A stretch of DNA of 64,000 nucleotides from Conexibacter woesei Iso977N (GTDB taxonomy: Bacteria; Actinomycetota; Thermoleophilia; Solirubrobacterales; Solirubrobacteraceae): assembly GCF_000424625.1 (NCBI RefSeq), contig NZ_AUKG01000001.1, positions 1,984,001 through 2,048,000 on the forward strand, in the 5' to 3' direction. The translations under genes were made by a program, and so were the position numbers. The notes beneath the pieces are model-generated. The model was not told the DNA's origin. It did not search any database and saw nothing but the letters and a program-made list of their open reading frames with translations. Positions 1-64,000 of this stretch are shown here, one piece after another (the stretch's first letter is position 1; each line of letters opens with the position of its first letter).

Positions 1-492
1 CGTCGCTTCCGAGCACGTCATCACCTCGTCCCTGAGCGTCGCACCGCCGGCCGCCGCCTCGCTCGCACTGCTGGTCACATCGCGCCGGCATTTCGCCGCC
101 GAGAGACCAGAGTCGACGTCACAAGCCCGGTTGGCGGCCGGCCGATGTCATTACACGCACCCGCGCGTACCCATTCCCCAGGACGGAATTGGACGCTCTC
201 TGGACAGCGCTGTCCGACTACTCAAAGAAGTCCTTTCTGGTACCCGAGAGTTCCGGAACTTGCGGCCTTCTACGTGACGAATCGCACGTGCCGCCGTCCG
301 TCGCGTGACCACGCAAAGGGCCGTATCGATGGAAACACCAGTGTTCCCTCTCCAGCTCTCCGGCCGCCGAAGCGATACGTCACGGCGCTCACCGATGGGC
401 GCATGTCGGCGCTCGGACACACCTCGGCGATGCCGGGGGCGAACTTCCGCCCGCCGCGCCCTAGACGAACCACACGCACCCAAGGACGGGAC
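1..492. other. Noncoding left flank
   Basis: No gene is supported here. The reading frame of the following sigma factor stays open back to about 145, but the extra residues look like no sigma region and have no ribosome binding site. A promoter for the sigma gene should lie here; I could not pick a convincing one. Confidence 0.5.
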
Positions 493-1752
493 ATGGAGCA
501 GGCCATGCCGGCCATCCCCCGGCTCACAGAACAACAAGCACAAGAACTCGTTTTGACCACCGTCGCCACCCACGCCGAGGCGCTCCTGCGCGTCGCCTAC
601 CGCCACAGCCTGTGTGCGGACGACGCTCACGACGCCTACCAGCGCAGCATGGAGATCCTGCTGCGGCGGGCACCGACGCTCGACCCGAAGTCCGCCCACA
701 AGTGGCTCACGGTCGTGGTCAAACGCGAGGCGATGGAGGTCCGCCGCACGCGCGGCGAGGCGGTCGCGTCGGGCGACTTCGACTACGACAACGTCGCCTC
801 CGACGCGTCCTCACCCGAGGAGCGCGCGATGTCCGCCGATCACGCCACCCGCGCCGCTGAGGCCCTCAAGCGCCTCAAGCCGCAGGAGCTGCGCGCCCTC
901 TGGCTCAAGGCGCTCGGCCACTCCTACGAGGAGATCAGCGCGCTCACCGGGTTCTCGCGAACCAAGGTCAACCGCTGCCTGGCCGAAGGCCGCAAGGCGT
1001 TCCTCGAGCGCTACGAAGGCATCGAGAGCGGGGAGGAGTGCGAACGCTGGGCGGCGACGCTGTCGGCGATCGTCGACGGCGAGGCGACCGCGGCGCAGCT
1101 CGCCGACGTCCGCCCGCACCTGCGCAACTGCACCGGATGTCAGGCGACGTTGCGCAGCCTGCGCGACAGCACGCCGCCGCTGCGTGCCGTCCTGCCGCTC
1201 GGGCTCGTCGGCGCGACCGCCAAGTTGTCCGGGTTGCTCGACCGCGTCGCCGGGCTGGCCGACGGCGCACCTGCTGTCGCGGCCTCCGGCGGGCTGAGCG
1301 TCGGCGGGGCGAAGCTTGCCGGCCTGCTCGCCGCCGGCGCGGTGGCGGTCGGCGGCGGCACGGTCGCCGTCGAATCCGACCACCACGCCGCACGGGCCGC
1401 AGGGTCGCCGCCGACGCGGGCGGCGGCCCTGCGCCGCGTGACCAGGACGACCGCCACGACACCCGCGATCAACCTGCCACGGCGCCGCGTCGTGGTGACG
1501 ACGCCATCGCGTCACATGACGAGGAGCGCAGCCGTGAGGTCTCACGCGGCTGCGTTCCACCGCTCCACGCCGGCCGCGTCGAACCGCGACGTCGAGCTCA
1601 AACCGCTCGGCCGCGAGGTCGCTGTGAGCGAGTCGGCCCGCGCTCGCACGGCGGCTCGCACCGCCCGGAACGTGCCGGCCACCGCGTCGGCCAAGCCGTC
1701 TCCGCCTTCCACGACCGACGCCTCCGGCGGCGAGTTCGTGCCCAACCCCTAG
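493..1752 (+). CDS. ECF-type sigma factor fused to a zinc-binding anti-sigma-like tail
   Basis: A 419-residue protein. Residues about 20-90 look like sigma region 2 and 126-175 like region 4, with the helix-turn-helix around HSYEEISALTGFSRTKVNR. A His-x3-Cys-x2-Cys motif follows (H209, C213, C216), as in zinc-binding anti-sigma domains, then a possible membrane helix (about 274-292) and a long Thr/Ala/Arg-rich tail. This suggests a sigma factor carrying its own regulator, perhaps held at the membrane. The start at 493 follows GGACGGG; an ATG at 505 is an alternative. Three exported proteins follow on the same strand, the first 27 bases downstream, so they may be its targets or co-transcribed. 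The sigma regions are clear; the control mechanism is inference. Confidence 0.8.
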   Translation: MEQAMPAIPRLTEQQAQELVLTTVATHAEALLRVAYRHSLCADDAHDAYQRSMEILLRRAPTLDPKSAHKWLTVVVKREAMEVRRTRGEAVASGDFDYDNVASDASSPEERAMSADHATRAAEALKRLKPQELRALWLKALGHSYEEISALTGFSRTKVNRCLAEGRKAFLERYEGIESGEECERWAATLSAIVDGEATAAQLADVRPHLRNCTGCQATLRSLRDSTPPLRAVLPLGLVGATAKLSGLLDRVAGLADGAPAVAASGGLSVGGAKLAGLLAAGAVAVGGGTVAVESDHHAARAAGSPPTRAAALRRVTRTTATTPAINLPRRRVVVTTPSRHMTRSAAVRSHAAAFHRSTPAASNRDVELKPLGREVAVSESARARTAARTARNVPATASAKPSPPSTTDASGGEFVPNP

Positions 1753-1779
1753 AACATCACCTCGAAGAAAGACACCAAC

Positions 1780-3840
1780 ATGAACCTGACCGACATGTCG
1801 TCGTTGCTCCGCGCGAGCGCGGCGGCGATCCTCGCAACGACCGGCCTCGCGCTGGCCACCGCGCCCGTGGCCGACGCCGGCACGTACCGCGTGCTGGGCC
1901 TCAAGTACTACGGCGTCAAGAGCAACGACGGCTGGTCGGCGACGTCCGACAGCGGCGGTCATGGGTACCTGACGGCGTCCATGGACGAATCGGTCCTGGA
2001 CGGAGCCTGGGTGACGCGCCAGACGTTCTACCCGGTGGAACACACGAGCTTCACGTTCACGGCGCCGGCCGGCACGTCGCTCGCGGCGATCACGTGGACG
2101 CAGCATGCCGCCGGACTCACGGGCGGCGACTGGAACATCTACGCGTCCGACACGAACCATGTCGTTTTCGGCCAGGCCCCGGCGAGCGACCATGTCGCTC
2201 CGCTCCACGCGAACGTGAGCGGGTCGACGTTCACCGCCAAGCTGCAGTGCGGCGGCCCCGGCGCCTGCAGGGGCAGCGGCAACGCGCACTTCATGCTCGA
2301 CAACACCGACGTCGCGCTCACCGACGAGCACCCGCCCGAGTCCAGCTCGCCGGCCGGTGCGCTCACCGGCTCCAAGATCTCCGGCGTCGCGCCCGTGACG
2401 TTCCGGGCGACCGACGTCGGCGGCGGAGTCCGCTTCGTCCACATCTACGACAACGGCGTCGACCACATCACCCTCATCGACCCCAACAACGACAACTGCT
2501 CCGACGAGACCGGCAGCGGCGGGCGCGGCTATCCCCGCCGGGTGCCGTGCCTCCTCTCGGCTTCCGCAACCGCCGCTCTCGACACGACCACGCTCGCCGA
2601 CGGCAACCACACCATCAAGGTCACCCTCGAAGACGCCGCGGGCAACACCGCCGTCGTCCTGGCGCCCGAGACGAAGCTCGTCGCCAACCACCCACCGGTC
2701 AACACCGTGCTCCCGCGCATCGACAAGACGGAGCCGAGCTTCGACTCCTACGCGGCGCCGCGTGTCGGCCAGCCGATCACGTTCTCGTCGGCCGGCTCCT
2801 GGACGGGGCCGGACCTGGTCCTGGATCACGCCTGGTTCCGCTGCGGAGGAAGCAGCGACCACTGCGACCAGATCCCGGGATCGAACGAGCTGACGTACAT
2901 CCCCACCGACGCTGACATCGGCCACACGCTGCGGCTCGGCAGCACGGCGAGCAACGTGGCCGGGACGGTCACGGTGTACTCGCTTCCGTCGGGCCAGGTG
3001 GTCGCGCCCAAGAGCGCGAGCGACGTGGTCAACAAGCCCAGCGACGGCGCGAACGGCAGCAACGGCGCCAACGGCTCGAACGGGTCCAACGGCACGACCG
3101 GGGCACTGACCCTGCCAGGCCTGCCCGCCACGACCAACATCACCAACAACGGTGTGACCGCGCACAACCTGATCGGCCGTGTGGCCGGCCAGGAGCCCGG
3201 GGTCGCCTGCCCTGGCGATCGCGCGACGCTGCGCTTCGAGCACGTCGCCGGCGACCGTGTGCGTCTGCGCCATGATCGCTCGTCCACGGCGCAGCTGGAG
3301 CTGACCTGCACCACGAACGGCAAGGCGATCGCCGATGCCAAGCTCGAGATCGCCACCAGGACCGGTGCGCAGGCGACGGTCGCCTCCGACGTCACGACCG
3401 ACGGCGCCGGCCATGCGACCATCCGTCTGGCGAAGGGCGCATCGCGCGGGATCACGGTGGGCTACCGCATGTACTCGGACGACGTCATCGCCCGGGCCAC
3501 GGCGACCCTCAGGGTCCTCGTCGACGCCCGCATCTCGATCAAGGCCAATCACAAGCACCTGCACAACGGCCAGGCGGTGACGCTGCGCGGCGGGTTGTCG
3601 GGCGGGGCGGTCCCGAAGCGCGGCGTGACCCTCGCGGTCCAGTGGAAGGACGGCAAGCGCTGGCGTCCGTTCGCCCAGATCAAGACCAACAAGAACGGCC
3701 GCTACGCCTACGCCTACCGCTTCACGCGCAGCAACAGGACCGTCGTCTACCGCCTGCGCGTGCTGATCGCCGCCGGGCAGGTCGACTACCCCTACGTCGC
3801 CGTCGCCTCGAAGTCCCTGAGGGTCACCGTTGGCCGCTGA
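1780..3840 (+). CDS. Exported multidomain protein, function unknown
   Basis: A 686-residue protein with an N-terminal signal peptide (hydrophobic stretch about 10-30, AxA-type cleavage near PVADAG). The body reads as beta-sandwich modules: residues 190-300 resemble bacterial Ig-like repeats (LADGNHTIKVTLEDAAGN), and a second module follows at about 305-410. A low-complexity Asn-Gly-Ser linker lies near 420-445. The C-terminal 150 residues contain 'LRGGLSGGAVPKRGVTLAVQ', typical of exported adhesive or surface proteins of this group. There is no catalytic motif or sortase signal. Its stop codon overlaps the TTG start of the subtilase gene, so the two are probably co-translated. A surface or secreted role is likely; anything more specific would be a guess. 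Confidence 0.75.
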   Translation: MNLTDMSSLLRASAAAILATTGLALATAPVADAGTYRVLGLKYYGVKSNDGWSATSDSGGHGYLTASMDESVLDGAWVTRQTFYPVEHTSFTFTAPAGTSLAAITWTQHAAGLTGGDWNIYASDTNHVVFGQAPASDHVAPLHANVSGSTFTAKLQCGGPGACRGSGNAHFMLDNTDVALTDEHPPESSSPAGALTGSKISGVAPVTFRATDVGGGVRFVHIYDNGVDHITLIDPNNDNCSDETGSGGRGYPRRVPCLLSASATAALDTTTLADGNHTIKVTLEDAAGNTAVVLAPETKLVANHPPVNTVLPRIDKTEPSFDSYAAPRVGQPITFSSAGSWTGPDLVLDHAWFRCGGSSDHCDQIPGSNELTYIPTDADIGHTLRLGSTASNVAGTVTVYSLPSGQVVAPKSASDVVNKPSDGANGSNGANGSNGSNGTTGALTLPGLPATTNITNNGVTAHNLIGRVAGQEPGVACPGDRATLRFEHVAGDRVRLRHDRSSTAQLELTCTTNGKAIADAKLEIATRTGAQATVASDVTTDGAGHATIRLAKGASRGITVGYRMYSDDVIARATATLRVLVDARISIKANHKHLHNGQAVTLRGGLSGGAVPKRGVTLAVQWKDGKRWRPFAQIKTNKNGRYAYAYRFTRSNRTVVYRLRVLIAAGQVDYPYVAVASKSLRVTVGR

Positions 3841-5278
3841 TCGTCGGTCCGGACGGACGAGCCACCGCGGCCGGGCACTGCCCGGCCGCGTCGGCCGTGC
3901 CGCCCTAGCGCTCCTCGCCGCCGCCTTCCTGGCGGTGGCCCCCGCATCCGCCGAAGAGGTCTTCACCTCCCAAGCCGCCGCAAGCAACGCCACCGACTCA
4001 ACCTGGATCCCCGCTCCCACCCGCCGCGCCGCCGTCTGCATCGTCGACACCGGCACCGACTCCACACCCGACACCACCAACGTCATCGCCCGCTTCGCGG
4101 TCGACGGCAGCGATGGCTCCGACGTCAGTCCCGTCAAGCACGGGACCTTGATGGCAACCATCGCATCCGCACCAAAGAACGACTTCGGCATGGTCGGCGC
4201 TGCGCCGTCTATTGACGTCGTCTCAGTGCGCGCGTCGAGAGACGGGCGCACCTTTACGGGACTAGACGTCCATGCGGCTGTTCAGCTCTGCATCACGAAG
4301 CGCAGCGCCTACAACATCAAAGTCGTGTCCCTCAGCCTAGGCGGAGACGGCAGCACCATCGCCGCGAGCATCGCTCAGCGAACTGAGTTTCAAGACACCA
4401 TTGACAACGCCCGTCTGTATGGACTGAACGTCGTTGCTGCGGCCGGCAACAGCGAACGCGGGGTTGTTGATTGGCCTGCTGGATATACCCCGACCTTCGC
4501 CGTCGGCGCAGCGACCGGAACTGGCGCGCGATGCAGCTTCGCCTCGTGGGGAACGGCCGTCGATCTCTGGGCTCCAGGCTGTCCGCTCGACGTCGGACGC
4601 CCCGATGGCACTGGCGTCCCCGCGTGGGCTAGTGGGTCGAGCGAAGCGACGGCGTTTGTTGCGGCCGTCCTCGCACAGATGCGAGGTCTTGACTCGGGGC
4701 TGGGTGTGGATGCTTCCGAGCAAGCCATGCGTAGTGGTGGACGAGACGCCGAGGCTGGCCTTGTTATCGATGTCGGCGCTGCATTCCGGGCTAGCACGCG
4801 TCTGACCGTTGCGCTAAGCACCGGTCATTCGGCAATTCCGTTGAGCGGGCCCGTCGTGCCCTCCAGCACCGCTAGCGACTCGCAGCCGACCGGAAACGAT
4901 TCGCCATCGAACGAAGCGAATAGGGCCGGTGATGTGACTCCTCCGTCGTCGCAGCCTGCGAGCGCGGGACTGTCTGTGACGCAGGCGAATCACGTGCCAG
5001 ACCAGCTTCCTCGTCCAGTCGTGCGATCGGTCGCAGTCAGGCAAGGCTGGCTCTCGTTGCGGCTGGTTCACAGGCCAGCGAATGTGGACGCTCGCGTAGA
5101 CGTCTATGCCCGTCAACGAGGCAAGGCCTTCCCGCGGATTGCTAAGCGTGCGCGTTTCCGCGCGGACAACTTGCGCATTCGCGTCTCAGGATCGATCAGC
5201 CAGCTGTCGATCGGGTACCGGGACCCCAGCGGGGTACGCGCGCGTTCGGTGGTCATCGTCGTCCATCTCAGGACGTAG
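3830..5278 (+). CDS. Exported subtilisin-family (S8) serine protease
   Basis: A 482-residue protein with a signal peptide (hydrophobic core about 22-38). The subtilase triad is visible: D73 in IVDTGTD, H104 in KHGTLMAT, S271 in ASGSSEATAFVA, with the oxyanion N207 in VVAAAGNSER. The serine motif is G-S-S-E-A rather than the usual G-T-S-M-A, and no long propeptide precedes the domain. The C-terminal 200 residues are a Ser/Pro/Thr-rich spacer followed by a small beta-rich domain. The TTG start overlaps the upstream stop by 11 bases, and I see no better start. From about codon 105 onwards GC is lower than in the neighbours. Activity is likely because all key residues are present, but the altered serine motif leaves some doubt. 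Confidence 0.82.
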   Translation: MAADRRSGRTSHRGRALPGRVGRAALALLAAAFLAVAPASAEEVFTSQAAASNATDSTWIPAPTRRAAVCIVDTGTDSTPDTTNVIARFAVDGSDGSDVSPVKHGTLMATIASAPKNDFGMVGAAPSIDVVSVRASRDGRTFTGLDVHAAVQLCITKRSAYNIKVVSLSLGGDGSTIAASIAQRTEFQDTIDNARLYGLNVVAAAGNSERGVVDWPAGYTPTFAVGAATGTGARCSFASWGTAVDLWAPGCPLDVGRPDGTGVPAWASGSSEATAFVAAVLAQMRGLDSGLGVDASEQAMRSGGRDAEAGLVIDVGAAFRASTRLTVALSTGHSAIPLSGPVVPSSTASDSQPTGNDSPSNEANRAGDVTPPSSQPASAGLSVTQANHVPDQLPRPVVRSVAVRQGWLSLRLVHRPANVDARVDVYARQRGKAFPRIAKRARFRADNLRIRVSGSISQLSIGYRDPSGVRARSVVIVVHLRT

Positions 5279-5303
5279 ACGGACTCCGAACCCGGAACGA
5301 CAG

Positions 5304-7076
5304 ATGCTCATGCGGATTGGACAGATTGCTGCTGCGACGGCCGGGCTAATACTGGCGTTGATCGGTGTAGCAGTTGCGCAACCGCGACCACTCCCAAGTG
5401 ACGTTGGACCGGTCGCGGGTGGGGGTTCCTTCGTCATCCAATCTTGCGGCGAGACTGGTTCTGCAACGGGGTGGAGCGAGACCATCAACAACGACCAGAC
5501 TGCGCTTGCGTCGGGCATCGATTGTCCACCGTCACGACTGGCACCCGACAGTCAGGCGCCCGACTATCAGCATGCTGGTCTGTGGGTTGGCGACCGCCTC
5601 GGAGTTGACCAGGGCTTCGAGGCGGCCGTCGGCGATCGAGTCGAACTCGCGTTCTCGCCAGTGGACGGCACGACGATCCTGCGTGTGCGGTGGTGGCGGT
5701 CGATTTTCAAGCAGCTCGACAATCACTGGCAGCCGTACACCGCGATTGGCGACCCAAGCCAGGTCTCGGAAACTTGTGATTTCGTCGTCGGTCATCAGAC
5801 ATGTGGCGTCGGTGGAACCGATTGGTTCGCGTACGACGGCAACTTCGCGAACGACGTGCTTGCGTACCGAGATGTCCCCAATCTCTCTGCGTCGACCCTT
5901 GTTGCCGGGATCTACTGCCGTGCCAACAGCGACAACGTATGCGCCAACGGCTTCTCACTCCCGCGCGCAGAGGTGCAGATCCTCAGTGCGTTCCTGACCA
6001 TCGCTGATGGTGGCGCGCCGGTGGTCGATGGGGTTGACGGCTATGGGTGGACGGGGAGTGGGTGGCGGCAGGGTTCGTTGCCGTTGGTGGTTGCGTCGAG
6101 GGATGCCACTGGGATTGCGGCGACCAAGGTGTATGCCGATGGGTCGTTGATCGCGATAGTTCAGCGGACGTGTCGGTATGACCGGCCGAGGCCGTGTAGC
6201 GATGAGGGGGGTGCTGCGGTTGGGATCCCGACTGTGGGGTTGGCTGATGGTTCGCATCAGATCGATGTTGGTGTTGTTGATTCCGCGAGCAACGAGACGA
6301 GGGTCAGGCGGAACGCCCCCTTGTTGGTTGACAACGGCGCTCCGGCGGCGCCGGTTGGCATCGGTTCGCCGCAGGCGACGTCCAACACCAACAACTTCTC
6401 GGTTGCGTGGTTGCTGCCGGCTGACAGTGGGGCGCCGATCACGGCTGCGCGCTACCAGGTGTGTCAGTCCGGAAGCTGTGGCGAGGTGAGGGCTGCGCCG
6501 TCGACTACGCGCATCGACGGCCTCGCGCTCCCCGCGACGGGTGCTGCGACGGTCCGGGTTTGGCTCGAGGACCAGCTCGGCCATGCTGATCCGGAGAGCG
6601 CGGCGACGCTCGCGCTGACGTACGCGGCGCCACCGCCGTCTCCTCCGGCCCCGCCCGCCCCTCGGGATGAGCCGCAGCAGGCGCCTGGTGAGCAGTCACT
6701 CACGCCGGGCTTGCCTGGTTGCCTCGTCAGTTGTGGGAGGCCGCCCGCGCAGAGGCCGCCCGCGACCCAGATCAAGAAGGTCAGCCCCGCGCTGAAGCTC
6801 ACGACGCTGCGCCGCGTCGGGCGGCGCGTGACGGTCGCGGGGACCGTCGGCGCTCGGGCGTCCGGGCGCGTCACCGTGCGGTATCGCGTCCGGATCCGCG
6901 GGCGCGCGCGGACGCTCACGAAGCGTGTGGCGATCGCGCGGCGTGCGTTCCGGACGACGCTGATGCTCAGTCCCGCGATCGCGGCAGCGCGTAGCGCGAC
7001 CGTCTCGGTCGCTTACAGCGGCGACCCCGACACCGTGCCGCAGACTCGCACGGCAACAGTACGCACGCGCGCGTAA
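5304..7076 (+). CDS. Exported Ig/fibronectin-like protein, function unknown
   Basis: A 590-residue protein starting at ATG 5304 (a second ATG lies at 5310), followed by a signal peptide ending near VAVAQP. The frame is open further back to 5106, but that part overlaps the subtilase. The first 250 residues resemble the N-terminal module of exported proteins common in this lineage. A stretch at about 345-400 (VADGSLIAIV-like and LADGSHQIDVGVVDSASN) is Ig-like and one at 410-490 is fibronectin-III-like. A Pro-rich linker (PPPSPPAPPAPRDEPQQ) precedes a basic C-terminal domain. The gene lies 25 bases after the subtilase. GC is low in the first two thirds and returns to the local norm at about 6500. 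Confidence 0.72.
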   Translation: MLMRIGQIAAATAGLILALIGVAVAQPRPLPSDVGPVAGGGSFVIQSCGETGSATGWSETINNDQTALASGIDCPPSRLAPDSQAPDYQHAGLWVGDRLGVDQGFEAAVGDRVELAFSPVDGTTILRVRWWRSIFKQLDNHWQPYTAIGDPSQVSETCDFVVGHQTCGVGGTDWFAYDGNFANDVLAYRDVPNLSASTLVAGIYCRANSDNVCANGFSLPRAEVQILSAFLTIADGGAPVVDGVDGYGWTGSGWRQGSLPLVVASRDATGIAATKVYADGSLIAIVQRTCRYDRPRPCSDEGGAAVGIPTVGLADGSHQIDVGVVDSASNETRVRRNAPLLVDNGAPAAPVGIGSPQATSNTNNFSVAWLLPADSGAPITAARYQVCQSGSCGEVRAAPSTTRIDGLALPATGAATVRVWLEDQLGHADPESAATLALTYAAPPPSPPAPPAPRDEPQQAPGEQSLTPGLPGCLVSCGRPPAQRPPATQIKKVSPALKLTTLRRVGRRVTVAGTVGARASGRVTVRYRVRIRGRARTLTKRVAIARRAFRTTLMLSPAIAAARSATVSVAYSGDPDTVPQTRTATVRTRA

Positions 7077-7221
7077 AAGCAGGTGGACCGGACGACTTGC
7101 GCCCGATGAAATCTCGCAACGTGCAGGAACTTCCCAAACGGCCATGAATTGGGCGGGTTTTGCCGTCCGATGGGGGGCGTACCTTGGCGGCGTCCAGTAC
7201 CCCCGAGTGCCCGGAGCCCCC

Positions 7222-7677
7222 ATGGCCCTCTGCTTCATCGAACCCCACGACGCGATCCGCGTCATCGCAGAGTCCGTCGGCCGAGAGGCCCGCCGGCAGC
7301 TGCTCGGCGAGCTGGTCCGTGCCTGGGTGGACGAGATCCCGGAGCGTGAGTTGGACACGCACTACGCGAAGGCTGTCGCTGATCTCGACGAGCACGACCT
7401 GTCGATGCTCGCCGCTTGGCACGCCTCGCTGGAAGTCGGTCAACCGATCGCCAACCGCGACTTCCTGATGAACGTCTTCCCGACGCTCGGCGAGAACCGC
7501 CGCGAGGCCTTGAAGATCGCCGCCGGGTTCCGCGGCGAGGAGGCGTTCGAGGCCGGCGTCGCCGAAGAGCAGGCCCTGGAGACTGTGCTGCCGCGCCTCT
7601 CGCGCGAGCGCTCGATGGAGCTGGCGCAGGAGTGCGTCGAGCTCTACCTCTGGGACCGCCTGGGCAGCGACAACTAG
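7222..7677 (+). CDS. Conserved hypothetical protein (151 aa)
   Basis: I do not recognise this gene. It is a soluble, acidic, mostly helical 151-residue protein with no Cys-pair metal site, membrane segment or signal peptide. The ATG at 7222 is chosen because the sequence before it (in frame from 7144) is not protein-like. The next gene converges on it from the other strand, with a hairpin between them. Confidence 0.6.
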   Translation: MALCFIEPHDAIRVIAESVGREARRQLLGELVRAWVDEIPERELDTHYAKAVADLDEHDLSMLAAWHASLEVGQPIANRDFLMNVFPTLGENRREALKIAAGFRGEEAFEAGVAEEQALETVLPRLSRERSMELAQECVELYLWDRLGSDN

Positions 7678-7732
7678 GCGCGCGGGTTCGCCCCGGGGCG
7701 CCGAGCCGCTCCGTCGGGGGCGCTTCGAGTCA

Positions 7733-7759
7733 CCCCGCTCCGCCGGGCGTGGAGCGGGG
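7733..7759. terminator. Hairpin between convergent genes
   Basis: A perfect 9-bp stem (CCCCGCTCC / GGAGCGGGG) with a 9-base loop lies 55 bases past the stop at 7677. There is no T-run on either side, so it could be a hairpin-only terminator. The rest of 7678-7951 is GC-rich and I see no gene in it. Confidence 0.4.
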
Positions 7760-7951
7760 CGCAGGCGCGCCTCCGCGCGGTGTCGTGCTGCGGCGTGTCG
7801 TGGCGAACGAGTGGAGTCCCGCGCCGCGGTCCACTTCGTGGGCTGCGGCGCTGCCGCCTGTGGAATGGCTTCGGCGCGGCGCGCCGCTGCGACGTCCGCG
7901 GAGTGGCGTGTGGCGCGACGTCGTTGCGCCCCATGCTGGACCGCGGGAGCG

Positions 7952-8872
7952 CTACGCCTCGACGCGGCGGAGCACGTCGTAGCGCCCCACGCCCGACCTG
8001 CCTTCCATGCGCCAGGTGAAGAAGGCGGTGTCGAGGCGGAGGCGGCCGAGGTCGAGGGTGGTGCCGCAGGCGACTTCGCCGGCGGCGCGGCGGGCGTAGG
8101 GGGACTCGTCGGTCTCGTAGAGCTCGAGGCCTGCGTGGCGCTGGCGGCCTTCGGCGTCGTAGGTCGTCGATACGCGCGGGTCGGCGACGACCAACGAGAC
8201 CGGCTCGCCGGTCTCGCCATCGCGCCCGAGCAGCACGGCGTGGATCGACTCGTCGGCGTGCGACGAGGCCTTCGTGCCGCGGACCGCGGTCAGCGTCACG
8301 CCCGCGTCGCCGTCGAGCCACACGCCCATGGTCCGGGCCAGCGTCAGCTTGTCCCAGTCCGGCGCGCCCCAGGAATGCCCGCGCTGGCCGCGGCCGGAGA
8401 ACGTCCGCTGCACGCCGCCGACCGTCACCCGGCCGGTGACCTTGATCAGCTGGTCGTAGCCCTCCATGCCGCCGAGCTTCGCGGTTGCCGCGTCGCCGTC
8501 GAGCACTGCTGGAGTGCTCACCGCTTCCAGATCCAACAGGAACGAGTGCTCGCCGTCCTCGGAGTCGAAGTGGATCCGCCATGCGCGCAGCGGGTCGACG
8601 ACCTCGGTCCAGACGCCCGCCGCCTCCGCGCGACCCCAGCCGAGGCCCTCGCCCGCGGGCACGCCGCCCTCGGCCCGGACCGCGACCGGCGAGCCGCCCG
8701 CGAACAGGACGGCCAGACCGGAGGTGACGACGGCACCGCTCTCGTCCAGCGCCCGCCCGATCCGGGCGACGCCGCAGACATCGGCGTGCTCGTCGGCGAA
8801 CGCCACGGTCACGGCGTCGCTTTGACCTACAACAAGCTCGCGGGGCGCCTCGGAGTCGGCGGTCACGATCAA
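7952..8872 (-). CDS. AttH/CrtC-like lipocalin-fold protein (tentative)
   Basis: A 306-residue soluble beta-rich protein with no signal peptide. The centre carries GRGQRGHSWGAPDWDK, resembling the G-x-R-x-H-S-W-G-x-x-D-W signature of AttH/CrtC-like lipocalin-superfamily proteins, whose known members act on hydrophobic substrates such as carotenoids. The substrate cannot be read from the sequence. The start is TTG at 8872, six bases after AGGAG; it overlaps the FxsA stop as TTGA, so the two genes are translationally coupled. A GTG two codons later is an alternative start. Family assignment rests on motif memory only. Confidence 0.6.
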   Translation of the reverse strand: MIVTADSEAPRELVVGQSDAVTVAFADEHADVCGVARIGRALDESGAVVTSGLAVLFAGGSPVAVRAEGGVPAGEGLGWGRAEAAGVWTEVVDPLRAWRIHFDSEDGEHSFLLDLEAVSTPAVLDGDAATAKLGGMEGYDQLIKVTGRVTVGGVQRTFSGRGQRGHSWGAPDWDKLTLARTMGVWLDGDAGVTLTAVRGTKASSHADESIHAVLLGRDGETGEPVSLVVADPRVSTTYDAEGRQRHAGLELYETDESPYARRAAGEVACGTTLDLGRLRLDTAFFTWRMEGRSGVGRYDVLRRVEA

Positions 8873-9345
8873 GGGAGTCTCCTGGGGTCGATCTCGGTCG
8901 CGGTGCCCTCGACGTCGGCGTCCCCGGGGCCCGTGCTGCCGCCCGGGCCGCGGCGGAACCGCGGCGACGGCGCGTCGGTCAGCACGCTGAACGAGAACCG
9001 CCGGACGACGATCCGGCGGATGACCGCGCGCGTGGGCGGAAGCAAGAGCAATGCGCCGACGATGTCGCTGCAGAACCCGGGCGTCAGCAGGAACGCGCCG
9101 CCGAAGATGACCAGGACGCCGTCGAGGACCTCGCGCCCGGGCACCCGCCCCTCCGCCAGCGCCAGCTGGAATCGCCGCCACGCCGCGCGACCCTGCGACT
9201 TCATCAACAACGACCCGAGGATCGAGTCGACGATGAGCAGCGCGATCGTCGGCACCGCACCGATGGCCTGGCCGACCTGGATGATCACGTAGATCTCCAG
9301 GATCGGCACGACCACGAAGAGGGCGAGCAGGAAGAGGAAGGGCAT
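8869..9345 (-). CDS. fxsA: FxsA family membrane protein
   Basis: A 158-residue protein with hydrophobic segments at about 3-24 and 27-47 and a third at 75-100. The middle part (LMKSQGRAAWRRFQLALAEG and GGAFLLTPGFCSDIVGALLL) is the typical FxsA core. FxsA is a cytoplasmic-membrane protein known in E. coli for relieving F-plasmid exclusion of phage T7; its cellular role is not settled. The acidic C-terminal tail (about 120-158) is lineage-specific. It is the first gene of a two-gene unit with the downstream lipocalin-like gene. Confidence 0.9.
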   Translation of the reverse strand: MPFLFLLALFVVVPILEIYVIIQVGQAIGAVPTIALLIVDSILGSLLMKSQGRAAWRRFQLALAEGRVPGREVLDGVLVIFGGAFLLTPGFCSDIVGALLLLPPTRAVIRRIVVRRFSFSVLTDAPSPRFRRGPGGSTGPGDADVEGTATEIDPRRLP

Positions 9346-9448
9346 CGGCCGCCCGAAGGCTACGCGGTCGCGCCGCGCGCCCGCACGTGGGGAGGGGCGG
9401 AGGGTGGCGGCAGCGAGGCGTCCGCGGTGGGGCGCAGGCGCGCGGCGG

Positions 9449-9736
9449 CTACGCCGGCGCCGGGGTCACGTCGAGCGTGACGTTCGGCAGGCGGTGCAGG
9501 CCCACGACCTCGATGAGGCGCTGGATCTGCGGCTGGGCGCCGCGGATCAACAGCGAGCCGCCGGTCTGGCGGACGCGGCGGGCGACCATCGCGAGCTCGA
9601 CCATCAACGAGGGGTCGGCGAAGACCAGCTCATGCAGGTCGACGAGGACCGTTCCGCCCGCGTAGAGCGCCCGTGAGAGGGCAGGCCTTCGGCGGCTCTG
9701 CGTGGACCGATCCTCGTCCCCCGAGCAGCAGATCAC
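9449..9736 (-). CDS. STAS-domain protein (anti-sigma antagonist type)
   Basis: A 95-residue protein consisting almost only of a STAS domain: LVDLHELVFADPSLMVELAM, a helix, then GGSLLIRGAQPQIQRLIEVV. The usual D-[ST]-S/T phosphorylation segment reads F-A-D-P-S-L, so a serine is present at the expected place. STAS proteins of this size bind anti-sigma kinases in partner-switching circuits; no partner kinase is encoded nearby. The GTG at 9736 is the only plausible start, although the frame is open upstream. It diverges from the MIP18-type gene. Confidence 0.7.
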   Translation of the reverse strand: MICCSGDEDRSTQSRRRPALSRALYAGGTVLVDLHELVFADPSLMVELAMVARRVRQTGGSLLIRGAQPQIQRLIEVVGLHRLPNVTLDVTPAPA

Positions 9737-9791
9737 CGGCGGGTGTTCGCTGTAGGTGACGATGGCAGCGAACCTACTCCACCGCCGGGGC

Positions 9792-9797
9792 TAGACT
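9792..9797 (+). promoter_or_regulatory. -10 box TAGACT
   Basis: A TAnnnT box ends 8 bases before the ATG at 9806, which would place transcription start at or next to the start codon (leaderless). Confidence 0.5.
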
Positions 9798-9805
9798 CAA
9801 GGGCA

Positions 9806-10102
9806 ATGCCCTCCGTCGAGGATGTCGAAGCCGCTCTCACCAACGTGATCGATCCCGAGCTGGGTCTCGACTTCGTCGAGCTCGGCCTCATCTACGGGAT
9901 CGAGGTCTCAGCCGGCGACGTGCACGTCACGTTCTCGCTGACCTCACCCGGCTGCCCGATCGGCCCGCAGGTCAGCGAGCAGATCGAGGAGTTCGTGACC
10001 GAGCTCGACGGTGTGACGTCCGTCGAGTCCACCATGACGTTCAGCCCGCCCTGGACGCCGGACCGGATGTCCGAAGACGCGAAGTTCGCGCTGGGCTACT
10101 AA
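9806..10102 (+). CDS. MIP18/PaaD-family iron-sulfur assembly factor
   Basis: A 98-residue protein covering the whole MIP18 (DUF59) domain: NVIDPELGLDFVELGLIYGI at the start and TSPGCPIGPQV with the conserved cysteine in the middle. This family (SufT, PaaD, human MIP18) helps insert Fe-S clusters or acts in metal-sulfur maturation. It has no suf genes nearby. The ATG at 9806 fits the -10 box 8 bases upstream; the longer frame from 9743 is not protein-like. Confidence 0.88.
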   Translation: MPSVEDVEAALTNVIDPELGLDFVELGLIYGIEVSAGDVHVTFSLTSPGCPIGPQVSEQIEEFVTELDGVTSVESTMTFSPPWTPDRMSEDAKFALGY

Positions 10103-10124
10103 GCCCGGCACGCTCACCTCTTCC

Positions 10125-11873
10125 ATGCGACCGGCGCGCTCAGCGGCGGTGGCGATCACGGCAACGCTGACCACGGCGTTGGCGACGGTCCCTGTCGCGG
10201 CGGCGCGCGCCGGCGGAGGGACGGCGGCCGGCGGAGCCACGACCGCCGGCGGAGCCACGGCGGCTGGCGCAGGCGCAGCGGCCGGGACCACCGGGCGGTT
10301 GTTGGTGCAGTTGAAGCCACCCCCGCCCGGCAAGGCCGAGGCCGCGGCGGTCAACGGGGTCGCTGCCGGTGCGGGTGCGAAGACCGCGATCAGCGTGCCG
10401 CGGCTGCGCATCGCCGCCGTGCAGCCCCGGACCCGCGGCCAGCGCGCGCTGCGTGCCCTCGAGGCGCGGCTGAAGCGCGATCCGCGGGTTGCGTCGGTCC
10501 GGCCGGAGCTGCGGTTCAGCCCGCGCTACGTCCCCGACGACCCAGCCATGACGGCGCCCGAGCGCGGGGATGACGGCACGACCGTCGAGTGGTGGGCCGC
10601 GCGCGAGAACCTCACGTCCGCCTGGGACACGGCGACCGGCGAGGGCGCGCGCGTCGCGATCATCGACACCGGCGTCGACGCGACCCACCCGGAGCTGCAG
10701 AACAAGATCCTCGCGTCCGCCGACTTCGACAGCACGCCCGGCGACGGCCCCGCGACGACCGACGAGGACGGCCACGGCACGCACGTCGCCTCGCTCGCCT
10801 GCGGCGAGCCCGACAACGGCATCGGGATCGCCGGCGCCGGCCTCGACTGCGGCCTGCTGATCGCCAAGTCCGACCTGTCCGAGACCTCGGTGATCGCCGC
10901 GCTGACCTGGGCCGCCGACAACGGCGCCGAGGCCATCAACATGTCCTTCGGGGCCGACAGCCGCTTCGCCGCGTCGCCCCAGCTCGTCCAGGCGCTGCAG
11001 TACGCCAACAGCAAGGGCGCGGTCCTCGTCGCGGCGGCGGCCGACGTCCCCAGCCAGGAGCAGGGCATCCCCGCCAACGTCCTGCAGCCCAACGGCACCG
11101 GCGCCGACATCAACACCAACTTCGGCCTGACCGTCACCGCCGCCGACGCCCGCGACCGCCGCGCGGACTTCGCCGGCCTCGGCAGCCAGGTCTCGATGGC
11201 CGCCTACGGCACCTACGGCGGCAGCGGCCCGCGCGGGATCCTCGGCGCGTTCCCCGCGCAGCGCACGCTCCTGGAGCGCCGCCATCGCGACCCCAGCGAC
11301 CCGCTCGGCGACTCGATCGCGCCGTGCCAGTGCCGCACGAGGTTCGAGGGCGACAGCCGCTACGCCTACCTGCGCGGGACGTCGATGGCCGCGCCGCAGG
11401 TCGCCGGCGTCGCCGCGCTGATGCGCCACCTGAACCCGGACCTGCCGCCCGCCGACGTCGTCCGGATCCTCAAGCAGACCGCCGCGCGCCCCGGTGCCGA
11501 CTGGTCGCCGGACCTCGGCTGGGGGATCCTCGACGCGGGCGCCGCGGTCGCCGCGGCCCGCAGCGTCGACTTCCACCCGCCGACGTCGCAGCTCGAGCGC
11601 CCGAAGGTCCGGGGCCGCTCGATCCTGCTGCGCTGGCGCGGCGAGGACGACGCGGTGGCCGGCGTCGTCGCCTCCGGGATCGACCACTTCGAGATCTGGC
11701 GTGCGACCCCGGGCCACACGGCCCGCAGGCTCAAGGCGACCGTCGCCCACTCCCTGCGCCTGCGCGGGAAGCGCGGCAGCCGCTACAGCTTCTTCACGAT
11801 CGCCGTCGACCACGCCGGCAACCGCGAGCCGCCGCCGGTGAGGGCGGACGCCTCGGTCCGCGTCGCCCGCTGA
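10125..11873 (+). CDS. Exported subtilisin-family (S8) protease with Asn-to-Asp oxyanion change
   Basis: A 582-residue protein with a signal peptide (about 1-28), a Gly/Ala-rich stretch and an inhibitor-I9-like propeptide region (about 57-133). The catalytic domain has D181 (VAIIDTGVD), H217 (DEDGHGTHVAS) and S420 (LRGTSMAAPQVAGVAALM). Where the oxyanion asparagine should be (usually AAAGN) the sequence is AAAAD, with D307. A similar Asn-to-Asp change is known in the convertase PC2, so activity is still possible. Two Cys-x-Cys residues (about 401-403) may form a disulfide. A C-terminal domain (about 485-582) is beta-rich. It follows the MIP18-type gene by 22 bases. Confidence 0.88.
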   Translation: MRPARSAAVAITATLTTALATVPVAAARAGGGTAAGGATTAGGATAAGAGAAAGTTGRLLVQLKPPPPGKAEAAAVNGVAAGAGAKTAISVPRLRIAAVQPRTRGQRALRALEARLKRDPRVASVRPELRFSPRYVPDDPAMTAPERGDDGTTVEWWAARENLTSAWDTATGEGARVAIIDTGVDATHPELQNKILASADFDSTPGDGPATTDEDGHGTHVASLACGEPDNGIGIAGAGLDCGLLIAKSDLSETSVIAALTWAADNGAEAINMSFGADSRFAASPQLVQALQYANSKGAVLVAAAADVPSQEQGIPANVLQPNGTGADINTNFGLTVTAADARDRRADFAGLGSQVSMAAYGTYGGSGPRGILGAFPAQRTLLERRHRDPSDPLGDSIAPCQCRTRFEGDSRYAYLRGTSMAAPQVAGVAALMRHLNPDLPPADVVRILKQTAARPGADWSPDLGWGILDAGAAVAAARSVDFHPPTSQLERPKVRGRSILLRWRGEDDAVAGVVASGIDHFEIWRATPGHTARRLKATVAHSLRLRGKRGSRYSFFTIAVDHAGNREPPPVRADASVRVAR

Positions 11874-11882
11874 GGTACCGCG

Positions 11883-13355
11883 CTAGGTCGTCGGCGCGGG
11901 CTCCGAGGTGGACTCCGCAGCCGCGCCGTTGCCGTTCGGCGACGCGATGCGCGGGCCGCGGTGGCGGGCCAGCGAGAGCAGCTCGGCCAGCGAGGCCTCG
12001 ATGCCGTCGGCGATGCGGTCGAGGTCGGGGAGCGCGTCGTAGTCGCCCAGCAGGCCGAAGTTCATCTGGCCGTTGTAGGACATGATCGCGATCGCCAGGC
12101 TGTGGCCCCTGGGCAGGAAGGCGACGGGGAAGACGTCGTGCATCTCGCGCCCGCGCACGTACAACGGCAACTGCGGCCCGGGCACGTTGGTCACGATCAG
12201 GTTGAACAACCGCGTCGAGAAGTTCAGCCGCGAGGCCTGCGCCAGGATCGTCGGCGGTGCGAAGGACTGCACACCGGTCAGCACCTCTGCGCCCACGGCC
12301 TGCTTGGACTCCTTCAAACCATCCATCGCCGCCCTCACCGCGCGCAGCCGCGCGATCGGGTCCGCGATGTACACGGGCAGCGGCCCGCGCATCACCGTGA
12401 TGCGGTTGCCCAGCGCGCCCCTCTCGTCGGACCCGCGCGTCGACACGGGCACGAGCGCCCGCAGCTCCAGCCCCTCGGTCCTGACGCCGCGCGAATGCAG
12501 CCAGTCGCGCAGCGCGCCGGTCACGACCGTCAACACCACGTCGTTGACCGTCCCGCCCAGCGCGTTCTTGACCTCCTTGAAGTCCGTCAGCTGGTTGCGG
12601 ACCACGCGGTAGCGCCGGTGCGGGCCGATCTCGACGTTCAGCGGCGTCTCGGGCGCCGGGTTCAGCCCCGCCCACGCCACCTCCCCGAGGCCCTGCGACG
12701 CCTCCGACAGCGCCCGCAGCGTCGCGCCCGGGTTGCGGACCAGCGACACCGCGCCCGCGAGCCCGGCCGCCGCCGCGCGCGCCGCGCCCAGCGCGCCGCC
12801 CGCGACCAGCTCGGTCCCGCTCGGGACGTCGTGCGGCTGCCACGGCTCGTCCGGGTGCGGCACGTCGGCCGGCACCGGCGACAGGTCGAACATCACGGTC
12901 GCGAGGTCGACGCCGCTGATCCCGTCGATCAGCGCGTGGTGGGTCTTGGAGATCAGCGCGAAGCCGCCGTCGTCGAGCCCCTCGATGATCCACATCTCCC
13001 ACAGCGGCTTGGACCGGTCCAACTGCTGGGACATGATCCGCGCGACCAGCTGCATCAGCTGGCCCTCATCGCCCGGCGCGGGCAGCGCGGTCTGCCGGAC
13101 GTGGTACTCCAAGTTGAAGTTGGGGTCGTCGACCCACAGCGGCCGCCCGGTCTCCAGCGGCGGCTGGGCGAGCTTCTGCCGGTAGCGCGGGACCAAGTGC
13201 AAGCGCCCGCGGATGTGGTCGAGCATCTCCTCGTAGCCCGGGGCGGGCCCTTCGCAGACCACGATGCCGCCGATGTGCATGTGCGACGCCGGCCCCTCTT
13301 GGGCCAGGAACGACGCGTCGACCGCGGTCAGTCGATCCAGATGCTGCTGTGCCAT
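11883..13355 (-). CDS. Wax ester synthase/diacylglycerol acyltransferase (WS/DGAT)
   Basis: A 490-residue bacterial WS/DGAT, full length for the family. The catalytic HHxxxDG motif is H139-H140-A-L-I-D144-G. The C-terminal half has the usual conserved blocks (NVPGPQLPLYVRG, LPRGHSLAIAIMSYNGQMNF). These membrane-associated enzymes join acyl-CoA to diacylglycerol or fatty alcohol, making storage triacylglycerol or wax esters. The ATG at 13355 has GGGGGAG eight bases upstream; the extra 11 residues of the open frame were rejected. It converges with the subtilase gene, nine bases apart, and diverges from the M28 peptidase. Confidence 0.93.
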   Translation of the reverse strand: MAQQHLDRLTAVDASFLAQEGPASHMHIGGIVVCEGPAPGYEEMLDHIRGRLHLVPRYRQKLAQPPLETGRPLWVDDPNFNLEYHVRQTALPAPGDEGQLMQLVARIMSQQLDRSKPLWEMWIIEGLDDGGFALISKTHHALIDGISGVDLATVMFDLSPVPADVPHPDEPWQPHDVPSGTELVAGGALGAARAAAAGLAGAVSLVRNPGATLRALSEASQGLGEVAWAGLNPAPETPLNVEIGPHRRYRVVRNQLTDFKEVKNALGGTVNDVVLTVVTGALRDWLHSRGVRTEGLELRALVPVSTRGSDERGALGNRITVMRGPLPVYIADPIARLRAVRAAMDGLKESKQAVGAEVLTGVQSFAPPTILAQASRLNFSTRLFNLIVTNVPGPQLPLYVRGREMHDVFPVAFLPRGHSLAIAIMSYNGQMNFGLLGDYDALPDLDRIADGIEASLAELLSLARHRGPRIASPNGNGAAAESTSEPAPTT

Positions 13356-13475
13356 TCCCAGACTCCCCCGAGTTCTCGTCACTCTCAAGCGTCACCCTAC
13401 TCCGGGATCGCGAGCGGTGCAGGTCATTCAGTCGGCGCTCCCACCCGGTCTGGCGGGTACCTTCCCGGGTCGCAG

Positions 13476-14486
13476 ATGGACGAATCCGACGAACATGGCG
13501 CGCCCGAAGTCACGCCGCCGGAAGACGACGCGCGCCGCCTGTCGGTCAAGCTGCTCGTCATCGCGCTCGTCGGCCAGCTGATCCTGTTCGGCGGGCTGAT
13601 CGCCCTGGCGATCCACGGCTTCCCGTTCCTCGGCGGCGGCTCCGACGACAACAACGAGGCGCCCGCCATGACCGTCCCCGCGGGCAAGGTCCCGAAGACG
13701 CACACGAGGCGCTTCGACGCCGCCGCGGCGATGGCGATCGCGAGGATGCAGGTCGACGCCGGCCAGCGCCCCGCGGGATCGAAGACGCTGCGCGCCGTCG
13801 CCGACAGGCTCAAGCCGATGCTCCCCGACGCGCACTTCGAGGACGTCCCCGGCCAGCCCGGCCTGCGCAACATCGTCGGCGACCTGCCCGGCCCCGGACC
13901 GGTGATCGTGATCGGCGCCCATTACGACACCGAGTACCACCCCAAGGGCTTCGTCGGCGCCAACGACGCGGCCGCCGCGGTCGGCACCGTGATCGAGCTG
14001 GCCAAGTCCATCAAGTCGCTCACGCGCAGCGCGGTCAGCCCCGGGATCCGCTTCGTCCTCTTCGACGGCGAGGAGGAGCCGCACCCGACCAGGGACTTCT
14101 ACGCCGACGCGCTGCGCGGCTCGAAGGCCTACGTGCAGCTGCACGCCGAGGAGGTCCGGGCGATGGTCCTGCTCGACTACATCGGCAACACGGGCCTGCG
14201 CCTGCCGCGCGAGGGCTCCTCGACGCAGTCTCTGTGGCAGCAGGTCCGCGACGCGGCCGGCAAGGTCGGCGTCGAGGGGATCTTCCCGGACAGGACCCAG
14301 GCCTCGATCTTCGACGACCACACGCCGTTCCTGCGGGCGCAGATCCCGGCGGTCGACCTCATCGACTGGTCCTACAAGTACAAGGACACGATCGACGACA
14401 CCTACGACAAGCTGTCGGAGGACAGCATCGACGCCGTGGGGGAGACGATCACGCAGCTGATCGCCGACTGGCCGGCGACGAACTGA
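13476..14486 (+). CDS. Membrane-anchored M28-family metallopeptidase
   Basis: A 336-residue protein with a short cytosolic N-terminus, one membrane helix (about 24-47) and an extracytoplasmic M28 aminopeptidase-like domain. Metal ligands and catalytic residues can be followed: H149 and D151 (GAHYDTEYH), D164 (GANDAAAAVG), E199/E200 (FDGEEE), the Asp in LLDYIGN and the His in DDHTPFL. Members remove N-terminal amino acids from peptides using two zinc ions, or act as glutaminyl cyclases; the sequence does not decide between these. The start at 13476 was chosen because the longer frame runs antisense through the WS/DGAT gene. Confidence 0.85.
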   Translation: MDESDEHGAPEVTPPEDDARRLSVKLLVIALVGQLILFGGLIALAIHGFPFLGGGSDDNNEAPAMTVPAGKVPKTHTRRFDAAAAMAIARMQVDAGQRPAGSKTLRAVADRLKPMLPDAHFEDVPGQPGLRNIVGDLPGPGPVIVIGAHYDTEYHPKGFVGANDAAAAVGTVIELAKSIKSLTRSAVSPGIRFVLFDGEEEPHPTRDFYADALRGSKAYVQLHAEEVRAMVLLDYIGNTGLRLPREGSSTQSLWQQVRDAAGKVGVEGIFPDRTQASIFDDHTPFLRAQIPAVDLIDWSYKYKDTIDDTYDKLSEDSIDAVGETITQLIADWPATN

Positions 14487-14504
14487 GGCCGCGCGCGAGG
14501 CCTC

Positions 14505-14510
14505 TACACT
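14505..14510 (+). promoter_or_regulatory. -10 box TACACT for ispH
   Basis: A TAnnnT box ends 9 bases before the ispH ATG, and there is no Shine-Dalgarno sequence in between. This suggests a leaderless or near-leaderless transcript. Confidence 0.5.
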
Positions 14511-14519
14511 GGCCCGCGA

Positions 14520-15488
14520 ATGGCCGCCACCGTCGAGAAGATCCTCCTGGCGGCCCCGCGCGGGTACTGCGCCGGGGTCGATCGGGCCGTGCAGACCGTC
14601 GAGCGTGCGCTGGAGCTGTACGGCGCACCCGTCTACGTCCGCAAGGAGATCGTCCACAACAAGCACGTCGTCGAGGAGTTGCGCCAGCGCGGCGCGATCT
14701 TCGTCGAGGAGCTCGACGACACCGTCCCGGCTGGCGCGACGACCGTCTTCTCCGCCCACGGCGTGTCGCCCGCCGTCCACGCCGACGCCGCCGAGCGCAG
14801 GCTCCAGACGATCGACGCGACCTGCCCGCTGGTGACCAAGGTCCACCGCGAGGCCGTCAAGTTCGCCCAGGAGGGCTACACGATCGTCCTCATCGGCCAC
14901 GCCGGCCACGAGGAGGTCGAGGGCACGATGGGCGAGGCCCCGGACCACATCGTCCTGGTCGAGACCGAGGCCGACGTCGACGCGCTGGAAGTCGCGGACG
15001 CCGACAGGATCGCCTACATCTCGCAGACCACGCTCTCGGTCGACGAGACCCGCGCGATCATCAACCGCCTGCGCGAGAAGTTCCCGGCCATCACCGGTCC
15101 GCGCACGGACGACATCTGCTACGCCACCACCAACCGCCAGGCGGCGGTCAAGCAGATGGCCGCGCACTGCGACCTGCTGCTGGTGATCGGCTCCAAGAAC
15201 TCGTCGAACTCCAACCGGCTCGTGCAGGTCACGCGCGAGCTGGGCACCGACGCGTACCTGATCGACGACGTCTCCGAGATCGACGAGGCGTGGCTCGAGG
15301 GCCGCAGGGTCGTCGGGATCAGCAGCGGCGCGTCCGCGCCCGAGGCGCTCGTCCAGCGGCTCGTCGACTTCTTCCGCGCGCGGGGCACCGAGCAGGTCGA
15401 GGAGTTCCAGGTCGTCCAGGAGGACGTCCGGTTCATGCTCCCCAAGGCCATCCGCCAGGCGATGGCCGCCGCCGCGCCCGCGGCCTAA
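14520..15488 (+). CDS. ispH: 4-hydroxy-3-methylbut-2-enyl diphosphate reductase
   Basis: A 322-residue protein that catalyses the last step of the MEP isoprenoid pathway, making isopentenyl and dimethylallyl diphosphate. The three iron-sulfur ligands are present: C17 (RGYCAGVDRA), C102 (DATCPLVTKVH) and C200 (DDICYATTNRQ). Other family blocks are FSAHGVSP, GHAGHEEVEGTMGE and GSKNSSNSNRL. Length is normal. No other MEP pathway gene is in the window. Confidence 0.97.
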   Translation: MAATVEKILLAAPRGYCAGVDRAVQTVERALELYGAPVYVRKEIVHNKHVVEELRQRGAIFVEELDDTVPAGATTVFSAHGVSPAVHADAAERRLQTIDATCPLVTKVHREAVKFAQEGYTIVLIGHAGHEEVEGTMGEAPDHIVLVETEADVDALEVADADRIAYISQTTLSVDETRAIINRLREKFPAITGPRTDDICYATTNRQAAVKQMAAHCDLLLVIGSKNSSNSNRLVQVTRELGTDAYLIDDVSEIDEAWLEGRRVVGISSGASAPEALVQRLVDFFRARGTEQVEEFQVVQEDVRFMLPKAIRQAMAAAAPAA

Positions 15489-15503
15489 AAGTTGGGTTAA
15501 CCA

Positions 15504-15538
15504 GGACGTTCGCCCTCAAGGGCGCCCGTTCGGCGTCC
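15504..15538 (+). terminator. Possible hairpin between ispH and the GGDEF gene
   Basis: A CGCCC/GGGCG stem with a four-base loop (15511-15524) sits inside an outer GGACG/CGTCC pairing. A short A-run follows, but that is the start of the next ribosome binding site (AAGGAG). Terminator function is uncertain. Confidence 0.3.
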
Positions 15539-15554
15539 GACAAAAAGGAGTGGA

Positions 15555-16247
15555 ATGCCCCTTCCCCTCCCAAGCTTGGGCGTGGTGACCCACGCCACCC
15601 TCGCCGCCGGCGGCCTCGTCGCCGCGGTGGACCTCGGCTCGTGGCCTGCCGCCACGGGCTGCTTCGCGGCGGCGTCGATCGTCGCCGTGCTGCGCGCCCG
15701 CCGCGCGGAGAAGCGCGCCGACACGTGGCGCGCCGCCTCCCAGCACGACCCGCTGACCGGCGTCGGCAACTACCGCAAGCTGCACGAGTCGCTCGCCGCG
15801 CAGACCGCCCAGGATCCCCAGCGCTTCGCGCTCCTGACGCTCGACGTCGACTCCTTCAAGCAGGTCAACGAGACCCATGGCCACCTGGAGGGCGACCGCC
15901 TGCTCCAGGAGGTCGGCCGCGTGCTCGTCGAGAACGTCCGCGGGACCGACGTCGTGGCCCGCCAGGGCGGCGACGAGTTCAGCGTCCTGCTGCCCGAGGC
16001 CGACATCGACGGCGCCACGATGCTGGCGTCGCGGATCGAGGAGGCGCTCGCCGCCATCGAGGCCGGGACCGCCGGCGCCGCCGTCAAGGAGCCGGTGCGC
16101 GCGTCGATCGGCGTGGCGCTGTTCCCGCAGGACGGCGCGACGCCCGACGACCTGCTCGAGAGCGCCGACCTCGACCTCAGGAAGACCAAGGAGCGCCGCC
16201 GCGCCGCGGCCGCGCTGCTGGCCGACGAAGCGCCGGTCGCGGCCTAG
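15555..16247 (+). CDS. Diguanylate cyclase (GGDEF domain)
   Basis: A 230-residue protein with two short N-terminal hydrophobic segments (about 8-26 and 30-47) followed by a complete GGDEF domain (about 62-225). The active-site motif G138-G-D-E-F142 is intact, and five residues before it lies RGTD (129-132), the RxxD inhibitory c-di-GMP binding site. It should therefore make c-di-GMP from two GTP and be product-inhibited. The start is ATG 15555, four bases after AAGGAG. There is no other sensory domain, so the input is probably sensed at the membrane or through a partner. Confidence 0.92.
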   Translation: MPLPLPSLGVVTHATLAAGGLVAAVDLGSWPAATGCFAAASIVAVLRARRAEKRADTWRAASQHDPLTGVGNYRKLHESLAAQTAQDPQRFALLTLDVDSFKQVNETHGHLEGDRLLQEVGRVLVENVRGTDVVARQGGDEFSVLLPEADIDGATMLASRIEEALAAIEAGTAGAAVKEPVRASIGVALFPQDGATPDDLLESADLDLRKTKERRRAAAALLADEAPVAA

Positions 16248-16255
16248 CGCCACGC

Positions 16256-16261
16256 TACGGT
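16256..16261 (+). promoter_or_regulatory. -10 box TACGGT
   Basis: A TAnnnT box 7 bases before the ATG at 16269, with no Shine-Dalgarno sequence; leaderless start likely. Confidence 0.5.
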
Positions 16262-16268
16262 CGCCCCT

Positions 16269-17069
16269 ATGGGCGACCTCGAAGGGCTGAGTGACGACGC
16301 GCGGGCCAACCGCGCGAACTGGAACGCCACCGCCGCGGGCTGGCCAGCGGACTCCGCGCTGCGCAACTGGGCGCCGGAGGCGGTGCCGCAGTGGGGGATC
16401 TTCGGCGTGCCGGAGGCTGAGCTGCGCGCGCTGCCGCAAGACCTACAACTCGACGGCGCCGACGTCGTCGAGCTCGGCTGCGGGACCGCGTACTGGTCGG
16501 CGTGGCTGGCGCGCGCGGGGGCGCGGCCGGTCGGCATCGACGTCTCCGAGGCCCAGCTGGAGACCGCGCGGGCGATGCAGGCGCGCTTCGGCCCCGAGTT
16601 CCCGCTGATCCACGCGAGCGCCGAGGACGTCCCGCTCGAGGACGGCGCGTTCGACCTCGCGTTCAGCGAGTACGGCGCGTCGATCTGGTGCGACCCCTAC
16701 GCGTGGATCCCCGAGGCCGCGCGGCTGCTTCGGTCCGGCGGGTACTTGGTGTTCTTGGTCGGCAGCGTCGTCGGGATGCTCTGCGCGGGCGACGAGGACG
16801 TCCCGCTCGGCACCGAGCTGGTCCGCAGCCAGCGCGATTTGCACCGGATCGACTGGCCGGACGACGACGGCATCGAGTTCCACCTCCCGCACGGAAAGTT
16901 GATGGACCTGTTGCGCGAGACCGGCTTCGAGGACGTGCGCCTCACCGAGGTCTACGCGCCCGACGACGACGGCGCCGACCCCGACGAGGTCGTCCACTAC
17001 GCGCGCCGCGGCTGGGCGCGGCGCTGGCCGGTCGAAGAGATCTGGAGCGCGCGGCTCGCCGCGCGCTAG
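16269..17069 (+). CDS. Class I SAM-dependent methyltransferase
   Basis: A 266-residue protein with a Rossmann-type SAM fold. Motif I is VVELGCGTAYWSAWLA, followed by the acidic end of strand 2 in GARPVGIDVS and motif II around EDGAFDLAFSEYG. The C-terminal part (HLPHGKLMDLLRETGFEDVR) is the usual substrate-side cap. The substrate cannot be inferred. Its TAG stop shares four bases (CTAG) with the stop of the ArsR gene on the other strand. Confidence 0.88.
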   Translation: MGDLEGLSDDARANRANWNATAAGWPADSALRNWAPEAVPQWGIFGVPEAELRALPQDLQLDGADVVELGCGTAYWSAWLARAGARPVGIDVSEAQLETARAMQARFGPEFPLIHASAEDVPLEDGAFDLAFSEYGASIWCDPYAWIPEAARLLRSGGYLVFLVGSVVGMLCAGDEDVPLGTELVRSQRDLHRIDWPDDDGIEFHLPHGKLMDLLRETGFEDVRLTEVYAPDDDGADPDEVVHYARRGWARRWPVEEIWSARLAAR

Positions 17070-17389
17070 AGCTGACGCTTGAGGCGCTCCAGGCGCGCGT
17101 CCCACTGGCCGCCGGCGGCGACCATCCACGCCATCGCGCCCGCCAGGGGCTCGGGCGTGAGGCGGTAGCGCGTCTCGCGGCCGGAGACCTCGGCCTCGGC
17201 GAGGCCTGCGTCGCGCAGCTGAGCGAGGTGCTTGGCGATCGCCTGGCGCGAGACCGGCAGCTCGCCGGCCAGCGCCGAGGCGGTCAGGCCCGGCTGCGCG
17301 GCGAGCATCCGGACGACCTCGCGCCGCGTCGGGTCCGCCAGCGCCGCGAAGACCGGCCCCGGATCGTCGTGCTGTGAGGTGGCCGCCAT
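17066..17389 (-). CDS. ArsR-family transcriptional regulator
   Basis: A 107-residue winged-helix protein: [17 protein letters not shown], then the recognition helix region [20 protein letters not shown] and the wing [11 protein letters not shown]. No cysteine or histidine metal-site motif is visible, so it is probably one of the non-metal ArsR proteins commonly paired with SRPBCC proteins. Its ATG overlaps the SRPBCC stop (ATGA), so the two form one operon. It probably represses that operon through the palindrome at 17848-17863. Confidence 0.88.
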
Positions 17390-17817
17390 CAGGCGTGCGC
17401 GAGCGCCATCTGCGGGCCCGGAGCGGCCCCGCCGGCGCTGATCGCGGGCGCGGAGACGACGCGCAGCGTGACGAGCGGGATCTCGACGACGACCATCCGC
17501 GTGCGGCGCTCGCCCTCGTCGCCCTCGGCCTCCACGTCGTCGAGAGTCAGCTCGACGAGCGACGGCTCTCCGCCGGGCGTGCACCAGGACAGGGCGACGC
17601 GGCGGCCGGGCTCGACCTCCTCGATCGTCACGTGGCGCTCCTCGCCGTGCTCGGTGACGGTGCCGCGGGCGCCGGGCTCGACCGCGTCGAGGTCGACCTC
17701 GTCGGCGAGCCAGGTCGCGAGGCCCTCGGGCTCGCTCACCAGCGTCCAGACGTCTTCGCGCGCGGCGTCCAACTCGGTCTCCCGCCGCACCGCGCCGATC
17801 TCCTCGTGCAACTCCAT
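17389..17817 (-). CDS. SRPBCC (AHSA1-like) domain protein
   Basis: A 142-residue protein with the START/Bet v 1-like fold seen in AHSA1-type proteins: [33 protein letters not shown], and later [18 protein letters not shown]. Such proteins bind hydrophobic ligands or assist other proteins; the ligand is unknown. The ATG at 17817 is preferred over a TTG at 17844 because it lies 8 bases after a TAnnnT box. It is the first gene of the operon with the ArsR regulator. Confidence 0.85.
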
Positions 17818-17825
17818 GGTTGCGG

Positions 17826-17831
17826 ATGCTA
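17826..17831 (-). promoter_or_regulatory. -10 box TAGCAT (minus strand)
   Basis: Lies 8 bases before the SRPBCC ATG on the minus strand. The palindrome at 17848-17863 would fall in the -35 region of this promoter. Confidence 0.55.
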
Positions 17832-17847
17832 CCGTGCTCGCCAACGT

Positions 17848-17863
17848 GCAACCAAATGGTTGC
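17848..17863. promoter_or_regulatory. Palindromic operator candidate
   Basis: GCAACCA-AA-TGGTTGC is a perfect 7-2-7 inverted repeat in the divergent region between the SRPBCC-ArsR operon and clpP. It is the obvious binding site for the ArsR protein. GGTTGC recurs at 17818-17823. It lies 33 bases upstream of the clpP ATG, so clpP could be affected too. Confidence 0.6.
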
Positions 17864-17895
17864 GCAAATCACCCGGCCCGGAAGGAAGCCAAGCC

Positions 17896-18516
17896 ATGCC
17901 CCTCGTCCCCATGGTCGTCGAGCAGTCCCCGCGCGGCGAGCGCTCGTTCGACATCTACTCGCGGCTGCTCAACGACCGCGTCGTGTTCCTCGGCAGCGTC
18001 ATCGACGCCGACATCGCCAACCTCGTCGTCGCCCAGCTCCTGCACCTGGAGGCCGACGACCCCGACAAGGACATCAACCTGTACGTCAACTCCCCGGGCG
18101 GCGACGCCTACGCGGCGCTGGCGATGTACGACGCGATGCAGTTCGTCAGCTGCGACGTGGCGACGATCTGCTGCGGGATCGCGATGTCCGGCGGCTCGCT
18201 CGTCCTGGCCGGGGGCGCGCCCGGCAAGCGCAGCGCGCTGCCCAACGCGCGGATCCTGATCCACCAGCCCCACGGCTCCTACCAGGGCCAGACCACCGAC
18301 ATGGAGATCCACGCCCGCGAGGCGATCGCGCTGCGCCACCGCTACGAGGAGATCTACGCCCACCACACCGGCCAGGACCAGCTGCGGATCAAGGCTGACA
18401 TCGAGCGCGACAACTACTTCACGGCCCAGGAGGGCGTGGCCTACAAGTTGATCGACCGCGTCGTCTCCAACCGCCGCGAGCAGGCGACCGTCCGGAAGGC
18501 GGCCGGCCTGGGCTAG
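17896..18516 (+). CDS. clpP: ClpP-family serine protease subunit
   Basis: A 206-residue ATP-dependent protease subunit of normal length. The catalytic serine is in [16 protein letters not shown], the histidine in [14 protein letters not shown] and the aspartate in [13 protein letters not shown]. The block before the serine differs from the usual GQAASMG, so this may be one of several ClpP paralogues rather than the main one. No clpX or second clpP is adjacent. The ATG at 17896 follows GAAGGAAG. It forms a barrel with an AAA+ unfoldase (ClpX or ClpC) in the cytosol. Confidence 0.93.
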
Positions 18517-18519
18517 CGT
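18514..18519 (+). promoter_or_regulatory. -10 box TAGCGT
   Basis: Overlaps the clpP stop codon and ends 9 bases before the ATG at 18529; leaderless start possible. Confidence 0.4.
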
Positions 18520-18528
18520 TCCGCGTCC

Positions 18529-19587
18529 ATGCGGACGCTCGTCATCTCGGACCTGCACCTCGGCGGCCGCACGGGCGTCGACGTGCTCGTCCGGGATCCG
18601 GACGCGCTGCGCGCGCTGACCCGCGCGCTCCGGGACGTCGACCGCCTCGTCCTGCTCGGCGACACGCTGGAGCTGCGCCACGGCCCGGCCAGGGAGGCGC
18701 TCGCCGCCGCCCAGCCGGTCCTGGAGACGATCGGCGACGCGCTCGCGCCCGACGCGAGCGTCGCCCTCGTCCCCGGCAACCACGACTACGCGCTGGCCGC
18801 GCCGTGGCTGGACGCGCGGACCACGCCGCTCGGCCTCGGCGCGACCGCCGCGCCGGCCGCCACCTCGCCGCTGGCCGAGCGCGTCGCGGGCTGGCTGAAC
18901 CGCGACACCGAGGTCGCCTACCCCGGCCTCTGGCTGCGCGACGACGTCTGGGCGACCCATGGCCATTACCTCGACCCGCACGGCACCGTGCCGACGTTCG
19001 AGCGCCTCGCCGCGGGTGTGATGGGGCGGATGGTCGGCCAGGTCCCCGAGCCGACCGCGACCGCCGAGGACTACGAGCGGATCCTGGCGCCGCTGTACGC
19101 GTGGATCCACGCGTCGGCCCAGCGCGCGCACGACGGCCGCGTCGGCGCGGGCGCGGGCCGTGCGGGCAAGGCCTACACCTTGCTCAGCGGCGACGGCCAC
19201 CAGCCGCTGAAGGCGCGCCTGCTCGGCGCCGCGTTCCCGCTCGGGATCCGCGGGGTCAACCTGCTGAAGCTCGGGCCGGTCAGCTCCGACCTCTCCGGCG
19301 ACGCGCTGCGGCGCAACGCGCTGGACGCGATGACCGCGGTGCTTCAACGCCTACAGGTTGATACGAGGCACGTGATCTTCGGCCACAGCCACCGCACCGG
19401 CCCGCTGCCCGCCGACGACGCGGGCGAGTGGCGGACGCCGTCCGGAACCAAGTTGTACAACTCGGGCTCCTGGGTCCACGAGCCGTCGTTCACCGGCGCG
19501 GCCGGCAGCGCGAGCCCGTACTGGCCCGGTGGCGCGGTCCTCGTGACCGACGAGGGACCGCCGGAGCTGCTCCGGCTACTCGGCTAG
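18529..19587 (+). CDS. Calcineurin-like metallophosphoesterase
   Basis: A 352-residue protein with the two-metal phosphoesterase motifs in order: VISDLHLGG, VLLGDTLELRHG, LVPGNHDYAL, WATHGHYLDP and VIFGHSHRTG. This fold hydrolyses phosphomonoesters or diesters. The first motifs recall LpxH-like enzymes, but lipid A is not expected in an actinobacterium, so the substrate is open. A 150-residue insertion (about 110-260) lies between the third and fourth motifs. The 3' end overlaps the convergent thioredoxin-fold gene by 12 bases. Confidence 0.87.
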   Translation: MRTLVISDLHLGGRTGVDVLVRDPDALRALTRALRDVDRLVLLGDTLELRHGPAREALAAAQPVLETIGDALAPDASVALVPGNHDYALAAPWLDARTTPLGLGATAAPAATSPLAERVAGWLNRDTEVAYPGLWLRDDVWATHGHYLDPHGTVPTFERLAAGVMGRMVGQVPEPTATAEDYERILAPLYAWIHASAQRAHDGRVGAGAGRAGKAYTLLSGDGHQPLKARLLGAAFPLGIRGVNLLKLGPVSSDLSGDALRRNALDAMTAVLQRLQVDTRHVIFGHSHRTGPLPADDAGEWRTPSGTKLYNSGSWVHEPSFTGAAGSASPYWPGGAVLVTDEGPPELLRLLG

Positions 19588-20331
19588 GCCGGGCGTGAAC
19601 AGCGTGGCGAGGCAGCGCACGCCGTCGCCGACCTCGAGGTCGAGCACGCCCGCCTCGTGGTGCTCGTGCCGGACCAGCGAGTGCACGCCGGTGTACTGCA
19701 CCGCGCGCTCCTCGCCGTTGACGACGATCGACGCGGACCCGGGCTCGGAGACCTCCAGGACCACCGAGACCTCGCCGGCCTCGTAGGGCCCGGAGTACGG
19801 TCCCTCGACGTCGGGCGTCGGCACGACGATCCGCGCGTCCGGGTCGTCCTCGGGGCGCACGTAGGGGACCGGCTCGCCGCCGACGTCCAGCAGCTCCTGG
19901 ATCGCCGCCTCGGTCTCGTGGTAGCCGCCCTCGCCGAAGTGCACCTCGAACAGCCGCAGGTCCTGGTTGAACAGGTAGCGCGACGGCCAGCCCTGGTTCT
20001 CGTAGATCTGCCAGAGCTTCAGCTCGGGGTCCAGCAGCACCGGGTGCGAGATCCCGAGGCGCTCGATCGCGGCCGCGACCGTGTCCGCGTCCTGACCGGG
20101 CGCGAAGCCCGGCGCCTGGACCAGGATCGTGCGCAGCCCGGCCTCGCCGTAGCGCTCGTCCCACGCGTCCAGGTAGGGCAGCGTGCGCAGCGACGCGGGG
20201 TCGCAGAAGTCCCAGAACTCCAGCAGCACCGGGCGCCCGCGCTGCTTGTCCATGCGCAGCGTCGCCACGTTGAGCCACTTCAGGGCCGCCGGGAACATCG
20301 GGGCCGCGATCGTGTCGGTCGGGACGCGCAC
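19576..20331 (-). CDS. Thioredoxin-fold protein, DipZ/TlpA-like, single cysteine
   Basis: A 251-residue protein. Residues about 30-150 match the redoxin fold of DipZ-like proteins: RPVLLEFWDFCDPASLRTLPYLDAWDE, then LDPELKLWQIYENQGWPSRY with the cis-proline loop. The active-site region has one cysteine (F-C-D-P) and no C-x-x-C partner, so dithiol chemistry is unlikely; a peroxidatic or structural role is possible. The last 90 residues form a beta domain like that of DipZ. GTG 20331 is chosen because a TACCGT box lies 8 bases upstream; ATG 20298 is the alternative. No signal peptide is seen. Confidence 0.75.
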   Translation of the reverse strand: MRVPTDTIAAPMFPAALKWLNVATLRMDKQRGRPVLLEFWDFCDPASLRTLPYLDAWDERYGEAGLRTILVQAPGFAPGQDADTVAAAIERLGISHPVLLDPELKLWQIYENQGWPSRYLFNQDLRLFEVHFGEGGYHETEAAIQELLDVGGEPVPYVRPEDDPDARIVVPTPDVEGPYSGPYEAGEVSVVLEVSEPGSASIVVNGEERAVQYTGVHSLVRHEHHEAGVLDLEVGDGVRCLATLFTPGLAE

Positions 20332-20339
20332 GGCGGGCG

Positions 20340-20345
20340 ACGGTA
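20340..20345 (-). promoter_or_regulatory. -10 box TACCGT (minus strand)
   Basis: Ends 8 bases before the GTG at 20331 and supports that start over the internal ATG. Confidence 0.45.
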
Positions 20346-20472
20346 GCAGCGCCCGAGGTTCGGCCGCGGACCGCCCCGGCGCAAATCCGTTTGGTTCAGA
20401 CCGCAACTCTCGTGCGCTCCAGGTTCTGGATAAGCTGCGCTCCCGTCCCGCGAATCTCTTGGAGGAGAAGCT

Positions 20473-21222
20473 TTGCGCAAGGTCTCTATTGCCGTGGCCG
20501 TGATGGCCGTGGCACTGTGTGTCACGGCTGCGGCCATCGCCGCCACCAACCAGTACGCCGTCACCGGCTCGATCGCCAGCGGTGGTACGAAGTCGAAGCC
20601 GAAGGCCGTCGGCGTCAAGTTCAACTACACGATCAGGACCGACGACGGCACGTTGTCGAACCCGGTCAAGACGTACAAGATCCACTTCCAGGGTCTGAAG
20701 TCGGCTCCGAAGTACGTCGCCAACGGCAAGTACTGCTCCGCCGCGACGATCAACGCCGCCGCCTCGGACTCGGGCTGCTCGTCCAAGACGCACGTCGGCA
20801 CCGGTGAGGTCAAGGCCTTCGTCGGCGCCGCCGGCAACGCGATCGACCCGAACGTCAAGTGCAACCTGAAGCTGGACATCTACGCGGGCAGCGCCAGGAG
20901 CCTGACGCTGTACCTGCATGGCCAGTCCCCGGAGTGCATCGCCTCGATCTCCCAGGCGATCGACGCCAAGCTGACGACCGACTCGACGGGCGGCGCCCTG
21001 ACCTTCACGGTCCCGCCGACCCTGCTGCACCCGGTCACCGGCCTGGACTCCGGCATCACGCAGGTGTCCTCGACGATCAGGACGTTCGGCAAGGGCAAGA
21101 AGGCGCTCTTCTACTCGGACGGCACCGGCTGCAAGTCCGGCAGCAAGCGCCAGATCGAGGTCACGTTCACCGACGAGACCGGCACGGCCTCCAAGGCCAG
21201 CAACGCCGCCGGCAAGTGCTGA
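20473..21222 (+). CDS. Exported protein, member of a tandem pair
   Basis: A 249-residue protein with a signal peptide (about 1-23, cleavage near AAIAA). The mature part is a beta-rich domain with five cysteines, ending in VTFTDETGTASKASNAAGKC, with cysteine as the last residue. It clearly resembles the next gene throughout (for example both have VTFTDETG near the end and VPP/VPELL-H-V-GLD blocks), so one arose from the other by duplication. The start is TTG at 20473, two bases after GGAGGAGAAGC. The function is unknown; it is probably secreted. Confidence 0.78.
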   Translation: MRKVSIAVAVMAVALCVTAAAIAATNQYAVTGSIASGGTKSKPKAVGVKFNYTIRTDDGTLSNPVKTYKIHFQGLKSAPKYVANGKYCSAATINAAASDSGCSSKTHVGTGEVKAFVGAAGNAIDPNVKCNLKLDIYAGSARSLTLYLHGQSPECIASISQAIDAKLTTDSTGGALTFTVPPTLLHPVTGLDSGITQVSSTIRTFGKGKKALFYSDGTGCKSGSKRQIEVTFTDETGTASKASNAAGKC

Positions 21223-21252
21223 TCCAGCACTGAGCAAGGCATAGAAGTACGC

Positions 21253-21290
21253 CGAAGGGCGGGCCACACGGCCCGCCCTTCGTCATTTCT
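21253..21290 (+). terminator. Strong hairpin terminator
   Basis: A perfect 13-bp stem (CGAAGGGCGGGCC / GGCCCGCCCTTCG) with a four-base ACAC loop begins 31 bases after the stop at 21222. A moderately T-rich tail (TCATTTCT) follows. It separates the two paralogous genes. Confidence 0.8.
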
Positions 21291-21396
21291 GGGGAGGGCG
21301 CGATTGGACGGATGTCCTAGGGACGCCGTGACCGCCGCGCGGAGAAGGTAGGCGCGTCCCGCAGGTCCCGCAGTTCCCAGGAGGAGGAGCAGTCCC

Positions 21397-22155
21397 GTGC
21401 GCAGCATCCGCGTGCTGGCCGTGGTCGCGTTGGCGGCCCTCGGCCCGGTGGCCTATGCCACCGCCCAGTCGTCTTCGACGACCGTGTTCACCGTCGGCGG
21501 CACCGTCTCGGTGCACGGCGGCACCAAGGCCAGGCCCAAGCCCGGCGGCCTGAGCTTCAGGTTCGACGTCAGCGACCCGTCCGGCAACCAGACCCCGCCG
21601 GTCCAGACCTACTCGATCATGTACGAGGGCGGCCGCCTCAACACCGCGCTGATCCCCGGCTGCAAGGCCGACGCGATCAACGCCCCGGCCACGCCGACCA
21701 CCGACGTCTGCCCGAAGGGCTCGCAGATCGGCGCCGGCAGGCTCAACGCGCTGATCGGCTCGGCCGGCCAGCCGGTGTCGACCGCGTCGACCTGCGCGGC
21801 GACGCTGCAGCTGTTCAACGGCGGCAGGGGCCACGCGACGCTGTTCGTCAGCTCCGAGCTGGCGACGTGCCCGATCGCGCTGCGCCAGGCGATCGACATG
21901 CAGTACGTGACCAGCGGCGACATGGCCGGCCTGAAGTTCACGGTCCCGGAGCTGCTGCGCCACCAGGTCGGCCTCGACATCACGGTCACCCACGCCGACG
22001 CGACGCTCAGGACGATCGTCGTCAGGAAGCGGGGCAGGAAGGTCGGCTACATCGAGTCGACCGGCTGCAAGGACGCCACGCGCGACCTCGTCGTGACGTT
22101 CACCGACGAGACCGGCGCGTCGTTCCCGGCCAAGGCGTCGGTGGGGAAGTGCTGA
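21397..22155 (+). CDS. Exported protein, second member of the tandem pair
   Basis: A 252-residue paralogue of the preceding exported protein, with a signal peptide (about 1-24), the same beta-rich layout, five conserved-looking cysteines and the same final ...GKC. Blocks shared with its neighbour include SIMYEGG versus KIHFQGL and VTFTDETGASFPAKA. GTG 21397 lies 7 bases after GAGGAGGAG. The terminator between the pair means each probably has its own promoter. Function unknown. Confidence 0.78.
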   Translation: MRSIRVLAVVALAALGPVAYATAQSSSTTVFTVGGTVSVHGGTKARPKPGGLSFRFDVSDPSGNQTPPVQTYSIMYEGGRLNTALIPGCKADAINAPATPTTDVCPKGSQIGAGRLNALIGSAGQPVSTASTCAATLQLFNGGRGHATLFVSSELATCPIALRQAIDMQYVTSGDMAGLKFTVPELLRHQVGLDITVTHADATLRTIVVRKRGRKVGYIESTGCKDATRDLVVTFTDETGASFPAKASVGKC

Positions 22156-22197
22156 CGTAGGGGCACGGTGCTGACGCCGGGAGGACGCCGCGTCCCC

Positions 22198-22203
22198 TAG
22201 GTT
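22198..22203 (+). promoter_or_regulatory. -10 box TAGGTT
   Basis: Ends 7 bases before the ATG at 22211; likely leaderless promoter for the cupredoxin/membrane operon. Confidence 0.55.
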
Positions 22204-22210
22204 GTGGCGC

Positions 22211-22588
22211 ATGTCCTCTCGCGCGCGCATCGCGATCGTCCTCGGTGCCGTCGTCGTGCTGGTCGTCGCGCTGGTCATCGCCAGCAGCGGCGGCAGCGAC
22301 GACGGCGGCAAGAAGGACTCCAGCGCCTCCGACGTCGTGACCGTCAAGGACGCCAGGCCGGTCGGCGGCGTCCAGAGGCTGAAGTACACCAAGGGCGGCA
22401 CGATCCACTTCACGGTCAACTCCGACACCGCGGACGAGATCCACTTCCACGGCTACGACAAGCACCAGGACGTCAAGGCCGGCGGCTCGGTGACGTTCGA
22501 CGTGCCGGCGACGATCGAGGGGCGCTTCATCGTCGAGCTCGAAGACCACAAGACGCAGATCGCCGAAGTCGAGGTCGACCCGTCGTGA
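22211..22588 (+). CDS. Membrane-anchored cupredoxin-like protein
   Basis: A 125-residue protein with one N-terminal membrane anchor (about 5-24), a Gly/Ser/Asp linker and a small beta-sandwich (about 45-125). The segment DEIHFHGYDKHQDVKAGGSV and the ending of the domain resemble the cupredoxin-like domain of EfeO-type proteins. The canonical Cys of blue copper sites is missing; the several histidines could still bind metal. It is the first gene of a three-gene unit: its stop overlaps the next start as GTGA. Confidence 0.75.
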   Translation: MSSRARIAIVLGAVVVLVVALVIASSGGSDDGGKKDSSASDVVTVKDARPVGGVQRLKYTKGGTIHFTVNSDTADEIHFHGYDKHQDVKAGGSVTFDVPATIEGRFIVELEDHKTQIAEVEVDPS

Positions 22589-24006
22589 CGCCGCGCCGCC
22601 GCCGCGCCGGCCTGATCGCGAGCGCCGCCGCGCTCGTCCTCGCGCTGCCGGCCAACGCCTCCGCCCACGGGCTGGTCGGCAAGCAGGACCTGCCGATCCC
22701 GCGCTGGCTGTTCGCCTGGGCCGCGGCGGTCGTGCTCGTCGCGTCGTTCGTCGGCCTCGCGGTCCTGTGGGCCACGCCGCGCCTGCAGGAGGTCGTCGAG
22801 CGGCGCCGCTTCGACGTCCCGGTGCTCGTCGAGTTCCTCGCGGGCCTGCTCGGCGTCGCCTTCTTCGCGTTCTGCATCTACGCCGGCTACTCCGGCACGC
22901 AGGCGGCGACGGCGAACATCCTGCCGACGATCATCTACGTGTTCTTCTGGGTCGTGATCCCGTTCGTCAGCGTCCCCTTCGGCGACGTCTTCCGCGCGGT
23001 CAACCCGTGGCTGGCGGTCGGCAAGGCGTCCGGCTGGGTGCTGCAGCGCACGGGCGCGACCAACGGGATCGACCCGCTGCCCTACCCCAAGCGCCTCGGC
23101 CGCTGGCCCGCGGTGATCGGGATCCTGATCTTCGCCTGGGTCGAGTTGGTGTACGCCAACAGGGACGACCCGTCGCAGCTGGCCACGATGGCGCTCGCGT
23201 ACTCCGCGTTCCAGCTCGTCGGCATGAGCCTCTACGGCACCGAGGCGTGGTCCAAGCGCGCCGACGCGTTCGGCGTGTACTTCGGGATGTTCGCGCGCCT
23301 GTCGCCGCTGCACTGGCGCGACGGCGGGCTGGCGACGCGGCCGTTCCTGGCCGGCGCGCCGAAGCTCGAGCCGGTCGCCGGGACCGTCGCGCTGCTGTGC
23401 GCGATGATCGGCACGACGTCGTTCGACGGCTTCTCGCAGGGCAAGACGTGGAACTCGATCGTGCCGCACCTGCAGGACTTCTTCGGCTCGCTCGGCCTCA
23501 ACGCCGAGCATGCGCTGGAGTGGGCGGGCCTGCTCGGGATGATGGTGATGGTCTTCCTCATCGCCCTCCTCTTCCGCCTCGGCGTGATGGGGATGCACAC
23601 GGTCGGGCGCAGGCTGTCGACGCAGCGGCTGTCGGGCGCGTTCGCGCACACGCTGATCCCGATCGCGTTCGCCTACATCTTGGCCCACTACTTCTCGCTG
23701 GTCGCCTACCAGGGCCAGGCGATCGTGCCGCTGCTCAGCGATCCGCTCGGGCAGGGCCACGACTACTTCGGCGGCGCCGACACGGTCATCAACTACACCT
23801 GGATCAGCGCGACCGGCATCTGGTACGTCCAGGTCGCGGCGCTGATCCTCGGCCACGTCGCGGGCCTCGCGCTCGCGCACGACCGCGCGCTGGCGCTGTT
23901 CGAAAAGCCGCGCGACGCGACCCGGTCGCAGTACTGGATGCTGGCCGTCATGGTCTGCTTCACGAGCCTCGGCCTGTGGCTCCTCTCGGCGGCGGCGCAG
24001 CAGTGA
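22585..24006 (+). CDS. Polytopic membrane protein of unknown function
   Basis: A 473-residue protein with a signal-like N-terminus (about 9-29, ending NASAHG) and about ten further hydrophobic segments. Conserved-looking polar spots include VPFGDVFRAVNPW, PLPYPKRLGRWPA, an SPLHWRDG loop and LAHYFSLVAYQGQ. Relatives are, from memory, sometimes deposited as 'fenitrothion hydrolase', a name nothing in the sequence supports. GTG 22585 overlaps the upstream stop, so translation is coupled to the cupredoxin-like protein, and its own stop overlaps the next start. The operon, close to SCO1, hints at a metal or respiratory membrane function; this is inference. Confidence 0.75.
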   Translation: MTPRRRRAGLIASAAALVLALPANASAHGLVGKQDLPIPRWLFAWAAAVVLVASFVGLAVLWATPRLQEVVERRRFDVPVLVEFLAGLLGVAFFAFCIYAGYSGTQAATANILPTIIYVFFWVVIPFVSVPFGDVFRAVNPWLAVGKASGWVLQRTGATNGIDPLPYPKRLGRWPAVIGILIFAWVELVYANRDDPSQLATMALAYSAFQLVGMSLYGTEAWSKRADAFGVYFGMFARLSPLHWRDGGLATRPFLAGAPKLEPVAGTVALLCAMIGTTSFDGFSQGKTWNSIVPHLQDFFGSLGLNAEHALEWAGLLGMMVMVFLIALLFRLGVMGMHTVGRRLSTQRLSGAFAHTLIPIAFAYILAHYFSLVAYQGQAIVPLLSDPLGQGHDYFGGADTVINYTWISATGIWYVQVAALILGHVAGLALAHDRALALFEKPRDATRSQYWMLAVMVCFTSLGLWLLSAAAQQ

Positions 24007-24185
24007 GCGCCGCGGTCCTGATCGAGGCCCACGCGGGCCACTGGTTCGCGGGGCTGCTGTACCTGGCGCCGGTGCTGATCGTCGTCGGCGCGCTGCTGTG
24101 GCAGTCCCACAAGGACAAGCAGCTCGGCGACGACGAGGACGATCCGGACGACCTCGGCGAGGCCGGACACTACGACGTGAGCTGA
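24003..24185 (+). CDS. Small single-helix membrane protein (60 aa)
   Basis: A 60-residue protein: one membrane helix (about 13-33) followed by a very acidic tail (LGDDEDDPDDLGE). GTG 24003 overlaps the previous stop as GTGA, the third coupled gene of the operon. It is likely a small subunit or partner of the large membrane protein. Confidence 0.7.
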   Translation: MSAAVLIEAHAGHWFAGLLYLAPVLIVVGALLWQSHKDKQLGDDEDDPDDLGEAGHYDVS

Positions 24186-24217
24186 GGCCCGCGTCGCGGG
24201 TAGGACGGCGTCATCCG

Positions 24218-24472
24218 ATGACCGTCCGCCAGCTGCACAACCTGCTGCGGGGCCTGACCGACACGAGGGAGCTGGTCGTCCGCCGGCGCGCCGGCGGCGA
24301 CGTGCTGCGGGAGGTCTGGCGCGCCGCGCAGGACGAGGCGGACTGCGCCTACGCGGAGTGGGCGCAGCGGCGCGGGCGCGAGGCCTACATGATCTACCGC
24401 GCGGCGGCCGACCGCGCCGACGCGGCGCTCGACGCGTTCGCCGAGGCGTGCGGCATGCCGCTGGCTCGCTGA
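24218..24472 (+). CDS. Small conserved hypothetical protein (84 aa)
   Basis: An 84-residue, mostly helical soluble protein rich in Arg, Ala and Asp, with no recognised motif. The ATG at 24218 is chosen because the in-frame part upstream (from 24098) lies antisense-like over the previous gene. It could be the last gene of the preceding operon (32-base gap). Function unknown. Confidence 0.55.
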   Translation: MTVRQLHNLLRGLTDTRELVVRRRAGGDVLREVWRAAQDEADCAYAEWAQRRGREAYMIYRAAADRADAALDAFAEACGMPLAR

Positions 24473-24482
24473 GCCTCGCGCG

Positions 24483-25100
24483 CTAGCTCGCGAGCAGCAG
24501 CCGGAGGTCGTGCGCCAACCCCTCCGGGGTCAGCTTGTCGACCGGCCAGCCGACGCGTTGCGTGCCGTTCTTGTCGACGAGCACGACGTAGGCGGAGTGG
24601 TCGAACTCCGTGCCGGTGCCCCTGCCCTGTGGCCTGATCCCGTAGGCCTTCCAGATCGGCTGCAGCTGCGCCCTGGTCCCGAGCAGGAACCGCATGCGCT
24701 TGGTCAGGCCCTGCTGGTTGACGAAGCGGCGCGCGTTGAGCTGCGTGTCGTTGGCGGGGTCGACGGAGATCGCGAGCGTCGGGACGTCCTTGCCGACCTG
24801 GTCCAGCGCGCCCTTGATCTGCTGGGCGGTCAGCGGGCAGGTGTCCTTGCACGTCGAGTACATGAACGTGAGGATCACCGGCTGCCCGCGGTACTGGGCC
24901 AGCGTGGCGGTCCTGCCGTCCTGGTCCTTGAGCGCGAAGCTGACCGGCGGGATGCCCGGCGGGCGCAGCGCGCCCTCGAAGCCGGGGCCGCCGGAGTCCC
25001 TGGTGCCCTTCGCGAAGACCACGACCGCCAGCGCGCCGATCAGGACGAACGACGCCGCGAGCATGAGCGCGAGGCGGGCGCGGACGGGCATGACGGTCAT
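24483..25100 (-). CDS. SCO1/SenC-family copper chaperone or thiol protein
   Basis: A 205-residue protein with an N-terminal membrane anchor (about 10-30) and a thioredoxin fold outside the membrane. The SCO signature is complete: C84-K-D-T-C88 in YSTCKDTCPL, and the copper-binding H168 in EFDHSAYVVLVD. These proteins deliver copper to the CuA site of cytochrome c oxidase or keep its cysteines reduced. The convergent cupredoxin-like operon fits a copper or respiration theme. An ATG at 25091 is an alternative start. Confidence 0.92.
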   Translation of the reverse strand: MTVMPVRARLALMLAASFVLIGALAVVVFAKGTRDSGGPGFEGALRPPGIPPVSFALKDQDGRTATLAQYRGQPVILTFMYSTCKDTCPLTAQQIKGALDQVGKDVPTLAISVDPANDTQLNARRFVNQQGLTKRMRFLLGTRAQLQPIWKAYGIRPQGRGTGTEFDHSAYVVLVDKNGTQRVGWPVDKLTPEGLAHDLRLLLAS

Positions 25101-25120
25101 GCTAGGTGGTCGTGCGGGGC

Positions 25121-25141
25121 GGGGCCGGTGTGACCGGCCCC
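25121..25141 (-). terminator. Hairpin ahead of the SCO1 gene
   Basis: A perfect 9-3-9 inverted repeat (GGGGCCGGT / ACCGGCCCC), five bases after the stop of the upstream minus-strand gene and 20 bases before the SCO1 start. There is no T-run, so it may terminate or only slow transcription between the two. Confidence 0.45.
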
Positions 25142-25145
25142 GGGA

Positions 25146-26225
25146 CTACTCGGCGGTTTCGGCGTCGCCGTCGGGCTGCGGCGCGGAGCCCGTCTCGGGC
25201 GCCTCTTCCGCGGACTCCGGCGTCTCGACCGGGGCCTGCGCCTCCGGCTCCTCGGACGTCGTCGCGGGCGTGACCGGAGCCTCGGGCTCGGCGGCAGCGA
25301 CCTCGGCGACGGGCGCCTCGGCGGCCGGCGTCTCCTCCGGCTCCGGCGCGGCCGGCTCCTGGTCGGCGAACAGCCCGGCGAGCTGGTCCAGGCCCTTGAT
25401 CTTGGCGCCGGCGAAGCCGCCGCCGAACGACGTCTGCTGCCTGCTCTGCTTGGCGTCCTCGCGACGGCGGCGGCGCTGCTCGTCGCGGCGCTTGTCCTCC
25501 TCGTCGCGGGCGCGGCGCTGGGCCTGGCGCGCCTCGCGCTCCAGGAGGTCGCGCTTGGGAAGGATGATCTGGGCGGCCTTCTCGGGCTCCAGCGACGCGA
25601 TCAGCTCGGCGGCCATCGCCTGGCCCAGGGCCTCGGCGACCTCGCTGGACGGCTGCGCGTTCTTCTTCATCCGGCGCGCGGTGTGCGACGCGCGGGCCAG
25701 CTGCTTGGCGGCGTGCTGGGAGACCGGGCGGCGGGCGCCCTTCTGGAAGCCGCGGACGCTCTCGGTGACCTCTTCGCGCAGCTTCTCCGGGAACTGCCGG
25801 AACAGCTCCTTGAGCTGGTTGACGTCGAGGCCGTCCTTGGTGGCGGCGACGGCGGCGCGCAGCTCGGGCCACGGCAGCGGCTCGCGCTTGGGCTTCTCCT
25901 GCAGGCGCTTCTTGACGACCGGGACCTTCTTCGGCTCCTTCGCCACGCCGATGATCTTCGGCCCGACGGTGTCGTCGGACGCGGGCGCCTCTGACGCGGG
26001 CGCGTCGGACACGGGTGCGTCGGACGCGGGCGCCTCGGACGGCGCCTCGGCGGCCTGCTCGGTCGGTGCAGCAGCCTCGGGGGACTGCTCGGCCTGACTC
26101 ACCTCGGCCTGCGCGGGAGGGTCGACCTGCGGCGCCTGCTCGGCGGCCGCCGGCTGCTCCGGCTGGGTCGGCTCCTGCGCCGCGACGGCGCCCTCGGGAT
26201 GCTCCTGCTGCTCGCTCACCACCAC
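25146..26225 (-). CDS. Charged low-complexity protein, function unknown
   Basis: A 359-residue protein. Both ends (about 1-95 and 265-359) are Glu/Ala/Pro/Gln-rich and probably disordered. The middle (about 110-255) is helical and basic: KRLQEKPKREPLPWPELRAA, LFRQFPEKLREEVTESVRGF, and a coiled-coil-like Arg/Glu run near 220-250. There is no membrane segment. The centre could bind nucleic acid or scaffold other proteins, but I do not recognise a family. Three GTG codons in a row begin the frame (26225, 26222, 26219); the exact start is uncertain. Confidence 0.65.
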   Translation of the reverse strand: MVVSEQQEHPEGAVAAQEPTQPEQPAAAEQAPQVDPPAQAEVSQAEQSPEAAAPTEQAAEAPSEAPASDAPVSDAPASEAPASDDTVGPKIIGVAKEPKKVPVVKKRLQEKPKREPLPWPELRAAVAATKDGLDVNQLKELFRQFPEKLREEVTESVRGFQKGARRPVSQHAAKQLARASHTARRMKKNAQPSSEVAEALGQAMAAELIASLEPEKAAQIILPKRDLLEREARQAQRRARDEEDKRRDEQRRRRREDAKQSRQQTSFGGGFAGAKIKGLDQLAGLFADQEPAAPEPEETPAAEAPVAEVAAAEPEAPVTPATTSEEPEAQAPVETPESAEEAPETGSAPQPDGDAETAE

Positions 26226-26298
26226 GAAGGATGACCCATCCGGCGTGGCGATGTCGTTACGCCATGTTGCGGGCCGGACGCTTGCCGCTCCGGCTCGG

Positions 26299-26931
26299 CT
26301 ACGGCTCGATCAGCCCGCGCCGGATCGCGTAGCGCACGAGCTCGACGCGATCGCGCATCCCGAGCTTGCGCAGCAGATTTCCGCGGTGGCTCTCGACGGT
26401 CTTCTCGGAGAGGTGCAGGATCTCGCCGATCTCGCGGTTGGTGTGCGCCTCGGCGATGAGCTTCAGGACCTCCTGCTCGCGCGGCGTCAGCGGCTCGGAC
26501 GGGCCGGTCGCGTCGTCCTCGATCCACGTGCGCACGAGCGCGCGCTGGGCGGCGTTGGTCAGGAACGGCTCGCCGCGCACGACGGCGCGGACGGCGTCGA
26601 CCAGGAACTGGTCGGCCTCCTTCTTGAGCACGTATCCGCCGGCGCCGGCCTTCAGTGCCTCGAACAGGTAGCGCTCGTCGTCGTGCATCGAGAGGATCAG
26701 GACCGCCACCTCGGGCGCCTGGGCCTTGATCTCGCGCGCGGCCTGCAGGCCGGTCAGCTTGGGCATCGTGACGTCGAGGATGCAGACGTCGGGGCGGTCG
26801 GCCAGCGCGCGCTCGACGGCCTCGGCGCCGTCGCCGGCCTCGGCGACGACCTCCATGTCGGACTGGCGCTCCAGCAGCAGCTTCAGCCCGCCGCGGACGA
26901 CCCCATGGTCGTCGGCGATGAGGAGCTTCAT
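26299..26931 (-). CDS. NarL/LuxR-family response regulator
   Basis: A 210-residue two-domain regulator. The receiver domain (1-120) has D7/D8, the phospho-acceptor D53 (CILDVTMPKLTG) and K104 (GGYVLKKEADQ). The output domain (about 147-210) is a LuxR-type HTH: LTPREQEVLKLIAEAHTNRE and LSEKTVESHRGNLLRKLGM. It pairs with the histidine kinase 34 bases upstream on the same strand. Targets are unknown. Confidence 0.95.
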   Translation of the reverse strand: MKLLIADDHGVVRGGLKLLLERQSDMEVVAEAGDGAEAVERALADRPDVCILDVTMPKLTGLQAAREIKAQAPEVAVLILSMHDDERYLFEALKAGAGGYVLKKEADQFLVDAVRAVVRGEPFLTNAAQRALVRTWIEDDATGPSEPLTPREQEVLKLIAEAHTNREIGEILHLSEKTVESHRGNLLRKLGMRDRVELVRYAIRRGLIEP

Positions 26932-26965
26932 TCCGCGATCCCCGTGGGGTCGGCGATCATCAGTC

Positions 26966-27955
26966 TCACGCGGCGCGCTCCCCGGACCAGAGGTCGCGGT
27001 CCAGGCGCAGCTCGACCGCCGTGCCCCTGCCAGGTGCGCTGGCGACCTGCAGCCGCCCGCGCGCGAGGCGCGCGCGCTCGCGCATGCCGACCAGGCCGAT
27101 GCCGTCGTTGCCCTCCAGCGTCGAGAAGCCGACGCCGTCGTCGACGACGCGGACGATCGGGCGGCCGTGGTCGCGCCCGACCTCGACGAGGACGTTGGAC
27201 GCGTGCGCGTGGCGCGTGATGTTCGAGAGCGACTCCTGCACGACGCGGTAGACCACGGTCTGCTCGTGGTCGGGAAGGTCGTTGAGCGGGTCATAGCAGC
27301 GCAGCGTCGCCGGGACGCCCGTCTGGTCCGAGAACCGCTCCAGCTGCGTCCTCAGCGCGGCCTCGAGGCCGTGGTCGTCGAGCGCGGCGGGGCGCAGCTC
27401 GCGCGCCAGCCGCAGCAGCTCGTCCATCGCGGCGACCGCGACGGCCTTGGTCTCGCGCAGGTCGGCCTCCAGCTCGGGCGGCGCGTCGTGCACGTGGGCC
27501 TCCAGGCGCAGCAGGACGGCGGTCAGCGCCTGGTTGCACTCGTCGTGCAGGTCGCGCGCGACGCGCGCGCGCTCCGACTCCTGGCCCTGGAGCACGGCGG
27601 CGGCGGTCCGGCTCCGCTCGTCCTCGAGGCGGTCGAGCATGCGGTTGAACGCCTCGACGAGGCGCACGACGTCCTCGGAGTCGGCCTCGGGCACGTCGGC
27701 GCGCTGGCCGGGCGCGGCGAGGTCGATGCGCTCCATGACGTCGATCAGCTTGTCCAGCGGCGCGAAGCGGCGGCGCAGCACGACCGAGTTGACGAGCACC
27801 ATCCCGAGGATGCCGGCGACCAGGACCAGCGCCTGGCGGCGGCCGACGACGTCGTCGACCGACACCCGCGCGGCGACGATCGCGGCCGCGGCGGTGGCGG
27901 TGATCAGCAGCGCGTTGATCGCGAGGATCTGGGTGGCGAGCGTCGGCTTGCGCAT
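26966..27955 (-). CDS. NarL-type sensor histidine kinase
   Basis: A 329-residue kinase with two membrane helices (about 7-29 and 41-60) and almost no extracellular loop, then a HAMP linker (about 61-112). The dimerisation and phospho-acceptor segment is of the HisKA_3 type (ERARVARDLHDECNQAL, H137). The HATPase domain has an N-box (QESLSNITRHAHASN) and G-box (VVDDGVGF). The short sensor part suggests sensing within the membrane or through another protein. ATG 27955 is chosen; a 14-bp palindrome begins three bases upstream of it. Confidence 0.93.
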   Translation of the reverse strand: MRKPTLATQILAINALLITATAAAAIVAARVSVDDVVGRRQALVLVAGILGMVLVNSVVLRRRFAPLDKLIDVMERIDLAAPGQRADVPEADSEDVVRLVEAFNRMLDRLEDERSRTAAAVLQGQESERARVARDLHDECNQALTAVLLRLEAHVHDAPPELEADLRETKAVAVAAMDELLRLARELRPAALDDHGLEAALRTQLERFSDQTGVPATLRCYDPLNDLPDHEQTVVYRVVQESLSNITRHAHASNVLVEVGRDHGRPIVRVVDDGVGFSTLEGNDGIGLVGMRERARLARGRLQVASAPGRGTAVELRLDRDLWSGERAA

Positions 27956-27958
27956 GTT

Positions 27959-27972
27959 GGGGTCTAGACCCC
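27959..27972. promoter_or_regulatory. 14-bp palindrome at the kinase start
   Basis: GGGGTCTAGACCCC is a perfect palindrome three bases upstream of the histidine kinase ATG. It could be an operator, possibly for its own response regulator, or an RNA fold that controls translation. Confidence 0.45.
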
Positions 27973-28022
27973 ATATCGACCGCTGCCGCCGACACCGATA
28001 ATCGTGGTGCAGCAAGTCCCAT

Positions 28023-28108
28023 CCGGAGCCTTTTGAAGCGGGGCTCCGGCAAGGCACGTGGCGAGGCACCGTCCATCCCCCGCCGGGGGGCGCAAAGGAT
28101 GGACGGTG
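28023..28108 (+). promoter_or_regulatory. Two hairpins in the leader before the hydrolase gene
   Basis: Hairpin one: CCGGAGCC / GGCTCCGG (28023-28030 with 28042-28049). Hairpin two: a perfect 12-bp stem CACCGTCCATCC / GGATGGACGGTG (28067-28078 with 28097-28108), whose loop contains GCGCAAA. Together they could form a structured RNA leader or an attenuator. I could not match them to a known riboswitch. A -10-like TAAAGT at 28141 downstream means they may lie outside the main transcript. Confidence 0.4.
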
Positions 28109-28140
28109 ACCTCCAACGAGACAGCGACGGCTCAGCGCTC

Positions 28141-28146
28141 TAAAGT
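28141..28146 (+). promoter_or_regulatory. -10 box TAAAGT
   Basis: Ends 9 bases before the hydrolase ATG at 28156; no Shine-Dalgarno sequence lies between. Confidence 0.45.
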
Positions 28147-28155
28147 CGCTTTGCA

Positions 28156-29058
28156 ATGGCTGAGACCCGGACCCCTCCGTCGTCGATCTCAACGCCGGAC
28201 GGGCGCACGCTGGTGGTGCACCAGGGCGGCGCACCCGACGGCTTCCCGATCGTCGTCCATCACGGAACGCCCGCTGCCGGCATGGTGCTGGAGCGCGAGA
28301 GCGCCATGGCGGCCGAGCGCGGCCTGCGGGTCATCGGCTTCGACCGCCCCGGCTACGGCGGCTCGGACCGCAAGCGCGGGCGCACCGTCGCCGACGTCGC
28401 GCTCGACGCCGAGGTGATCCTCGACGCGCTCGGTCTGGAGCGCTGCATCACCTGGGGCGGGTCGGGCGGCGGCCCTCACGCGCTCGCCTGCGCCGCCATG
28501 CTGGGCGAGCGCTGCGTGGCGGCGTTCTCGATCTCCGGCGTCGCGCCGTGGGACGCGCCCGGCCTGGACTGGTGCGCCCGCATGGGCGCCGACAACGTCG
28601 CCGAGTTCGTCGAGTCGGCGAAGGGGGAGGAGGCGCTCGTCGCCTACCTGGCCGACGCGCCGTACCAGTTCGCGACCGTCACGCCGCGCGACCTCGTCGC
28701 CTCGATCCGGTCGGTCGTCTCCGACGTGGATGCCGAGGTCATGACCGAGGTGATCGCCACGCAGTGGGTCGAGGTGATGCAGTACGGCCTCACGAACGGC
28801 CCGAGCGGCTGGATCGACGACGACCTCGCGATGACGCGGCCGTGGGGCTTCGACGTGACCGCGCCGCGGCCGGGCGGTGTGCCGGTCGAGATCTGGCACG
28901 GCGCCCACGACCTGATGGTGCCGGCGGCGCACAGCCAGTGGCTGGCGAAGCACGTCCCGGGCGCGGTCTACCGCTTCTTCGAGGACGAAGGGCACGTGTC
29001 CCTGCTGGAGCGGCACATGGCCGTGTTCTACGACGCGGTCGCGCGCTACACTTTCTGA
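28156..29058 (+). CDS. Alpha/beta-hydrolase fold enzyme
   Basis: A 300-residue hydrolase. The oxyanion loop region is VVHHGTPAAG, the nucleophile S103 sits in TWGGSGGGPHALA (G-x-S-x-G), the acid is in WHGAHDLMVP, and the histidine in EDEGHVSLLE. All catalytic parts are in order, so it should be active on an ester, amide or similar bond; the substrate is unknown. It lies 41 bases upstream of the rhodanese/MoeB gene on the same strand, which does not by itself tie it to sulfur metabolism. Confidence 0.88.
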   Translation: MAETRTPPSSISTPDGRTLVVHQGGAPDGFPIVVHHGTPAAGMVLERESAMAAERGLRVIGFDRPGYGGSDRKRGRTVADVALDAEVILDALGLERCITWGGSGGGPHALACAAMLGERCVAAFSISGVAPWDAPGLDWCARMGADNVAEFVESAKGEEALVAYLADAPYQFATVTPRDLVASIRSVVSDVDAEVMTEVIATQWVEVMQYGLTNGPSGWIDDDLAMTRPWGFDVTAPRPGGVPVEIWHGAHDLMVPAAHSQWLAKHVPGAVYRFFEDEGHVSLLERHMAVFYDAVARYTF

Positions 29059-29099
29059 AGCGCGAATTCCCGACCGACGTTCAGGTGATTAGGACCCCG

Positions 29100-30284
29100 A
29101 TGAGCCCCTCAGGCGCCGAGTACATCAAGCAGGTCAAGAGCCAGATCGACGAGATCGATCCGTCCGCCGTCAGCGAGGTCCTCGGGGCCGACGGCGTCGT
29201 GATCATCGACGTCCGCGAGAGCGACGAGTGGGACGCCGGGCACATCCCGGGCGCGAAGTTCGTCACGCGCGGCCACCTCGAGTCCCGGATCGAGGGCGCG
29301 GCCCCGAACCGCAGCGACCGCGTGATCCTCTACTGCGCGTCGGGCAACCGCTCCGCGCTGGCCGCCAGGACGCTCCGCGAGGAGCTCGGCTACGAGAGGG
29401 TCGAGTCGATGACCGGCGGCTACACGCTGTGGAAGGACCGCGGCTACGAGGTCGAGGTCCCGCGCACGTTCACGCCCGAGCAGCGCCAGCGCTACTCGCG
29501 CCACTTCCTGCTGCCCGAGGTCGGGGTCGAGGGCCAGCAGAAGCTGCTCGACGCCAAGGTGCTGCTGCTCGGCGCCGGCGGCCTCGGCTCGCCGACCGCG
29601 CTCTACCTCGCCGCCGCGGGCGTCGGCACGCTCGGCATCGTCGACGACGACGTGGTCGACGTCTCCAACCTCCAGCGCCAGGTCATCCACGCGACCTCGC
29701 GCGTCGGCGTCCCGAAGGTCGACTCCGCCGAGCAGGCGATCAACGACCTCAACCCGGACGTCGTCGTGCGCAAGTACGAGACGCGCCTGGACGCCACCAA
29801 CATCGTCGACATCATCAGGGACTACGACATCGTGGTCGACGGCGTCGACAACTTCCCGACGCGCTACCTGCTCAACGACGCGACGGTCCGGCTGAAGATC
29901 CCGGTCGTCTCCGCCGCGATCCTCGGCTTCGAGGGCCAGCTCTCGGTCTTCGCCCCGTACGACGGCCCGTGCTACCGCTGCCTCTTCCGCCAGCCGCCGC
30001 CGGCCGAGCTGGCGCCGTCGTGCGGCGCCAACGGCGTCCTCGGCGTGCTGCCGGGCACGATGGGCCTGCTGCAGGCGACCGAGGTCGTCAAGCTCATCAT
30101 CGGCGCCGGCGACCCGCTGATCGGCCGCCTGCTGATCTACGACGCCCTCGACGCCTCGACGACCGAGCTCAGGGTCCGCCGCGACCCGGAGTGCCCGATC
30201 TGCTCGCGCGCGCCGGACGCGATCACCGACGACGAGCTCGGCGTGTTCCCCGACTACGAGGCGTTCTGCGCCGCCGCGGGCTAG
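29100..30284 (+). CDS. moeZ: Rhodanese-MoeB fusion, sulfur-carrier adenylyl/sulfurtransferase
   Basis: A 394-residue protein. An N-terminal rhodanese domain (about 8-118) has the active-site C79 in LYCASGNRSA. A ThiF/MoeB E1-like domain (about 128-394) has the ATP loop GAGGLGSP (158-165), a DNFPTRYL segment and zinc cysteines CYRC and CPIC. It should adenylate the C-terminal glycine of a ubiquitin-like carrier and then transfer sulfur to make a thiocarboxylate. Mycobacterial MoeZ has the opposite domain order (MoeB first, rhodanese last). The carrier gene follows within 16 bases. The symbol is by function, not by domain order. Confidence 0.88.
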   Translation: MSPSGAEYIKQVKSQIDEIDPSAVSEVLGADGVVIIDVRESDEWDAGHIPGAKFVTRGHLESRIEGAAPNRSDRVILYCASGNRSALAARTLREELGYERVESMTGGYTLWKDRGYEVEVPRTFTPEQRQRYSRHFLLPEVGVEGQQKLLDAKVLLLGAGGLGSPTALYLAAAGVGTLGIVDDDVVDVSNLQRQVIHATSRVGVPKVDSAEQAINDLNPDVVVRKYETRLDATNIVDIIRDYDIVVDGVDNFPTRYLLNDATVRLKIPVVSAAILGFEGQLSVFAPYDGPCYRCLFRQPPPAELAPSCGANGVLGVLPGTMGLLQATEVVKLIIGAGDPLIGRLLIYDALDASTTELRVRRDPECPICSRAPDAITDDELGVFPDYEAFCAAAG

Positions 30285-30299
30285 GGTCCCGCTCCAGCT

Positions 30300-30578
30300 A
30301 TGGCAACCATCCGCATCCCCCCAGTGCTCCGTCCCTCCGTGGGCGGCGAGCGTGAGGTCAGCGCCGACGGCGCGACCGTCGGCGAGGTCCTCGAGGGCCT
30401 CGCGACCACGCATCCCGACACCCGCGGCCAGCTCTTCGGCGCCGAGGGCGAGCTCAACCGCTACGTCAACGTCTACCTCAACGACGAGGACGTCCGCGTC
30501 CTCGACGGGCTGACCACGCCGGTCGGCGAGGGCGACAGCCTCGTGATCCTCCCGGCGATGGCCGGGGGCTGCGCGTAG
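30300..30578 (+). CDS. cysO: CysO-like ubiquitin-fold sulfur carrier with Gly-Gly-Cys-Ala tail
   Basis: A 92-residue MoaD/ThiS-like carrier: TIRIPPVLRP at the start and GEGDSLVILPAMAGGCA at the end. Thiocarboxylate carriers must end in Gly-Gly, as mycobacterial CysO does. Here Cys-Ala follows the diglycine and would need removal first, as with QbsE (ending Gly-Gly-Cys-Phe), which the JAMM protease QbsD trims. A JAMM protease is encoded at 32018. The gene sits between the activating enzyme and cysM, which fixes its role as carrier for cysteine synthesis. Confidence 0.87.
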   Translation: MATIRIPPVLRPSVGGEREVSADGATVGEVLEGLATTHPDTRGQLFGAEGELNRYVNVYLNDEDVRVLDGLTTPVGEGDSLVILPAMAGGCA

Positions 30579-30605
30579 CGCGCACGCAGCACCTGCCGAC
30601 TTGTC

Positions 30606-30644
30606 AGCGACGCCCTGGCCGCCCGCCGGGGCGTCGCTATATTT
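30606..30644 (+). terminator. Terminator-like hairpin between cysO and cysM
   Basis: AGCGACGCCC / GGGCGTCGCT forms a 10-bp stem with a 13-base loop, followed by ATATTT. It ends 9 bases before the cysM ATG, so it may reduce read-through into cysM or act as an attenuator. Confidence 0.5.
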
Positions 30645-30653
30645 CGTGAAGTC

Positions 30654-31628
30654 ATGGCTGTCCCGCCTCTTCAGAACCGGCCTTGCGGTGGTCGCTACGG
30701 CGACATCGTGCAGGCGATCGGCAACACGCCGCTGGTCGAGCTCCGTCGCCTGTCGCCCAAGCCGGGCGTCCGCATCTGGGCCAAGATGGAGTCCCACAAC
30801 CCGACCGGCTCGGTCAAGGACCGCGTCGCTCGCGCGCTGATCGAGGACGCCGAGGAGAAGGGCGCGATCGGCCCCGGCATGACGATCCTCGAGCCGACGT
30901 CCGGGAACACGGGCATCGCGCTGGCGATGATCTCCCGGCGCAAGGGCTACAGGCTGAAGGTCGTCATGCCCGACAACGTGACGCCCGAGCGCACGCAGCT
31001 GCTGCAGATGTACGGCGCCGAGATCGTCTACTCGCCCGGCGACCAAGGCTCCAACGGCGCGGTCGCGATGGCGCTGAGGATGGCCGAGGAGGACGCCTCG
31101 TACTACATGCCCTACCAGTACGGGAACCCGGCCAACCCGCGGGCCCACTACGAGGGCACGGCGCCCGAGATCCTGCAGGAGCTCGACGGCGACATCTCCG
31201 CGTTCGTCGCGGGCCTCGGCACCGGCGGCACGCTGATGGGCAACGGCCGGCGCTTCAAGGAGGAGCTCGGCGACGCGGTCAAGATCGTCGCGGCCGAGCC
31301 CATGCAGGGCGAGCCCGTCCAGGGCCTGCGCTCGCTCGACGACGGCTTCATCCCGCCGATCATCGACCTGTCGGTCCTGGACCGGAAGATCTTCGTCACC
31401 AACCGCGACGCGATCGTCTGGACGCGCAAGCTGCTCGACGAGGAGGGGATCTTCGCGGGCGTCTCGTCCGGCGCGATCGCCTCGATCGCCGTGCGGATCG
31501 CGAACGAGATGGACGAGGGCAACATCGTCTTCATCGTCTGCGACGACGGCTGGAAGTACCTGTCGTCCGGGATCTACACGCTGCCGGTCGACGAGGTCGC
31601 CAACCTCGACTCGACCGTGTGGTGGTAG
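30654..31628 (+). CDS. cysM: CysM-type cysteine synthase (carrier-dependent)
   Basis: A 324-residue PLP enzyme of the cysteine synthase family. The PLP lysine is K55 in NPTGSVKDRVAR; the substrate loop is PTSGNTGIAL and the phosphate cradle is GLGTGGTLMG. The C-terminus (CDDGWKYLSSGIYTLP...STVWW) resembles mycobacterial CysM (CD-GWKYLSTG...LWA), whose tail closes the active site. That enzyme uses O-phosphoserine and thiocarboxylated CysO rather than free sulfide. The neighbouring carrier gene supports the same chemistry here. Confidence 0.93.
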   Translation: MAVPPLQNRPCGGRYGDIVQAIGNTPLVELRRLSPKPGVRIWAKMESHNPTGSVKDRVARALIEDAEEKGAIGPGMTILEPTSGNTGIALAMISRRKGYRLKVVMPDNVTPERTQLLQMYGAEIVYSPGDQGSNGAVAMALRMAEEDASYYMPYQYGNPANPRAHYEGTAPEILQELDGDISAFVAGLGTGGTLMGNGRRFKEELGDAVKIVAAEPMQGEPVQGLRSLDDGFIPPIIDLSVLDRKIFVTNRDAIVWTRKLLDEEGIFAGVSSGAIASIAVRIANEMDEGNIVFIVCDDGWKYLSSGIYTLPVDEVANLDSTVWW

Positions 31629-31702
31629 TTGCCAGGCGAGCTACCCTTGTCGTAGGTCGTAAAGCAATGCCCCCACAACACACGGTCTGAGAGACTTCGA
31701 TC

Positions 31703-31984
31703 ATGCCCAGCGTCGGTTTCCCCGAGCTCATCGTCATCCTCGTCATCGCGCTCATCGTGCTCGGTCCCAAGAAGCTGCCCGAGGCCGGCAAGGCCATGGG
31801 CAAGGGGATGCGCGAGTTCAAGGACTCGCTCTCCGGGATGACGGACCACGACGACGACGATCGCCCCGCGATCCGCTCAGAAGTCCCGGCCCCGCAGGCC
31901 CAGGCCCACCGCTTCGACCCGATCACGGGCGAGCCGCTGACCGCCGACGCGCGCCGCGAGCGCGACGCCGCGGCCGTCGAGTAG
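31703..31984 (+). CDS. tatA: TatA/E component of twin-arginine translocase
   Basis: A 93-residue protein with one N-terminal membrane helix (about 5-21), the hinge LGPKKLPEAGKAMGKGMREF and an amphipathic helix, the full TatA signature. An acidic and then a Pro/Ala-rich tail follows. TatA forms the pore-like part of the Tat system, which moves folded proteins across the membrane. No tatB or tatC is adjacent. It lies inside the cysteine cluster, as a neighbour rather than a functional part. Confidence 0.93.
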   Translation: MPSVGFPELIVILVIALIVLGPKKLPEAGKAMGKGMREFKDSLSGMTDHDDDDRPAIRSEVPAPQAQAHRFDPITGEPLTADARRERDAAAVE

Positions 31985-32017
31985 CCCGCTCCGCCTGCCG
32001 CTACTGTCCGGGGTCAG

Positions 32018-32428
32018 ATGCGCATCGCCCCGGACCTCCTGCAGCAGATCGTCGACCACGCCCTGCGTGACGCGCCGAACGAGTGCTGTGGGTTCGTCTG
32101 GCTGCGCGACGGGGTGGCCGAGGAGGTCGTCGCCGTCGAGAACCAGACGCCGAGCCCGTTCCGCTTCGAGATCGGGCCGTCCGATCTCCTGCTGCTCGGC
32201 GACGTCGACGACGAGGACGGGCGCGCGGCGATCATCTACCACTCGCACACGCGCTCCGAGCCGCGGCCGTCGCAGACCGACATCAACTTCGCGCGCAACT
32301 GGCCCGGGGTCGAGTGGTTGATCGTGGGCACCGCCGGCGAGACGCCGGAGGTCCGCAACTGGCGCATCGACCCTGACGGGACGGTCGCCGAGACCGAGGT
32401 CCACGTAGATGACGCGGCCGCGGCCTGA
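32018..32428 (+). CDS. mec: JAMM/MPN metalloprotease (Mec-like)
   Basis: A 136-residue zinc protease of the M67 family. The JAMM residues are E22 (APNECCGFVWL), H75 and H77 (IYHSHTRSEP), S85 and D88 (PSQTDINFA), matching HxHx7SxxD. In mycobacteria Mec frees cysteine from CysO-Cys. Here it may also clip the Cys-Ala extension off the carrier. A TACTGT box lies 10 bases upstream. The 3' end overlaps the zinc-ribbon gene by 20 bases. Confidence 0.92.
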   Translation: MRIAPDLLQQIVDHALRDAPNECCGFVWLRDGVAEEVVAVENQTPSPFRFEIGPSDLLLLGDVDDEDGRAAIIYHSHTRSEPRPSQTDINFARNWPGVEWLIVGTAGETPEVRNWRIDPDGTVAETEVHVDDAAAA

Positions 32429-32930
32429 CGACCCGCTCGTCTGCCCTCGCTGCGCCACGACCCACTCGCTCGACGAGCGCTTCTGCCCGGACTGCGGGAT
32501 GCCGCTCGTCTACTCCGGCGCCGTTGACGGCTCTGGCGACCTCGAGCTGACCGAGCTGCAGGAGCGTGCGCGCAAGATCAAGCCGCAGCTCTCCGAGGGG
32601 CCGCTGACGAAGGTCGCCGCGGGCCGCAACCAGGCCGAGGCGGAGTTCATCCAGGGGTTGCTGCTGGAGGAGGGCGTGCCGTCGATGCTCAAGCGCTCGG
32701 CGGGCTCCGACGTCCCGGACCTCCTGGCCGCGGGGCGGCGCGACGTGCTGGTCCCACGGTCGGGGGTCGACGTGGCGCGCGACGTCCTGATGGAATCCGA
32801 GCTGCTGCCCGCGCCGGGGTCCGGCGTGACGCGCGCCGTCGACTCGCCGTCGCGGATCTTGTTGGGGTTGTTGAGCGCGCTCGTGCTCGTGGCGTTCATC
32901 GCTTGGATCGGAACGGAGCTGCTGGTTTGA
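32409..32930 (+). CDS. Zinc-ribbon, DUF2007-like membrane protein
   Basis: A 173-residue protein. A zinc ribbon at the N-terminus has CPRC and CPDC pairs (about 12-31). A middle region (GRNQAEAEFIQGLLLEEGVP ... DVLVPRSGVDVARDVL) resembles DUF2007 signal-transducing domains, and a membrane helix (about 148-168) ends the protein. It overlaps mec and couples to the next gene through TTGA. Function unknown. Confidence 0.75.
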   Translation: MTRPRPDDPLVCPRCATTHSLDERFCPDCGMPLVYSGAVDGSGDLELTELQERARKIKPQLSEGPLTKVAAGRNQAEAEFIQGLLLEEGVPSMLKRSAGSDVPDLLAAGRRDVLVPRSGVDVARDVLMESELLPAPGSGVTRAVDSPSRILLGLLSALVLVAFIAWIGTELLV

Positions 32931-33802
32931 CGAACATCGCGGTGACGGGAGCCACCGGGGCCGTGGGCTCGCGCGTGGCCAAGCTGCTGCGCGCCGGCGG
33001 CGTGCACCCGCGGCTGGTCGTGCGCGACCTCGCACGGGTCGAGCCGGTGGCGGGCTTCGAGGCGGTCGCGATGGGGCCGCGCGGCTACCGGGACCAGACC
33101 GAGCTGACCGAGGCCCTGGGTGGCTGCGACACGCTGTTCCTGGTCAGCGCGCGCGAGGCGGCGGACCGCGTCGTCGAACACGCCCACGCGATCCGGGCGG
33201 CGGTCGACGCGGGCGTCACGCGGATCGTCTACACGTCGTTCCTCGGCGCCGATCCCGATGCCGTCTTCACGTTCGGCCAGGACCACTACGCGACCGAGCA
33301 GCTGATCCGCGAGTCCGGCGTCGCCTGGACGTTCCTGCGCGACTCGTTCTACCTGGACTTCCTGCCGCACATGGTCGGCGAGGACGGCGTGATCCGCGGC
33401 CCCGCCGGCGAAGGCCGCTGCGCCTGGATCGCCCGCGACGACGTCGCCGCCGCGGCGGCCGCCGTCCTGCAGGACGGCGACGGAGCGCACGATGGCAAGG
33501 TGTATGACTTGACCGGGCCCGAGGCGCACACGCTGGCCTGGGCGGCCGAGCAGCTGTCCACGGTGACCGGCCGCGAGATCAGGTTCCGCAACGAGACCGT
33601 CCAAGGCGCCTACGAATCCCGCGCCCACATCGACGCTCCGGACTTCGAGAAGGACGGCTGGGTGACCTCCTACGTCGCGATCGGCGTCGGGGACATGGAC
33701 GTCGTCAGCGACGCCGTGGAGTCGCTGACCGGCACCGCGCCGCTCGGCCTGGAGGCCTGGCTGGCCGCCAACCCGGCCGCCTGGGCGCACCTGAAAGTGT
33801 AG
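32927..33802 (+). CDS. NmrA/atypical SDR-family protein
   Basis: A 291-residue protein with a Rossmann fold: AVTGATGAVGSRVAKLLRAGG binds NAD(P), followed by VRDLARVE and FLVSAREAADRVVEHA. It resembles NmrA-like NAD(P)H-binding proteins and NAD(P)H:quinone oxidoreductase 2 types, so it could be a sensor or an oxidoreductase. TTG 32927 overlaps the upstream stop, which decides the start. It ends two bases before a convergent gene. Confidence 0.83.
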   Translation: MTNIAVTGATGAVGSRVAKLLRAGGVHPRLVVRDLARVEPVAGFEAVAMGPRGYRDQTELTEALGGCDTLFLVSAREAADRVVEHAHAIRAAVDAGVTRIVYTSFLGADPDAVFTFGQDHYATEQLIRESGVAWTFLRDSFYLDFLPHMVGEDGVIRGPAGEGRCAWIARDDVAAAAAAVLQDGDGAHDGKVYDLTGPEAHTLAWAAEQLSTVTGREIRFRNETVQGAYESRAHIDAPDFEKDGWVTSYVAIGVGDMDVVSDAVESLTGTAPLGLEAWLAANPAAWAHLKV

Positions 33803-33804
33803 GA

Positions 33805-34992
33805 CTACTGCGAGGCGCGCGGCGCGCTGTCGTGGGTCCACGTGAAGCCGCCGGACGGACTCGCCGCAAGGCCCGCGAGGCTGCCGGCCGGGCCGCTGTC
33901 GAGGACCGTGGCGCTCCTGGAGCCGGGGGCGGGCGGTGTCGCGATGCGCAGCGCGCCCTGCTCGTCGGCCCCCAGCCAGGCCGGCACGCCGGTCGTGCTC
34001 ACGGCCACCGACCGCACGTCGACGCAGCTGTGGTTGTCGCTGAGCGCCGGCTGGAGCTTCCGGCCGGTGCGGGCGTCGATGACCAGGACGCTTGCCTGCG
34101 TCGTGTCGTTCGGGCACTGCTGGTACTTGTTGTTCGCGGCCTCGGGCAGCGCGACGAACGGCCCTTGGGTGGCAATGCGATCCTCCAGGAGGATCAAGGG
34201 GTCGGACGTGAACGCGATGCCGTCGCGACCGGTCTCCTTCGAGCACACGCGGTAGGCCTTGATGTCGCCGTCGGTGCCGAAGCCGTAGTCGGCGACGGTC
34301 ACCCGCAGCTCCGGCGTGTCGCGCACGACCGTGGCGTACCGCGACCGGATCGGGCAGCCGCCGGCGTCGCGCGGGACGGGCCGGACGTCGTAGGAGCCGG
34401 CGCCGCTCTCCGCGAGCCAGACCAGCGTGCGGCCGTCCTCGACCTGCTCGTCGTCAACGGCCGGTGCGAGCGTGCGTGCGGCGTGACCGGGCCGCGCGAG
34501 AACGAGCGCGGGCTGATCGGGACCGGTCACCTCGTAGGCGAGCGCGCCGCCGGGCAGCGCGAGCACCCCCAACTGGTCGGAGGAGAGGAACGGGTCGGGA
34601 TGGGGCTGCGGCCCGATGCGGCGGTGCGCCTGGCGCGTCGCGTGGCGGACGTCGGCACTGCGCAGGTCCTGGCGGGGATGCTGGGCTGAGCCGACCAGCT
34701 CGCTCCAGATCACCTTCGTGCCCTGCACGGCCGGGGAGCCGAGGAGCGGGAGGTGCCGGCCGGAGTCGCCGACGAAGCCGCGGCGCAGCGTGACGCGGCG
34801 CCCGCGGGCGCGGTCGCAGGCGACGATCGCGGCGCGGCCCACGGCGGTGCTCGTCCGGGTCGCGACGACGCGCGGCGCGGCCGCGGTGCGGTGGCACGGC
34901 GACGGGCCCTGCGCGGCGCCTGCGGGGGCGGCGAGGGTGAGGGCGGTGGCCGTGGCGGCGAGGGCGAGCGACAGGCGGTGCATCGGTCGCAT
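33805..34992 (-). CDS. Exported protein, function unknown
   Basis: A 395-residue protein with a signal peptide (about 6-26, ending near AGAAQG). The mature part is a beta-rich, probable propeller-like fold with several cysteines. The ATG at 34992 is chosen; ATG 34983 is possible. I see no enzyme motif. It may be the second gene after the DUF4352 lipoprotein gene, with a 41-base gap. Confidence 0.65.
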   Translation of the reverse strand: MRPMHRLSLALAATATALTLAAPAGAAQGPSPCHRTAAAPRVVATRTSTAVGRAAIVACDRARGRRVTLRRGFVGDSGRHLPLLGSPAVQGTKVIWSELVGSAQHPRQDLRSADVRHATRQAHRRIGPQPHPDPFLSSDQLGVLALPGGALAYEVTGPDQPALVLARPGHAARTLAPAVDDEQVEDGRTLVWLAESGAGSYDVRPVPRDAGGCPIRSRYATVVRDTPELRVTVADYGFGTDGDIKAYRVCSKETGRDGIAFTSDPLILLEDRIATQGPFVALPEAANNKYQQCPNDTTQASVLVIDARTGRKLQPALSDNHSCVDVRSVAVSTTGVPAWLGADEQGALRIATPPAPGSRSATVLDSGPAGSLAGLAASPSGGFTWTHDSAPRASQ

Positions 34993-35033
34993 CAACGCGC
35001 TTCAGCGGTGGAGGTTCCGCAGATCCTCGAAGC

Positions 35034-35741
35034 CTAGTTGTAGAGGCGGATCGCGCCGAGCGGTGGGTTCTCGTCGGCGCCGCGGCCGAAGTCGGCGAAG
35101 AGGATCACGCCGTGGTCCTTGATCGCGGCGACACGGGCCTCGGGGACGTCGAAGACGAGGTCGCCGGTCTGGGCCTCGTCGGGCTGGATCGTCTTCATCT
35201 GGAACATGAACGACGCGTCGTCGGCCTCCGTCGCGGCGTGGGTGTCCTGCGTGTACTGCCTGTTGTCGACCACCAACGTCGCCGTCTCGTCGCCCGCGCC
35301 CCGGAACTCCTGGGGCGAGTTGGTGCGGTTGGTCACCGCGACCGAGACGATCACGAACGCGCCGGTGGCCGTCGCGTGCACGCCGTCGGAGGACGCCGTG
35401 CCGGCGGCGACGCGCAGTCTCTTGTAGCGGACCTTCAGCGTCTTGAGGACGAGCGGGTGCGCGCGGCCGGTCACCGTCAGACGGACGTCGCCCTTGACGC
35501 AGGTGCCCTGGAGCGTGTCGGTGACCTTCTGGCTGCAGACCGGCGGCTTGCCGCTCGCCGTGGTGGTCCTGGTGGCCGTCGTCGTGGCCGTCGTGCTGGG
35601 GGCGGTCGCCGTGGCCGGCGTGGTCGACGCGGCGGCCGCGATGGTGGTCGTCTTGACGACCGTCACGGTCCTGCCCGACCCGCCGCACGCCGCCAGCCCA
35701 CAGCACGCCAGCGCAGTCCCCGCCCAAAGCACCATCTTCAT
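35034..35741 (-). CDS. DUF4352-type lipoprotein
   Basis: A 235-residue protein with a lipobox (LAACG, C19) after a short hydrophobic signal, so it should be lipid-anchored outside the cell. A Thr/Ala-rich linker (about 25-65) precedes a DUF4352-like immunoglobulin-fold domain (about 85-230: VIVSVAVTNRTNSPQEF, LVVDNRQY). Function unknown; such domains occur in exported binding proteins. The -10 box 8 bases upstream supports this start. Confidence 0.78.
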   Translation of the reverse strand: MKMVLWAGTALACCGLAACGGSGRTVTVVKTTTIAAAASTTPATATAPSTTATTTATRTTTASGKPPVCSQKVTDTLQGTCVKGDVRLTVTGRAHPLVLKTLKVRYKRLRVAAGTASSDGVHATATGAFVIVSVAVTNRTNSPQEFRGAGDETATLVVDNRQYTQDTHAATEADDASFMFQMKTIQPDEAQTGDLVFDVPEARVAAIKDHGVILFADFGRGADENPPLGAIRLYN

Positions 35742-35749
35742 GAGCGGGG

Positions 35750-35755
35750 ACCCTA
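35750..35755 (-). promoter_or_regulatory. -10 box TAGGGT (minus strand)
   Basis: Ends 8 bases before the ATG at 35741; leaderless start likely. Confidence 0.5.
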
Positions 35756-35774
35756 GCGCTGTTCGCCTCGGCTG

Positions 35775-38543
35775 TCAGCGGTGCCCGCTGATCTCGACCG
35801 TCTGCTGATAGGTGGGGCGGTTGATCCAGGGGATCAGGGGTTGGGTGATGCCGCCCAGTGCGCGGAAGGAGACCTTGTCGAAGCACATCTGGTCGCCGTC
35901 CTCCCTGGCCCTCTGGCAGGTCGCGTCGCCGCCGTAGAGCTGCGATGCGGGCACGGCCAGCGCCGCCTTCAGCGACTGGCGCAGCGCGGTTCGGCAGGCG
36001 GTCAGCGAGCCCTTGCCGCAGAACGTGCGGGCGTAGGGCTGCTGGACCCTCTGGCCGAGCACGTCCATCAGGTCCTTCTTGGCGTAGCCGTACCAGCCCT
36101 CCTGGTAGGCGGACCCGAGGTGGTCGCCGTCGTTGTTGGGGCTGTTGTCCTGCTGATGGGGCAGCGTGGAGAAGACCTCCGGGCCGAGCGTCGGCTCGAA
36201 CTCCGCCTTCATCCACAGCGGCCACCAGGCGTCCATGATCCGGACCGCGTCGGCGTCGTCGTAGACCCCGTTGTTGTCCTTGTCGCGCCGCTGGGTCCCG
36301 TGCCTGACCCACGCCCTCAGCGTCTGCACGGCCGACCTCAGCGCCGGGTCGCTCGGGCTCCCGATCACCCTCAGCGCCAGCGGCAGGTCCTCCTGTCCGC
36401 GCAGGTCGGTCGTCCCGGCCTCCTCCATCGCGTCGACCAGGCCCGGGAGGTCCAGTTTCCTCCCCCCGGAAAGTCGTGTGTCTACCTGCTTGTCGAGCAT
36501 CTGCGAGCGGAACACCGAGCTGAACAGGTTGGAGTCCGCACCGCTGAACCCAGGCGCCTGCTTGTTGTTCCAGGACGTGATGTAGGCCTGGTTGACGACC
36601 TGCGGATGCTGGGCCGGCGGCGTGTAGTCCGCCACGTTGGTGTCGGGATCCCAGCCCTGCCAGGTGTTGTCGGCGCTCATCGGCAGCTGGCCGGTCGTGC
36701 CCCTGGCCCGGACCGGGTTGTTGCCCGAGTTGTAGTAGGCGATGTCCCTGTCGTTGGTGTAGAGCCAGTTGAACGTGTAGCCGATCTTGGCCGCCGACTT
36801 CATGAAGTCCTTGGGTGTCTTCATCTTGTTGGGGTCGTTGAAGTCGCTGAACCCGCGGGCGCTGTCGACCTCGTGCATGTAGGTGCTGCGCAGGGACGTG
36901 AACAACACGGGCCTGCCGCCGACCGTTCCGCGCGCCCGGACGATCCCGAGCTTCGTACGCAGCACCTGCAGCGTCTCGGAGCCCGGCGCGGTCTGGTCGG
37001 CGAGGTTCGGCAGCCACGTGTTCCTGCGCTGCAGGACCTCGACCGGGAGGCACTGCCCGCGGAACAGGTAGTGGCTGTCGTCCTGGCAGGTCGGGATCGC
37101 GAACGTGTCGATGATGTCCTGGCCCGCCGAGGTCGCCGACCACGCGTAGTCGTTGCCGTGGCCGAGCTCGACGAACATGTTGACGCCCGCGAACGCGGCG
37201 CCGCGCGCGTCGATCGTCGGCGCGTGGATGTCCTCCTCCATCAGGATCTGCGGGGAGAAGTAGCCGACCTGCGGGCCGAAGACCGCCAGCGGGTGGCCGG
37301 ACTTCGAGTCCCTGGCCGAGACCAGCAGCGCGTTGGAGTTCGCCCTTGGCAGGCTGATCAGGCCGCCGAGGCCGGACGCGCCCGGCAGCGGCAGCGACGG
37401 CAGACCGGGGACGCTCGGGACGCCGGGCAGCGTCACGCTCGGCGTCGTGCTGCTCGCCGCCCCGGGGCTCGGCGCGGCATCGCTCGCGCTGCCGGCGACC
37501 ACGATCGGCTCGTCCCTCAGCGAGCCCTCGTCCGGGAGCACCTCGGCGCCCCTGGCCGGGTCCCTCACCGGCTGCTGGTAGTCGAACGTCCTGCCCTTGA
37601 CCGTCGTCGGCGCGTCCGGGTCGTCGAAGGCGCTGAGCTGAGACCAGAGCGTCCGCCCGTCGGCGCTGCCGAAGCGGTCCTGCAGGCGCTGCAGGAACTG
37701 CGCCTCGGCCAGCTCCTGGCCGCCGCCCTTGCCGAAGATCGCGCCGACCAGCGACGCGGTCGCGATGACGTCGGTGCCCTGCCAGTCGTCGGGGCCGAGC
37801 GGGTGGTTGGTCGCCGCGTACTCGCCGGGCATCATGGTGGGGTTGGTCCGCGCCGCCGAGATGTAGGCGTTGATCCCCGCGACGTAGTCCTTCAGGTCGT
37901 TCTGGAGCTGCGTGCCGTCGGCGCCGTAGAGCACGGGGAACTGGTCGATCTGATGTTGGAGGTCCTGCTCGGTGTAGGGCGCGAGCGACCACTGCTCCTC
38001 GTCCATCGCGCGGTTGCCGGGCGCGCCGCCGGCGAACGAGGACAGCTCGGCGCGGCCGAGGTGGCGCAGCACGTCCATGAAGAACAGGCGGTCGGTCGCC
38101 GCCGCGTAGCCCGCGCCGAACATCGCGCCGCCGCGCGTCGTCGCGTAGATGTGGGGGACGGCGAACTGCTTGTCGCGCGCGATCGTCACGTCGCTGCGCG
38201 GGGACACGGTCGACGCGACGTCGTTGGGCCGCACGCCGAACGTCGAGTCCTTGAAGTAGTTGGACAGCTGCGACGCCCTCAGGCCAGGCGTCGCGCGGAC
38301 GAGGTCGGCGTACATGCCGAGCTGGTCGTCGTTGTGCGCGGGCCGCTGCCCGGTCGTCAGGAACGTGCCGAGCTGGACGAGGTTCGCGAGGCCGTTGGTC
38401 CCGGGCGGCAGGATGTCGTGGAAGCCGCCGCCGCTGTCGTCGCCGGTGCCGGCGGGCGGGATCGGGACGTCGGCGCGCGCGGCTGCGGCAGGCGCCAGCA
38501 GCGCGAGGGCCGCGACCAGCGCGGCGACCCGGGAACCTCTCAT
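35775..38543 (-). CDS. Penicillin-acylase-family (S45) hydrolase, exported
   Basis: A 922-residue protein with a signal peptide (about 1-25). It is an Ntn-hydrolase precursor: the alpha part (about 26-402) has IYATTRGGAMFGAGYAAATD, and the beta part would start at S403 in LPRANSNALLVS, as in penicillin G acylase (Ser-Asn-Ala). A Pro/Gly-rich stretch at about 355-395 is the linker expected to be cut out at maturation. C-terminal blocks (GDHLGSAYQEGWYGY) are also typical. Likely substrates are acyl amides such as beta-lactams or acyl-homoserine lactones; the sequence does not say which. The ATG at 38543 follows GAGGAGG. Confidence 0.88.
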   Translation of the reverse strand: MRGSRVAALVAALALLAPAAAARADVPIPPAGTGDDSGGGFHDILPPGTNGLANLVQLGTFLTTGQRPAHNDDQLGMYADLVRATPGLRASQLSNYFKDSTFGVRPNDVASTVSPRSDVTIARDKQFAVPHIYATTRGGAMFGAGYAAATDRLFFMDVLRHLGRAELSSFAGGAPGNRAMDEEQWSLAPYTEQDLQHQIDQFPVLYGADGTQLQNDLKDYVAGINAYISAARTNPTMMPGEYAATNHPLGPDDWQGTDVIATASLVGAIFGKGGGQELAEAQFLQRLQDRFGSADGRTLWSQLSAFDDPDAPTTVKGRTFDYQQPVRDPARGAEVLPDEGSLRDEPIVVAGSASDAAPSPGAASSTTPSVTLPGVPSVPGLPSLPLPGASGLGGLISLPRANSNALLVSARDSKSGHPLAVFGPQVGYFSPQILMEEDIHAPTIDARGAAFAGVNMFVELGHGNDYAWSATSAGQDIIDTFAIPTCQDDSHYLFRGQCLPVEVLQRRNTWLPNLADQTAPGSETLQVLRTKLGIVRARGTVGGRPVLFTSLRSTYMHEVDSARGFSDFNDPNKMKTPKDFMKSAAKIGYTFNWLYTNDRDIAYYNSGNNPVRARGTTGQLPMSADNTWQGWDPDTNVADYTPPAQHPQVVNQAYITSWNNKQAPGFSGADSNLFSSVFRSQMLDKQVDTRLSGGRKLDLPGLVDAMEEAGTTDLRGQEDLPLALRVIGSPSDPALRSAVQTLRAWVRHGTQRRDKDNNGVYDDADAVRIMDAWWPLWMKAEFEPTLGPEVFSTLPHQQDNSPNNDGDHLGSAYQEGWYGYAKKDLMDVLGQRVQQPYARTFCGKGSLTACRTALRQSLKAALAVPASQLYGGDATCQRAREDGDQMCFDKVSFRALGGITQPLIPWINRPTYQQTVEISGHR

Positions 38544-38600
38544 AGGACTTGGACCTCCTCGGCGGCCGACCCACCCGAGGCGCTGGAACCTAGAGGTTCC

Positions 38601-39230
38601 TCACTGCTCGTGCGCCGGTACGCCACGCAGGCGGCGCCCCAGGTACGGCGCCGCGCGGCCGGAGACGGCGAGCAGGAGCAGCAGGAACGGCGCGTTGCCC
38701 TCCAGCGCGTAGGCGGCCGGGATGCAGAGCGCGAAGACCGCGCCGTCGGCGAGCAGGCGGGCGCGCTCGCCGTCGATGACCGGCGTCCTCGGAACGGCGG
38801 CCATGACGCTCAGCAGCGCGCCGCCGGCGGCGAGGTTGAACGCGGCGTAGAAGGCCAGCGAGGAGGGCTCGCCGCCGTAGTTGGCCAGGACCGAGGCCGG
38901 GAACGGCACGGCGGCGACGAGCAACAGCACCCAGAACGTCCGCCTCGTGATCGCGCTCGTGAGCGTGGTGACGTGGCGCAGCGCGCGGCGGTGCGAGACC
39001 CAGTAGTTGGCGACGACGAAGAACGACACGACGAACGCGAGGTAGCTGCGCCACTGGTCCCCGAGCGCGTGGCGCAGGTCGGAGTCGCTGACGTGCCTGC
39101 CGAGGTCCGGGAGGTGCAGCTCCAGCGCCAGCAGCGTCATCGCGATCGCGAAGATGCCGTCGGAGAGCGCGAGGAGGCGGCCGAAGGAGTTGTCCTCCGC
39201 GGTGCTCTCCTCGTCGCGCTCGCCCGTCAC
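38601..39230 (-). CDS. TMEM175-family potassium channel-like protein (DUF1211)
   Basis: A 209-residue protein with six hydrophobic segments. The first helix carries LALSDGIFAIAMTLLALEL, the TMEM175/DUF1211 signature (F-S-D-G-x-F-A-I-A-x-T-L), and VANYWVSHRR follows. Bacterial homologues form tetrameric K+ channels. The first signature residue is Leu instead of Phe. GTG 39230 lies 7 bases after a TAGCTT box, which chooses it over the longer frame. Confidence 0.88.
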   Translation of the reverse strand: MTGERDEESTAEDNSFGRLLALSDGIFAIAMTLLALELHLPDLGRHVSDSDLRHALGDQWRSYLAFVVSFFVVANYWVSHRRALRHVTTLTSAITRRTFWVLLLVAAVPFPASVLANYGGEPSSLAFYAAFNLAAGGALLSVMAAVPRTPVIDGERARLLADGAVFALCIPAAYALEGNAPFLLLLLAVSGRAAPYLGRRLRGVPAHEQ

Positions 39231-39237
39231 GCCCGGC

Positions 39238-39243
39238 AAGCTA
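39238..39243 (-). promoter_or_regulatory. -10 box TAGCTT (minus strand)
   Basis: Ends 7 bases before the GTG at 39230 and supports that start. Confidence 0.5.
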
Positions 39244-39261
39244 CCGGTGGGTGCGGACCGG

Positions 39262-40356
39262 TTACGCGAGCTGGGCGACGGTCTCGTGGAACGCCTGGTG
39301 CACGGCGGCGCGGCGGGTCTCGTCCAGGGACGTGGGCCACGTCGACTGCACGGCGAGCACGGTCCTGGTGGGGTGGTCGACCATGCAGAACTGGCCGTGG
39401 ATGCCGACGGCGACCAGGACGTCGCCGCCCGCGGGGACCCACCACTGGTTGCGGTAGTGGCCGCCGGGCTGGGCGTCGGCGTGCTCGCTCTGGGCGAAGG
39501 CCGCGGCGGAGTCGGGGGCACCGGCGCGGGTGTCGGTGAGCCACTCCGGTGGGACGATCCCGGCGCCGCCGTCGGCGACGAGCCGGCCGAAGCGCGCGAG
39601 GTCGCGGAGGCTGACGCAGATCCCGCCGTCGGCGACCGCGAAGCCGGCGCCGTCGACCGTGACCTGGGCGTCGGTCTCGGCGCCCATCGGGCCCCAGAGG
39701 TGGGTGCCGATCAGCTCGGCCAGCGGCGCGCCGGCGGCGCGGTGCAGGACCAGGCCGAGGACGTCGGTGAGGATCGAGCGGTACTCGAAGCGGCCGTGGT
39801 GCTCGCGGTGGTTGCTCAGGGTCCGCAGGTAGGCGATCGCGTCGGCGGCGGGCGGGGTGCCGGGCGCCCAGCGGAACTGGGCCTCGGAGGCGCGGATGTC
39901 GCTCTGGGGGTCGTCGTAGGTCTCGTCGAAGCGGGTGCCCGCGCGCATGTCGAGGAGGTCGCGGACGGTCGCGCCGTCGAACGAGGAGCCGGCCAGCTCG
40001 GGGACGATCGCGGTGACGAGGTCGTCCGGCGCGAGCTTCCCGTTGTTGATGATGATGCCCGCGAGCGTGCCGGTGATCGACTTCGAGACCGACTGCATCA
40101 GGTGGACGTCGTCGGGGCGCATGCCGCGCGCGTAGCGCTCCAGGACGACGTGGCCGTCGTGGAGGACGAGGACGCCGTCGGTCGTCGGATCCTCCAGGAT
40201 GCGCTCGGCGGCGAGGCCGTCACGGAGGCGCTCCGGGAGTGGGCTCGGTGCCGCGGCGGAGGCGATCCGGGCGGTGGGGATGAGCTCGCGGATGTGGCGG
40301 TAGCCCCACCAGGTGTTGTTGGGGTCCTGCCAGTTGTTGATGGTGATGGTGGTCAT
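39262..40356 (-). CDS. Beta-lactamase-family serine hydrolase
   Basis: A 364-residue protein with the class C beta-lactamase/DD-peptidase fold. The catalytic S-x-x-K is S-V-S-K in HLMQSVSKSITGTLAG, and a Tyr motif occurs at about 190-200 (HGRFEYRSILTDVLGLVL). The final H-x-G-like segment is VGIHGQFCMVDH. There is no signal peptide, so it is probably cytosolic, as for EstB-like or 6-aminohexanoate-dimer hydrolase types. The ATG overlaps the stop of the ureohydrolase gene (ATGA), which puts it in the same operon and perhaps the same pathway. Confidence 0.85.
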   Translation of the reverse strand: MTTITINNWQDPNNTWWGYRHIRELIPTARIASAAAPSPLPERLRDGLAAERILEDPTTDGVLVLHDGHVVLERYARGMRPDDVHLMQSVSKSITGTLAGIIINNGKLAPDDLVTAIVPELAGSSFDGATVRDLLDMRAGTRFDETYDDPQSDIRASEAQFRWAPGTPPAADAIAYLRTLSNHREHHGRFEYRSILTDVLGLVLHRAAGAPLAELIGTHLWGPMGAETDAQVTVDGAGFAVADGGICVSLRDLARFGRLVADGGAGIVPPEWLTDTRAGAPDSAAAFAQSEHADAQPGGHYRNQWWVPAGGDVLVAVGIHGQFCMVDHPTRTVLAVQSTWPTSLDETRRAAVHQAFHETVAQLA

Positions 40357-41312
40357 GGTGAGGGGGTCGTGGCGAGGGCGCGGAGGGAGAGCAGCTCGAA
40401 GGCGATGTTGGCGGCGAGGACCGCGGTGATCTGGCCGGGGCCGTCGTAGATGGGCGAGACCTCCACGATGTCGAACCCGGTGAAGGACATGCCGGCCAAC
40501 GATCGCAGGAAGGCTTGTGCCTCGTGGGGGAGGAGGCCCGCGATCTCGGGGGTGCCGGTGCCGGGCGCGAAGGCGGGGTCGATGACGTCGATGTCGAACG
40601 ACAGGAACGCGGGGGCGTCGCCGACACGCTGCCTGACGCGCTCTGCGTATTGGGCCGGCGGCGTGGCGCGCAGCTCGTCGCAGGGGATGATGTCGAAGCC
40701 CATCGCGCGTGGCTCGTCGAGGTCCTTCGCGCTGTACAGGCCGCCGCGCATCCCGGCGAGGACCGACTTGTAGGGATCGATCAGCCCCTCTTCGAGCGCG
40801 CGGCGGAACGGGGTGCCGTGGAAGTAGCGCTCGCCGTAGTAGTGCTCCCAGGTGTCGGCGTGGGCGTCGAGGAGGACGACCGCCAGCGGGCCGTGGACGG
40901 CGGCGTGGGCGCGCAGCTCGCCGAGGACGATCGAGTGGTCGCCGCCGAGGACGATCGGCGTGACGCCCGCGTGGGTCGTCCAGGCGAGCCCTTCGGCGAT
41001 CTGCGCCGCGGTGCGCTCGGCGTTGCCGGGGGTGATGTGGAGGTCGCCGCCGTCGACGATGCTCAGGCGCTCGAAGACGTCGACCTGGAGCGCAGGGTTG
41101 TACGGCCGCAACGCGATCGACTGCGCGCGGATCGCCTCCGGCCCGAACCGGGCGCCCGGCCGGTTGCTCGTGGCGGTGTCGAACGGGACGCCGATCGCGG
41201 CGACGTCGACCCCGTCGGGGTCGTCCTGGACGAGCGGGCAGCGCGCGAACGTGCGCACGCCGGTGTAGCGCGGAGCGAGCGACGCGTCCGCCGGACCGTA
41301 GTGAGGCATCAC
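40353..41312 (-). CDS. Ureohydrolase (agmatinase/guanidinobutyrase type)
   Basis: A 319-residue manganese enzyme of the arginase family. Metal ligands are in order: GGDHS (123-127), DAHADTW (149-155) and SFDIDVIDP (D240, D242). RFGPEAIR and GTGTPE are also family blocks. It should release urea from a guanidino compound such as agmatine or guanidinobutyrate; which one is not decidable. The start is GTG 41312, 7 bases after GAGGAG, with an ATG as the next codon. The divergent PucR-type regulator is its likely controller. Confidence 0.88.
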   Translation of the reverse strand: MMPHYGPADASLAPRYTGVRTFARCPLVQDDPDGVDVAAIGVPFDTATSNRPGARFGPEAIRAQSIALRPYNPALQVDVFERLSIVDGGDLHITPGNAERTAAQIAEGLAWTTHAGVTPIVLGGDHSIVLGELRAHAAVHGPLAVVLLDAHADTWEHYYGERYFHGTPFRRALEEGLIDPYKSVLAGMRGGLYSAKDLDEPRAMGFDIIPCDELRATPPAQYAERVRQRVGDAPAFLSFDIDVIDPAFAPGTGTPEIAGLLPHEAQAFLRSLAGMSFTGFDIVEVSPIYDGPGQITAVLAANIAFELLSLRALATTPSP

Positions 41313-41373
41313 GCCGATGCTCCTCGCGCGCAGCCGCCAACGCTACGGACGATCCTCTGGCAGAGTAGGTCCC

Positions 41374-42831
41374 GTGTTGGAGGATCCACCAACCGTCACG
41401 CTCGCCGCGCTGCTCGCAGACGCCCGCCTCGGCCTGGAGCTGGTCGTGCCGAGCGATGCCGCCGAGTCTCGCGACGCCGCTGCTCCGCCGGCCGCCGACC
41501 CTGCGCGGGCTGCGGTCTCGTGGGTCCATGCGACGGAGCTGGAGGATCCGGCGCCGTGGCTCTCCGGCGGCGAGCTGCTGCTGACGACGGGCGCCTGGGG
41601 CCTCGACCGCGCGGACGCGTTCGCGGCGGCGGTCGCGGACGCCGGGGTGGCGGCGGTCGGCTGGGGGTTCCTGGGCGACGAGCGGGCGGTGCCGGAGGCC
41701 GTCGTCGCGGCGTGCGCGGCGCACGACCTCCCGCTGCTGTTCGTCCCGCGCGAGACGCCGTTCATCGCGATCGAGCGCGCCTTCGCCGACCTCCAGCACG
41801 ACCGCCGCGCGGCCGCGCTGCGCACCTCGATCGACCGCAACGAGCGCCTCGTCGCCGCCCTCTCCGCCGGCCGCCGCGCGAAGGCCCGCCTGCTCACCGA
41901 GCTCGGCCGCGAGCTGGACCGCGAGGTCCGCATCGCCGCGCCCGGAGGCGCGGCGCGCGTCGCCGTCGCCACCGCTGAGGAGCCGCGGCCGGCGCGGTCC
42001 TGGGCGCTGGCCGAGGGGTTCGTGCTGGAGGTGGCGGTCGCGGGGGAGGCGGAGGTGGCGGTGGTCGAGCAGGTGGTGCCGTTCCTGCGGTTCGCGATCG
42101 AGCGGGAGCGGGATGCGGTGCGGGCGGAGCGGCGGTTGGCGGCGGAGCTGGTCGACGTCGCGCTCGCCGGGCAGACCGCGTTCGCGAGCGCGCGGATCAA
42201 GGCGTACGGGTTGGATCCGCGGGCGCCGCTGGTCGGGGTCGTGGTCGAGGGGGCGACGGTGGAGCGGGTCGAGCGGGTGCTGCGCCCTCATGATGGTGTG
42301 GTTGCTCCGCACGACGGCGTGGTCGTCGGGATCGTCCAGGCGCGGGAGGTCGACGGCGCCGCGCTGCATGCGGCGCTCGGCGCGGCGGTCGGGATCGGCG
42401 CGGTCGCGGAGGACGCCGAGCAGCTGCGCGCGTCGCTGATCGGCGCGCGCGAGGCCGCGCAGCTCGCCGCGCGCCTGACCCGTGGCTGGGCACGCGCCGA
42501 CGAGATCGGCTCGCACACGCTGCTGCTCGCGCTCCAGGACGCGACGGTGCTGGAGACCTTCGCCGACAACGTCCTCGGCCCGATCGTCGCCCACGACGAG
42601 CAGCACGGCACCGAGCTGCTCGCGACCCTCGAGGCGTTCCTGGCCTCCGGCGGTCAGTGGCAGGCGACCGCCGACGCGCGCTCGATGCACGTCAACACGC
42701 TGCGCGCCCGGATCGCCCGCTGCGAGCAGCTCTCCGGCCGCCCGATCAAGGACATGGCCAACCGCGTCGACCTCTTCATCGCGCTGCGCGCCCGGCGCGC
42801 TCAGGCCGCGGCGGCGGCTTCGCGCTCGTAG
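41374..42831 (+). CDS. PucR-family transcriptional regulator
   Basis: A 485-residue protein. An N-terminal purine-catabolism-type domain (about 8-130) is followed by a GGDEF-like middle region with little identity. The C-terminal PucR helix-turn-helix lies at about 415-475 (TLEAFLASGGQWQATADA, MHVNTLRARIARCEQLSGR). PucR proteins control nitrogen-source genes such as those for purine or amine use. It diverges from the ureohydrolase/serine hydrolase operon, which is a good candidate target. GTG 41374 fits the GTAGGT-like site before it. Its 3' end overlaps the DUF1152 gene by 31 bases. Confidence 0.87.
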   Translation: MLEDPPTVTLAALLADARLGLELVVPSDAAESRDAAAPPAADPARAAVSWVHATELEDPAPWLSGGELLLTTGAWGLDRADAFAAAVADAGVAAVGWGFLGDERAVPEAVVAACAAHDLPLLFVPRETPFIAIERAFADLQHDRRAAALRTSIDRNERLVAALSAGRRAKARLLTELGRELDREVRIAAPGGAARVAVATAEEPRPARSWALAEGFVLEVAVAGEAEVAVVEQVVPFLRFAIERERDAVRAERRLAAELVDVALAGQTAFASARIKAYGLDPRAPLVGVVVEGATVERVERVLRPHDGVVAPHDGVVVGIVQAREVDGAALHAALGAAVGIGAVAEDAEQLRASLIGAREAAQLAARLTRGWARADEIGSHTLLLALQDATVLETFADNVLGPIVAHDEQHGTELLATLEAFLASGGQWQATADARSMHVNTLRARIARCEQLSGRPIKDMANRVDLFIALRARRAQAAAAASRS

Positions 42832-43766
42832 TCGAGCTCGGTCCGGACGCCGAGCGCCGTCAGGATCGCCTGCGCGCCCTCCAGCGAGGGAGCGTCGGTG
42901 ACGGCGAGCGCCAGGCGCGCCGCGCTGCGGATCGCCACCGCGGGGTCGAAGACGACCATGCGCCCACCGTCGGCCGTCAGCGGGACGGTCCGGCGACCGC
43001 CGCGGATCGGGACCGAGCCGGTCTCGCCGCGCGCGCAGCGGAGCGCCATCGCGGACGCCTCGGTGGTCACGAACGCCAGCGCCGCCTCCACGCGGTCGAG
43101 CGCCGCGGGCGGCAGCGGCAGGTCCTCCAACAACCCGCCGGCGGCGCCAACCTCGTCCAGCCGCGCCGCGACCTCGTCGGGCGTCAGCTCGCCGTCGCAG
43201 CCGATCCCGAAGACCGCGCCAAGGACCGGCGTCGCCAGCGCGGGCGCGGCGGCCAGGACGGTCGCGTCGGCCAGCGGCGACGCCAGTCCGGGCTCGTCGC
43301 CGTGGGCGAGCACGTCGCCGCCGACGTCGAGCAGGACCACGAGGTCGCACGCCAACGCGCGCGCCGCGGCGTCCAGCCCGGCGGCGATCGCGGCGGGACC
43401 GGGGTTGATGTCGAGCAACACCACCGGCTCGCCCAGGAATCGCGCCATGTCGCTCTCGCAGAACGAGAAGCCGCCGGGGCCCGTGGTGTCCGGGCCCGCG
43501 AGCCCGACGACGCCGTCGAGGATCGTCTCGTCAAGGCCGACGACATCGCTCAGAGGCCGCGGCCCCGGGAGCGGGTCGACCGGCCGGCGCTCCCACGTGA
43601 TGCCGCCGACGACCGCGTCGGTGCCGAGCGCGCGGGAGGCTTCGGCGAACGCGAGCGCGCCCGCCACATCACCGCCGCCGCCGATGCCGACGACGAGGAT
43701 CCGAGAAGCGGCGGCGACCTCCTCCTCTGCTCGCCGCCGCTCCCCAGTCACATCTGGGTGCTGCAA
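42801..43766 (-). CDS. DUF1152 family protein
   Basis: A 321-residue protein starting with RILVVGIGGGGDVAGALAFA, the nucleotide-binding-like glycine motif of DUF1152, followed by VVGGITWERRPVDPLPGPRP. The family has no settled function. TTG 43766 is taken as start; GTG 43751 is an alternative. It is 12 bases after the DUF1802 stop, so the two form an operon. Confidence 0.8.
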   Translation of the reverse strand: MQHPDVTGERRRAEEEVAAASRILVVGIGGGGDVAGALAFAEASRALGTDAVVGGITWERRPVDPLPGPRPLSDVVGLDETILDGVVGLAGPDTTGPGGFSFCESDMARFLGEPVVLLDINPGPAAIAAGLDAAARALACDLVVLLDVGGDVLAHGDEPGLASPLADATVLAAAPALATPVLGAVFGIGCDGELTPDEVAARLDEVGAAGGLLEDLPLPPAALDRVEAALAFVTTEASAMALRCARGETGSVPIRGGRRTVPLTADGGRMVVFDPAVAIRSAARLALAVTDAPSLEGAQAILTALGVRTELDYEREAAAAA

Positions 43767-43778
43767 TGGGTGGTCTGG

Positions 43779-44408
43779 CTAGACCAGCGCGGGGACACGC
43801 GCGTCGCAGATCTCGGAGATCTGCTCACGGGCGCGGTCGAACTCATCGTCCGACAGCACCGGGGTGCCCTCGAAGGGCAGGTCACGCGTGATCTCGAGCC
43901 ACGACCGACAGCCACCGAACTCGTCCTTGACACGAACCGTGACAGGGCGCGGGATGCGGTAGGTACGAAGCAGCACGACGTGCAGCGGGTGGCGTCGCTT
44001 CCACGCCAGGCGCTTCTCGGCGTAGTCGGTGGTCCACACGTAGTACGGCGAGAGCTCGCCCACGGAACGCGGGTCGGTGATGGTCCAGCTGGCGGTGACC
44101 TCCGCCCACGCGCGGATCCGCACGCGGTCGGGCTGGCCGATGCCACCATCACGCGTCAGGGCGTGAAGCGGCGGCTCGCCATCGGGCCAGACGCCCTCTT
44201 CGAGGGCGCGGCGGAGCTCCGGCTGATGCGAGTCACGCACCAAGTCGTAGCGCTGGTGGTCGAACGTCGGGTAGAGGAAGAAGCGGTCGTGCTCGAGCGT
44301 GAAGTTCCGGCTCGGCTCACCGACGCCACCCTTTCGCAGGGTGACGAGCTGCTCGCCCTCGGCGAGCGCGCGGACAGTGACCGCCCATTCCTTGATCGCA
44401 ATAGGCAT
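43779..44408 (-). CDS. DUF1802 family protein
   Basis: A 209-residue soluble protein that starts with IKEWAVTVRALAEGEQLVTL and has LRKGGVGEPSR, typical of DUF1802. Further family-like blocks are HDRFFLYPTFDHQR and TTDYAEKRLAWKRRHPLHVV. The function is unknown. It is the first gene before DUF1152 on the same strand. The 214 bases upstream (44409-44622) are less GC-rich and hold a small inverted repeat, CACCGG-TAC-CCGGTG (44482-44496), perhaps part of its control region. Confidence 0.82.
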   Translation of the reverse strand: MPIAIKEWAVTVRALAEGEQLVTLRKGGVGEPSRNFTLEHDRFFLYPTFDHQRYDLVRDSHQPELRRALEEGVWPDGEPPLHALTRDGGIGQPDRVRIRAWAEVTASWTITDPRSVGELSPYYVWTTDYAEKRLAWKRRHPLHVVLLRTYRIPRPVTVRVKDEFGGCRSWLEITRDLPFEGTPVLSDDEFDRAREQISEICDARVPALV

Positions 44409-44622
44409 AGAGGGGGTTCAGGTGGTAAGTGACGACAGAAATCCCACCGCGGGGGCCAACGGCACCACCGCGACTGGCATTCACCGGTACCCGGTGTCAC
44501 GCCGCGGGAAGGACATCGATTGTGGCACGGGATGTGAAGATCCCAAAATCGTCCTGCTAAATCCGCGTTTTTGGGGTGACCTAGTTGGCGCGTAGACGCT
44601 CATATTGAACGTCTGCGTGCGG

Positions 44623-45525
44623 TCAATCGTCGTCGATGCGCAGACCAGCGAGTCCCTCGTAGCACTCGATGATCGCCGCGAAGTCCGCGTCGCCGTACCC
44701 GCGCCCAACCGCTGCAACCAGGGCGTCCCGGGCGGAATTCGCCGCCGGGAAGGGGACGCCGGCGCGCTGCGCCTCCTCGATGCAGAGGCGCACGTCCTTG
44801 AGCATGTGCTCGGTCTTGAAGAGCGTCGCGTAAGCGTGCTGACGCATCGGTTCCGCTTTGAGTCCGACCATCGTCGAGTTGCCCGATCCGGCGGCCAGGA
44901 TCTGCGTCAGCGCCTCCAGATCGACGCCCGTTCCCGCACCCATCACGAGCGCCTGGGCGAGCGTCGCGGCGTTGGCCGCGGCGACCGCGTTGTTGATGAG
45001 CTTGATGATCTGCCCGTGGCCCAGCGCGCCGACGTGCACGATCGTGGTGCCCATCGCCTCCAGCGCCGGCATGGCCCGTGTGACATCGGTCTCACTACCG
45101 CCGGCCATGATCGTCAGCGTCCCATCCTCGGCCCGCGGCGACGAGCCGGTGACCGGCGCATCGACGAACCGCAGGTCCCTTTCGGCGAGCCGCGCGCCGA
45201 TGTCCCGCGCATCCTCCGGGGCGATCGTCGACATGTCGACGAACAGCGTCCCGGAGGCCGCGGCGGGCGCTGCGGCATCCGGCCCATCGAGCAACAACCG
45301 CCGCACCTGATCGCCATCGACGACCATCGTGACGACGACATCCGCACCCGCGACCGCCTCAGCGGGCGTTGTTACAGCAGTAGCTCCCGGATGCCTCTCG
45401 GCCCACCTCGCGGCCTTCCCCTCCGTATGGGTCCACGCCCGGACCTCGAACCCCTTCGCCTCCAGGTTCGCCGCCATCCGCGAACCCATGATGCCCAGCC
45501 CCAGGAAGCCCACTGTCGTCGCCAT
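44623..45525 (-). CDS. Beta-hydroxyacid dehydrogenase (3-hydroxyisobutyrate type)
   Basis: A 300-residue NAD(P)-dependent dehydrogenase. The nucleotide motif is VGFLGLGIMGSRMAANL; the substrate motif is VDAPVTGSSPRAEDGTLTIM and the catalytic lysine lies in GHGQIIKLINNAVAA. Substrates in this family include 3-hydroxyisobutyrate, tartronate semialdehyde and related acids. No further pathway genes are nearby. A TAGGTT box lies six bases upstream of the ATG. Confidence 0.9.
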   Translation of the reverse strand: MATTVGFLGLGIMGSRMAANLEAKGFEVRAWTHTEGKAARWAERHPGATAVTTPAEAVAGADVVVTMVVDGDQVRRLLLDGPDAAAPAAASGTLFVDMSTIAPEDARDIGARLAERDLRFVDAPVTGSSPRAEDGTLTIMAGGSETDVTRAMPALEAMGTTIVHVGALGHGQIIKLINNAVAAANAATLAQALVMGAGTGVDLEALTQILAAGSGNSTMVGLKAEPMRQHAYATLFKTEHMLKDVRLCIEEAQRAGVPFPAANSARDALVAAVGRGYGDADFAAIIECYEGLAGLRIDDD

Positions 45526-45531
45526 GCGGCG

Positions 45532-45537
45532 AACCTA
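45532..45537 (-). promoter_or_regulatory. -10 box TAGGTT (minus strand)
   Basis: Ends 6 bases before the dehydrogenase ATG at 45525; leaderless start likely. Confidence 0.5.
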
Positions 45538-45679
45538 CCGAGCCGCCGTGGTGTCCCGCTCGCTGCGCGGGTGGTGCTGCGAGGCCGCCGCTGTCGGGCA
45601 TCGATGGCGAAGGCGTCTGCGCGGCGCGACCGTGCGCGGTGTGGCTCGGCCGGAGGGTGGGACCGGTGCGCGCGACGTC

Positions 45680-45720
45680 AACGGCAGACAGGTGTTCGCA
45701 GAGAACACCGAACTGCCGTT
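45680..45720. repeat. Inner hairpin 1 of the inverted-repeat element
   Basis: AACGGCAG and CTGCCGTT pair as an outer stem; GGTGTTC and GAACACC (45691-45697 with 45703-45709) pair inside, around the loop GCAGA. A three-base bulge lies on each side. Confidence 0.75.
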
Positions 45721-45731
45721 CACCCCCCAGA

Positions 45732-45766
45732 GGTGCATTTGGGTTCGCATAGGACCCAAATGCACC
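45732..45766. repeat. Inner hairpin 2 of the inverted-repeat element
   Basis: A perfect 13-bp stem GGTGCATTTGGGT / ACCCAAATGCACC with a nine-base loop. It is less GC-rich than its surroundings. Confidence 0.8.
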
Positions 45767-45968
45767 GTTGACCAACGCTTCGGTCCCGAACCCTCGCCCG
45801 TCCCGGCACCAGGCCGAGCCACACCGCGAACGCCGGCATCGCCACCAACGCCACTCGCCCTCGATGCCCGACCGCAAACGCACCACATCACCACCCACGC
45901 CGCGAGCTGAACGCCACGGGCGCCCGCGCCCGGGCCCGCGCGCCGCCCTCAACGCAACGAAGCGCTCC

Positions 45969-48900
45969 TCAGGCCACCGCCACCGAGTCATCACCCTCGA
46001 TGCCCAACCGGTGGGCCACCGCAGCAGCCTCCGTGCGGGAGCGCACGTCGAGCTTGGCGAGGATCCGGGACACGTGGACCGAGGCTGTTTTCTCGGCCAT
46101 GAAGAGCTCTTCGCCGATCTGGCGGTTCGTGCGGCCCTGGGCGACCAAGGCGAGGACGTCGCGTTCGCGGGGCGTCAGGCCCAGCTCGGCGGCCGGGTCG
46201 GTGACGGCGGCCGCGGGTGTTGTTGGGGTGCTTGGTGTCGCGGGCCTCGCTGCCGCGTCGGCGACGGCCTGCGGCGGGACGTCGAAGCGCAGGCGGCCGC
46301 GGCGCGCCAGCGCGGTCAGCTCCTCGATCACCCAGGCGGCGCCCAGCCGGGTCGCCAGCGCCAGCGCGTCGCTGCCGGCGGCCTCGGCGCGGGCGCGGTC
46401 GCCGGTGGCCAGCGAGGCCTCGGCCTCGCGCCAGCGCACGCGCGCAACCCGGAATGGCCGATCGATCGCGGCCCACGCGTCGGCGGCGCGTGCCCACAGC
46501 TCCGGGTCGGGCGTGCCGGTCGCGTCGACGGCCTCGGCCTCGGCGACCAGGACCATCGCGGCGGCCTCGGGCATCGCCGCGGCGAACGTGCGTGACGCGG
46601 CCTCGCGCGCCTGGTCGGCGTAGGCGCGCGCGGCGGCGACCGCCGCGGCCTCGTCGTCGGGCCGGCCCAGGTCGCGCGCCTGCTGCGCGGCGTCGGCCTC
46701 GACGCCCGCCGCCGAGGAGAAGATCCGCGCCAGCCGCGCGCCGTCGGCCATCGCCTCGGTCTCGGTCAGCCGCTCCAGGCCCATCCGGATCGCGGCGCGC
46801 GCGGCGACGATGTTGCGTTCGCGCCGCTCCAGGCCCGCGAGCATCGCGGTGATCGGCGCGTGCCACTGCGGCTCGTAGGAGCGCGCGACGAGGTCGCGGG
46901 CGATCACGAGGCGCTCGCGCGCATCGGCGTTGTCGCCGCGGCCGAGCGACAGCGACGCCCGCGTCAGCTCGTAGAAGACGCGCGTCGTGCCCTGCGTGAC
47001 CCGCCCGAGCTCGAGCGGGACCAGCTCGTCGGCCTCGTCCCAGAAGCCCAGGTCATAGGCGATCTCGGCCTGCTGGATCGCCAGCCAGTTCGCGCGGCGG
47101 CCGAGCTCCCGGACCTCCTTGCGCCCCTGGACCAGCAGCTTGCGCGCCGCGTGCGTGTCGCCCGTGAAGTGCAGCGCGTCGGAGAGGTTGAGGTAGGAGC
47201 GCAGCAGCTGGTCGACGTCGCCGTCGGCCCGTGCCATCGCCATCGCCTCGCGGATCGTCGCGAACCCGCGCGAGGTGTCGCCGCCGCCGCGCAGGCAGAC
47301 GCCCTTCGTGTTGAGCGCATGGATCCGGACGCTGCGGGCGCCGACCGCGTCGGCCACCTCGAGCGCCTCGTCGGCCATCTCCAGCGCGTCGCTGTAGCGA
47401 CCCCACAGCATCAGCCCCGACGCCTTGGCGGCCAGCAGCTGCGCGCGCTCCTTGCTCGGCGGCACGACGGGCAGGAGCGCCAACGCCGCGTCCCACGCCT
47501 CCAGCGCGATCTGGCCCTTGCCGGAGTTCCAGCGCGCCTTGCCCAGGCGCTCCAGCAGCAGGGCGGCGCGGCCCGGCTCGCGCTCCTCGTCGATCTCGCC
47601 CAGCGCGCGCTTGAGCAGGTGGATGCAGCGCGAGTAGTCGAACTGGTTGGCGTTCGCCGCGCGCGAGAGCAGGTCGACGTGGTCGCACCCGGCCAGCGCC
47701 TCCGGGTCCACGACGCGATCCCACAGGACCAGCGCCCGCTCGTAGAAGACGGCGGCCTCGCCCTCGGCGTGGACGCGCTCGGCGGTCAGCGCCGCCCGGA
47801 TCGCGGTGCGCAGCGCGGCCGGCTGGTCGCCGGCGGCGTCGAAGTGGTGGGCGATCTCGGCGGCCTGGTCCAGGCCGATGCACGGCGAGGCGGCCAGGCG
47901 CTCCTCCAGCACCGTGGCCAGCCGCAGGTGCAGCTCGCCGACCTCGCCGGGGAGCAGGTCGTCGTACACCGCCTCGCGCAGCAGGGCGTGGCGGAAGGCG
48001 ATCCGGCCGTCGAACTGCGAGGCGAGGACGTGGTGGGCGACCGCCTCGCGCAGCGCGTGGCGCAGCTCGAGCGGGTCGAGCTGCGACGCCTCTTCAAGGA
48101 CATCATGTTCGATGCGCTGCGCCGCCGAGACCCAGCGCAGCGCGTCCTGCGTCATCTCGCCGAGCGCCTCGACGCGCAGCATCAGCGCGTCGCGCAGCGA
48201 CTCCGGCAGCGTGCCGTCGCCCTCGCGCTCGGCCGCCAGGATCTCCTCCGCGAACAGCGGGTTGCCCTCCGAGCGGGCCCAGACGCGGTCGAGCAGGTCC
48301 TCGTCGGGCTGGGCCCCGAGGATCGCCGCGACCTGCTCGGAGATCTCCTCGAGCGTGAAGCGCTCGACCGGCACGCGCGACGCGCGCTCGGTCCGCTCGA
48401 TCTCCGCCAGGAACGGGCGCAGCGGGTGGCGGCGGTGGAGCTCGTCAACGCGGAACGTCGACACCACCAACAACCGCTGCGAGCAGACGTTGCGGGCCAG
48501 GAACGCGAGGAAGTCGCGAGTGGAGCGGTCGGCCCAGTGGAGGTCGTCGATGACGAGCAGGACCGGCGACTCCTCCGAGAGCTTCTCGAAGAGCATCAGC
48601 AGCAGCTCGAACAGGCGGCCCTGGGCGGAGCCCGCGTAGGGCTCGACGATCAGGTCGCCCGGGGTGCCGAGCTCAGGGAGGAGCCTGGCCAGCTCGGCGC
48701 GCTGCGGGCCGAGCTGCTCGAAGACGGGATGGCCGGAGCGGACGAGCGAGCGCAGCGCCGACACCAGCGGCGCGTAGGGCAGCTCGGAGTCGCCAAGGTC
48801 GATGCAGTCGCCCCAGAGGACGCGCGTGCCGCCGGCCTTGGCGCGCTCGGCGAAGTGGTCGACCAGACGCGACTTGCCGATGCCCGACTCGCCGGCGACG

Positions 48901-49085
48901 AACACGAGGCCCGCCTGGCAGGCGGTCCCCGGTCCATGCGCAGCGGTCATCAGCGCCGCGTCGAGCTGAGCAAGCTCGACGCGACGCCCGATGAAGGCGT
49001 CGCTGGTCACGCGAGCGGGCATGCCCGGGGGATTCTCGCGCAACCGGCGCCGTGCGGTCAGGTCGGTGATCGGTTGAGGGGTCAA
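45969..49085 (-). CDS. Large ATP-binding LuxR-family regulator (LAL/MalT type)
   Basis: A 1038-residue protein. The N-terminal ATPase has Walker A (VAGESGIGKSRLV, about 63-75) and Walker B (PVLLVIDDLHWADRSTRDF). The long middle is helical, TPR-like. The C-terminal LuxR HTH (about 960-1030) reads LTPRERDVLALVAQGRTNRQ and EKTASVHVSRILAKL. Such regulators activate transcription when a ligand and ATP are bound. TTG 49085 opens the frame; ATG 49022 is equally plausible and gives 1017 residues. The repeats at 49361-49431 lie in the divergent region upstream. Confidence 0.9.
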   Translation of the reverse strand: MTPQPITDLTARRRLRENPPGMPARVTSDAFIGRRVELAQLDAALMTAAHGPGTACQAGLVFVAGESGIGKSRLVDHFAERAKAGGTRVLWGDCIDLGDSELPYAPLVSALRSLVRSGHPVFEQLGPQRAELARLLPELGTPGDLIVEPYAGSAQGRLFELLLMLFEKLSEESPVLLVIDDLHWADRSTRDFLAFLARNVCSQRLLVVSTFRVDELHRRHPLRPFLAEIERTERASRVPVERFTLEEISEQVAAILGAQPDEDLLDRVWARSEGNPLFAEEILAAEREGDGTLPESLRDALMLRVEALGEMTQDALRWVSAAQRIEHDVLEEASQLDPLELRHALREAVAHHVLASQFDGRIAFRHALLREAVYDDLLPGEVGELHLRLATVLEERLAASPCIGLDQAAEIAHHFDAAGDQPAALRTAIRAALTAERVHAEGEAAVFYERALVLWDRVVDPEALAGCDHVDLLSRAANANQFDYSRCIHLLKRALGEIDEEREPGRAALLLERLGKARWNSGKGQIALEAWDAALALLPVVPPSKERAQLLAAKASGLMLWGRYSDALEMADEALEVADAVGARSVRIHALNTKGVCLRGGGDTSRGFATIREAMAMARADGDVDQLLRSYLNLSDALHFTGDTHAARKLLVQGRKEVRELGRRANWLAIQQAEIAYDLGFWDEADELVPLELGRVTQGTTRVFYELTRASLSLGRGDNADARERLVIARDLVARSYEPQWHAPITAMLAGLERRERNIVAARAAIRMGLERLTETEAMADGARLARIFSSAAGVEADAAQQARDLGRPDDEAAAVAAARAYADQAREAASRTFAAAMPEAAAMVLVAEAEAVDATGTPDPELWARAADAWAAIDRPFRVARVRWREAEASLATGDRARAEAAGSDALALATRLGAAWVIEELTALARRGRLRFDVPPQAVADAAARPATPSTPTTPAAAVTDPAAELGLTPRERDVLALVAQGRTNRQIGEELFMAEKTASVHVSRILAKLDVRSRTEAAAVAHRLGIEGDDSVAVA

Positions 49086-49457
49086 AGGGGTGCTCGGTGC
49101 GCTGGAGCGTGGGGAGACGCTCCGTGTCGGGGGTTACGCGTGCGCCGTGCGGATCCGGGAGCGCGCATCGCGCCGGCTGCGGAGCCGACCCAAGAGGGCC
49201 GCGCGCTGAGGGATGCGCGGCTGGGGTCGGTTCCGCAAGCCGGCGCGCATGGCGTCCTCGTCGCGGACGGCGGCGAGAGGCTGTTGGAGGAGGAACAACA
49301 TGGACAGCATCTTGCTGCTGAGAGGGTCGCTCCACATCGGGCGTACGGAGCGACCTTGAGGGGGTCGACCCCTTACCTGCGCGACAAGACCCCTTACCCG
49401 GCTGCGGCCCTAGCCGCCGGCGACCCCTTACTTCGCGGCGATAGCGTGCAGAACGGC
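49086..49457. other. Divergent intergenic region (372 bp)
   Basis: Lies between the large LuxR-type regulator and the Gfo/Idh/MocA oxidoreductase gene. The half nearer the oxidoreductase holds a palindrome and three direct repeats (separate entry). I see no convincing gene. Confidence 0.6.
49361..49431. promoter_or_regulatory. Triple GACCCCTTAC repeats with a GGGGTCGACCCC palindrome
   Basis: GACCCCTTAC occurs three times on the plus strand, at 49367-49376, 49388-49397 and 49422-49431, spaced 21 and 34 bases apart. The first copy overlaps a perfect 12-bp palindrome at 49361-49372. The last copy ends 26 bases before the ATG at 49458. This looks like a cluster of binding sites for a regulator, possibly the divergent LuxR-type protein. 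Confidence 0.65.
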
Positions 49458-50543
49458 ATGAGCGACCACGACGGAAGTGCAACGGAACTGCGCGTCGCCC
49501 TGGCGGGCTACGGGCTGGCGGGAGCGGCGTTCCACGCGCCGCTGGTCGCCGCGACCGAGGGGCTGGAGCTGGCCTCCGTCGTGACGCGCTCGCAGGAGCG
49601 GCGGGGCGAGCTGGGCCGCGCCTTCCCGGACGCGCGCGCCGTCGACGCGCTCAGCGATGCGCTGGAGGACTGCGACGTCGTCGTGATCGCCTCACCGAAT
49701 CGCTTCCACGCGGCGCTGGCGCACGAGGCGATCGCCGCGGGCAAGCACGTGGTGATCGACAAGCCGGTCGCGGTCACCGCACGCGAGGCGCGCGAGCTGC
49801 GCGACGCGGCGGCCGCCGCGGGCGTCGTCGCCGCCGCGTTCCACAACCGCCGCTGGGACGACGACTTCCTGACGCTGCGCCGCGAGCTGGACGCCGGGCG
49901 CCTGGGCCGCGTCGTGACGTTCGAGTCGCGCTTCGACCGCTTCCGCCCGCAGGTCAAGGAGGGCGCGTGGCGCGAGAACGCCGACCCCGCCGACGGCGGC
50001 GGGTTGTTGTTGGACTTGGGCTCGCACCTGGTCGACCAGGCGATCCAGCTGTTCGGCGCGCCCGCGACGGTCTACGCCGAGCTCGACGTCCGCCGCGCGG
50101 GCGCCGCGGTCGAGGACGACGTCTTCGTCGCGCTGGAGCATCCGGGCGGCGTGCGCTCGCACCTCTACGCGGGCGTCTTCGCGGCCGACGCGCCCGCGCG
50201 CTTCCGGGTGCTCGGCGAGCGCGGCGCGTTGTTGTTCTACGGGTTGGATCACCAGGAGCCGCAGCTGCGTGCGGGCCTGCGCCCCGGCGACCGCGGCTGG
50301 GCGACCCGCGAGACCGGTGACAGCGACGGTGCCTGGTGGCACGACGGCTCCGGGGCGGTCGAGCCGGTCGCGATGGCGCCGGGCGCGTGGGACTCGTACT
50401 ACGCGGGCGTCGTGCGGACGATCCGGGATCGCAGCGGCGACACGCCGCCGCCCGTCACGCTCGACGACGCGATCGGCGTGCTCGACGTGCTGGAGGCCGC
50501 GCGCGACTCGGCGGCGCGCGGGACGGTCGTGGCCCTCGGATGA
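49458..50543 (+). CDS. Gfo/Idh/MocA-family oxidoreductase
   Basis: A 361-residue protein. The N-terminal NAD(P)-binding fold is RVALAGYGLAGAAFHAPLVA, and the E-K-P-like motif reads V-I-D-K-P-V-A with the lysine intact. LLLDLGSHLVDQAIQLFG provides the substrate-side His/Asp. Length and pattern fit YdgJ/scyllo-inositol-dehydrogenase-like members. The ATG at 49458 is chosen because the long upstream frame is antisense to the regulator gene. The last codons overlap the next start (ATGA), so it is coupled to the MFS transporter, which may import or export its substrate. Confidence 0.88.
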   Translation: MSDHDGSATELRVALAGYGLAGAAFHAPLVAATEGLELASVVTRSQERRGELGRAFPDARAVDALSDALEDCDVVVIASPNRFHAALAHEAIAAGKHVVIDKPVAVTAREARELRDAAAAAGVVAAAFHNRRWDDDFLTLRRELDAGRLGRVVTFESRFDRFRPQVKEGAWRENADPADGGGLLLDLGSHLVDQAIQLFGAPATVYAELDVRRAGAAVEDDVFVALEHPGGVRSHLYAGVFAADAPARFRVLGERGALLFYGLDHQEPQLRAGLRPGDRGWATRETGDSDGAWWHDGSGAVEPVAMAPGAWDSYYAGVVRTIRDRSGDTPPPVTLDDAIGVLDVLEAARDSAARGTVVALG

Positions 50544-51691
50544 CGCACGACGGAGCGGGCGGCGCCACGCGCGTCGCGCTCTACGCCGGCGGGTTCATCG
50601 GCCCGTTCGGCGGTGGCATGGTCACGGTGCTGATCCCGGAGCTGCGGGATGCGTTCGACGTGTCGTCGTCGGCCGCGTCGGTGGCGCTGACCGCCTACCT
50701 CGTGCCGTTCGCCGCGCTGCAGCTGGTCTCCGGGACGCTCGGGGAGCGCTTCGGGCGCGCGCGGGCCACGCGCGTCGCGTTCGTCGTGTACGCCTTGGCC
50801 TCGCTGTGGGCGGCGGTGGCGGGCGCGTTCGCGCCGTTCCTGATCGCCCGCGCGCTGCAGGGCGCGGCGAACGCGTTCACGACGCCGCTCGTCCTCGCCG
50901 CGCTGGCCGACGCGACGCCGGAGGCCGCGCTCGGCAGGACGATGGGGACGTTCGCCGCGGTCCAGACCGCGGGCGTGGTCGGCGCGCCGCTGGTCGGCGG
51001 GCTGGCGGGCGCGCTCGACTACCGGCTGGCGTTCGTCGTCGCGGCGGTCGCGGCGCTGATCCTGGCGTGGATGTCGCCGGGCGGCGGCGCGGCGAGGCAG
51101 CGCGTGAAGGCGGAGCGCCCGCGGTTCGTCGAGGCGCTCACGCCCCGGACGCGCTGGACCGCCGCCGCGGCGTTCCTCGCCTACCTCGGCGTGACCGGGC
51201 TCGGCGTGGTCGTCGCGCTGCGGGCGGGCGACGCGTTCGGCCTCGGGCCGACCGAGCGCGGGCTGCTGCTGGCGGGCTTCGGCGCGGCGGGCGTGGTCGC
51301 GGGGCGCCCGGCGGGCGGCCTGACCGACCGGCGCGGCGCGGTGGGCGTCGCCGTCGTTGGTGCGGCCGGCTGCGTGGTCCTGGTCCCACTGCTCGGGATC
51401 GTCGATCAGTGGGAAGGACTGGCGTTGGTGTGGTTGGTCACCGGCGTCGCCAGCGCCCTGCTGTGGGCGGGGCTGAACGTCCTGACCGTCGGCGCCGCGC
51501 CGGCCAACCGCGGCGGCGCGGTGTCGGTGATCGGGGCGTTCAAGTTCGCCGGCAATGCGCTCGCGCCGGTGTCGTGGCTGGCGCTCTACGACACCAGCGC
51601 CGAGCTGGCGTTCGCGGGCGCCGGCGGCGTCTGCGTGCTGCTCGCGGCCACCGTGACGCGCGCGGGCCGCGCCGCTCAGACGCGCGCGTAG
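50540..51691 (+). CDS. Major facilitator superfamily transporter
   Basis: A 383-residue protein with about twelve hydrophobic segments. The loop after helix 2 carries GTLGERFGRARATRVAFVVY, the MFS motif A (G-x-L-x-D/E-R-x-G-R), and RALQGAANAFTTPLVLAAL follows. The type is that of drug-efflux-like carriers, but being coupled to an oxidoreductase it may carry a sugar alcohol or similar compound. It overlaps the DUF1579 gene tail to tail by 16 bases. Confidence 0.88.
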   Translation: MTHDGAGGATRVALYAGGFIGPFGGGMVTVLIPELRDAFDVSSSAASVALTAYLVPFAALQLVSGTLGERFGRARATRVAFVVYALASLWAAVAGAFAPFLIARALQGAANAFTTPLVLAALADATPEAALGRTMGTFAAVQTAGVVGAPLVGGLAGALDYRLAFVVAAVAALILAWMSPGGGAARQRVKAERPRFVEALTPRTRWTAAAAFLAYLGVTGLGVVVALRAGDAFGLGPTERGLLLAGFGAAGVVAGRPAGGLTDRRGAVGVAVVGAAGCVVLVPLLGIVDQWEGLALVWLVTGVASALLWAGLNVLTVGAAPANRGGAVSVIGAFKFAGNALAPVSWLALYDTSAELAFAGAGGVCVLLAATVTRAGRAAQTRA

Positions 51692-52107
51692 CGGGCTTCG
51701 GCGACCGGCGCGAAGTCCGCCGCGTCGGCCAGGCGGACGGCGATCGTGTGGTGGAGCGTCGCGTTGTCGATGATGTCGAAGCGCGCGCGTTGGGTGCCGC
51801 GGGGCGTGGTCTTCTCCATTGCGGCGGGCGTCGCGCCGCGCGCGGGCCCGGGCGGGACGAAGCCGTAGGAGTCGAACCAGAACCATGCGAGCGTGTCGTC
51901 GGCGTCCGCGAGCCAGACGCCGTGGCCGCTGAGCGTCGTCGCGCCGTCGCGCTCCTGCGTGTAGTCGTGCAGGAGCGCGGTGCCGTCGAGCGCGGCGGTG
52001 GACGTGTGGCGGCCGTGCGCCGTGCCGCCGGGCGACCACGGCGAGGGGGAGAGGGTCTCCGCGCCGGCCCAGGTGCCGGCGAGGTCGGTGAGCGTGCTGG
52101 GGAGCAT
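51676..52107 (-). CDS. DUF1579-like small beta-barrel protein
   Basis: A 143-residue protein reading as a small antiparallel barrel: LAGTWAGAETLSPSPWSPGG, LLHDYTQERDGATTLSGHGV, FWFDSYGF. The pattern recalls DUF1579/THAP4-like domains, which may bind hydrophobic ligands or heme; no ligand residue is certain. It diverges from the MarR regulator and shares an operator with it. Confidence 0.65.
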   Translation of the reverse strand: MLPSTLTDLAGTWAGAETLSPSPWSPGGTAHGRHTSTAALDGTALLHDYTQERDGATTLSGHGVWLADADDTLAWFWFDSYGFVPPGPARGATPAAMEKTTPRGTQRARFDIIDNATLHHTIAVRLADAADFAPVAEARYARV

Positions 52108-52114
52108 TCGTTGG

Positions 52115-52120
52115 AAGATA
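52115..52120 (-). promoter_or_regulatory. -10 box TATCTT (minus strand)
   Basis: Ends 7 bases before the DUF1579 ATG at 52107 and touches the shared operator. Confidence 0.6.
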
Positions 52121-52133
52121 CCAACGGTTGGTA
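52119..52133. promoter_or_regulatory. Operator candidate TACCAAC-G-GTTGGTA
   Basis: A perfect 7-1-7 palindrome in the 38-base divergent region. It overlaps both the TATCTT box of the DUF1579 gene and the TAGTCT box of the MarR gene, so one bound MarR dimer would block both. This is a textbook layout for an autoregulated MarR pair. Confidence 0.75.
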
Positions 52134-52137
52134 GTCT
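52132..52137 (+). promoter_or_regulatory. -10 box TAGTCT
   Basis: Ends 8 bases before the MarR ATG at 52146; leaderless start likely. Confidence 0.6.
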
Positions 52138-52145
52138 CCCACGCC

Positions 52146-52598
52146 ATGGACGATCGGTTGCCGCCGCGCCTGCTCGCGCGCCCCGCGTACGTGCTGTCGT
52201 TGCTGGGCAGGAACGCGCGGGCGGGGTCGGTCGCCGCGGTGGGCGACCTGCGGCTCGGGCACGTCGCGGTGCTGGCCGCGCTGGAGGACTTCGGCCCGCA
52301 GGCCCAGCGGACGCTGGGCGCGCGGCTGCGCCAGGACCCGAGCGACGTCGTCGGCCTGCTCGACGACCTGCAGGCGCGCGGCCTGATCACGCGCGAGCGC
52401 GATCCGGAGGACCGGCGGCGCCACCGCGTCGCGATCACGGCATCCGGGCGCCGAGCGCTGAAGGCCGCCGAGCGCAGGCTCGATCGCGCCGAGAGCGAAC
52501 TGCTGGGGTCGCTTTCGGCGAGCGAGCGTGCGACGCTCCACCGGCTGGCCGCGAAGGCGCTGGCCGGCGTCGATCCCCGAGCCCAAGGAGCAGGTTGA
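52146..52598 (+). CDS. MarR-family transcriptional regulator
   Basis: A 150-residue winged-helix protein. The DNA-binding part is RTLGARLRQDPSDVVGLLDD and the wing reads RERDPEDRRRHRVAITASG, the MarR signature D-x-R-x-R. It should bind the palindrome at 52119-52133 and repress itself and the divergent DUF1579 gene until a small ligand binds. ATG 52146 fits the -10 box. Its stop overlaps the next start (TGATG), so it is coupled to the glyoxalase-like gene. Confidence 0.92.
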   Translation: MDDRLPPRLLARPAYVLSLLGRNARAGSVAAVGDLRLGHVAVLAALEDFGPQAQRTLGARLRQDPSDVVGLLDDLQARGLITRERDPEDRRRHRVAITASGRRALKAAERRLDRAESELLGSLSASERATLHRLAAKALAGVDPRAQGAG

Positions 52599-52966
52599 TG
52601 TCCAACCCGATCGTGCACTTCGAGATCATCGGCCAGGACGGCGCCGCCACCCAGAGGTTCTACGGCGACCTCTTCGGGTGGGCGATCAACGCCGACAACG
52701 AGTACAGGTACGGGCTGACCGACCCCGGCAAGGGCATGATGGACCACGGCATCGCCGGCGGGATCGCGGGCGGCGCCGACAGCGGCGGCCCGCGCACGAC
52801 GATCTACGTCGAGGTCGACGACATCGAGGCGACGCTGGCCCGCGCCGAGGAGCTCGGCGGCAGGAAGGTCTTCGGCCCCGAGACGATCATGGACCGCATC
52901 ACGCTGGCCCAGTTCACCGACCCGGACGGCAACATCATCGGGTTGCTCACGCCGGCGGGCGAGTAG
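52598..52966 (+). CDS. VOC/glyoxalase-superfamily protein
   Basis: A 122-residue protein forming one vicinal-oxygen-chelate unit: VHFEIIGQDGAATQRFYGDL at the start and LAQFTDPDGNIIGLL at the end. The family holds lyases, dioxygenases and drug-binding resistance proteins. The metal site is not complete (no clear second His/Glu pair), so a binding role is possible. AAGGAG precedes the ATG at 52598. Co-expression with MarR suggests a ligand- or stress-response role. Confidence 0.85.
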   Translation: MSNPIVHFEIIGQDGAATQRFYGDLFGWAINADNEYRYGLTDPGKGMMDHGIAGGIAGGADSGGPRTTIYVEVDDIEATLARAEELGGRKVFGPETIMDRITLAQFTDPDGNIIGLLTPAGE

Positions 52967-52971
52967 CGCGG

Positions 52972-54459
52972 TCAGGCGCCGCCGTGGGCGCCGCCGCCGG
53001 GCGTCTCGATGCGCAGGCGGTCGCCGGGCGCGAGCGTACCGCCTGCCTTGGCGGGCAGCTCGTCGTCGTTGAGGATGTTGGCGCCGGGCTTCCCGGATCC
53101 GCCGCCCGCGGCGCCCGGCGGGGCGTGGCGGCGCCGCTCGGTGATGAGGGAGTAGTGCATCTCCGTGAGCGCTTCCAGCTCGCGGACGATGCCGTCGCCG
53201 CCGTCGTGCTCACCGGTTCCGCCGGAGTCCCGGCGGATCGAGTACTCGACGACGCGGACCGGGAACTCCAGCTCCAGCGCCTCGATCGGCGTGTTCAAGG
53301 TGTTGGACATCGCGACGTGCACGGCGCTGGGACCGGGCGCGTCGGGGCAGGCGCCCTGGCCGCCGCCGAGCGTCTCGTAGTAGGAGAAGTCGTCGTTGCC
53401 GAGCGTCAGGTTGTTCATCGTGCCCTGGCCGCAGGCGCGGCCGAAGGCCTGGAGGACGAGGTCGGCGACGCGCGACGAGGTCTCGACGTTCCCGGCGGCG
53501 ACCGCCGCGGGCGCGCCGGCGTCGAGCAGCGTCCCCGGCTCGGTGATGACCGTGACCGGGCGGTGCGCGCCCGCGCTCGGCGGGATGTCGGCGTCGGTCA
53601 GGACGCGCACGGCGAACAGGCAGGCGCTGCGCGTCACGGCGACGGGGCAGTTGAGGTTCCCGGGGTCCTGTGCCGCGGAGCCGGTGAAGTCGAGGGTCAG
53701 CTCGTCGCCGGCGACGGTCGCGGTGACGCGCAGCTCCAGGTCGCCGTCGATCGCCTCCAGGACGTCGGTCGCCGTGTAGGTCCCGTCGGGCAGGTCGGCG
53801 ATGCACGCGCGGGTGCGGCGCTCGGCGTAGTCCAGGACCGCGGCGAACGCGGAGCGTAGGCCGTCGATCCCGAGGCGCTCGGCAAGCTCGACGACGCGGC
53901 GCACCCCGAGCTGGTTGGCCGCCAGCTGCGCGCGCAGGTCCGCACGGCGCTCCGCGGGCTGGCGCATCTGGGACGCCAGCGCGCCGATCGCGTCGTCGTC
54001 GAGCACGCGCGGCGCGATCACGACGCCCTCCTCCTCGAGCGTCCGCGAGTCGAACGGCATCGACCCCGGGACGCGCCCGCCGACGTCGGCGTGGTGCGCG
54101 CGCGAGGCCGAGAACCCCAAGAGCTCCGCGCCCTCGCCCAGGATCGGCGTCACGACCGTGATGTCCGGCAGGTGCGTCCCGCCGCGGTAGGGGTCGTTCA
54201 GGACCCACGACGCGCCGCCGGCGTGGTCCTCGCCGAGCACCGCGGCGACCGACGCCGGCATCGCCCCGAGGTGGACCGGGATGTGCTCGGCCTGCATGAC
54301 CATCTCGCCGTGCGCGTCGAACAGCGCGGTCGAGCAGTCGTGGCGCTCCTTGATGTTCGCGCTGTGCGCGCTGCGGATCAGGACCGCGCCCATCTCCTCG
54401 CACGCCGCGCGCAGCGCACCGGTGGCGACCTGCAGGGCGATGGGGTCGAGGCCGCTCAC
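52972..54459 (-). CDS. hyuB: Hydantoinase/oxoprolinase subunit B (HyuB)
   Basis: A 495-residue HyuB-type subunit: LRAACEEMGAVLIRSAHSAN and SWVLNDPYRGGTHLPDITVV near the start, and DSGGTGEHDGGDGIVREL near the end. With HyuA it makes an ATP-dependent hydantoinase, 5-oxoprolinase or acetophenone-carboxylase-like enzyme. GTG 54459 overlaps the HyuA stop (GTGA), so the subunits are made together. The substrate is not fixed by the sequence. Confidence 0.93.
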   Translation of the reverse strand: MSGLDPIALQVATGALRAACEEMGAVLIRSAHSANIKERHDCSTALFDAHGEMVMQAEHIPVHLGAMPASVAAVLGEDHAGGASWVLNDPYRGGTHLPDITVVTPILGEGAELLGFSASRAHHADVGGRVPGSMPFDSRTLEEEGVVIAPRVLDDDAIGALASQMRQPAERRADLRAQLAANQLGVRRVVELAERLGIDGLRSAFAAVLDYAERRTRACIADLPDGTYTATDVLEAIDGDLELRVTATVAGDELTLDFTGSAAQDPGNLNCPVAVTRSACLFAVRVLTDADIPPSAGAHRPVTVITEPGTLLDAGAPAAVAAGNVETSSRVADLVLQAFGRACGQGTMNNLTLGNDDFSYYETLGGGQGACPDAPGPSAVHVAMSNTLNTPIEALELEFPVRVVEYSIRRDSGGTGEHDGGDGIVRELEALTEMHYSLITERRRHAPPGAAGGGSGKPGANILNDDELPAKAGGTLAPGDRLRIETPGGGAHGGA

Positions 54460-56321
54460 GACGCGTCACGGGTCAGGATCACGGTGCCGGTCGCGTCGCT
54501 CGAACCGCGCCAGCCGTCCGGGACGACGAGCGTCGCCTCCGGTAGTGCGACAACATCCGGACCGACCACATCGACTCGGTCGACCGCGGTCTCCCACGCG
54601 ACGTCCGGGCCGGGCTCGACGCGCGCGGTCCGGACCGTGACCAGCTCGACCTCGGCGTCGTCGTCGGCGTAGCCGTAGCGCTCGCGGTGGGCGTCGGCGA
54701 AGGCGGTGCGCAGCGCGGAGGCGCGCGGCGGGACGTCGCGCAGCGCGAGCTCGTGGGACTGCCCGGCGTAGCGCGCGTCCCAGGTCACCTCGTCGGCGTC
54801 GCCGGCCAACGCGGCGAGCGCGGTGTCGGTCAGGTCAGCGCCGCGGAGAAGGACGGAGTGGGCCGTGTCGCGCCGCCGCTCCGCCGCTGCCAAGCCCAAA
54901 GCGCTCAGCACGCCCGCCGCGCGCGGCACGACGATCCGCGTGATCCCCAGCTCGTCGGCGATCGCCGCCGCGTGCAGCGGCCCGGCGCCGCCGAAGGCGA
55001 GCAGCGCGAAGCGGCGCGGGTCGATCCCGCGCTCGACGGTGACGACGCGCAGCGCCCGGACCATCTCGGTGTTCGCGACCCGGACGATGCCCTCCGCGCA
55101 CGCGCGCGCGTCCGGGAGACCGAGCTCCTCGGCGAGCGCGCCGACCGCCCGCTGCGCCGCCTCGGCGTCGAGCGCCACGCCGCCGGCCAGCGGCCGTTCC
55201 ACATCAAGATGCCCGAGCACGAGGTTCGCGTCGGTGACCGTCGGCTCGGTGCCACCGCGCCCGTAACAGGCCGGTCCCGGGTCGGCGCCCGCGCTGCGCG
55301 GCCCGACGCGCAGCGCGCCGCCCGCGTCGCGCCAGCCGATCGACCCGCCGCCCGCGCCGACCGTGTGGATGTCGACCATCGGCAGCGCCAGCGGCCGCCC
55401 GCCGATCGTGCGCCCGGCCGAAGCCCGGACGCGCCCGTCCTCCACGACGCAGACGTCGCACGACGTGCCGCCCATGTCGAAGCACAACAGGTCCGGCTCG
55501 CCGAGCCGCGCGCTGAGCAGCGCGGCCGCGGCGGCGCCGCCCGCGGGGCCGGACAGGACGGTCAGCGCGGCGTGGCCCGCGGCGGTGGACGCGTCGGTCA
55601 GCCCGCCCGACGACTGCATGATCGCGGGCTCCGGAAGTCCTTCGTCGACCGCGCCGTCGACCAGCCGCGTCAGGTAGGCGCGCAGCAGCGGCGACAGCGC
55701 CGCGTCGACCTCGGTCGTCGCCGCGCGCTCGAACTCCCGGAACGTCGCGGTGACCTCGTGCGACAGCGAGACGTGGACGTCGTCGCCGAGCCGCTCGCGC
55801 AAAGCTCGCCCCAGCAGCTCCTCGTGCTCCGGGTGGCGGTAGGCGTGCAGCAGCACGACCGCGACCGCTTCGGGTTCAAGTGCTGCAACTTGCTCGGCGA
55901 CGGCGCGCGCCGCGTCCTCCGTCAGCGCGTGCATGACGCCTGAAGGCGTCATCCGCTCCGGCACCGCGACGCGCCGCTCCGGCGGGACCAGCGGCGCCGG
56001 CCGGTCCGCGCAGAGCCGGTACAGCTCCGGCCGCGCCTGGCGACCGAGCTCGACGACGTCGACGAAGCCCGCGGTCGCGCACAGGACCGTCCGGGCGCCC
56101 ACGCCCTCCAGCAGCGCGTTGGTCGCCACGGTCATCCCGTGCGCGAACCCGGAGACGTCGGCCGGCGCCCGGCCCGCGTTCTCCAGCGCCGCCGCGACCG
56201 CCGCCAGGACGCCTTGGGACTGGTCGCCCGGCGTCGTCGGGGCCTTCGCGGTCACCAGCCGTCCGCCGTCGACCACGACGGCATCCGTGAAGGTCCCCCC
56301 GACGTCCACCCCGAGCAGCAT
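54456..56321 (-). CDS. hyuA: Hydantoinase/oxoprolinase subunit A (HyuA)
   Basis: A 621-residue ATPase subunit with the actin-like phosphate-binding start LGVDVGGTFTDAVVVDGG and later blocks MQSSGGLTDAS, VLSGPAGGA and FDMGGTSCDVC. It binds ATP and drives ring opening with HyuB. The length is shorter than in some oxoprolinases (about 690) but the domain order is complete. A TAGGTT box lies 9 bases before the ATG. Confidence 0.94.
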   Translation of the reverse strand: MLLGVDVGGTFTDAVVVDGGRLVTAKAPTTPGDQSQGVLAAVAAALENAGRAPADVSGFAHGMTVATNALLEGVGARTVLCATAGFVDVVELGRQARPELYRLCADRPAPLVPPERRVAVPERMTPSGVMHALTEDAARAVAEQVAALEPEAVAVVLLHAYRHPEHEELLGRALRERLGDDVHVSLSHEVTATFREFERAATTEVDAALSPLLRAYLTRLVDGAVDEGLPEPAIMQSSGGLTDASTAAGHAALTVLSGPAGGAAAAALLSARLGEPDLLCFDMGGTSCDVCVVEDGRVRASAGRTIGGRPLALPMVDIHTVGAGGGSIGWRDAGGALRVGPRSAGADPGPACYGRGGTEPTVTDANLVLGHLDVERPLAGGVALDAEAAQRAVGALAEELGLPDARACAEGIVRVANTEMVRALRVVTVERGIDPRRFALLAFGGAGPLHAAAIADELGITRIVVPRAAGVLSALGLAAAERRRDTAHSVLLRGADLTDTALAALAGDADEVTWDARYAGQSHELALRDVPPRASALRTAFADAHRERYGYADDDAEVELVTVRTARVEPGPDVAWETAVDRVDVVGPDVVALPEATLVVPDGWRGSSDATGTVILTRDAS

Positions 56322-56330
56322 CTGCCCGGG

Positions 56331-56336
56331 AACCTA
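56331..56336 (-). promoter_or_regulatory. -10 box TAGGTT (minus strand)
   Basis: Ends 9 bases before the hyuA ATG at 56321; promoter of the hyuAB operon. Confidence 0.45.
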
Positions 56337-56350
56337 CCCAGCCACGCCGC

Positions 56351-56779
56351 CTAGGCGGCGATCGCCTCGCGCAGCTCGACCTCCTCGGTCTCCGCGAGGT
56401 GCTGGTGCGACGGGCAGTAGCCGTTGTGGGGCAGCGGCATCCGCTGGCACGCGGTCCCGCGGCGTGTCGTCGCGCGGCACTGCAGCGGCTGGCCGTGGAC
56501 GTCGACGCCGTTCTGCGGCATCCGGTCCAGCCACTCCTCGGTGGCGGCGACGTAGCGCTCCACGACCGCCCAGACGCGCGCCTGCGCGGTCATCGGGAAG
56601 TAGCGCCGGATGTCGTTGAAGAGCGTGCGCGCGGGGCGCGCGAAGTAGTGGCGATCGCCGACGAGCCGCTCGATGTTCGACTCGCAGGCATGAAGCACGT
56701 GGTGGTGGGCCTCCTCGCACACGGACGCGTCCACGTCCTTGGCGAGCTCCCGGTACATGCCTCTGCTGAACTGGTACAT
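56351..56779 (-). CDS. Small protein with C-terminal zinc-finger-like motif
   Basis: A 142-residue protein. The first 95 residues are helical with several His and Cys (CEEAHHHVLHACE). The end reads QCRATTRRGTACQRMPLPHN followed by GYCPSHQH, a C-x(9)-C-x(9)-C-x2-H pattern of a short zinc-binding motif found in several unrelated small proteins. The ATG at 56779 has GGGGAGG six bases upstream. The function is unknown; nucleic-acid binding is possible. Confidence 0.7.
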   Translation of the reverse strand: MYQFSRGMYRELAKDVDASVCEEAHHHVLHACESNIERLVGDRHYFARPARTLFNDIRRYFPMTAQARVWAVVERYVAATEEWLDRMPQNGVDVHGQPLQCRATTRRGTACQRMPLPHNGYCPSHQHLAETEEVELREAIAA

Positions 56780-56920
56780 GCTGACCCTCCCCTGGACCCT
56801 TGGGTTTGGCTGGCTCCCCGACCGGGTGCATCGTGCCCCGGGCTCATGAAGCACCAACGCACGGTCTGTTGAGTTCGCGTTAAGAGGGTGCTCGCGTTCA
56901 ACCGAGCCCTAACAGAGGGC

Positions 56921-58384
56921 TCAGGTCCAGGGCTCGAAGGCGGGGGAGCCGCCGTTGCGGACGACGGCGTGATGGCCGTCGAGGGCTGGATCGGTGTCGG
57001 GGAAGTCGGTGCGGAAGTGGGCTCCGCGGGACTCCTGGCGCAGCATGGCGCATGCCGCGACGATCTGCGCCAGTGGGTGCGGATCGCGCGCGAGCTCGGC
57101 GAGGCCCGCCGCGTCGCGGGCGAGGCCCGCGTTGCGCCAGAGGTTCTCGCGCGTCGCCTGGCTCGGCGCGACGATCGCGGTCTGGGCGGGCGGGTTCTCG
57201 GGCGCGACGGGGAAGCGAGGCTCCGAGAGCCCGGCGAGCGCGGCGCGCTTGCCCTGGACGAAGCACTCGGTCAGCGAGTTGGACGCGAGGCGGTTGGCGC
57301 CGTGCAGGCCGGTGTTCGCGGTCTCGCCGACGACGTAGAGGCCCGGGACGGTCGAGGCGCCGTCGAGGTCGGCGACGACGCCGCCCATGCAGAAGTGGCT
57401 CGCGGGCGACACGGGCACGAGCTCGGTCGCCGGGTCCAGCCCGGACTCCCGGAGCGCGCCGACGATGTTCGGGAACGAGTGCGGGTCGACGTGGCGCATG
57501 TCGAGCCAGACGTTCCTGGTGTCCTGCTCGGCCATCTTGCGGAACACGGCCAGCGCGACCTCGTCGCGGGGCTTGAGCTCCTCGACGAAGCGCTCGTGCT
57601 GCGCGTCGAGCAGCGTCGCGCCCTCGCCGCGGATCGCCTCGGTGACCAGGAAGCCCTCGCGGCCCGGCACGCCGGCCACCGCGGTCGGGTGGAACTGGAC
57701 GAACTCCAGGTCGGCGAGCGCGGCGCCCGCCGCGTGGGCGAGCATCATCCCGACGCCGAGCGAGCCCGGTGGGTTGGTCGTCCGGGCCCACAGCGCGGCG
57801 GCGCCGCCGGTCGCCAGGATCGTCGAGCGCGCCCGGACCGCGCGGCCGTCCTCCAGGACGACGCCGACGCAGCGGCCGTCGACCGTCCACGGCGCGGCGG
57901 CGCGGGCCTGCTCCAGGACCTCGATGCGGGGCTCCTCGACGACGACGGCGGAGAGCTGGCGGACGACGCGGCGCCCGGTCGCGCTGCCGCCCGCGTGGAC
58001 GACGCGGCGCTTGGAGTGCCCGCCCTCCAGGCCGAGCGCGAGGCTGCCGTCCTGGGCGCGGTCGAAGGTGACGCCGTGCTCCTCGAGCTCGCGCACGGCG
58101 CCGGGCGCCTCGCGGCAGAGCAGGGAGGCGGCGCTGCGGCGCACGATCCCGCGGCCGGCGACCTCGGTGTCGCGGCGGTGGAGGTCCGGCGAGTCGGTGG
58201 GATCGAGCGCGGCGGCGAGGCCGCCCTGGGCCCAGTACGACGCGGTCTGGGCGAGCGGCGTGGCGGAGACGAGCGCGACACGCGCGCCCGCGCGAGCGGC
58301 GGTGAGCGCGGCGTAGAGGCCGGCCGCGCCGGCGCCGACGACCGCGACCTCGGCGTCGACGACGTGGGGAGCAGGTGCGGACAA
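56921..58384 (-). CDS. nadB: L-aspartate oxidase
   Basis: A 487-residue FAD enzyme that oxidises L-aspartate to iminoaspartate, the first step of NAD synthesis. The FAD motif is VAVVGAGAAGLYAALTAARA; the active-site region has ASYWAQGGLAAALDP, FVQFHPTA and ANTGLHGANRLASNSLTEC. Length is slightly short of 530 but complete. nadA and nadC are not adjacent. The TTG start at 58384 is supported by a TAGGGT box 7 bases upstream. It diverges from the deacetylase gene. Confidence 0.95.
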   Translation of the reverse strand: MSAPAPHVVDAEVAVVGAGAAGLYAALTAARAGARVALVSATPLAQTASYWAQGGLAAALDPTDSPDLHRRDTEVAGRGIVRRSAASLLCREAPGAVRELEEHGVTFDRAQDGSLALGLEGGHSKRRVVHAGGSATGRRVVRQLSAVVVEEPRIEVLEQARAAAPWTVDGRCVGVVLEDGRAVRARSTILATGGAAALWARTTNPPGSLGVGMMLAHAAGAALADLEFVQFHPTAVAGVPGREGFLVTEAIRGEGATLLDAQHERFVEELKPRDEVALAVFRKMAEQDTRNVWLDMRHVDPHSFPNIVGALRESGLDPATELVPVSPASHFCMGGVVADLDGASTVPGLYVVGETANTGLHGANRLASNSLTECFVQGKRAALAGLSEPRFPVAPENPPAQTAIVAPSQATRENLWRNAGLARDAAGLAELARDPHPLAQIVAACAMLRQESRGAHFRTDFPDTDPALDGHHAVVRNGGSPAFEPWT

Positions 58385-58391
58385 GGCCAGG

Positions 58392-58397
58392 ACCCTA
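58392..58397 (-). promoter_or_regulatory. -10 box TAGGGT (minus strand)
   Basis: Ends 7 bases before the nadB TTG and supports this rare start. Confidence 0.55.
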
Positions 58398-58450
58398 GCG
58401 CTCGCGCGCGCCCGCGAGGGTGCGCGACGGCGTGCCGTTGGGCGCGCGGG

Positions 58451-58456
58451 TAGCGT
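58451..58456 (+). promoter_or_regulatory. -10 box TAGCGT
   Basis: Ends 8 bases before the deacetylase ATG at 58465; leaderless start likely. Confidence 0.5.
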
Positions 58457-58464
58457 TGGGGGCG

Positions 58465-59487
58465 ATGGCCGACCCCGTCCTGTTCTCGCATCCGTCGTCG
58501 CTGCAGCACGATCCCGGGCCGCATCCGGAGCAGCCGGCGCGGATGACCGCGATCGCCGAGGCGCTGGAGGCGCGCGGGTGGCTGGGCTTCGAACGGCGTC
58601 AGTCGCCCGAGGCGACGCGTGCGCAGCTGGAGGCCGTGCACCCGGCGCGGCTGATCAACGGCGTGCACGAGCTGTGTGCGGCGGGCGGCGGGCGGATCGA
58701 CGCGGACACGGTGGTCTCGCCGGGGTCGTGGGAGGCGGCGCTGCACGCGGCGGGCGGGGCGGTGGCGGTGGTGGATGCGCTGCTCGGCGCCTCGGGCGGC
58801 GATGTCCCGCGGGTTGCGGTCTCCGTGCACCGGCCGCCGGGCCACCACGCGGAGGCGCGGCGGTCGATGGGGTTCTGCCTGTTCAACAACGTCGCGGTCG
58901 GCGCGCGCTGGGCGAAGGAGCGGTACGGCGTCGAGCGCGTCCTGATCCTCGACTGGGACGTGCATCACGGCAACGGGACCCAGGACGTCTTCTACGACAC
59001 CGCCGACGTGCTGTTCTGCTCGATCCACCAGTGGCCGCTGTACCCGGGGACGGGCGGCGCGGAGGAAGTTGGTGTTCTTGGTGGCGAGGGTTACACGGTC
59101 AACCTGCCCGTGCCGCCCGGGAGCGGCGACGAGACGTTCGGCTCGCTGGTCGAGCACGTCGTCGTGCCGCTCGCGCGTTCTTATAGGCCTGGGTTGATCC
59201 TGGTGTCGGCGGGCTACGACGCGCATGCCGACGACCCGCTGGCCGACGGGCGGGTGACCGACGCGGGCTACGCGACGATGGCGGCGTCGGTCCGGGCGGT
59301 CGCCGACGAGCTGGGCGTTCCTGTGGGTGTCGTGCTGGAGGGCGGCTACGACCTGGGCGCGCTGGCGCGCGGGTTGGTGGCGACGCTGGAGGTGCTGGGG
59401 TCTCCGGACGCCGTGGCTGCGCCGGAGCTGCCGGTGCACCCGCTGGCCGAGAAGCGCCTGGCCCAGCACGCCGCGCTGCTCGGTTGA
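58465..59487 (+). CDS. Class II histone-deacetylase-like amidohydrolase
   Basis: A 340-residue zinc enzyme of the arginase/deacetylase fold. The general base pair is H127-H128 (HRPPGHHAEARR); zinc ligands are D165 and H167 (LDWDVHHGNGTQ) with the Asp in SAGYDAHADDPL, and the final glycine loop is LEGGYDLGAL. Bacterial members deacetylate polyamines, acetoin-related proteins or other acyl amides; which one is not visible. ATG 58465 fits the -10 box. Confidence 0.93.
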   Translation: MADPVLFSHPSSLQHDPGPHPEQPARMTAIAEALEARGWLGFERRQSPEATRAQLEAVHPARLINGVHELCAAGGGRIDADTVVSPGSWEAALHAAGGAVAVVDALLGASGGDVPRVAVSVHRPPGHHAEARRSMGFCLFNNVAVGARWAKERYGVERVLILDWDVHHGNGTQDVFYDTADVLFCSIHQWPLYPGTGGAEEVGVLGGEGYTVNLPVPPGSGDETFGSLVEHVVVPLARSYRPGLILVSAGYDAHADDPLADGRVTDAGYATMAASVRAVADELGVPVGVVLEGGYDLGALARGLVATLEVLGSPDAVAAPELPVHPLAEKRLAQHAALLG

Positions 59488-59517
59488 GGGCGGGGCGCGC
59501 GGGGAAGGACCGCGTGC

Positions 59518-60531
59518 ATGCGCCTCACCGGTCTGGTCTGCTCGCTGCTACTGGCGCTCACGGTTTGCGCGATCGCTGAGGCCGCGCCCGCGCCGCGGAT
59601 CGTGCGCGTGCCGGGCGAGACCCAGGGGCTGGCGGTCGACAGCGGCGCCGCGTTCGTGCTCCGGCGCACCACGCAGTCGGCGGTGATCCGGGTCGACCTC
59701 GCGACCGGGCGGCGCACCACGGTGTTCCGGACCGCCGGCATCGTCGGCGACCTGGTGGCGGCAGGTGGCGTCCTGGGGTTCGACGTCGACGTGTCCGGCG
59801 ACCCCGCCGGCGTCACGCAGGTGGTCGCGGTCCCGACGGCGGACCCGGCGGGCGGCGCGGCGGTCCTGAGGGAGGCGCCGCATCCCGTGGACGAGGAGTG
59901 CCCGCCGTTCGGCGTCGGCGGCGTCACTTCCGCGGGCGAGCTGTTGGTGTCCACGTACTCGGGGACGTGCGGGTCGGCGGACGCGACGGTGGTGGTGTCG
60001 GCGATCGGGCCGGCGGGTGAGCGGGTGCTGTCGACGGCGCGCGGCAGCGCCGGGCACTTCGTCGTCGGCGTCGCCGGAACGTGGGAGCTGGATACGGCGG
60101 GGGTGGACGTGGTCCGGCTGGTGAACGTCGCGACGGGCGCGGTCAGGACGTTCCGGTCGTCGCTGCCTCACGCCCTCGCGGAGGCGCGTGACCTGCAGCC
60201 GGACGGGCGCTTCGTGCTGACCGAGACCGTGCTGCGGCGCCATGGCGGCGAGGTCCAGCGCGTCCGCGTCATCGCGCCGGGCGACCCGCCGCGCGGCGGT
60301 CGCGTGCTCGGGACGGTCGGGTCGCCGCCGCGCCTGGCCGCGCTGTTCTGCGGCGGCAGGCTGGTGGTGTCCAGGACGAAGGACCGCCGCACGCGGATCC
60401 TCGTGGGCGAAAGGGAGGTCGCGCGGGTCTCGACGTCGGCCGACCCGTACGAGGCCTGCGACGCGAGGTACCTCGCGGTCGAGGCGAGCGGCTCGCCGAC
60501 CCGACTCGCCGTCGTGCGGCTCGGGCGCTAG
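59518..60531 (+). CDS. Exported propeller-like protein, function unknown
   Basis: A 337-residue protein with a signal peptide (about 1-23, ending AEAAPA) and repeated short beta stretches (RIVRVPGETQGLAVD, IRVDLATGRRTTVFR, VRLVNVATGAVRTF), consistent with a beta-propeller. No catalytic or metal motif is seen. The ATG at 59518 has GGAAGGA upstream. Its stop shares four bases (CTAG) with the stop of the convergent zinc-ribbon gene. Confidence 0.65.
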   Translation: MRLTGLVCSLLLALTVCAIAEAAPAPRIVRVPGETQGLAVDSGAAFVLRRTTQSAVIRVDLATGRRTTVFRTAGIVGDLVAAGGVLGFDVDVSGDPAGVTQVVAVPTADPAGGAAVLREAPHPVDEECPPFGVGGVTSAGELLVSTYSGTCGSADATVVVSAIGPAGERVLSTARGSAGHFVVGVAGTWELDTAGVDVVRLVNVATGAVRTFRSSLPHALAEARDLQPDGRFVLTETVLRRHGGEVQRVRVIAPGDPPRGGRVLGTVGSPPRLAALFCGGRLVVSRTKDRRTRILVGEREVARVSTSADPYEACDARYLAVEASGSPTRLAVVRLGR

Positions 60532-60911
60532 CCGCCGGAGCCCGGGATCGCCGCGCTCGCGCTGGGCGACGTCTGCGTCGCGGCGGGGGCGGTCGGGACC
60601 GTGGGCGTCTGGGCGGTGGTGTCGCCGGCGGGCGTCGAGGCCGGTGTTGTCGCGGTGGCCGAGGAGACGTTGCCGTCGTCGGCGGTCAGGTCGCTGAAGG
60701 CGAAGGCGAAGGCGGCGCCCGCGAGCACGATCACGACCGCGATCACGGCGATCGGCGCGCGCCAGTGCGGCGTCGGCGCCAGGCGCGTCCGGGCCGGCGC
60801 GCCGCACTCCAGGCACCAGTCCTGCTCGGGCGCGACGGTCGCGCCGCAGCGCGGGCAGCGCAACGCGGCGGGCGCGGGCCCGGAGACGCGGCCCGGCTCC
60901 TGGGTGCTCAC
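60528..60911 (-). CDS. Zinc-ribbon membrane protein (127 aa)
   Basis: A 127-residue protein. An N-terminal zinc ribbon (CPRC ... CLEC, about 19-36) is followed by one membrane helix (about 51-71) and a Thr/Ala/Pro-rich outer tail. GTG 60911 overlaps the previous stop (GTGA), so it is translated with the larger zinc-ribbon protein; the two may work together. Function unknown. Confidence 0.75.
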   Translation of the reverse strand: MSTQEPGRVSGPAPAALRCPRCGATVAPEQDWCLECGAPARTRLAPTPHWRAPIAVIAVVIVLAGAAFAFAFSDLTADDGNVSSATATTPASTPAGDTTAQTPTVPTAPAATQTSPSASAAIPGSGG

Positions 60912-61753
60912 TGCTCGCGGTGCTCGCGCTGGGCGAGCGGGTCGCCGCCGGGGCCGCCGAGCGAGGAGAACGCCTGCGTCGGCTGCTCGCCGCCGTTGTC
61001 GCCGGACGTCGCGCCGGACGCGCCCGACTCGGCGTCGTCGGCGCCGGGGAGGCCCGAAGGCGCCGACTGCTCGGCCTCGGTCGGCTCCGCAGGCGCGGCC
61101 GGCTCGGCAGCGGCCGGCTCCGGGACGGCGGGTGGCGCCTCCGGGGGCGGGTTGCCCTCCAGCGCGCCGGAGACCGGCGTCGGCGCCGGCTCAGCGGGGC
61201 TCACTTCTCCGACCGTCTGCGTGGCGATCGGCGCGGCCTCGGGCGCGGGCTGCGCCACGCCGCCGACCTCGACCATCGCCAGCGGGCCGCTGAACGCGAT
61301 CCCGCACTGCGGGCAGAACCGCGCGTCGGACCCGTGCAGCGCGCCACAGCGCGGGCACGCGGCGACGCCGGGCTCGCGCAGCTCCAGGATGTCGCGGCGC
61401 TCGTTCAGCACGCGCTCGATCGCTCGCAGCTCGCGGTCGACCGCATCCAGCGCGGCGAGCTTGCCCAACACGAGGTCGTCGTTGCGCCGGCCGAAGCGGT
61501 GCAGGTCGAACGCCAGGCCGCCGAGGTCCCGGAAGCCCAGCTCCCGGACGCGGCGCAGGTAGCGCAACCGGCGCCGCAGGCGGCCGCGATCGCGGAAGCT
61601 CGGACGCGAGGGGGCGACGTCCTCGGGGGCGAGGCCGGCGGGAAGCGGCTGCTCCGGCGGCGCCACCGGCGGGGGCTGCGGCACGACCATCGTCGGCTGC
61701 TGCTCCTGCGGGTTCGGGTCGGCCGGAGCGTTGCGGCGGAAGAGACCCTTCAT
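60908..61753 (-). CDS. Zinc-ribbon protein with low-complexity tail
   Basis: A 281-residue protein. A basic helical part (about 40-120: RGRLRRRLRYLRRVRELGFR, LAALDAVDRELRAIERVLNE) is followed by a zinc ribbon (CPRC and CPQC, about 130-150) and a long disordered Ala/Pro/Glu tail. The helical part could be a coiled coil. The ATG at 61753 is chosen over the longer frame because the upstream part has no coding character. Function unknown. Confidence 0.72.
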   Translation of the reverse strand: MKGLFRRNAPADPNPQEQQPTMVVPQPPPVAPPEQPLPAGLAPEDVAPSRPSFRDRGRLRRRLRYLRRVRELGFRDLGGLAFDLHRFGRRNDDLVLGKLAALDAVDRELRAIERVLNERRDILELREPGVAACPRCGALHGSDARFCPQCGIAFSGPLAMVEVGGVAQPAPEAAPIATQTVGEVSPAEPAPTPVSGALEGNPPPEAPPAVPEPAAAEPAAPAEPTEAEQSAPSGLPGADDAESGASGATSGDNGGEQPTQAFSSLGGPGGDPLAQREHREQ

Positions 61754-61778
61754 AGGAAGAAGGCGCCGTTTCGGCGCC
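61754..61778 (-). terminator. Hairpin just ahead of the zinc-ribbon gene start
   Basis: On the minus strand GGCGCCG-AAA-CGGCGCC is followed by TTCTTCCT and then the ATG. It has the layout of a terminator or attenuator placed directly before the gene, or it could hide the ribosome site. Confidence 0.4.
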
Positions 61779-61908
61779 GCGTCGGACGATACCAGCGCGT
61801 TCCGACACCGGCGCTGCGCGCCTGCGCAACGAACGCGCGTAGATCCGTCACACATCTCGGCCCAGGATCCGAGGGGCTTCGCCAACCGCTCATCACCTGG
61901 AGAGACGC

Positions 61909-62157
61909 ATGCACCGTGCCATTGGTTGCGCTCACGCGACCATCCACCATCACCTGCGCCGTACCCATCGCGCGCTGATCGCTCGCGACGACGGCCAGGG
62001 GACCGTCGAGTACATCGGGTTGATCCTGCTGATCGCCGGGATCATGGCCGCCGTCGTGGCGCTCAAGACGAGGTCCGGGACCGACCTCGGCACCACGATC
62101 GTGGGCAAGCTGAAGGACTCGATCGACGGCGTCGGGGACCCGCCGTCCAAGAAGTGA
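61909..62157 (+). CDS. Flp/type IV pilin-like protein
   Basis: An 82-residue protein. The prepilin signal is G29 followed by QGTVEY, so glutamate is at +5 of the cleaved product, and then a hydrophobic helix (about 36-52). The mature pilin would be about 53 residues, typical of Flp/Tad pilins. The leader is long (29 residues) with many His and Arg. No tad or prepilin peptidase gene is in the window, so the assembly machinery must be elsewhere. ATG 61909 follows GGAGAG. Confidence 0.8.
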
Positions 62158-62230
62158 TGCTGGCGCTACGGACCTACGAGCGCGTGCTCGCCGGGACGCT
62201 GGTGGGGCGCGTCCCGGCGGGCCCGCCGCC

Positions 62231-62236
62231 TACGAT
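62231..62236 (+). promoter_or_regulatory. -10 box TACGAT for murI
   Basis: Ends 7 bases before GTG 62244. It overlaps the ATG at 62235, which speaks for the GTG as true start. Confidence 0.5.
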
Positions 62237-62243
62237 GGTCGGC

Positions 62244-63122
62244 GTGCCCGCCAGCGACCCCCGCGACCGCCCGATCGCTGTCTTCGACTCCGGCGTCGGC
62301 GGGCTCACCGTCCTGCACGAGCTGCTCGTCGCCCTGCCCCAGGAGGACTACGTCTACCTGGGCGACAGCGCGCGGTTCCCGTACGGCGAGCGCACGCAGC
62401 AGGAGCTCGAGTCGTTCGGGATGGACATCGCCGACGAGCTGATCGCCCGCCGCGCCAAGCTGCTGGTCGTCGCCTGCAACTCGATGACCGCCGCCGCGCT
62501 GCCGGCGCTGCAGCGGCGGATGCTGGAGACGACGCTCGGGATCGACGTCATCGGCGTCGTCAAGCCCGAGGCCGCGCAGGCCGTCGCGGTCACGCGCTCG
62601 GGCCGGATCGGCCTGCTCGCCACCCGCGCGACCGTCGCCTCCGGCGCCTACGCGCGTGCCGTCGCGTCCGTCGACCCGCACGTCGACCTGGAGGCGGTCG
62701 CCTGCCCGGACCTCGCGCCGCTGATCCAGGACCCGCCCGGCGGCGAGCTGTTCACGCGCGAGCTGGAGGACGTCGTGCGCGACTACTGCGCGCCGCTGGT
62801 CGAGGCCCGCGTGGACACCGTCATCCTCGGCTGCACGCACTACCCGCTGGTCCGCCCGATGCTCCAGCGGATGCTCGGCCCCCGCGTGACGATCGTGACG
62901 TCCGGCGCCGCGCTGGCGCGCCAGGCCGAGCACGCGCTCGGCGCGCGCGGCCTCGGGTCGCGGCGCTCCGGCGAGGGCACCTACTCCTTCCTCTGCACCG
63001 GCGACGCCGACGCGTTCCACGCGCTCGGCACGCGCTTCCTGCAGATGCCGCTGACCGAGGTCGAGCACGTCGACCTCGCCTCGAACCAGACCCCGGAGGT
63101 GCCCGCGTGGCCGCGCCGTTGA
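62244..63122 (+). CDS. murI: Glutamate racemase
   Basis: A 292-residue enzyme making D-glutamate for peptidoglycan. Both catalytic cysteines are present: C78 ([13 protein letters not shown]) and C197 ([13 protein letters not shown]). The start motif [18 protein letters not shown] and [11 protein letters not shown] are typical. GTG 62244 is preferred because of the -10 box; ATG 62235 is nine bases upstream. Its 3' end overlaps rph by 16 bases. murI-rph-rdgB is an established actinobacterial gene order. Confidence 0.96.
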
Positions 63123-63850
63123 CCCGCTCCTACGACCGCACGCAGGACGCGCTGCGCCCCGTCACGATCGAGCCCGGCTTCGTCCGGACCGCGTCGGGCT
63201 CGGCGCTGATCTCGATGGGGGAGACGCGCGTGATCTGCACCGCGTCGGCCGAGACCGGCGTGCCGCGCTGGCGCGTGGGCTCCGGGCTGGGCTGGGTCAC
63301 CGCCGAATACGGGATGCTGCCCGCGTCGACCGGCTCCCGGAAGGCGCGCGACATCACCAAGGGGCGCGCGGACGGCCGGACGATCGAGATCCAGCGGTTG
63401 ATCGGGCGCTCGCTGCGCGGCGTCGTGGACTTCACCGCGCTGGGCGAGAACTCGATCTACCTCGACTGCGACGTGCTGCAGGCCGACGGCGGGACGCGCA
63501 CCGCGTCGATCACCGGCGCCTACGTCGCGCTCGCGCTGGCGTGCGAGCAGCTCGTCGCTGCCGGCACGATCAAGCGCTCGCCGCTGACCGGGACGATCGC
63601 GGCCGTGTCGTGCGGGATCGTCGGCGGCGTGCCGCTGCTCGATCTCGACTACCCCGAGGACTCCAGCGCCGAGGTCGACGCCAACGTCGTCATGACCGGC
63701 GACGGCGGCCTGGTCGAGGTGCAGGCGACGGCCGAGCGCACGCCGCTGTCGCGCGCGCACCTCGACGAGCTGCTGGCGCTGGCCGAGGGCGGGATCGCGC
63801 AGCTGCGCGAGCACCAGGACGCGGCGATCGCGGAAGGACGGGCGTCATGA
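63107..63850 (+). CDS. rph: RNase PH
   Basis: A 247-residue phosphorolytic 3'-exoribonuclease that trims tRNA precursors. The phosphate site is in [20 protein letters not shown], and the core has [20 protein letters not shown] and [18 protein letters not shown]. Complete and of normal length. GTG 63107 lies inside murI, and its stop overlaps the next ATG (ATGA), so the three genes are one operon. Confidence 0.97.
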
Positions 63851-64000
63851 AGTTGGTGTTGTCGACGCGCAACGCGCACAAGGCCGAGGAGTTCGAGAAG
63901 CTGCTGGCCCCGCACGAGGTCGCGCCGCTGCCCGACGACGTCGTCCTGCCGCCCGAGACCGGGACGACGTTCGCCGAGAACGCGCTCGGCAAGGCGCGCG
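63847..64000 (+). CDS. rdgB: RdgB/HAM1 nucleotide pyrophosphatase (partial, cut by window end)
   Basis: The first 51 codons are in the window: [20 protein letters not shown], the RdgB/HAM1 start (S/T-x-N-x-x-K), then [15 protein letters not shown]. The enzyme hydrolyses dITP, ITP and XTP to keep them out of DNA and RNA. The rest lies beyond position 64000. The ATG overlaps the rph stop. Confidence 0.93.

Follow-up and report, generated by a model that had tools for sequence, protein, structure and literature searches.

A mosaic palindromic intergenic repeat of one bacterial genus, with a putative two-way role at transcript ends

Results

Structure of the palindrome

The window analysed here, a stretch of 64,000 nucleotides from Conexibacter woesei Iso977N, contains a palindrome of about 400 bases (~45535-45930, window coordinates). 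On balance, and with slightly better than even confidence, we read it as a copy of an intergenic repeat of the BIME/MITE kind that is palindromic, mosaic, non-autonomous and restricted to one genus, and that acts as a two-way transcript-end element. Copies of the family are dispersed, modular, absent at orthologous sites and found preferentially at gene 3' ends.

The palindrome consists of a G/T-rich arm, two 47-bp hairpins and an inverted, C/A-rich copy of the arm. Across the family the arms enclose one or two such hairpins. The features of the window copy are as follows.

44623..45525, - strand: flanking gene, outside the element; NAD-binding 3-hydroxyisobutyrate/6-phosphogluconate dehydrogenase-like (PF03446, 2e-47; PF14833, 3e-28)
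45535..45675: left arm, G/T-rich on the + strand; contains GTCGGGCATCGATGG and GCGGTGTGGCTCGG
45677..45723: core hairpin hp1, GTCAACGGCAG...CTGCCGTTCAC, 47 bp, loop GCAGA (G000:C1:2029677-2029723; hairpin model E 7e-13)
45726..45772: core hairpin hp2, ends CCCAAATGCACCGTTGAC, 47 bp, loop GCATA (G000:C1:2029726-2029772; hairpin model E 8.7e-8)
45777..45930: right arm, C/A-rich on the + strand; outer end at ~45930-45940
45541..45993: stretch matching a 56-bp intergenic/3' segment at the orthologous locus (empty site) of G001, from site comparison
45969..49010, - strand: flanking gene, outside the element; AAA ATPase-LuxR regulator whose stop adjoins the right arm (PF13191, 4e-29; PF00196, 2e-18)

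An inverted-repeat search paired the arms in an outer segment (45539-45610 with 45855-45926; 72 nt, 75% complementary) and an inner segment (45631-45666 with 45797-45832; 36 nt, 81% complementary). The sequence-only reading had described opposed arms with perfect 17-bp and 12-bp blocks, and two strong hairpins each preceded by GTCAACGG. All of these were located. The blocks are CGCGGTGTGGCTCGGCC/GGCCGAGCCACACCGCG and GTCGGGCATCGA/TCGATGCCCGAC, respectively; in the right arm a degenerate TTCGGTCCCGAA palindrome comes first, then GGCCGAGCCACACCGCG and TCGATGCCCGAC. The GTCAACGG sequence lies on the outer side of both hairpins (+ strand at 45677, - strand starting at 45772). Arm model R2 matched the left arm at 45548-45648 (G000:C1:2029548-2029648, - strand; E 3.2e-14) and the right arm at 45815-45917 (E 6.6e-16). 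Compared with the empty orthologous site, the extra DNA covers ~45541-45993; the element is thus slightly longer than the 45543-45922 first assigned to it.

The RNA fold of 45535-45925 had an energy of -251.7 kcal/mol, against -174.5 +/- 6.2 for shuffled sequences (z -12.6; 0 of 100 shuffles). Hence, the structure of the palindrome is far beyond chance. Folded alone, the hairpins gave z scores of -4.7 and -7.7.

Copies in the same genome

The sequence-only reading had named an arm search of the genome as its check, and a lack of further copies anywhere as the outcome that would speak against it. In the genome that carries the window (G000; 5.7 Mb, 9 contigs), a blastn-type search returned 76 matches. 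The arm model identified 25 arms at ~14 loci; most of these loci have a pair of arms directed outward on either side of a hairpin core. The hairpin model identified ~45 places, of which ~21 are solo hairpins without arms. Hairpins hp1 and hp2 occur solo, paired, in inverted orientations and between arms; one element has a core of a third hairpin type (L018), and another is apparently cut by an assembly break (end of contig C3, start of C2). The adverse outcome clearly did not arise. The suggestion that the palindrome is a small family's repeat present in two inverted copies therefore fits the data well: the genome holds many copies and the arms behave as repeat units. The element contains no ORF, and indels in the arm alignment are not multiples of three.

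A set of 29 hairpins from G000 was compared. Each carries GTCAACGG/CCGTTGAC-like sequence at its two ends, and no constant one-sided tag (GTAG or CGTC) was found among them. The loop contains AT in 22 of the 29 (CATA/TATG-like). In the stems, 87.4% of cells were paired, compared with 78.9% in shuffles, and 65 double changes were counted where 33 were expected; this covariation is partly a mere difference between two hairpin classes.

Three other places in this genome deserve mention. At L027 544-1514 (G000:C1:996344-997313) two solo hp1 hairpins surround one small ORF with no family assigned by search; the downstream hairpin provides its stop codon, TAG. At L131 1972-2671 the gap between convergent genes spans 700 bp, against 5 bp in G001, and holds a solo hairpin and tandem copies of another repeat (GGCGGAGACCGGCAAACGGTCGCGGTGT...). 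An identical 129-aa gene at L133 2053-2442 and L134 1-390 (end of contig C1, start of C4) likely marks an assembly overlap.

Distribution and modularity in relatives

We surveyed 121 genomes of the bacterial family with the arm model; most carry no copy. Many arms were found only in G000 (25) and the same-genus genome G001 (32 arms, ~20 loci). A few copies were present in G004 and G005, which belong to the same genus and are both fragmented assemblies; the remaining genomes gave scattered weak arm matches only. The repeat thus appears to be restricted to one genus. No matches to the G000 hairpin pattern were obtained in a wider contig collection. With the G001 arm pattern, the 27 matches obtained there are all betaproteobacterial; they have a constant length of 65 bases and were judged an unrelated coding match. 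Searches of phages, plasmids and viral contigs drew no match, and a phage or plasmid origin was rejected.

Elements of G001 keep the arms and flanking TTCGGGGCCGAA palindromes, 12-bp sequences that bracket the core in most of them, but their core hairpin stems are mostly other than those of G000. One G001 element, L154, has G000-type hairpins. Loops remain similar: among the cores listed from G001, G004 and G005, nearly all contain AT or TA there. One orthologous gene pair is occupied in both G001 and G005; the cores have diverged (GATCGCGTCAAGTCCGCG... and GATCGCACCTAGCCCGCG...) and each is still paired. Such exchange of hairpin cores within conserved arms is unusual.

The two arms of an element show little sign of having evolved together. 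In G001, arm similarity was 0.743 within elements and 0.766 between elements, so there is no own-arm excess and no co-evolution signal. In G000 the signal was marginal, own-element arms being only slightly more alike than arms across elements (permutation p 0.046). Own arms do not co-vary in G001, so a hairpin flanked by two inverted repeats describes the palindrome better than a single conserved RNA does. The sequence-only reading had also offered a long structured RNA; this is not supported here, and no Rfam model matched the window. We regard it as very improbable that the element encodes a long, conserved and structured non-coding RNA, or an RNA that regulates the flanking genes locally: the very stable fold would suit this reading, but the many copies stand beside unrelated genes, the G001 orthologous site lacks the element, and such empty sites mostly refute it. 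In particular, a single-locus regulatory RNA was rejected on the further copies and the empty orthologous site.

Orthologous sites with and without the element

At 11 orthologous sites the element is present in one of G000 and G001 and absent from the other. Of seven G000 sites examined in G001, six lack it. Gap lengths were as follows.

Window site: 453 bp in G000, 56 bp in G001
L118: 548 bp in G000, 12 bp in G001
L112: 669 bp in G000, abutting genes in G001
L116: 438 bp in G000, 229 bp in G001
L122: 586 bp in G000, 117 bp in G001
L117: element in G000, none in G001; the extra DNA is more than the element
L144: 406 bp in G001, ~0 bp in G000
L159: 424 bp in G001, 62 bp in G000
L147: 447 bp in G001, 98 bp in G000
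L151: 464 bp in G001, 55 bp in G000
L161: 461 bp in G001, 36 bp in G000

One site (L121/L158) is occupied in both genomes. Mobility of the family is, on these comparisons, well supported, and the earlier description of a MITE-like element agrees with them. Insertion at the empty sites, rather than loss, would be the simpler reading, because three other genomes of the genus have zero or one weak arm match. No clear target-site duplication was seen; element ends are fuzzy and the flanks only ~85% identical, and the palindrome often extends to the stop codons, with no sharp ends definable.

No transposase matching the element ends was found in G000, and in neither G000 nor G001 do two adjacent arms bracket an insert the size of a gene, as would be expected of a parent transposon. 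G000 has a single IS200-like (Y1_Tnp) transposase gene (G000:C2:303556-303885; L049 1234-1860). This Y1/RAYT gene was rejected as the cognate enzyme, since it is flanked by a CGGCTGAGCCG... palindrome and not by hp1/hp2-type hairpins. The palindrome beside its stop, CGGCTGAGCCG...AGCCG, is possibly a separate REP system.

Gene context and chromosomal position

Gene orientations came from a gene caller based on codon usage, for which the window served as training sequence. In G001, 17 of 20 loci lie between convergent genes, usually no more than tens of bases from both stop codons (binomial p ~8e-10 against 20%). The G000 elements comprise 5 convergent, 8 tandem and 0 divergent cases (0/13 divergent), with 2 at contig ends without an assigned context. 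The window copy itself is not convergent: it lies between the stop of the LuxR-type regulator and the start of the dehydrogenase, both on the - strand, with the outer edge of its left arm ~10 nt upstream of the dehydrogenase start codon (complement of 45525). Overall, copies prefer 3' ends, usually filling the gap in the G001 convergent cases. Avoidance of promoters could by itself also produce this preference. Convergent intergenic regions of bacteria are generally enriched for stem-loops (PMC1590033).

Convergent junctions make up 10 of the 63 in the window, and 9 of them have gaps of -31 to +10 nt. The elements therefore create space where convergent genes normally have none. Another long convergent gap, of 274 bp and strongly strand-biased, lies at window 7678-7951; the other window convergent gaps are near zero.

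A 222-kb interval at 1.32-1.54 Mb contains eight of the 20 G001 copies, a clustering reached in 0 of 20,000 simulations, for an interval width picked post hoc. This cluster is mid-replichore, since dnaA lies at ~1.1 kb in G001. Seven of 14 G000 loci lie from C3:432 kb to C2:788 kb. Where tested, this stretch shares synteny with the region of the G001 cluster, the synteny being partly extrapolated. Thus the clusters (G001:C1:1321000-1544000 and G000:C3:432k-C2:788k) occupy one syntenic region although most single sites differ.

Discussion

Comparison with known repeats

BIME/REP sequences of enterobacteria, Pseudomonas and Stenotrophomonas are mosaics of inverted palindromic hairpins; they are intergenic and species-specific, prefer 3' or convergent positions and show compensatory stem changes (PMC2817692, PMC3733652, PMC1525189). 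The element resembles them as a set of short palindromic intergenic repeats, mosaic and inverted, with compensatory stem changes and a bias towards 3' intergenic space, whether convergent or unidirectional. It differs in its hairpins (47 bp, with stems up to 21 bp, rather than 20-40 bp), its long conserved outer arms, its tens of copies only, the missing GTAG/CGTC tag and the lack, in G000, of a cognate REP-flanked transposase. REPIN/RAYT systems likewise use two inverted hairpins as one mobile unit, and G000 does have one Y1 gene, but the sequence flanking that gene is not the hairpin of the element. With the tag absent and a cognate RAYT not found, the element is not REP-type in the strict sense. 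Like bacterial MITEs it is non-coding, dispersed, a few hundred bp long and bounded by terminal inverted repeats, and it is present or absent at orthologous sites. Conversely, its arms are fuzzy, some of them with additional tandem modules, no clear target-site duplication was seen at the sites compared, and no parent transposon with its ends was found in G000 or G001.

Bidirectional or 'I-shaped' (U-less) terminators of high-GC bacteria place a strong hairpin right after stop codons, often for two convergent genes. The strong hairpin of the element is likewise just past stop codons and often common to two convergent genes. It differs in being embedded in a large repeat that moves, and its termination activity is putative.

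A possible role at transcript ends

The arms are mirror images in composition (left, G 0.49/C 0.23; right, C 0.50/G 0.23). Therefore, a transcript arriving from either side first passes an arm rich in G and U, next the hairpins, and lastly an arm rich in C and poor in G. The first arm and the hairpins would together form a strong hairpin end; the C-rich, G-poor arm would provide a Rho-loading-like tract. A hairpin followed by a T-tract, the canonical intrinsic terminator, was absent from 45400-46100. In this respect the sequence-only reading, which called the palindrome too structured for a terminator, was correct; the position just after stop codons nevertheless suggests a transcript-end role. 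Published reports describe REP elements as aids to Rho-dependent termination with a preference for convergent space (PMC2817692, PMC1525189). Together with the order of arm composition, these reports lead us to propose that a repeat of mobile origin is probably tolerated, or put to use, as a two-way element at transcript ends, offering a hairpin and a C-rich tract to either strand.

The element has two inverted arms of ~150 nt enclosing one or two interchangeable 40-50-bp hairpins, which are also found solo. Copies may spread by an enzyme or by replication-based copying, and would be kept where they are least harmful or somewhat useful, between gene 3' ends. There the hairpin could define or protect the mRNA end, and the C-rich, G-poor arm, reached past the centre, could favour Rho-type release. 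The element would then be a two-way transcript-end barrier, and the family would function like the enterobacterial BIME.

Alternative explanations

A possible, though less probable, alternative is a purely selfish MITE/REP-like repeat, spread by a transposase and gathered at gene ends as the least harmful place, with no host function. Differences in occupancy between congeners, confinement to one genus, the lack of an ORF and the existence of both solo and composite forms are all as expected for such a repeat, and the G001 cluster could be local spread. Harder to accommodate are the survival of stem complementarity through stem replacement across species, the spacing of copies no more than tens of nt from both stop codons, and the failure to find a mobilising enzyme in G000 or a clear target duplication at the sites compared.

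A bolder form of our preferred reading, which we consider rather unlikely, is a modular mobile 'gene-end barrier'. Here an arm cassette with exchangeable well-paired hairpins and an AT-containing loop (often CATA/TATG) would be copied into near-zero convergent gaps by a new hairpin-recognising mobilisation system, giving both genes a shared two-way terminator.

It is quite unlikely that the repeat is chiefly a DNA-level chromosome element, in which gyrase, a recombinase or a nucleoid protein would bind the conserved arm motifs GAGCCACACCG and TTCGGSSCCGAA, and what counts would be the supercoiling between chromosome domains or between convergent genes. A species-limited distribution and turnover of sites would be odd for a needed chromosome site, even though arm sequence is conserved across two species without co-varying as a stem, 12-bp palindromes surround most G001 cores, and the G001 cluster is mirrored by half of the G000 loci in a stretch of partly extrapolated synteny.

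Significance

In a limited literature search we found no description of such repeats in this bacterial group. The transcript-end repeat proposed here adds a well-resolved palindromic family with empty sites in a high-GC genus. It also offers a natural experiment: the same convergent gene pairs occur with and without the element in two relatives. These paired sites allow the effect of a BIME-like repeat on transcript ends, antisense read-through and gene spacing to be measured directly.
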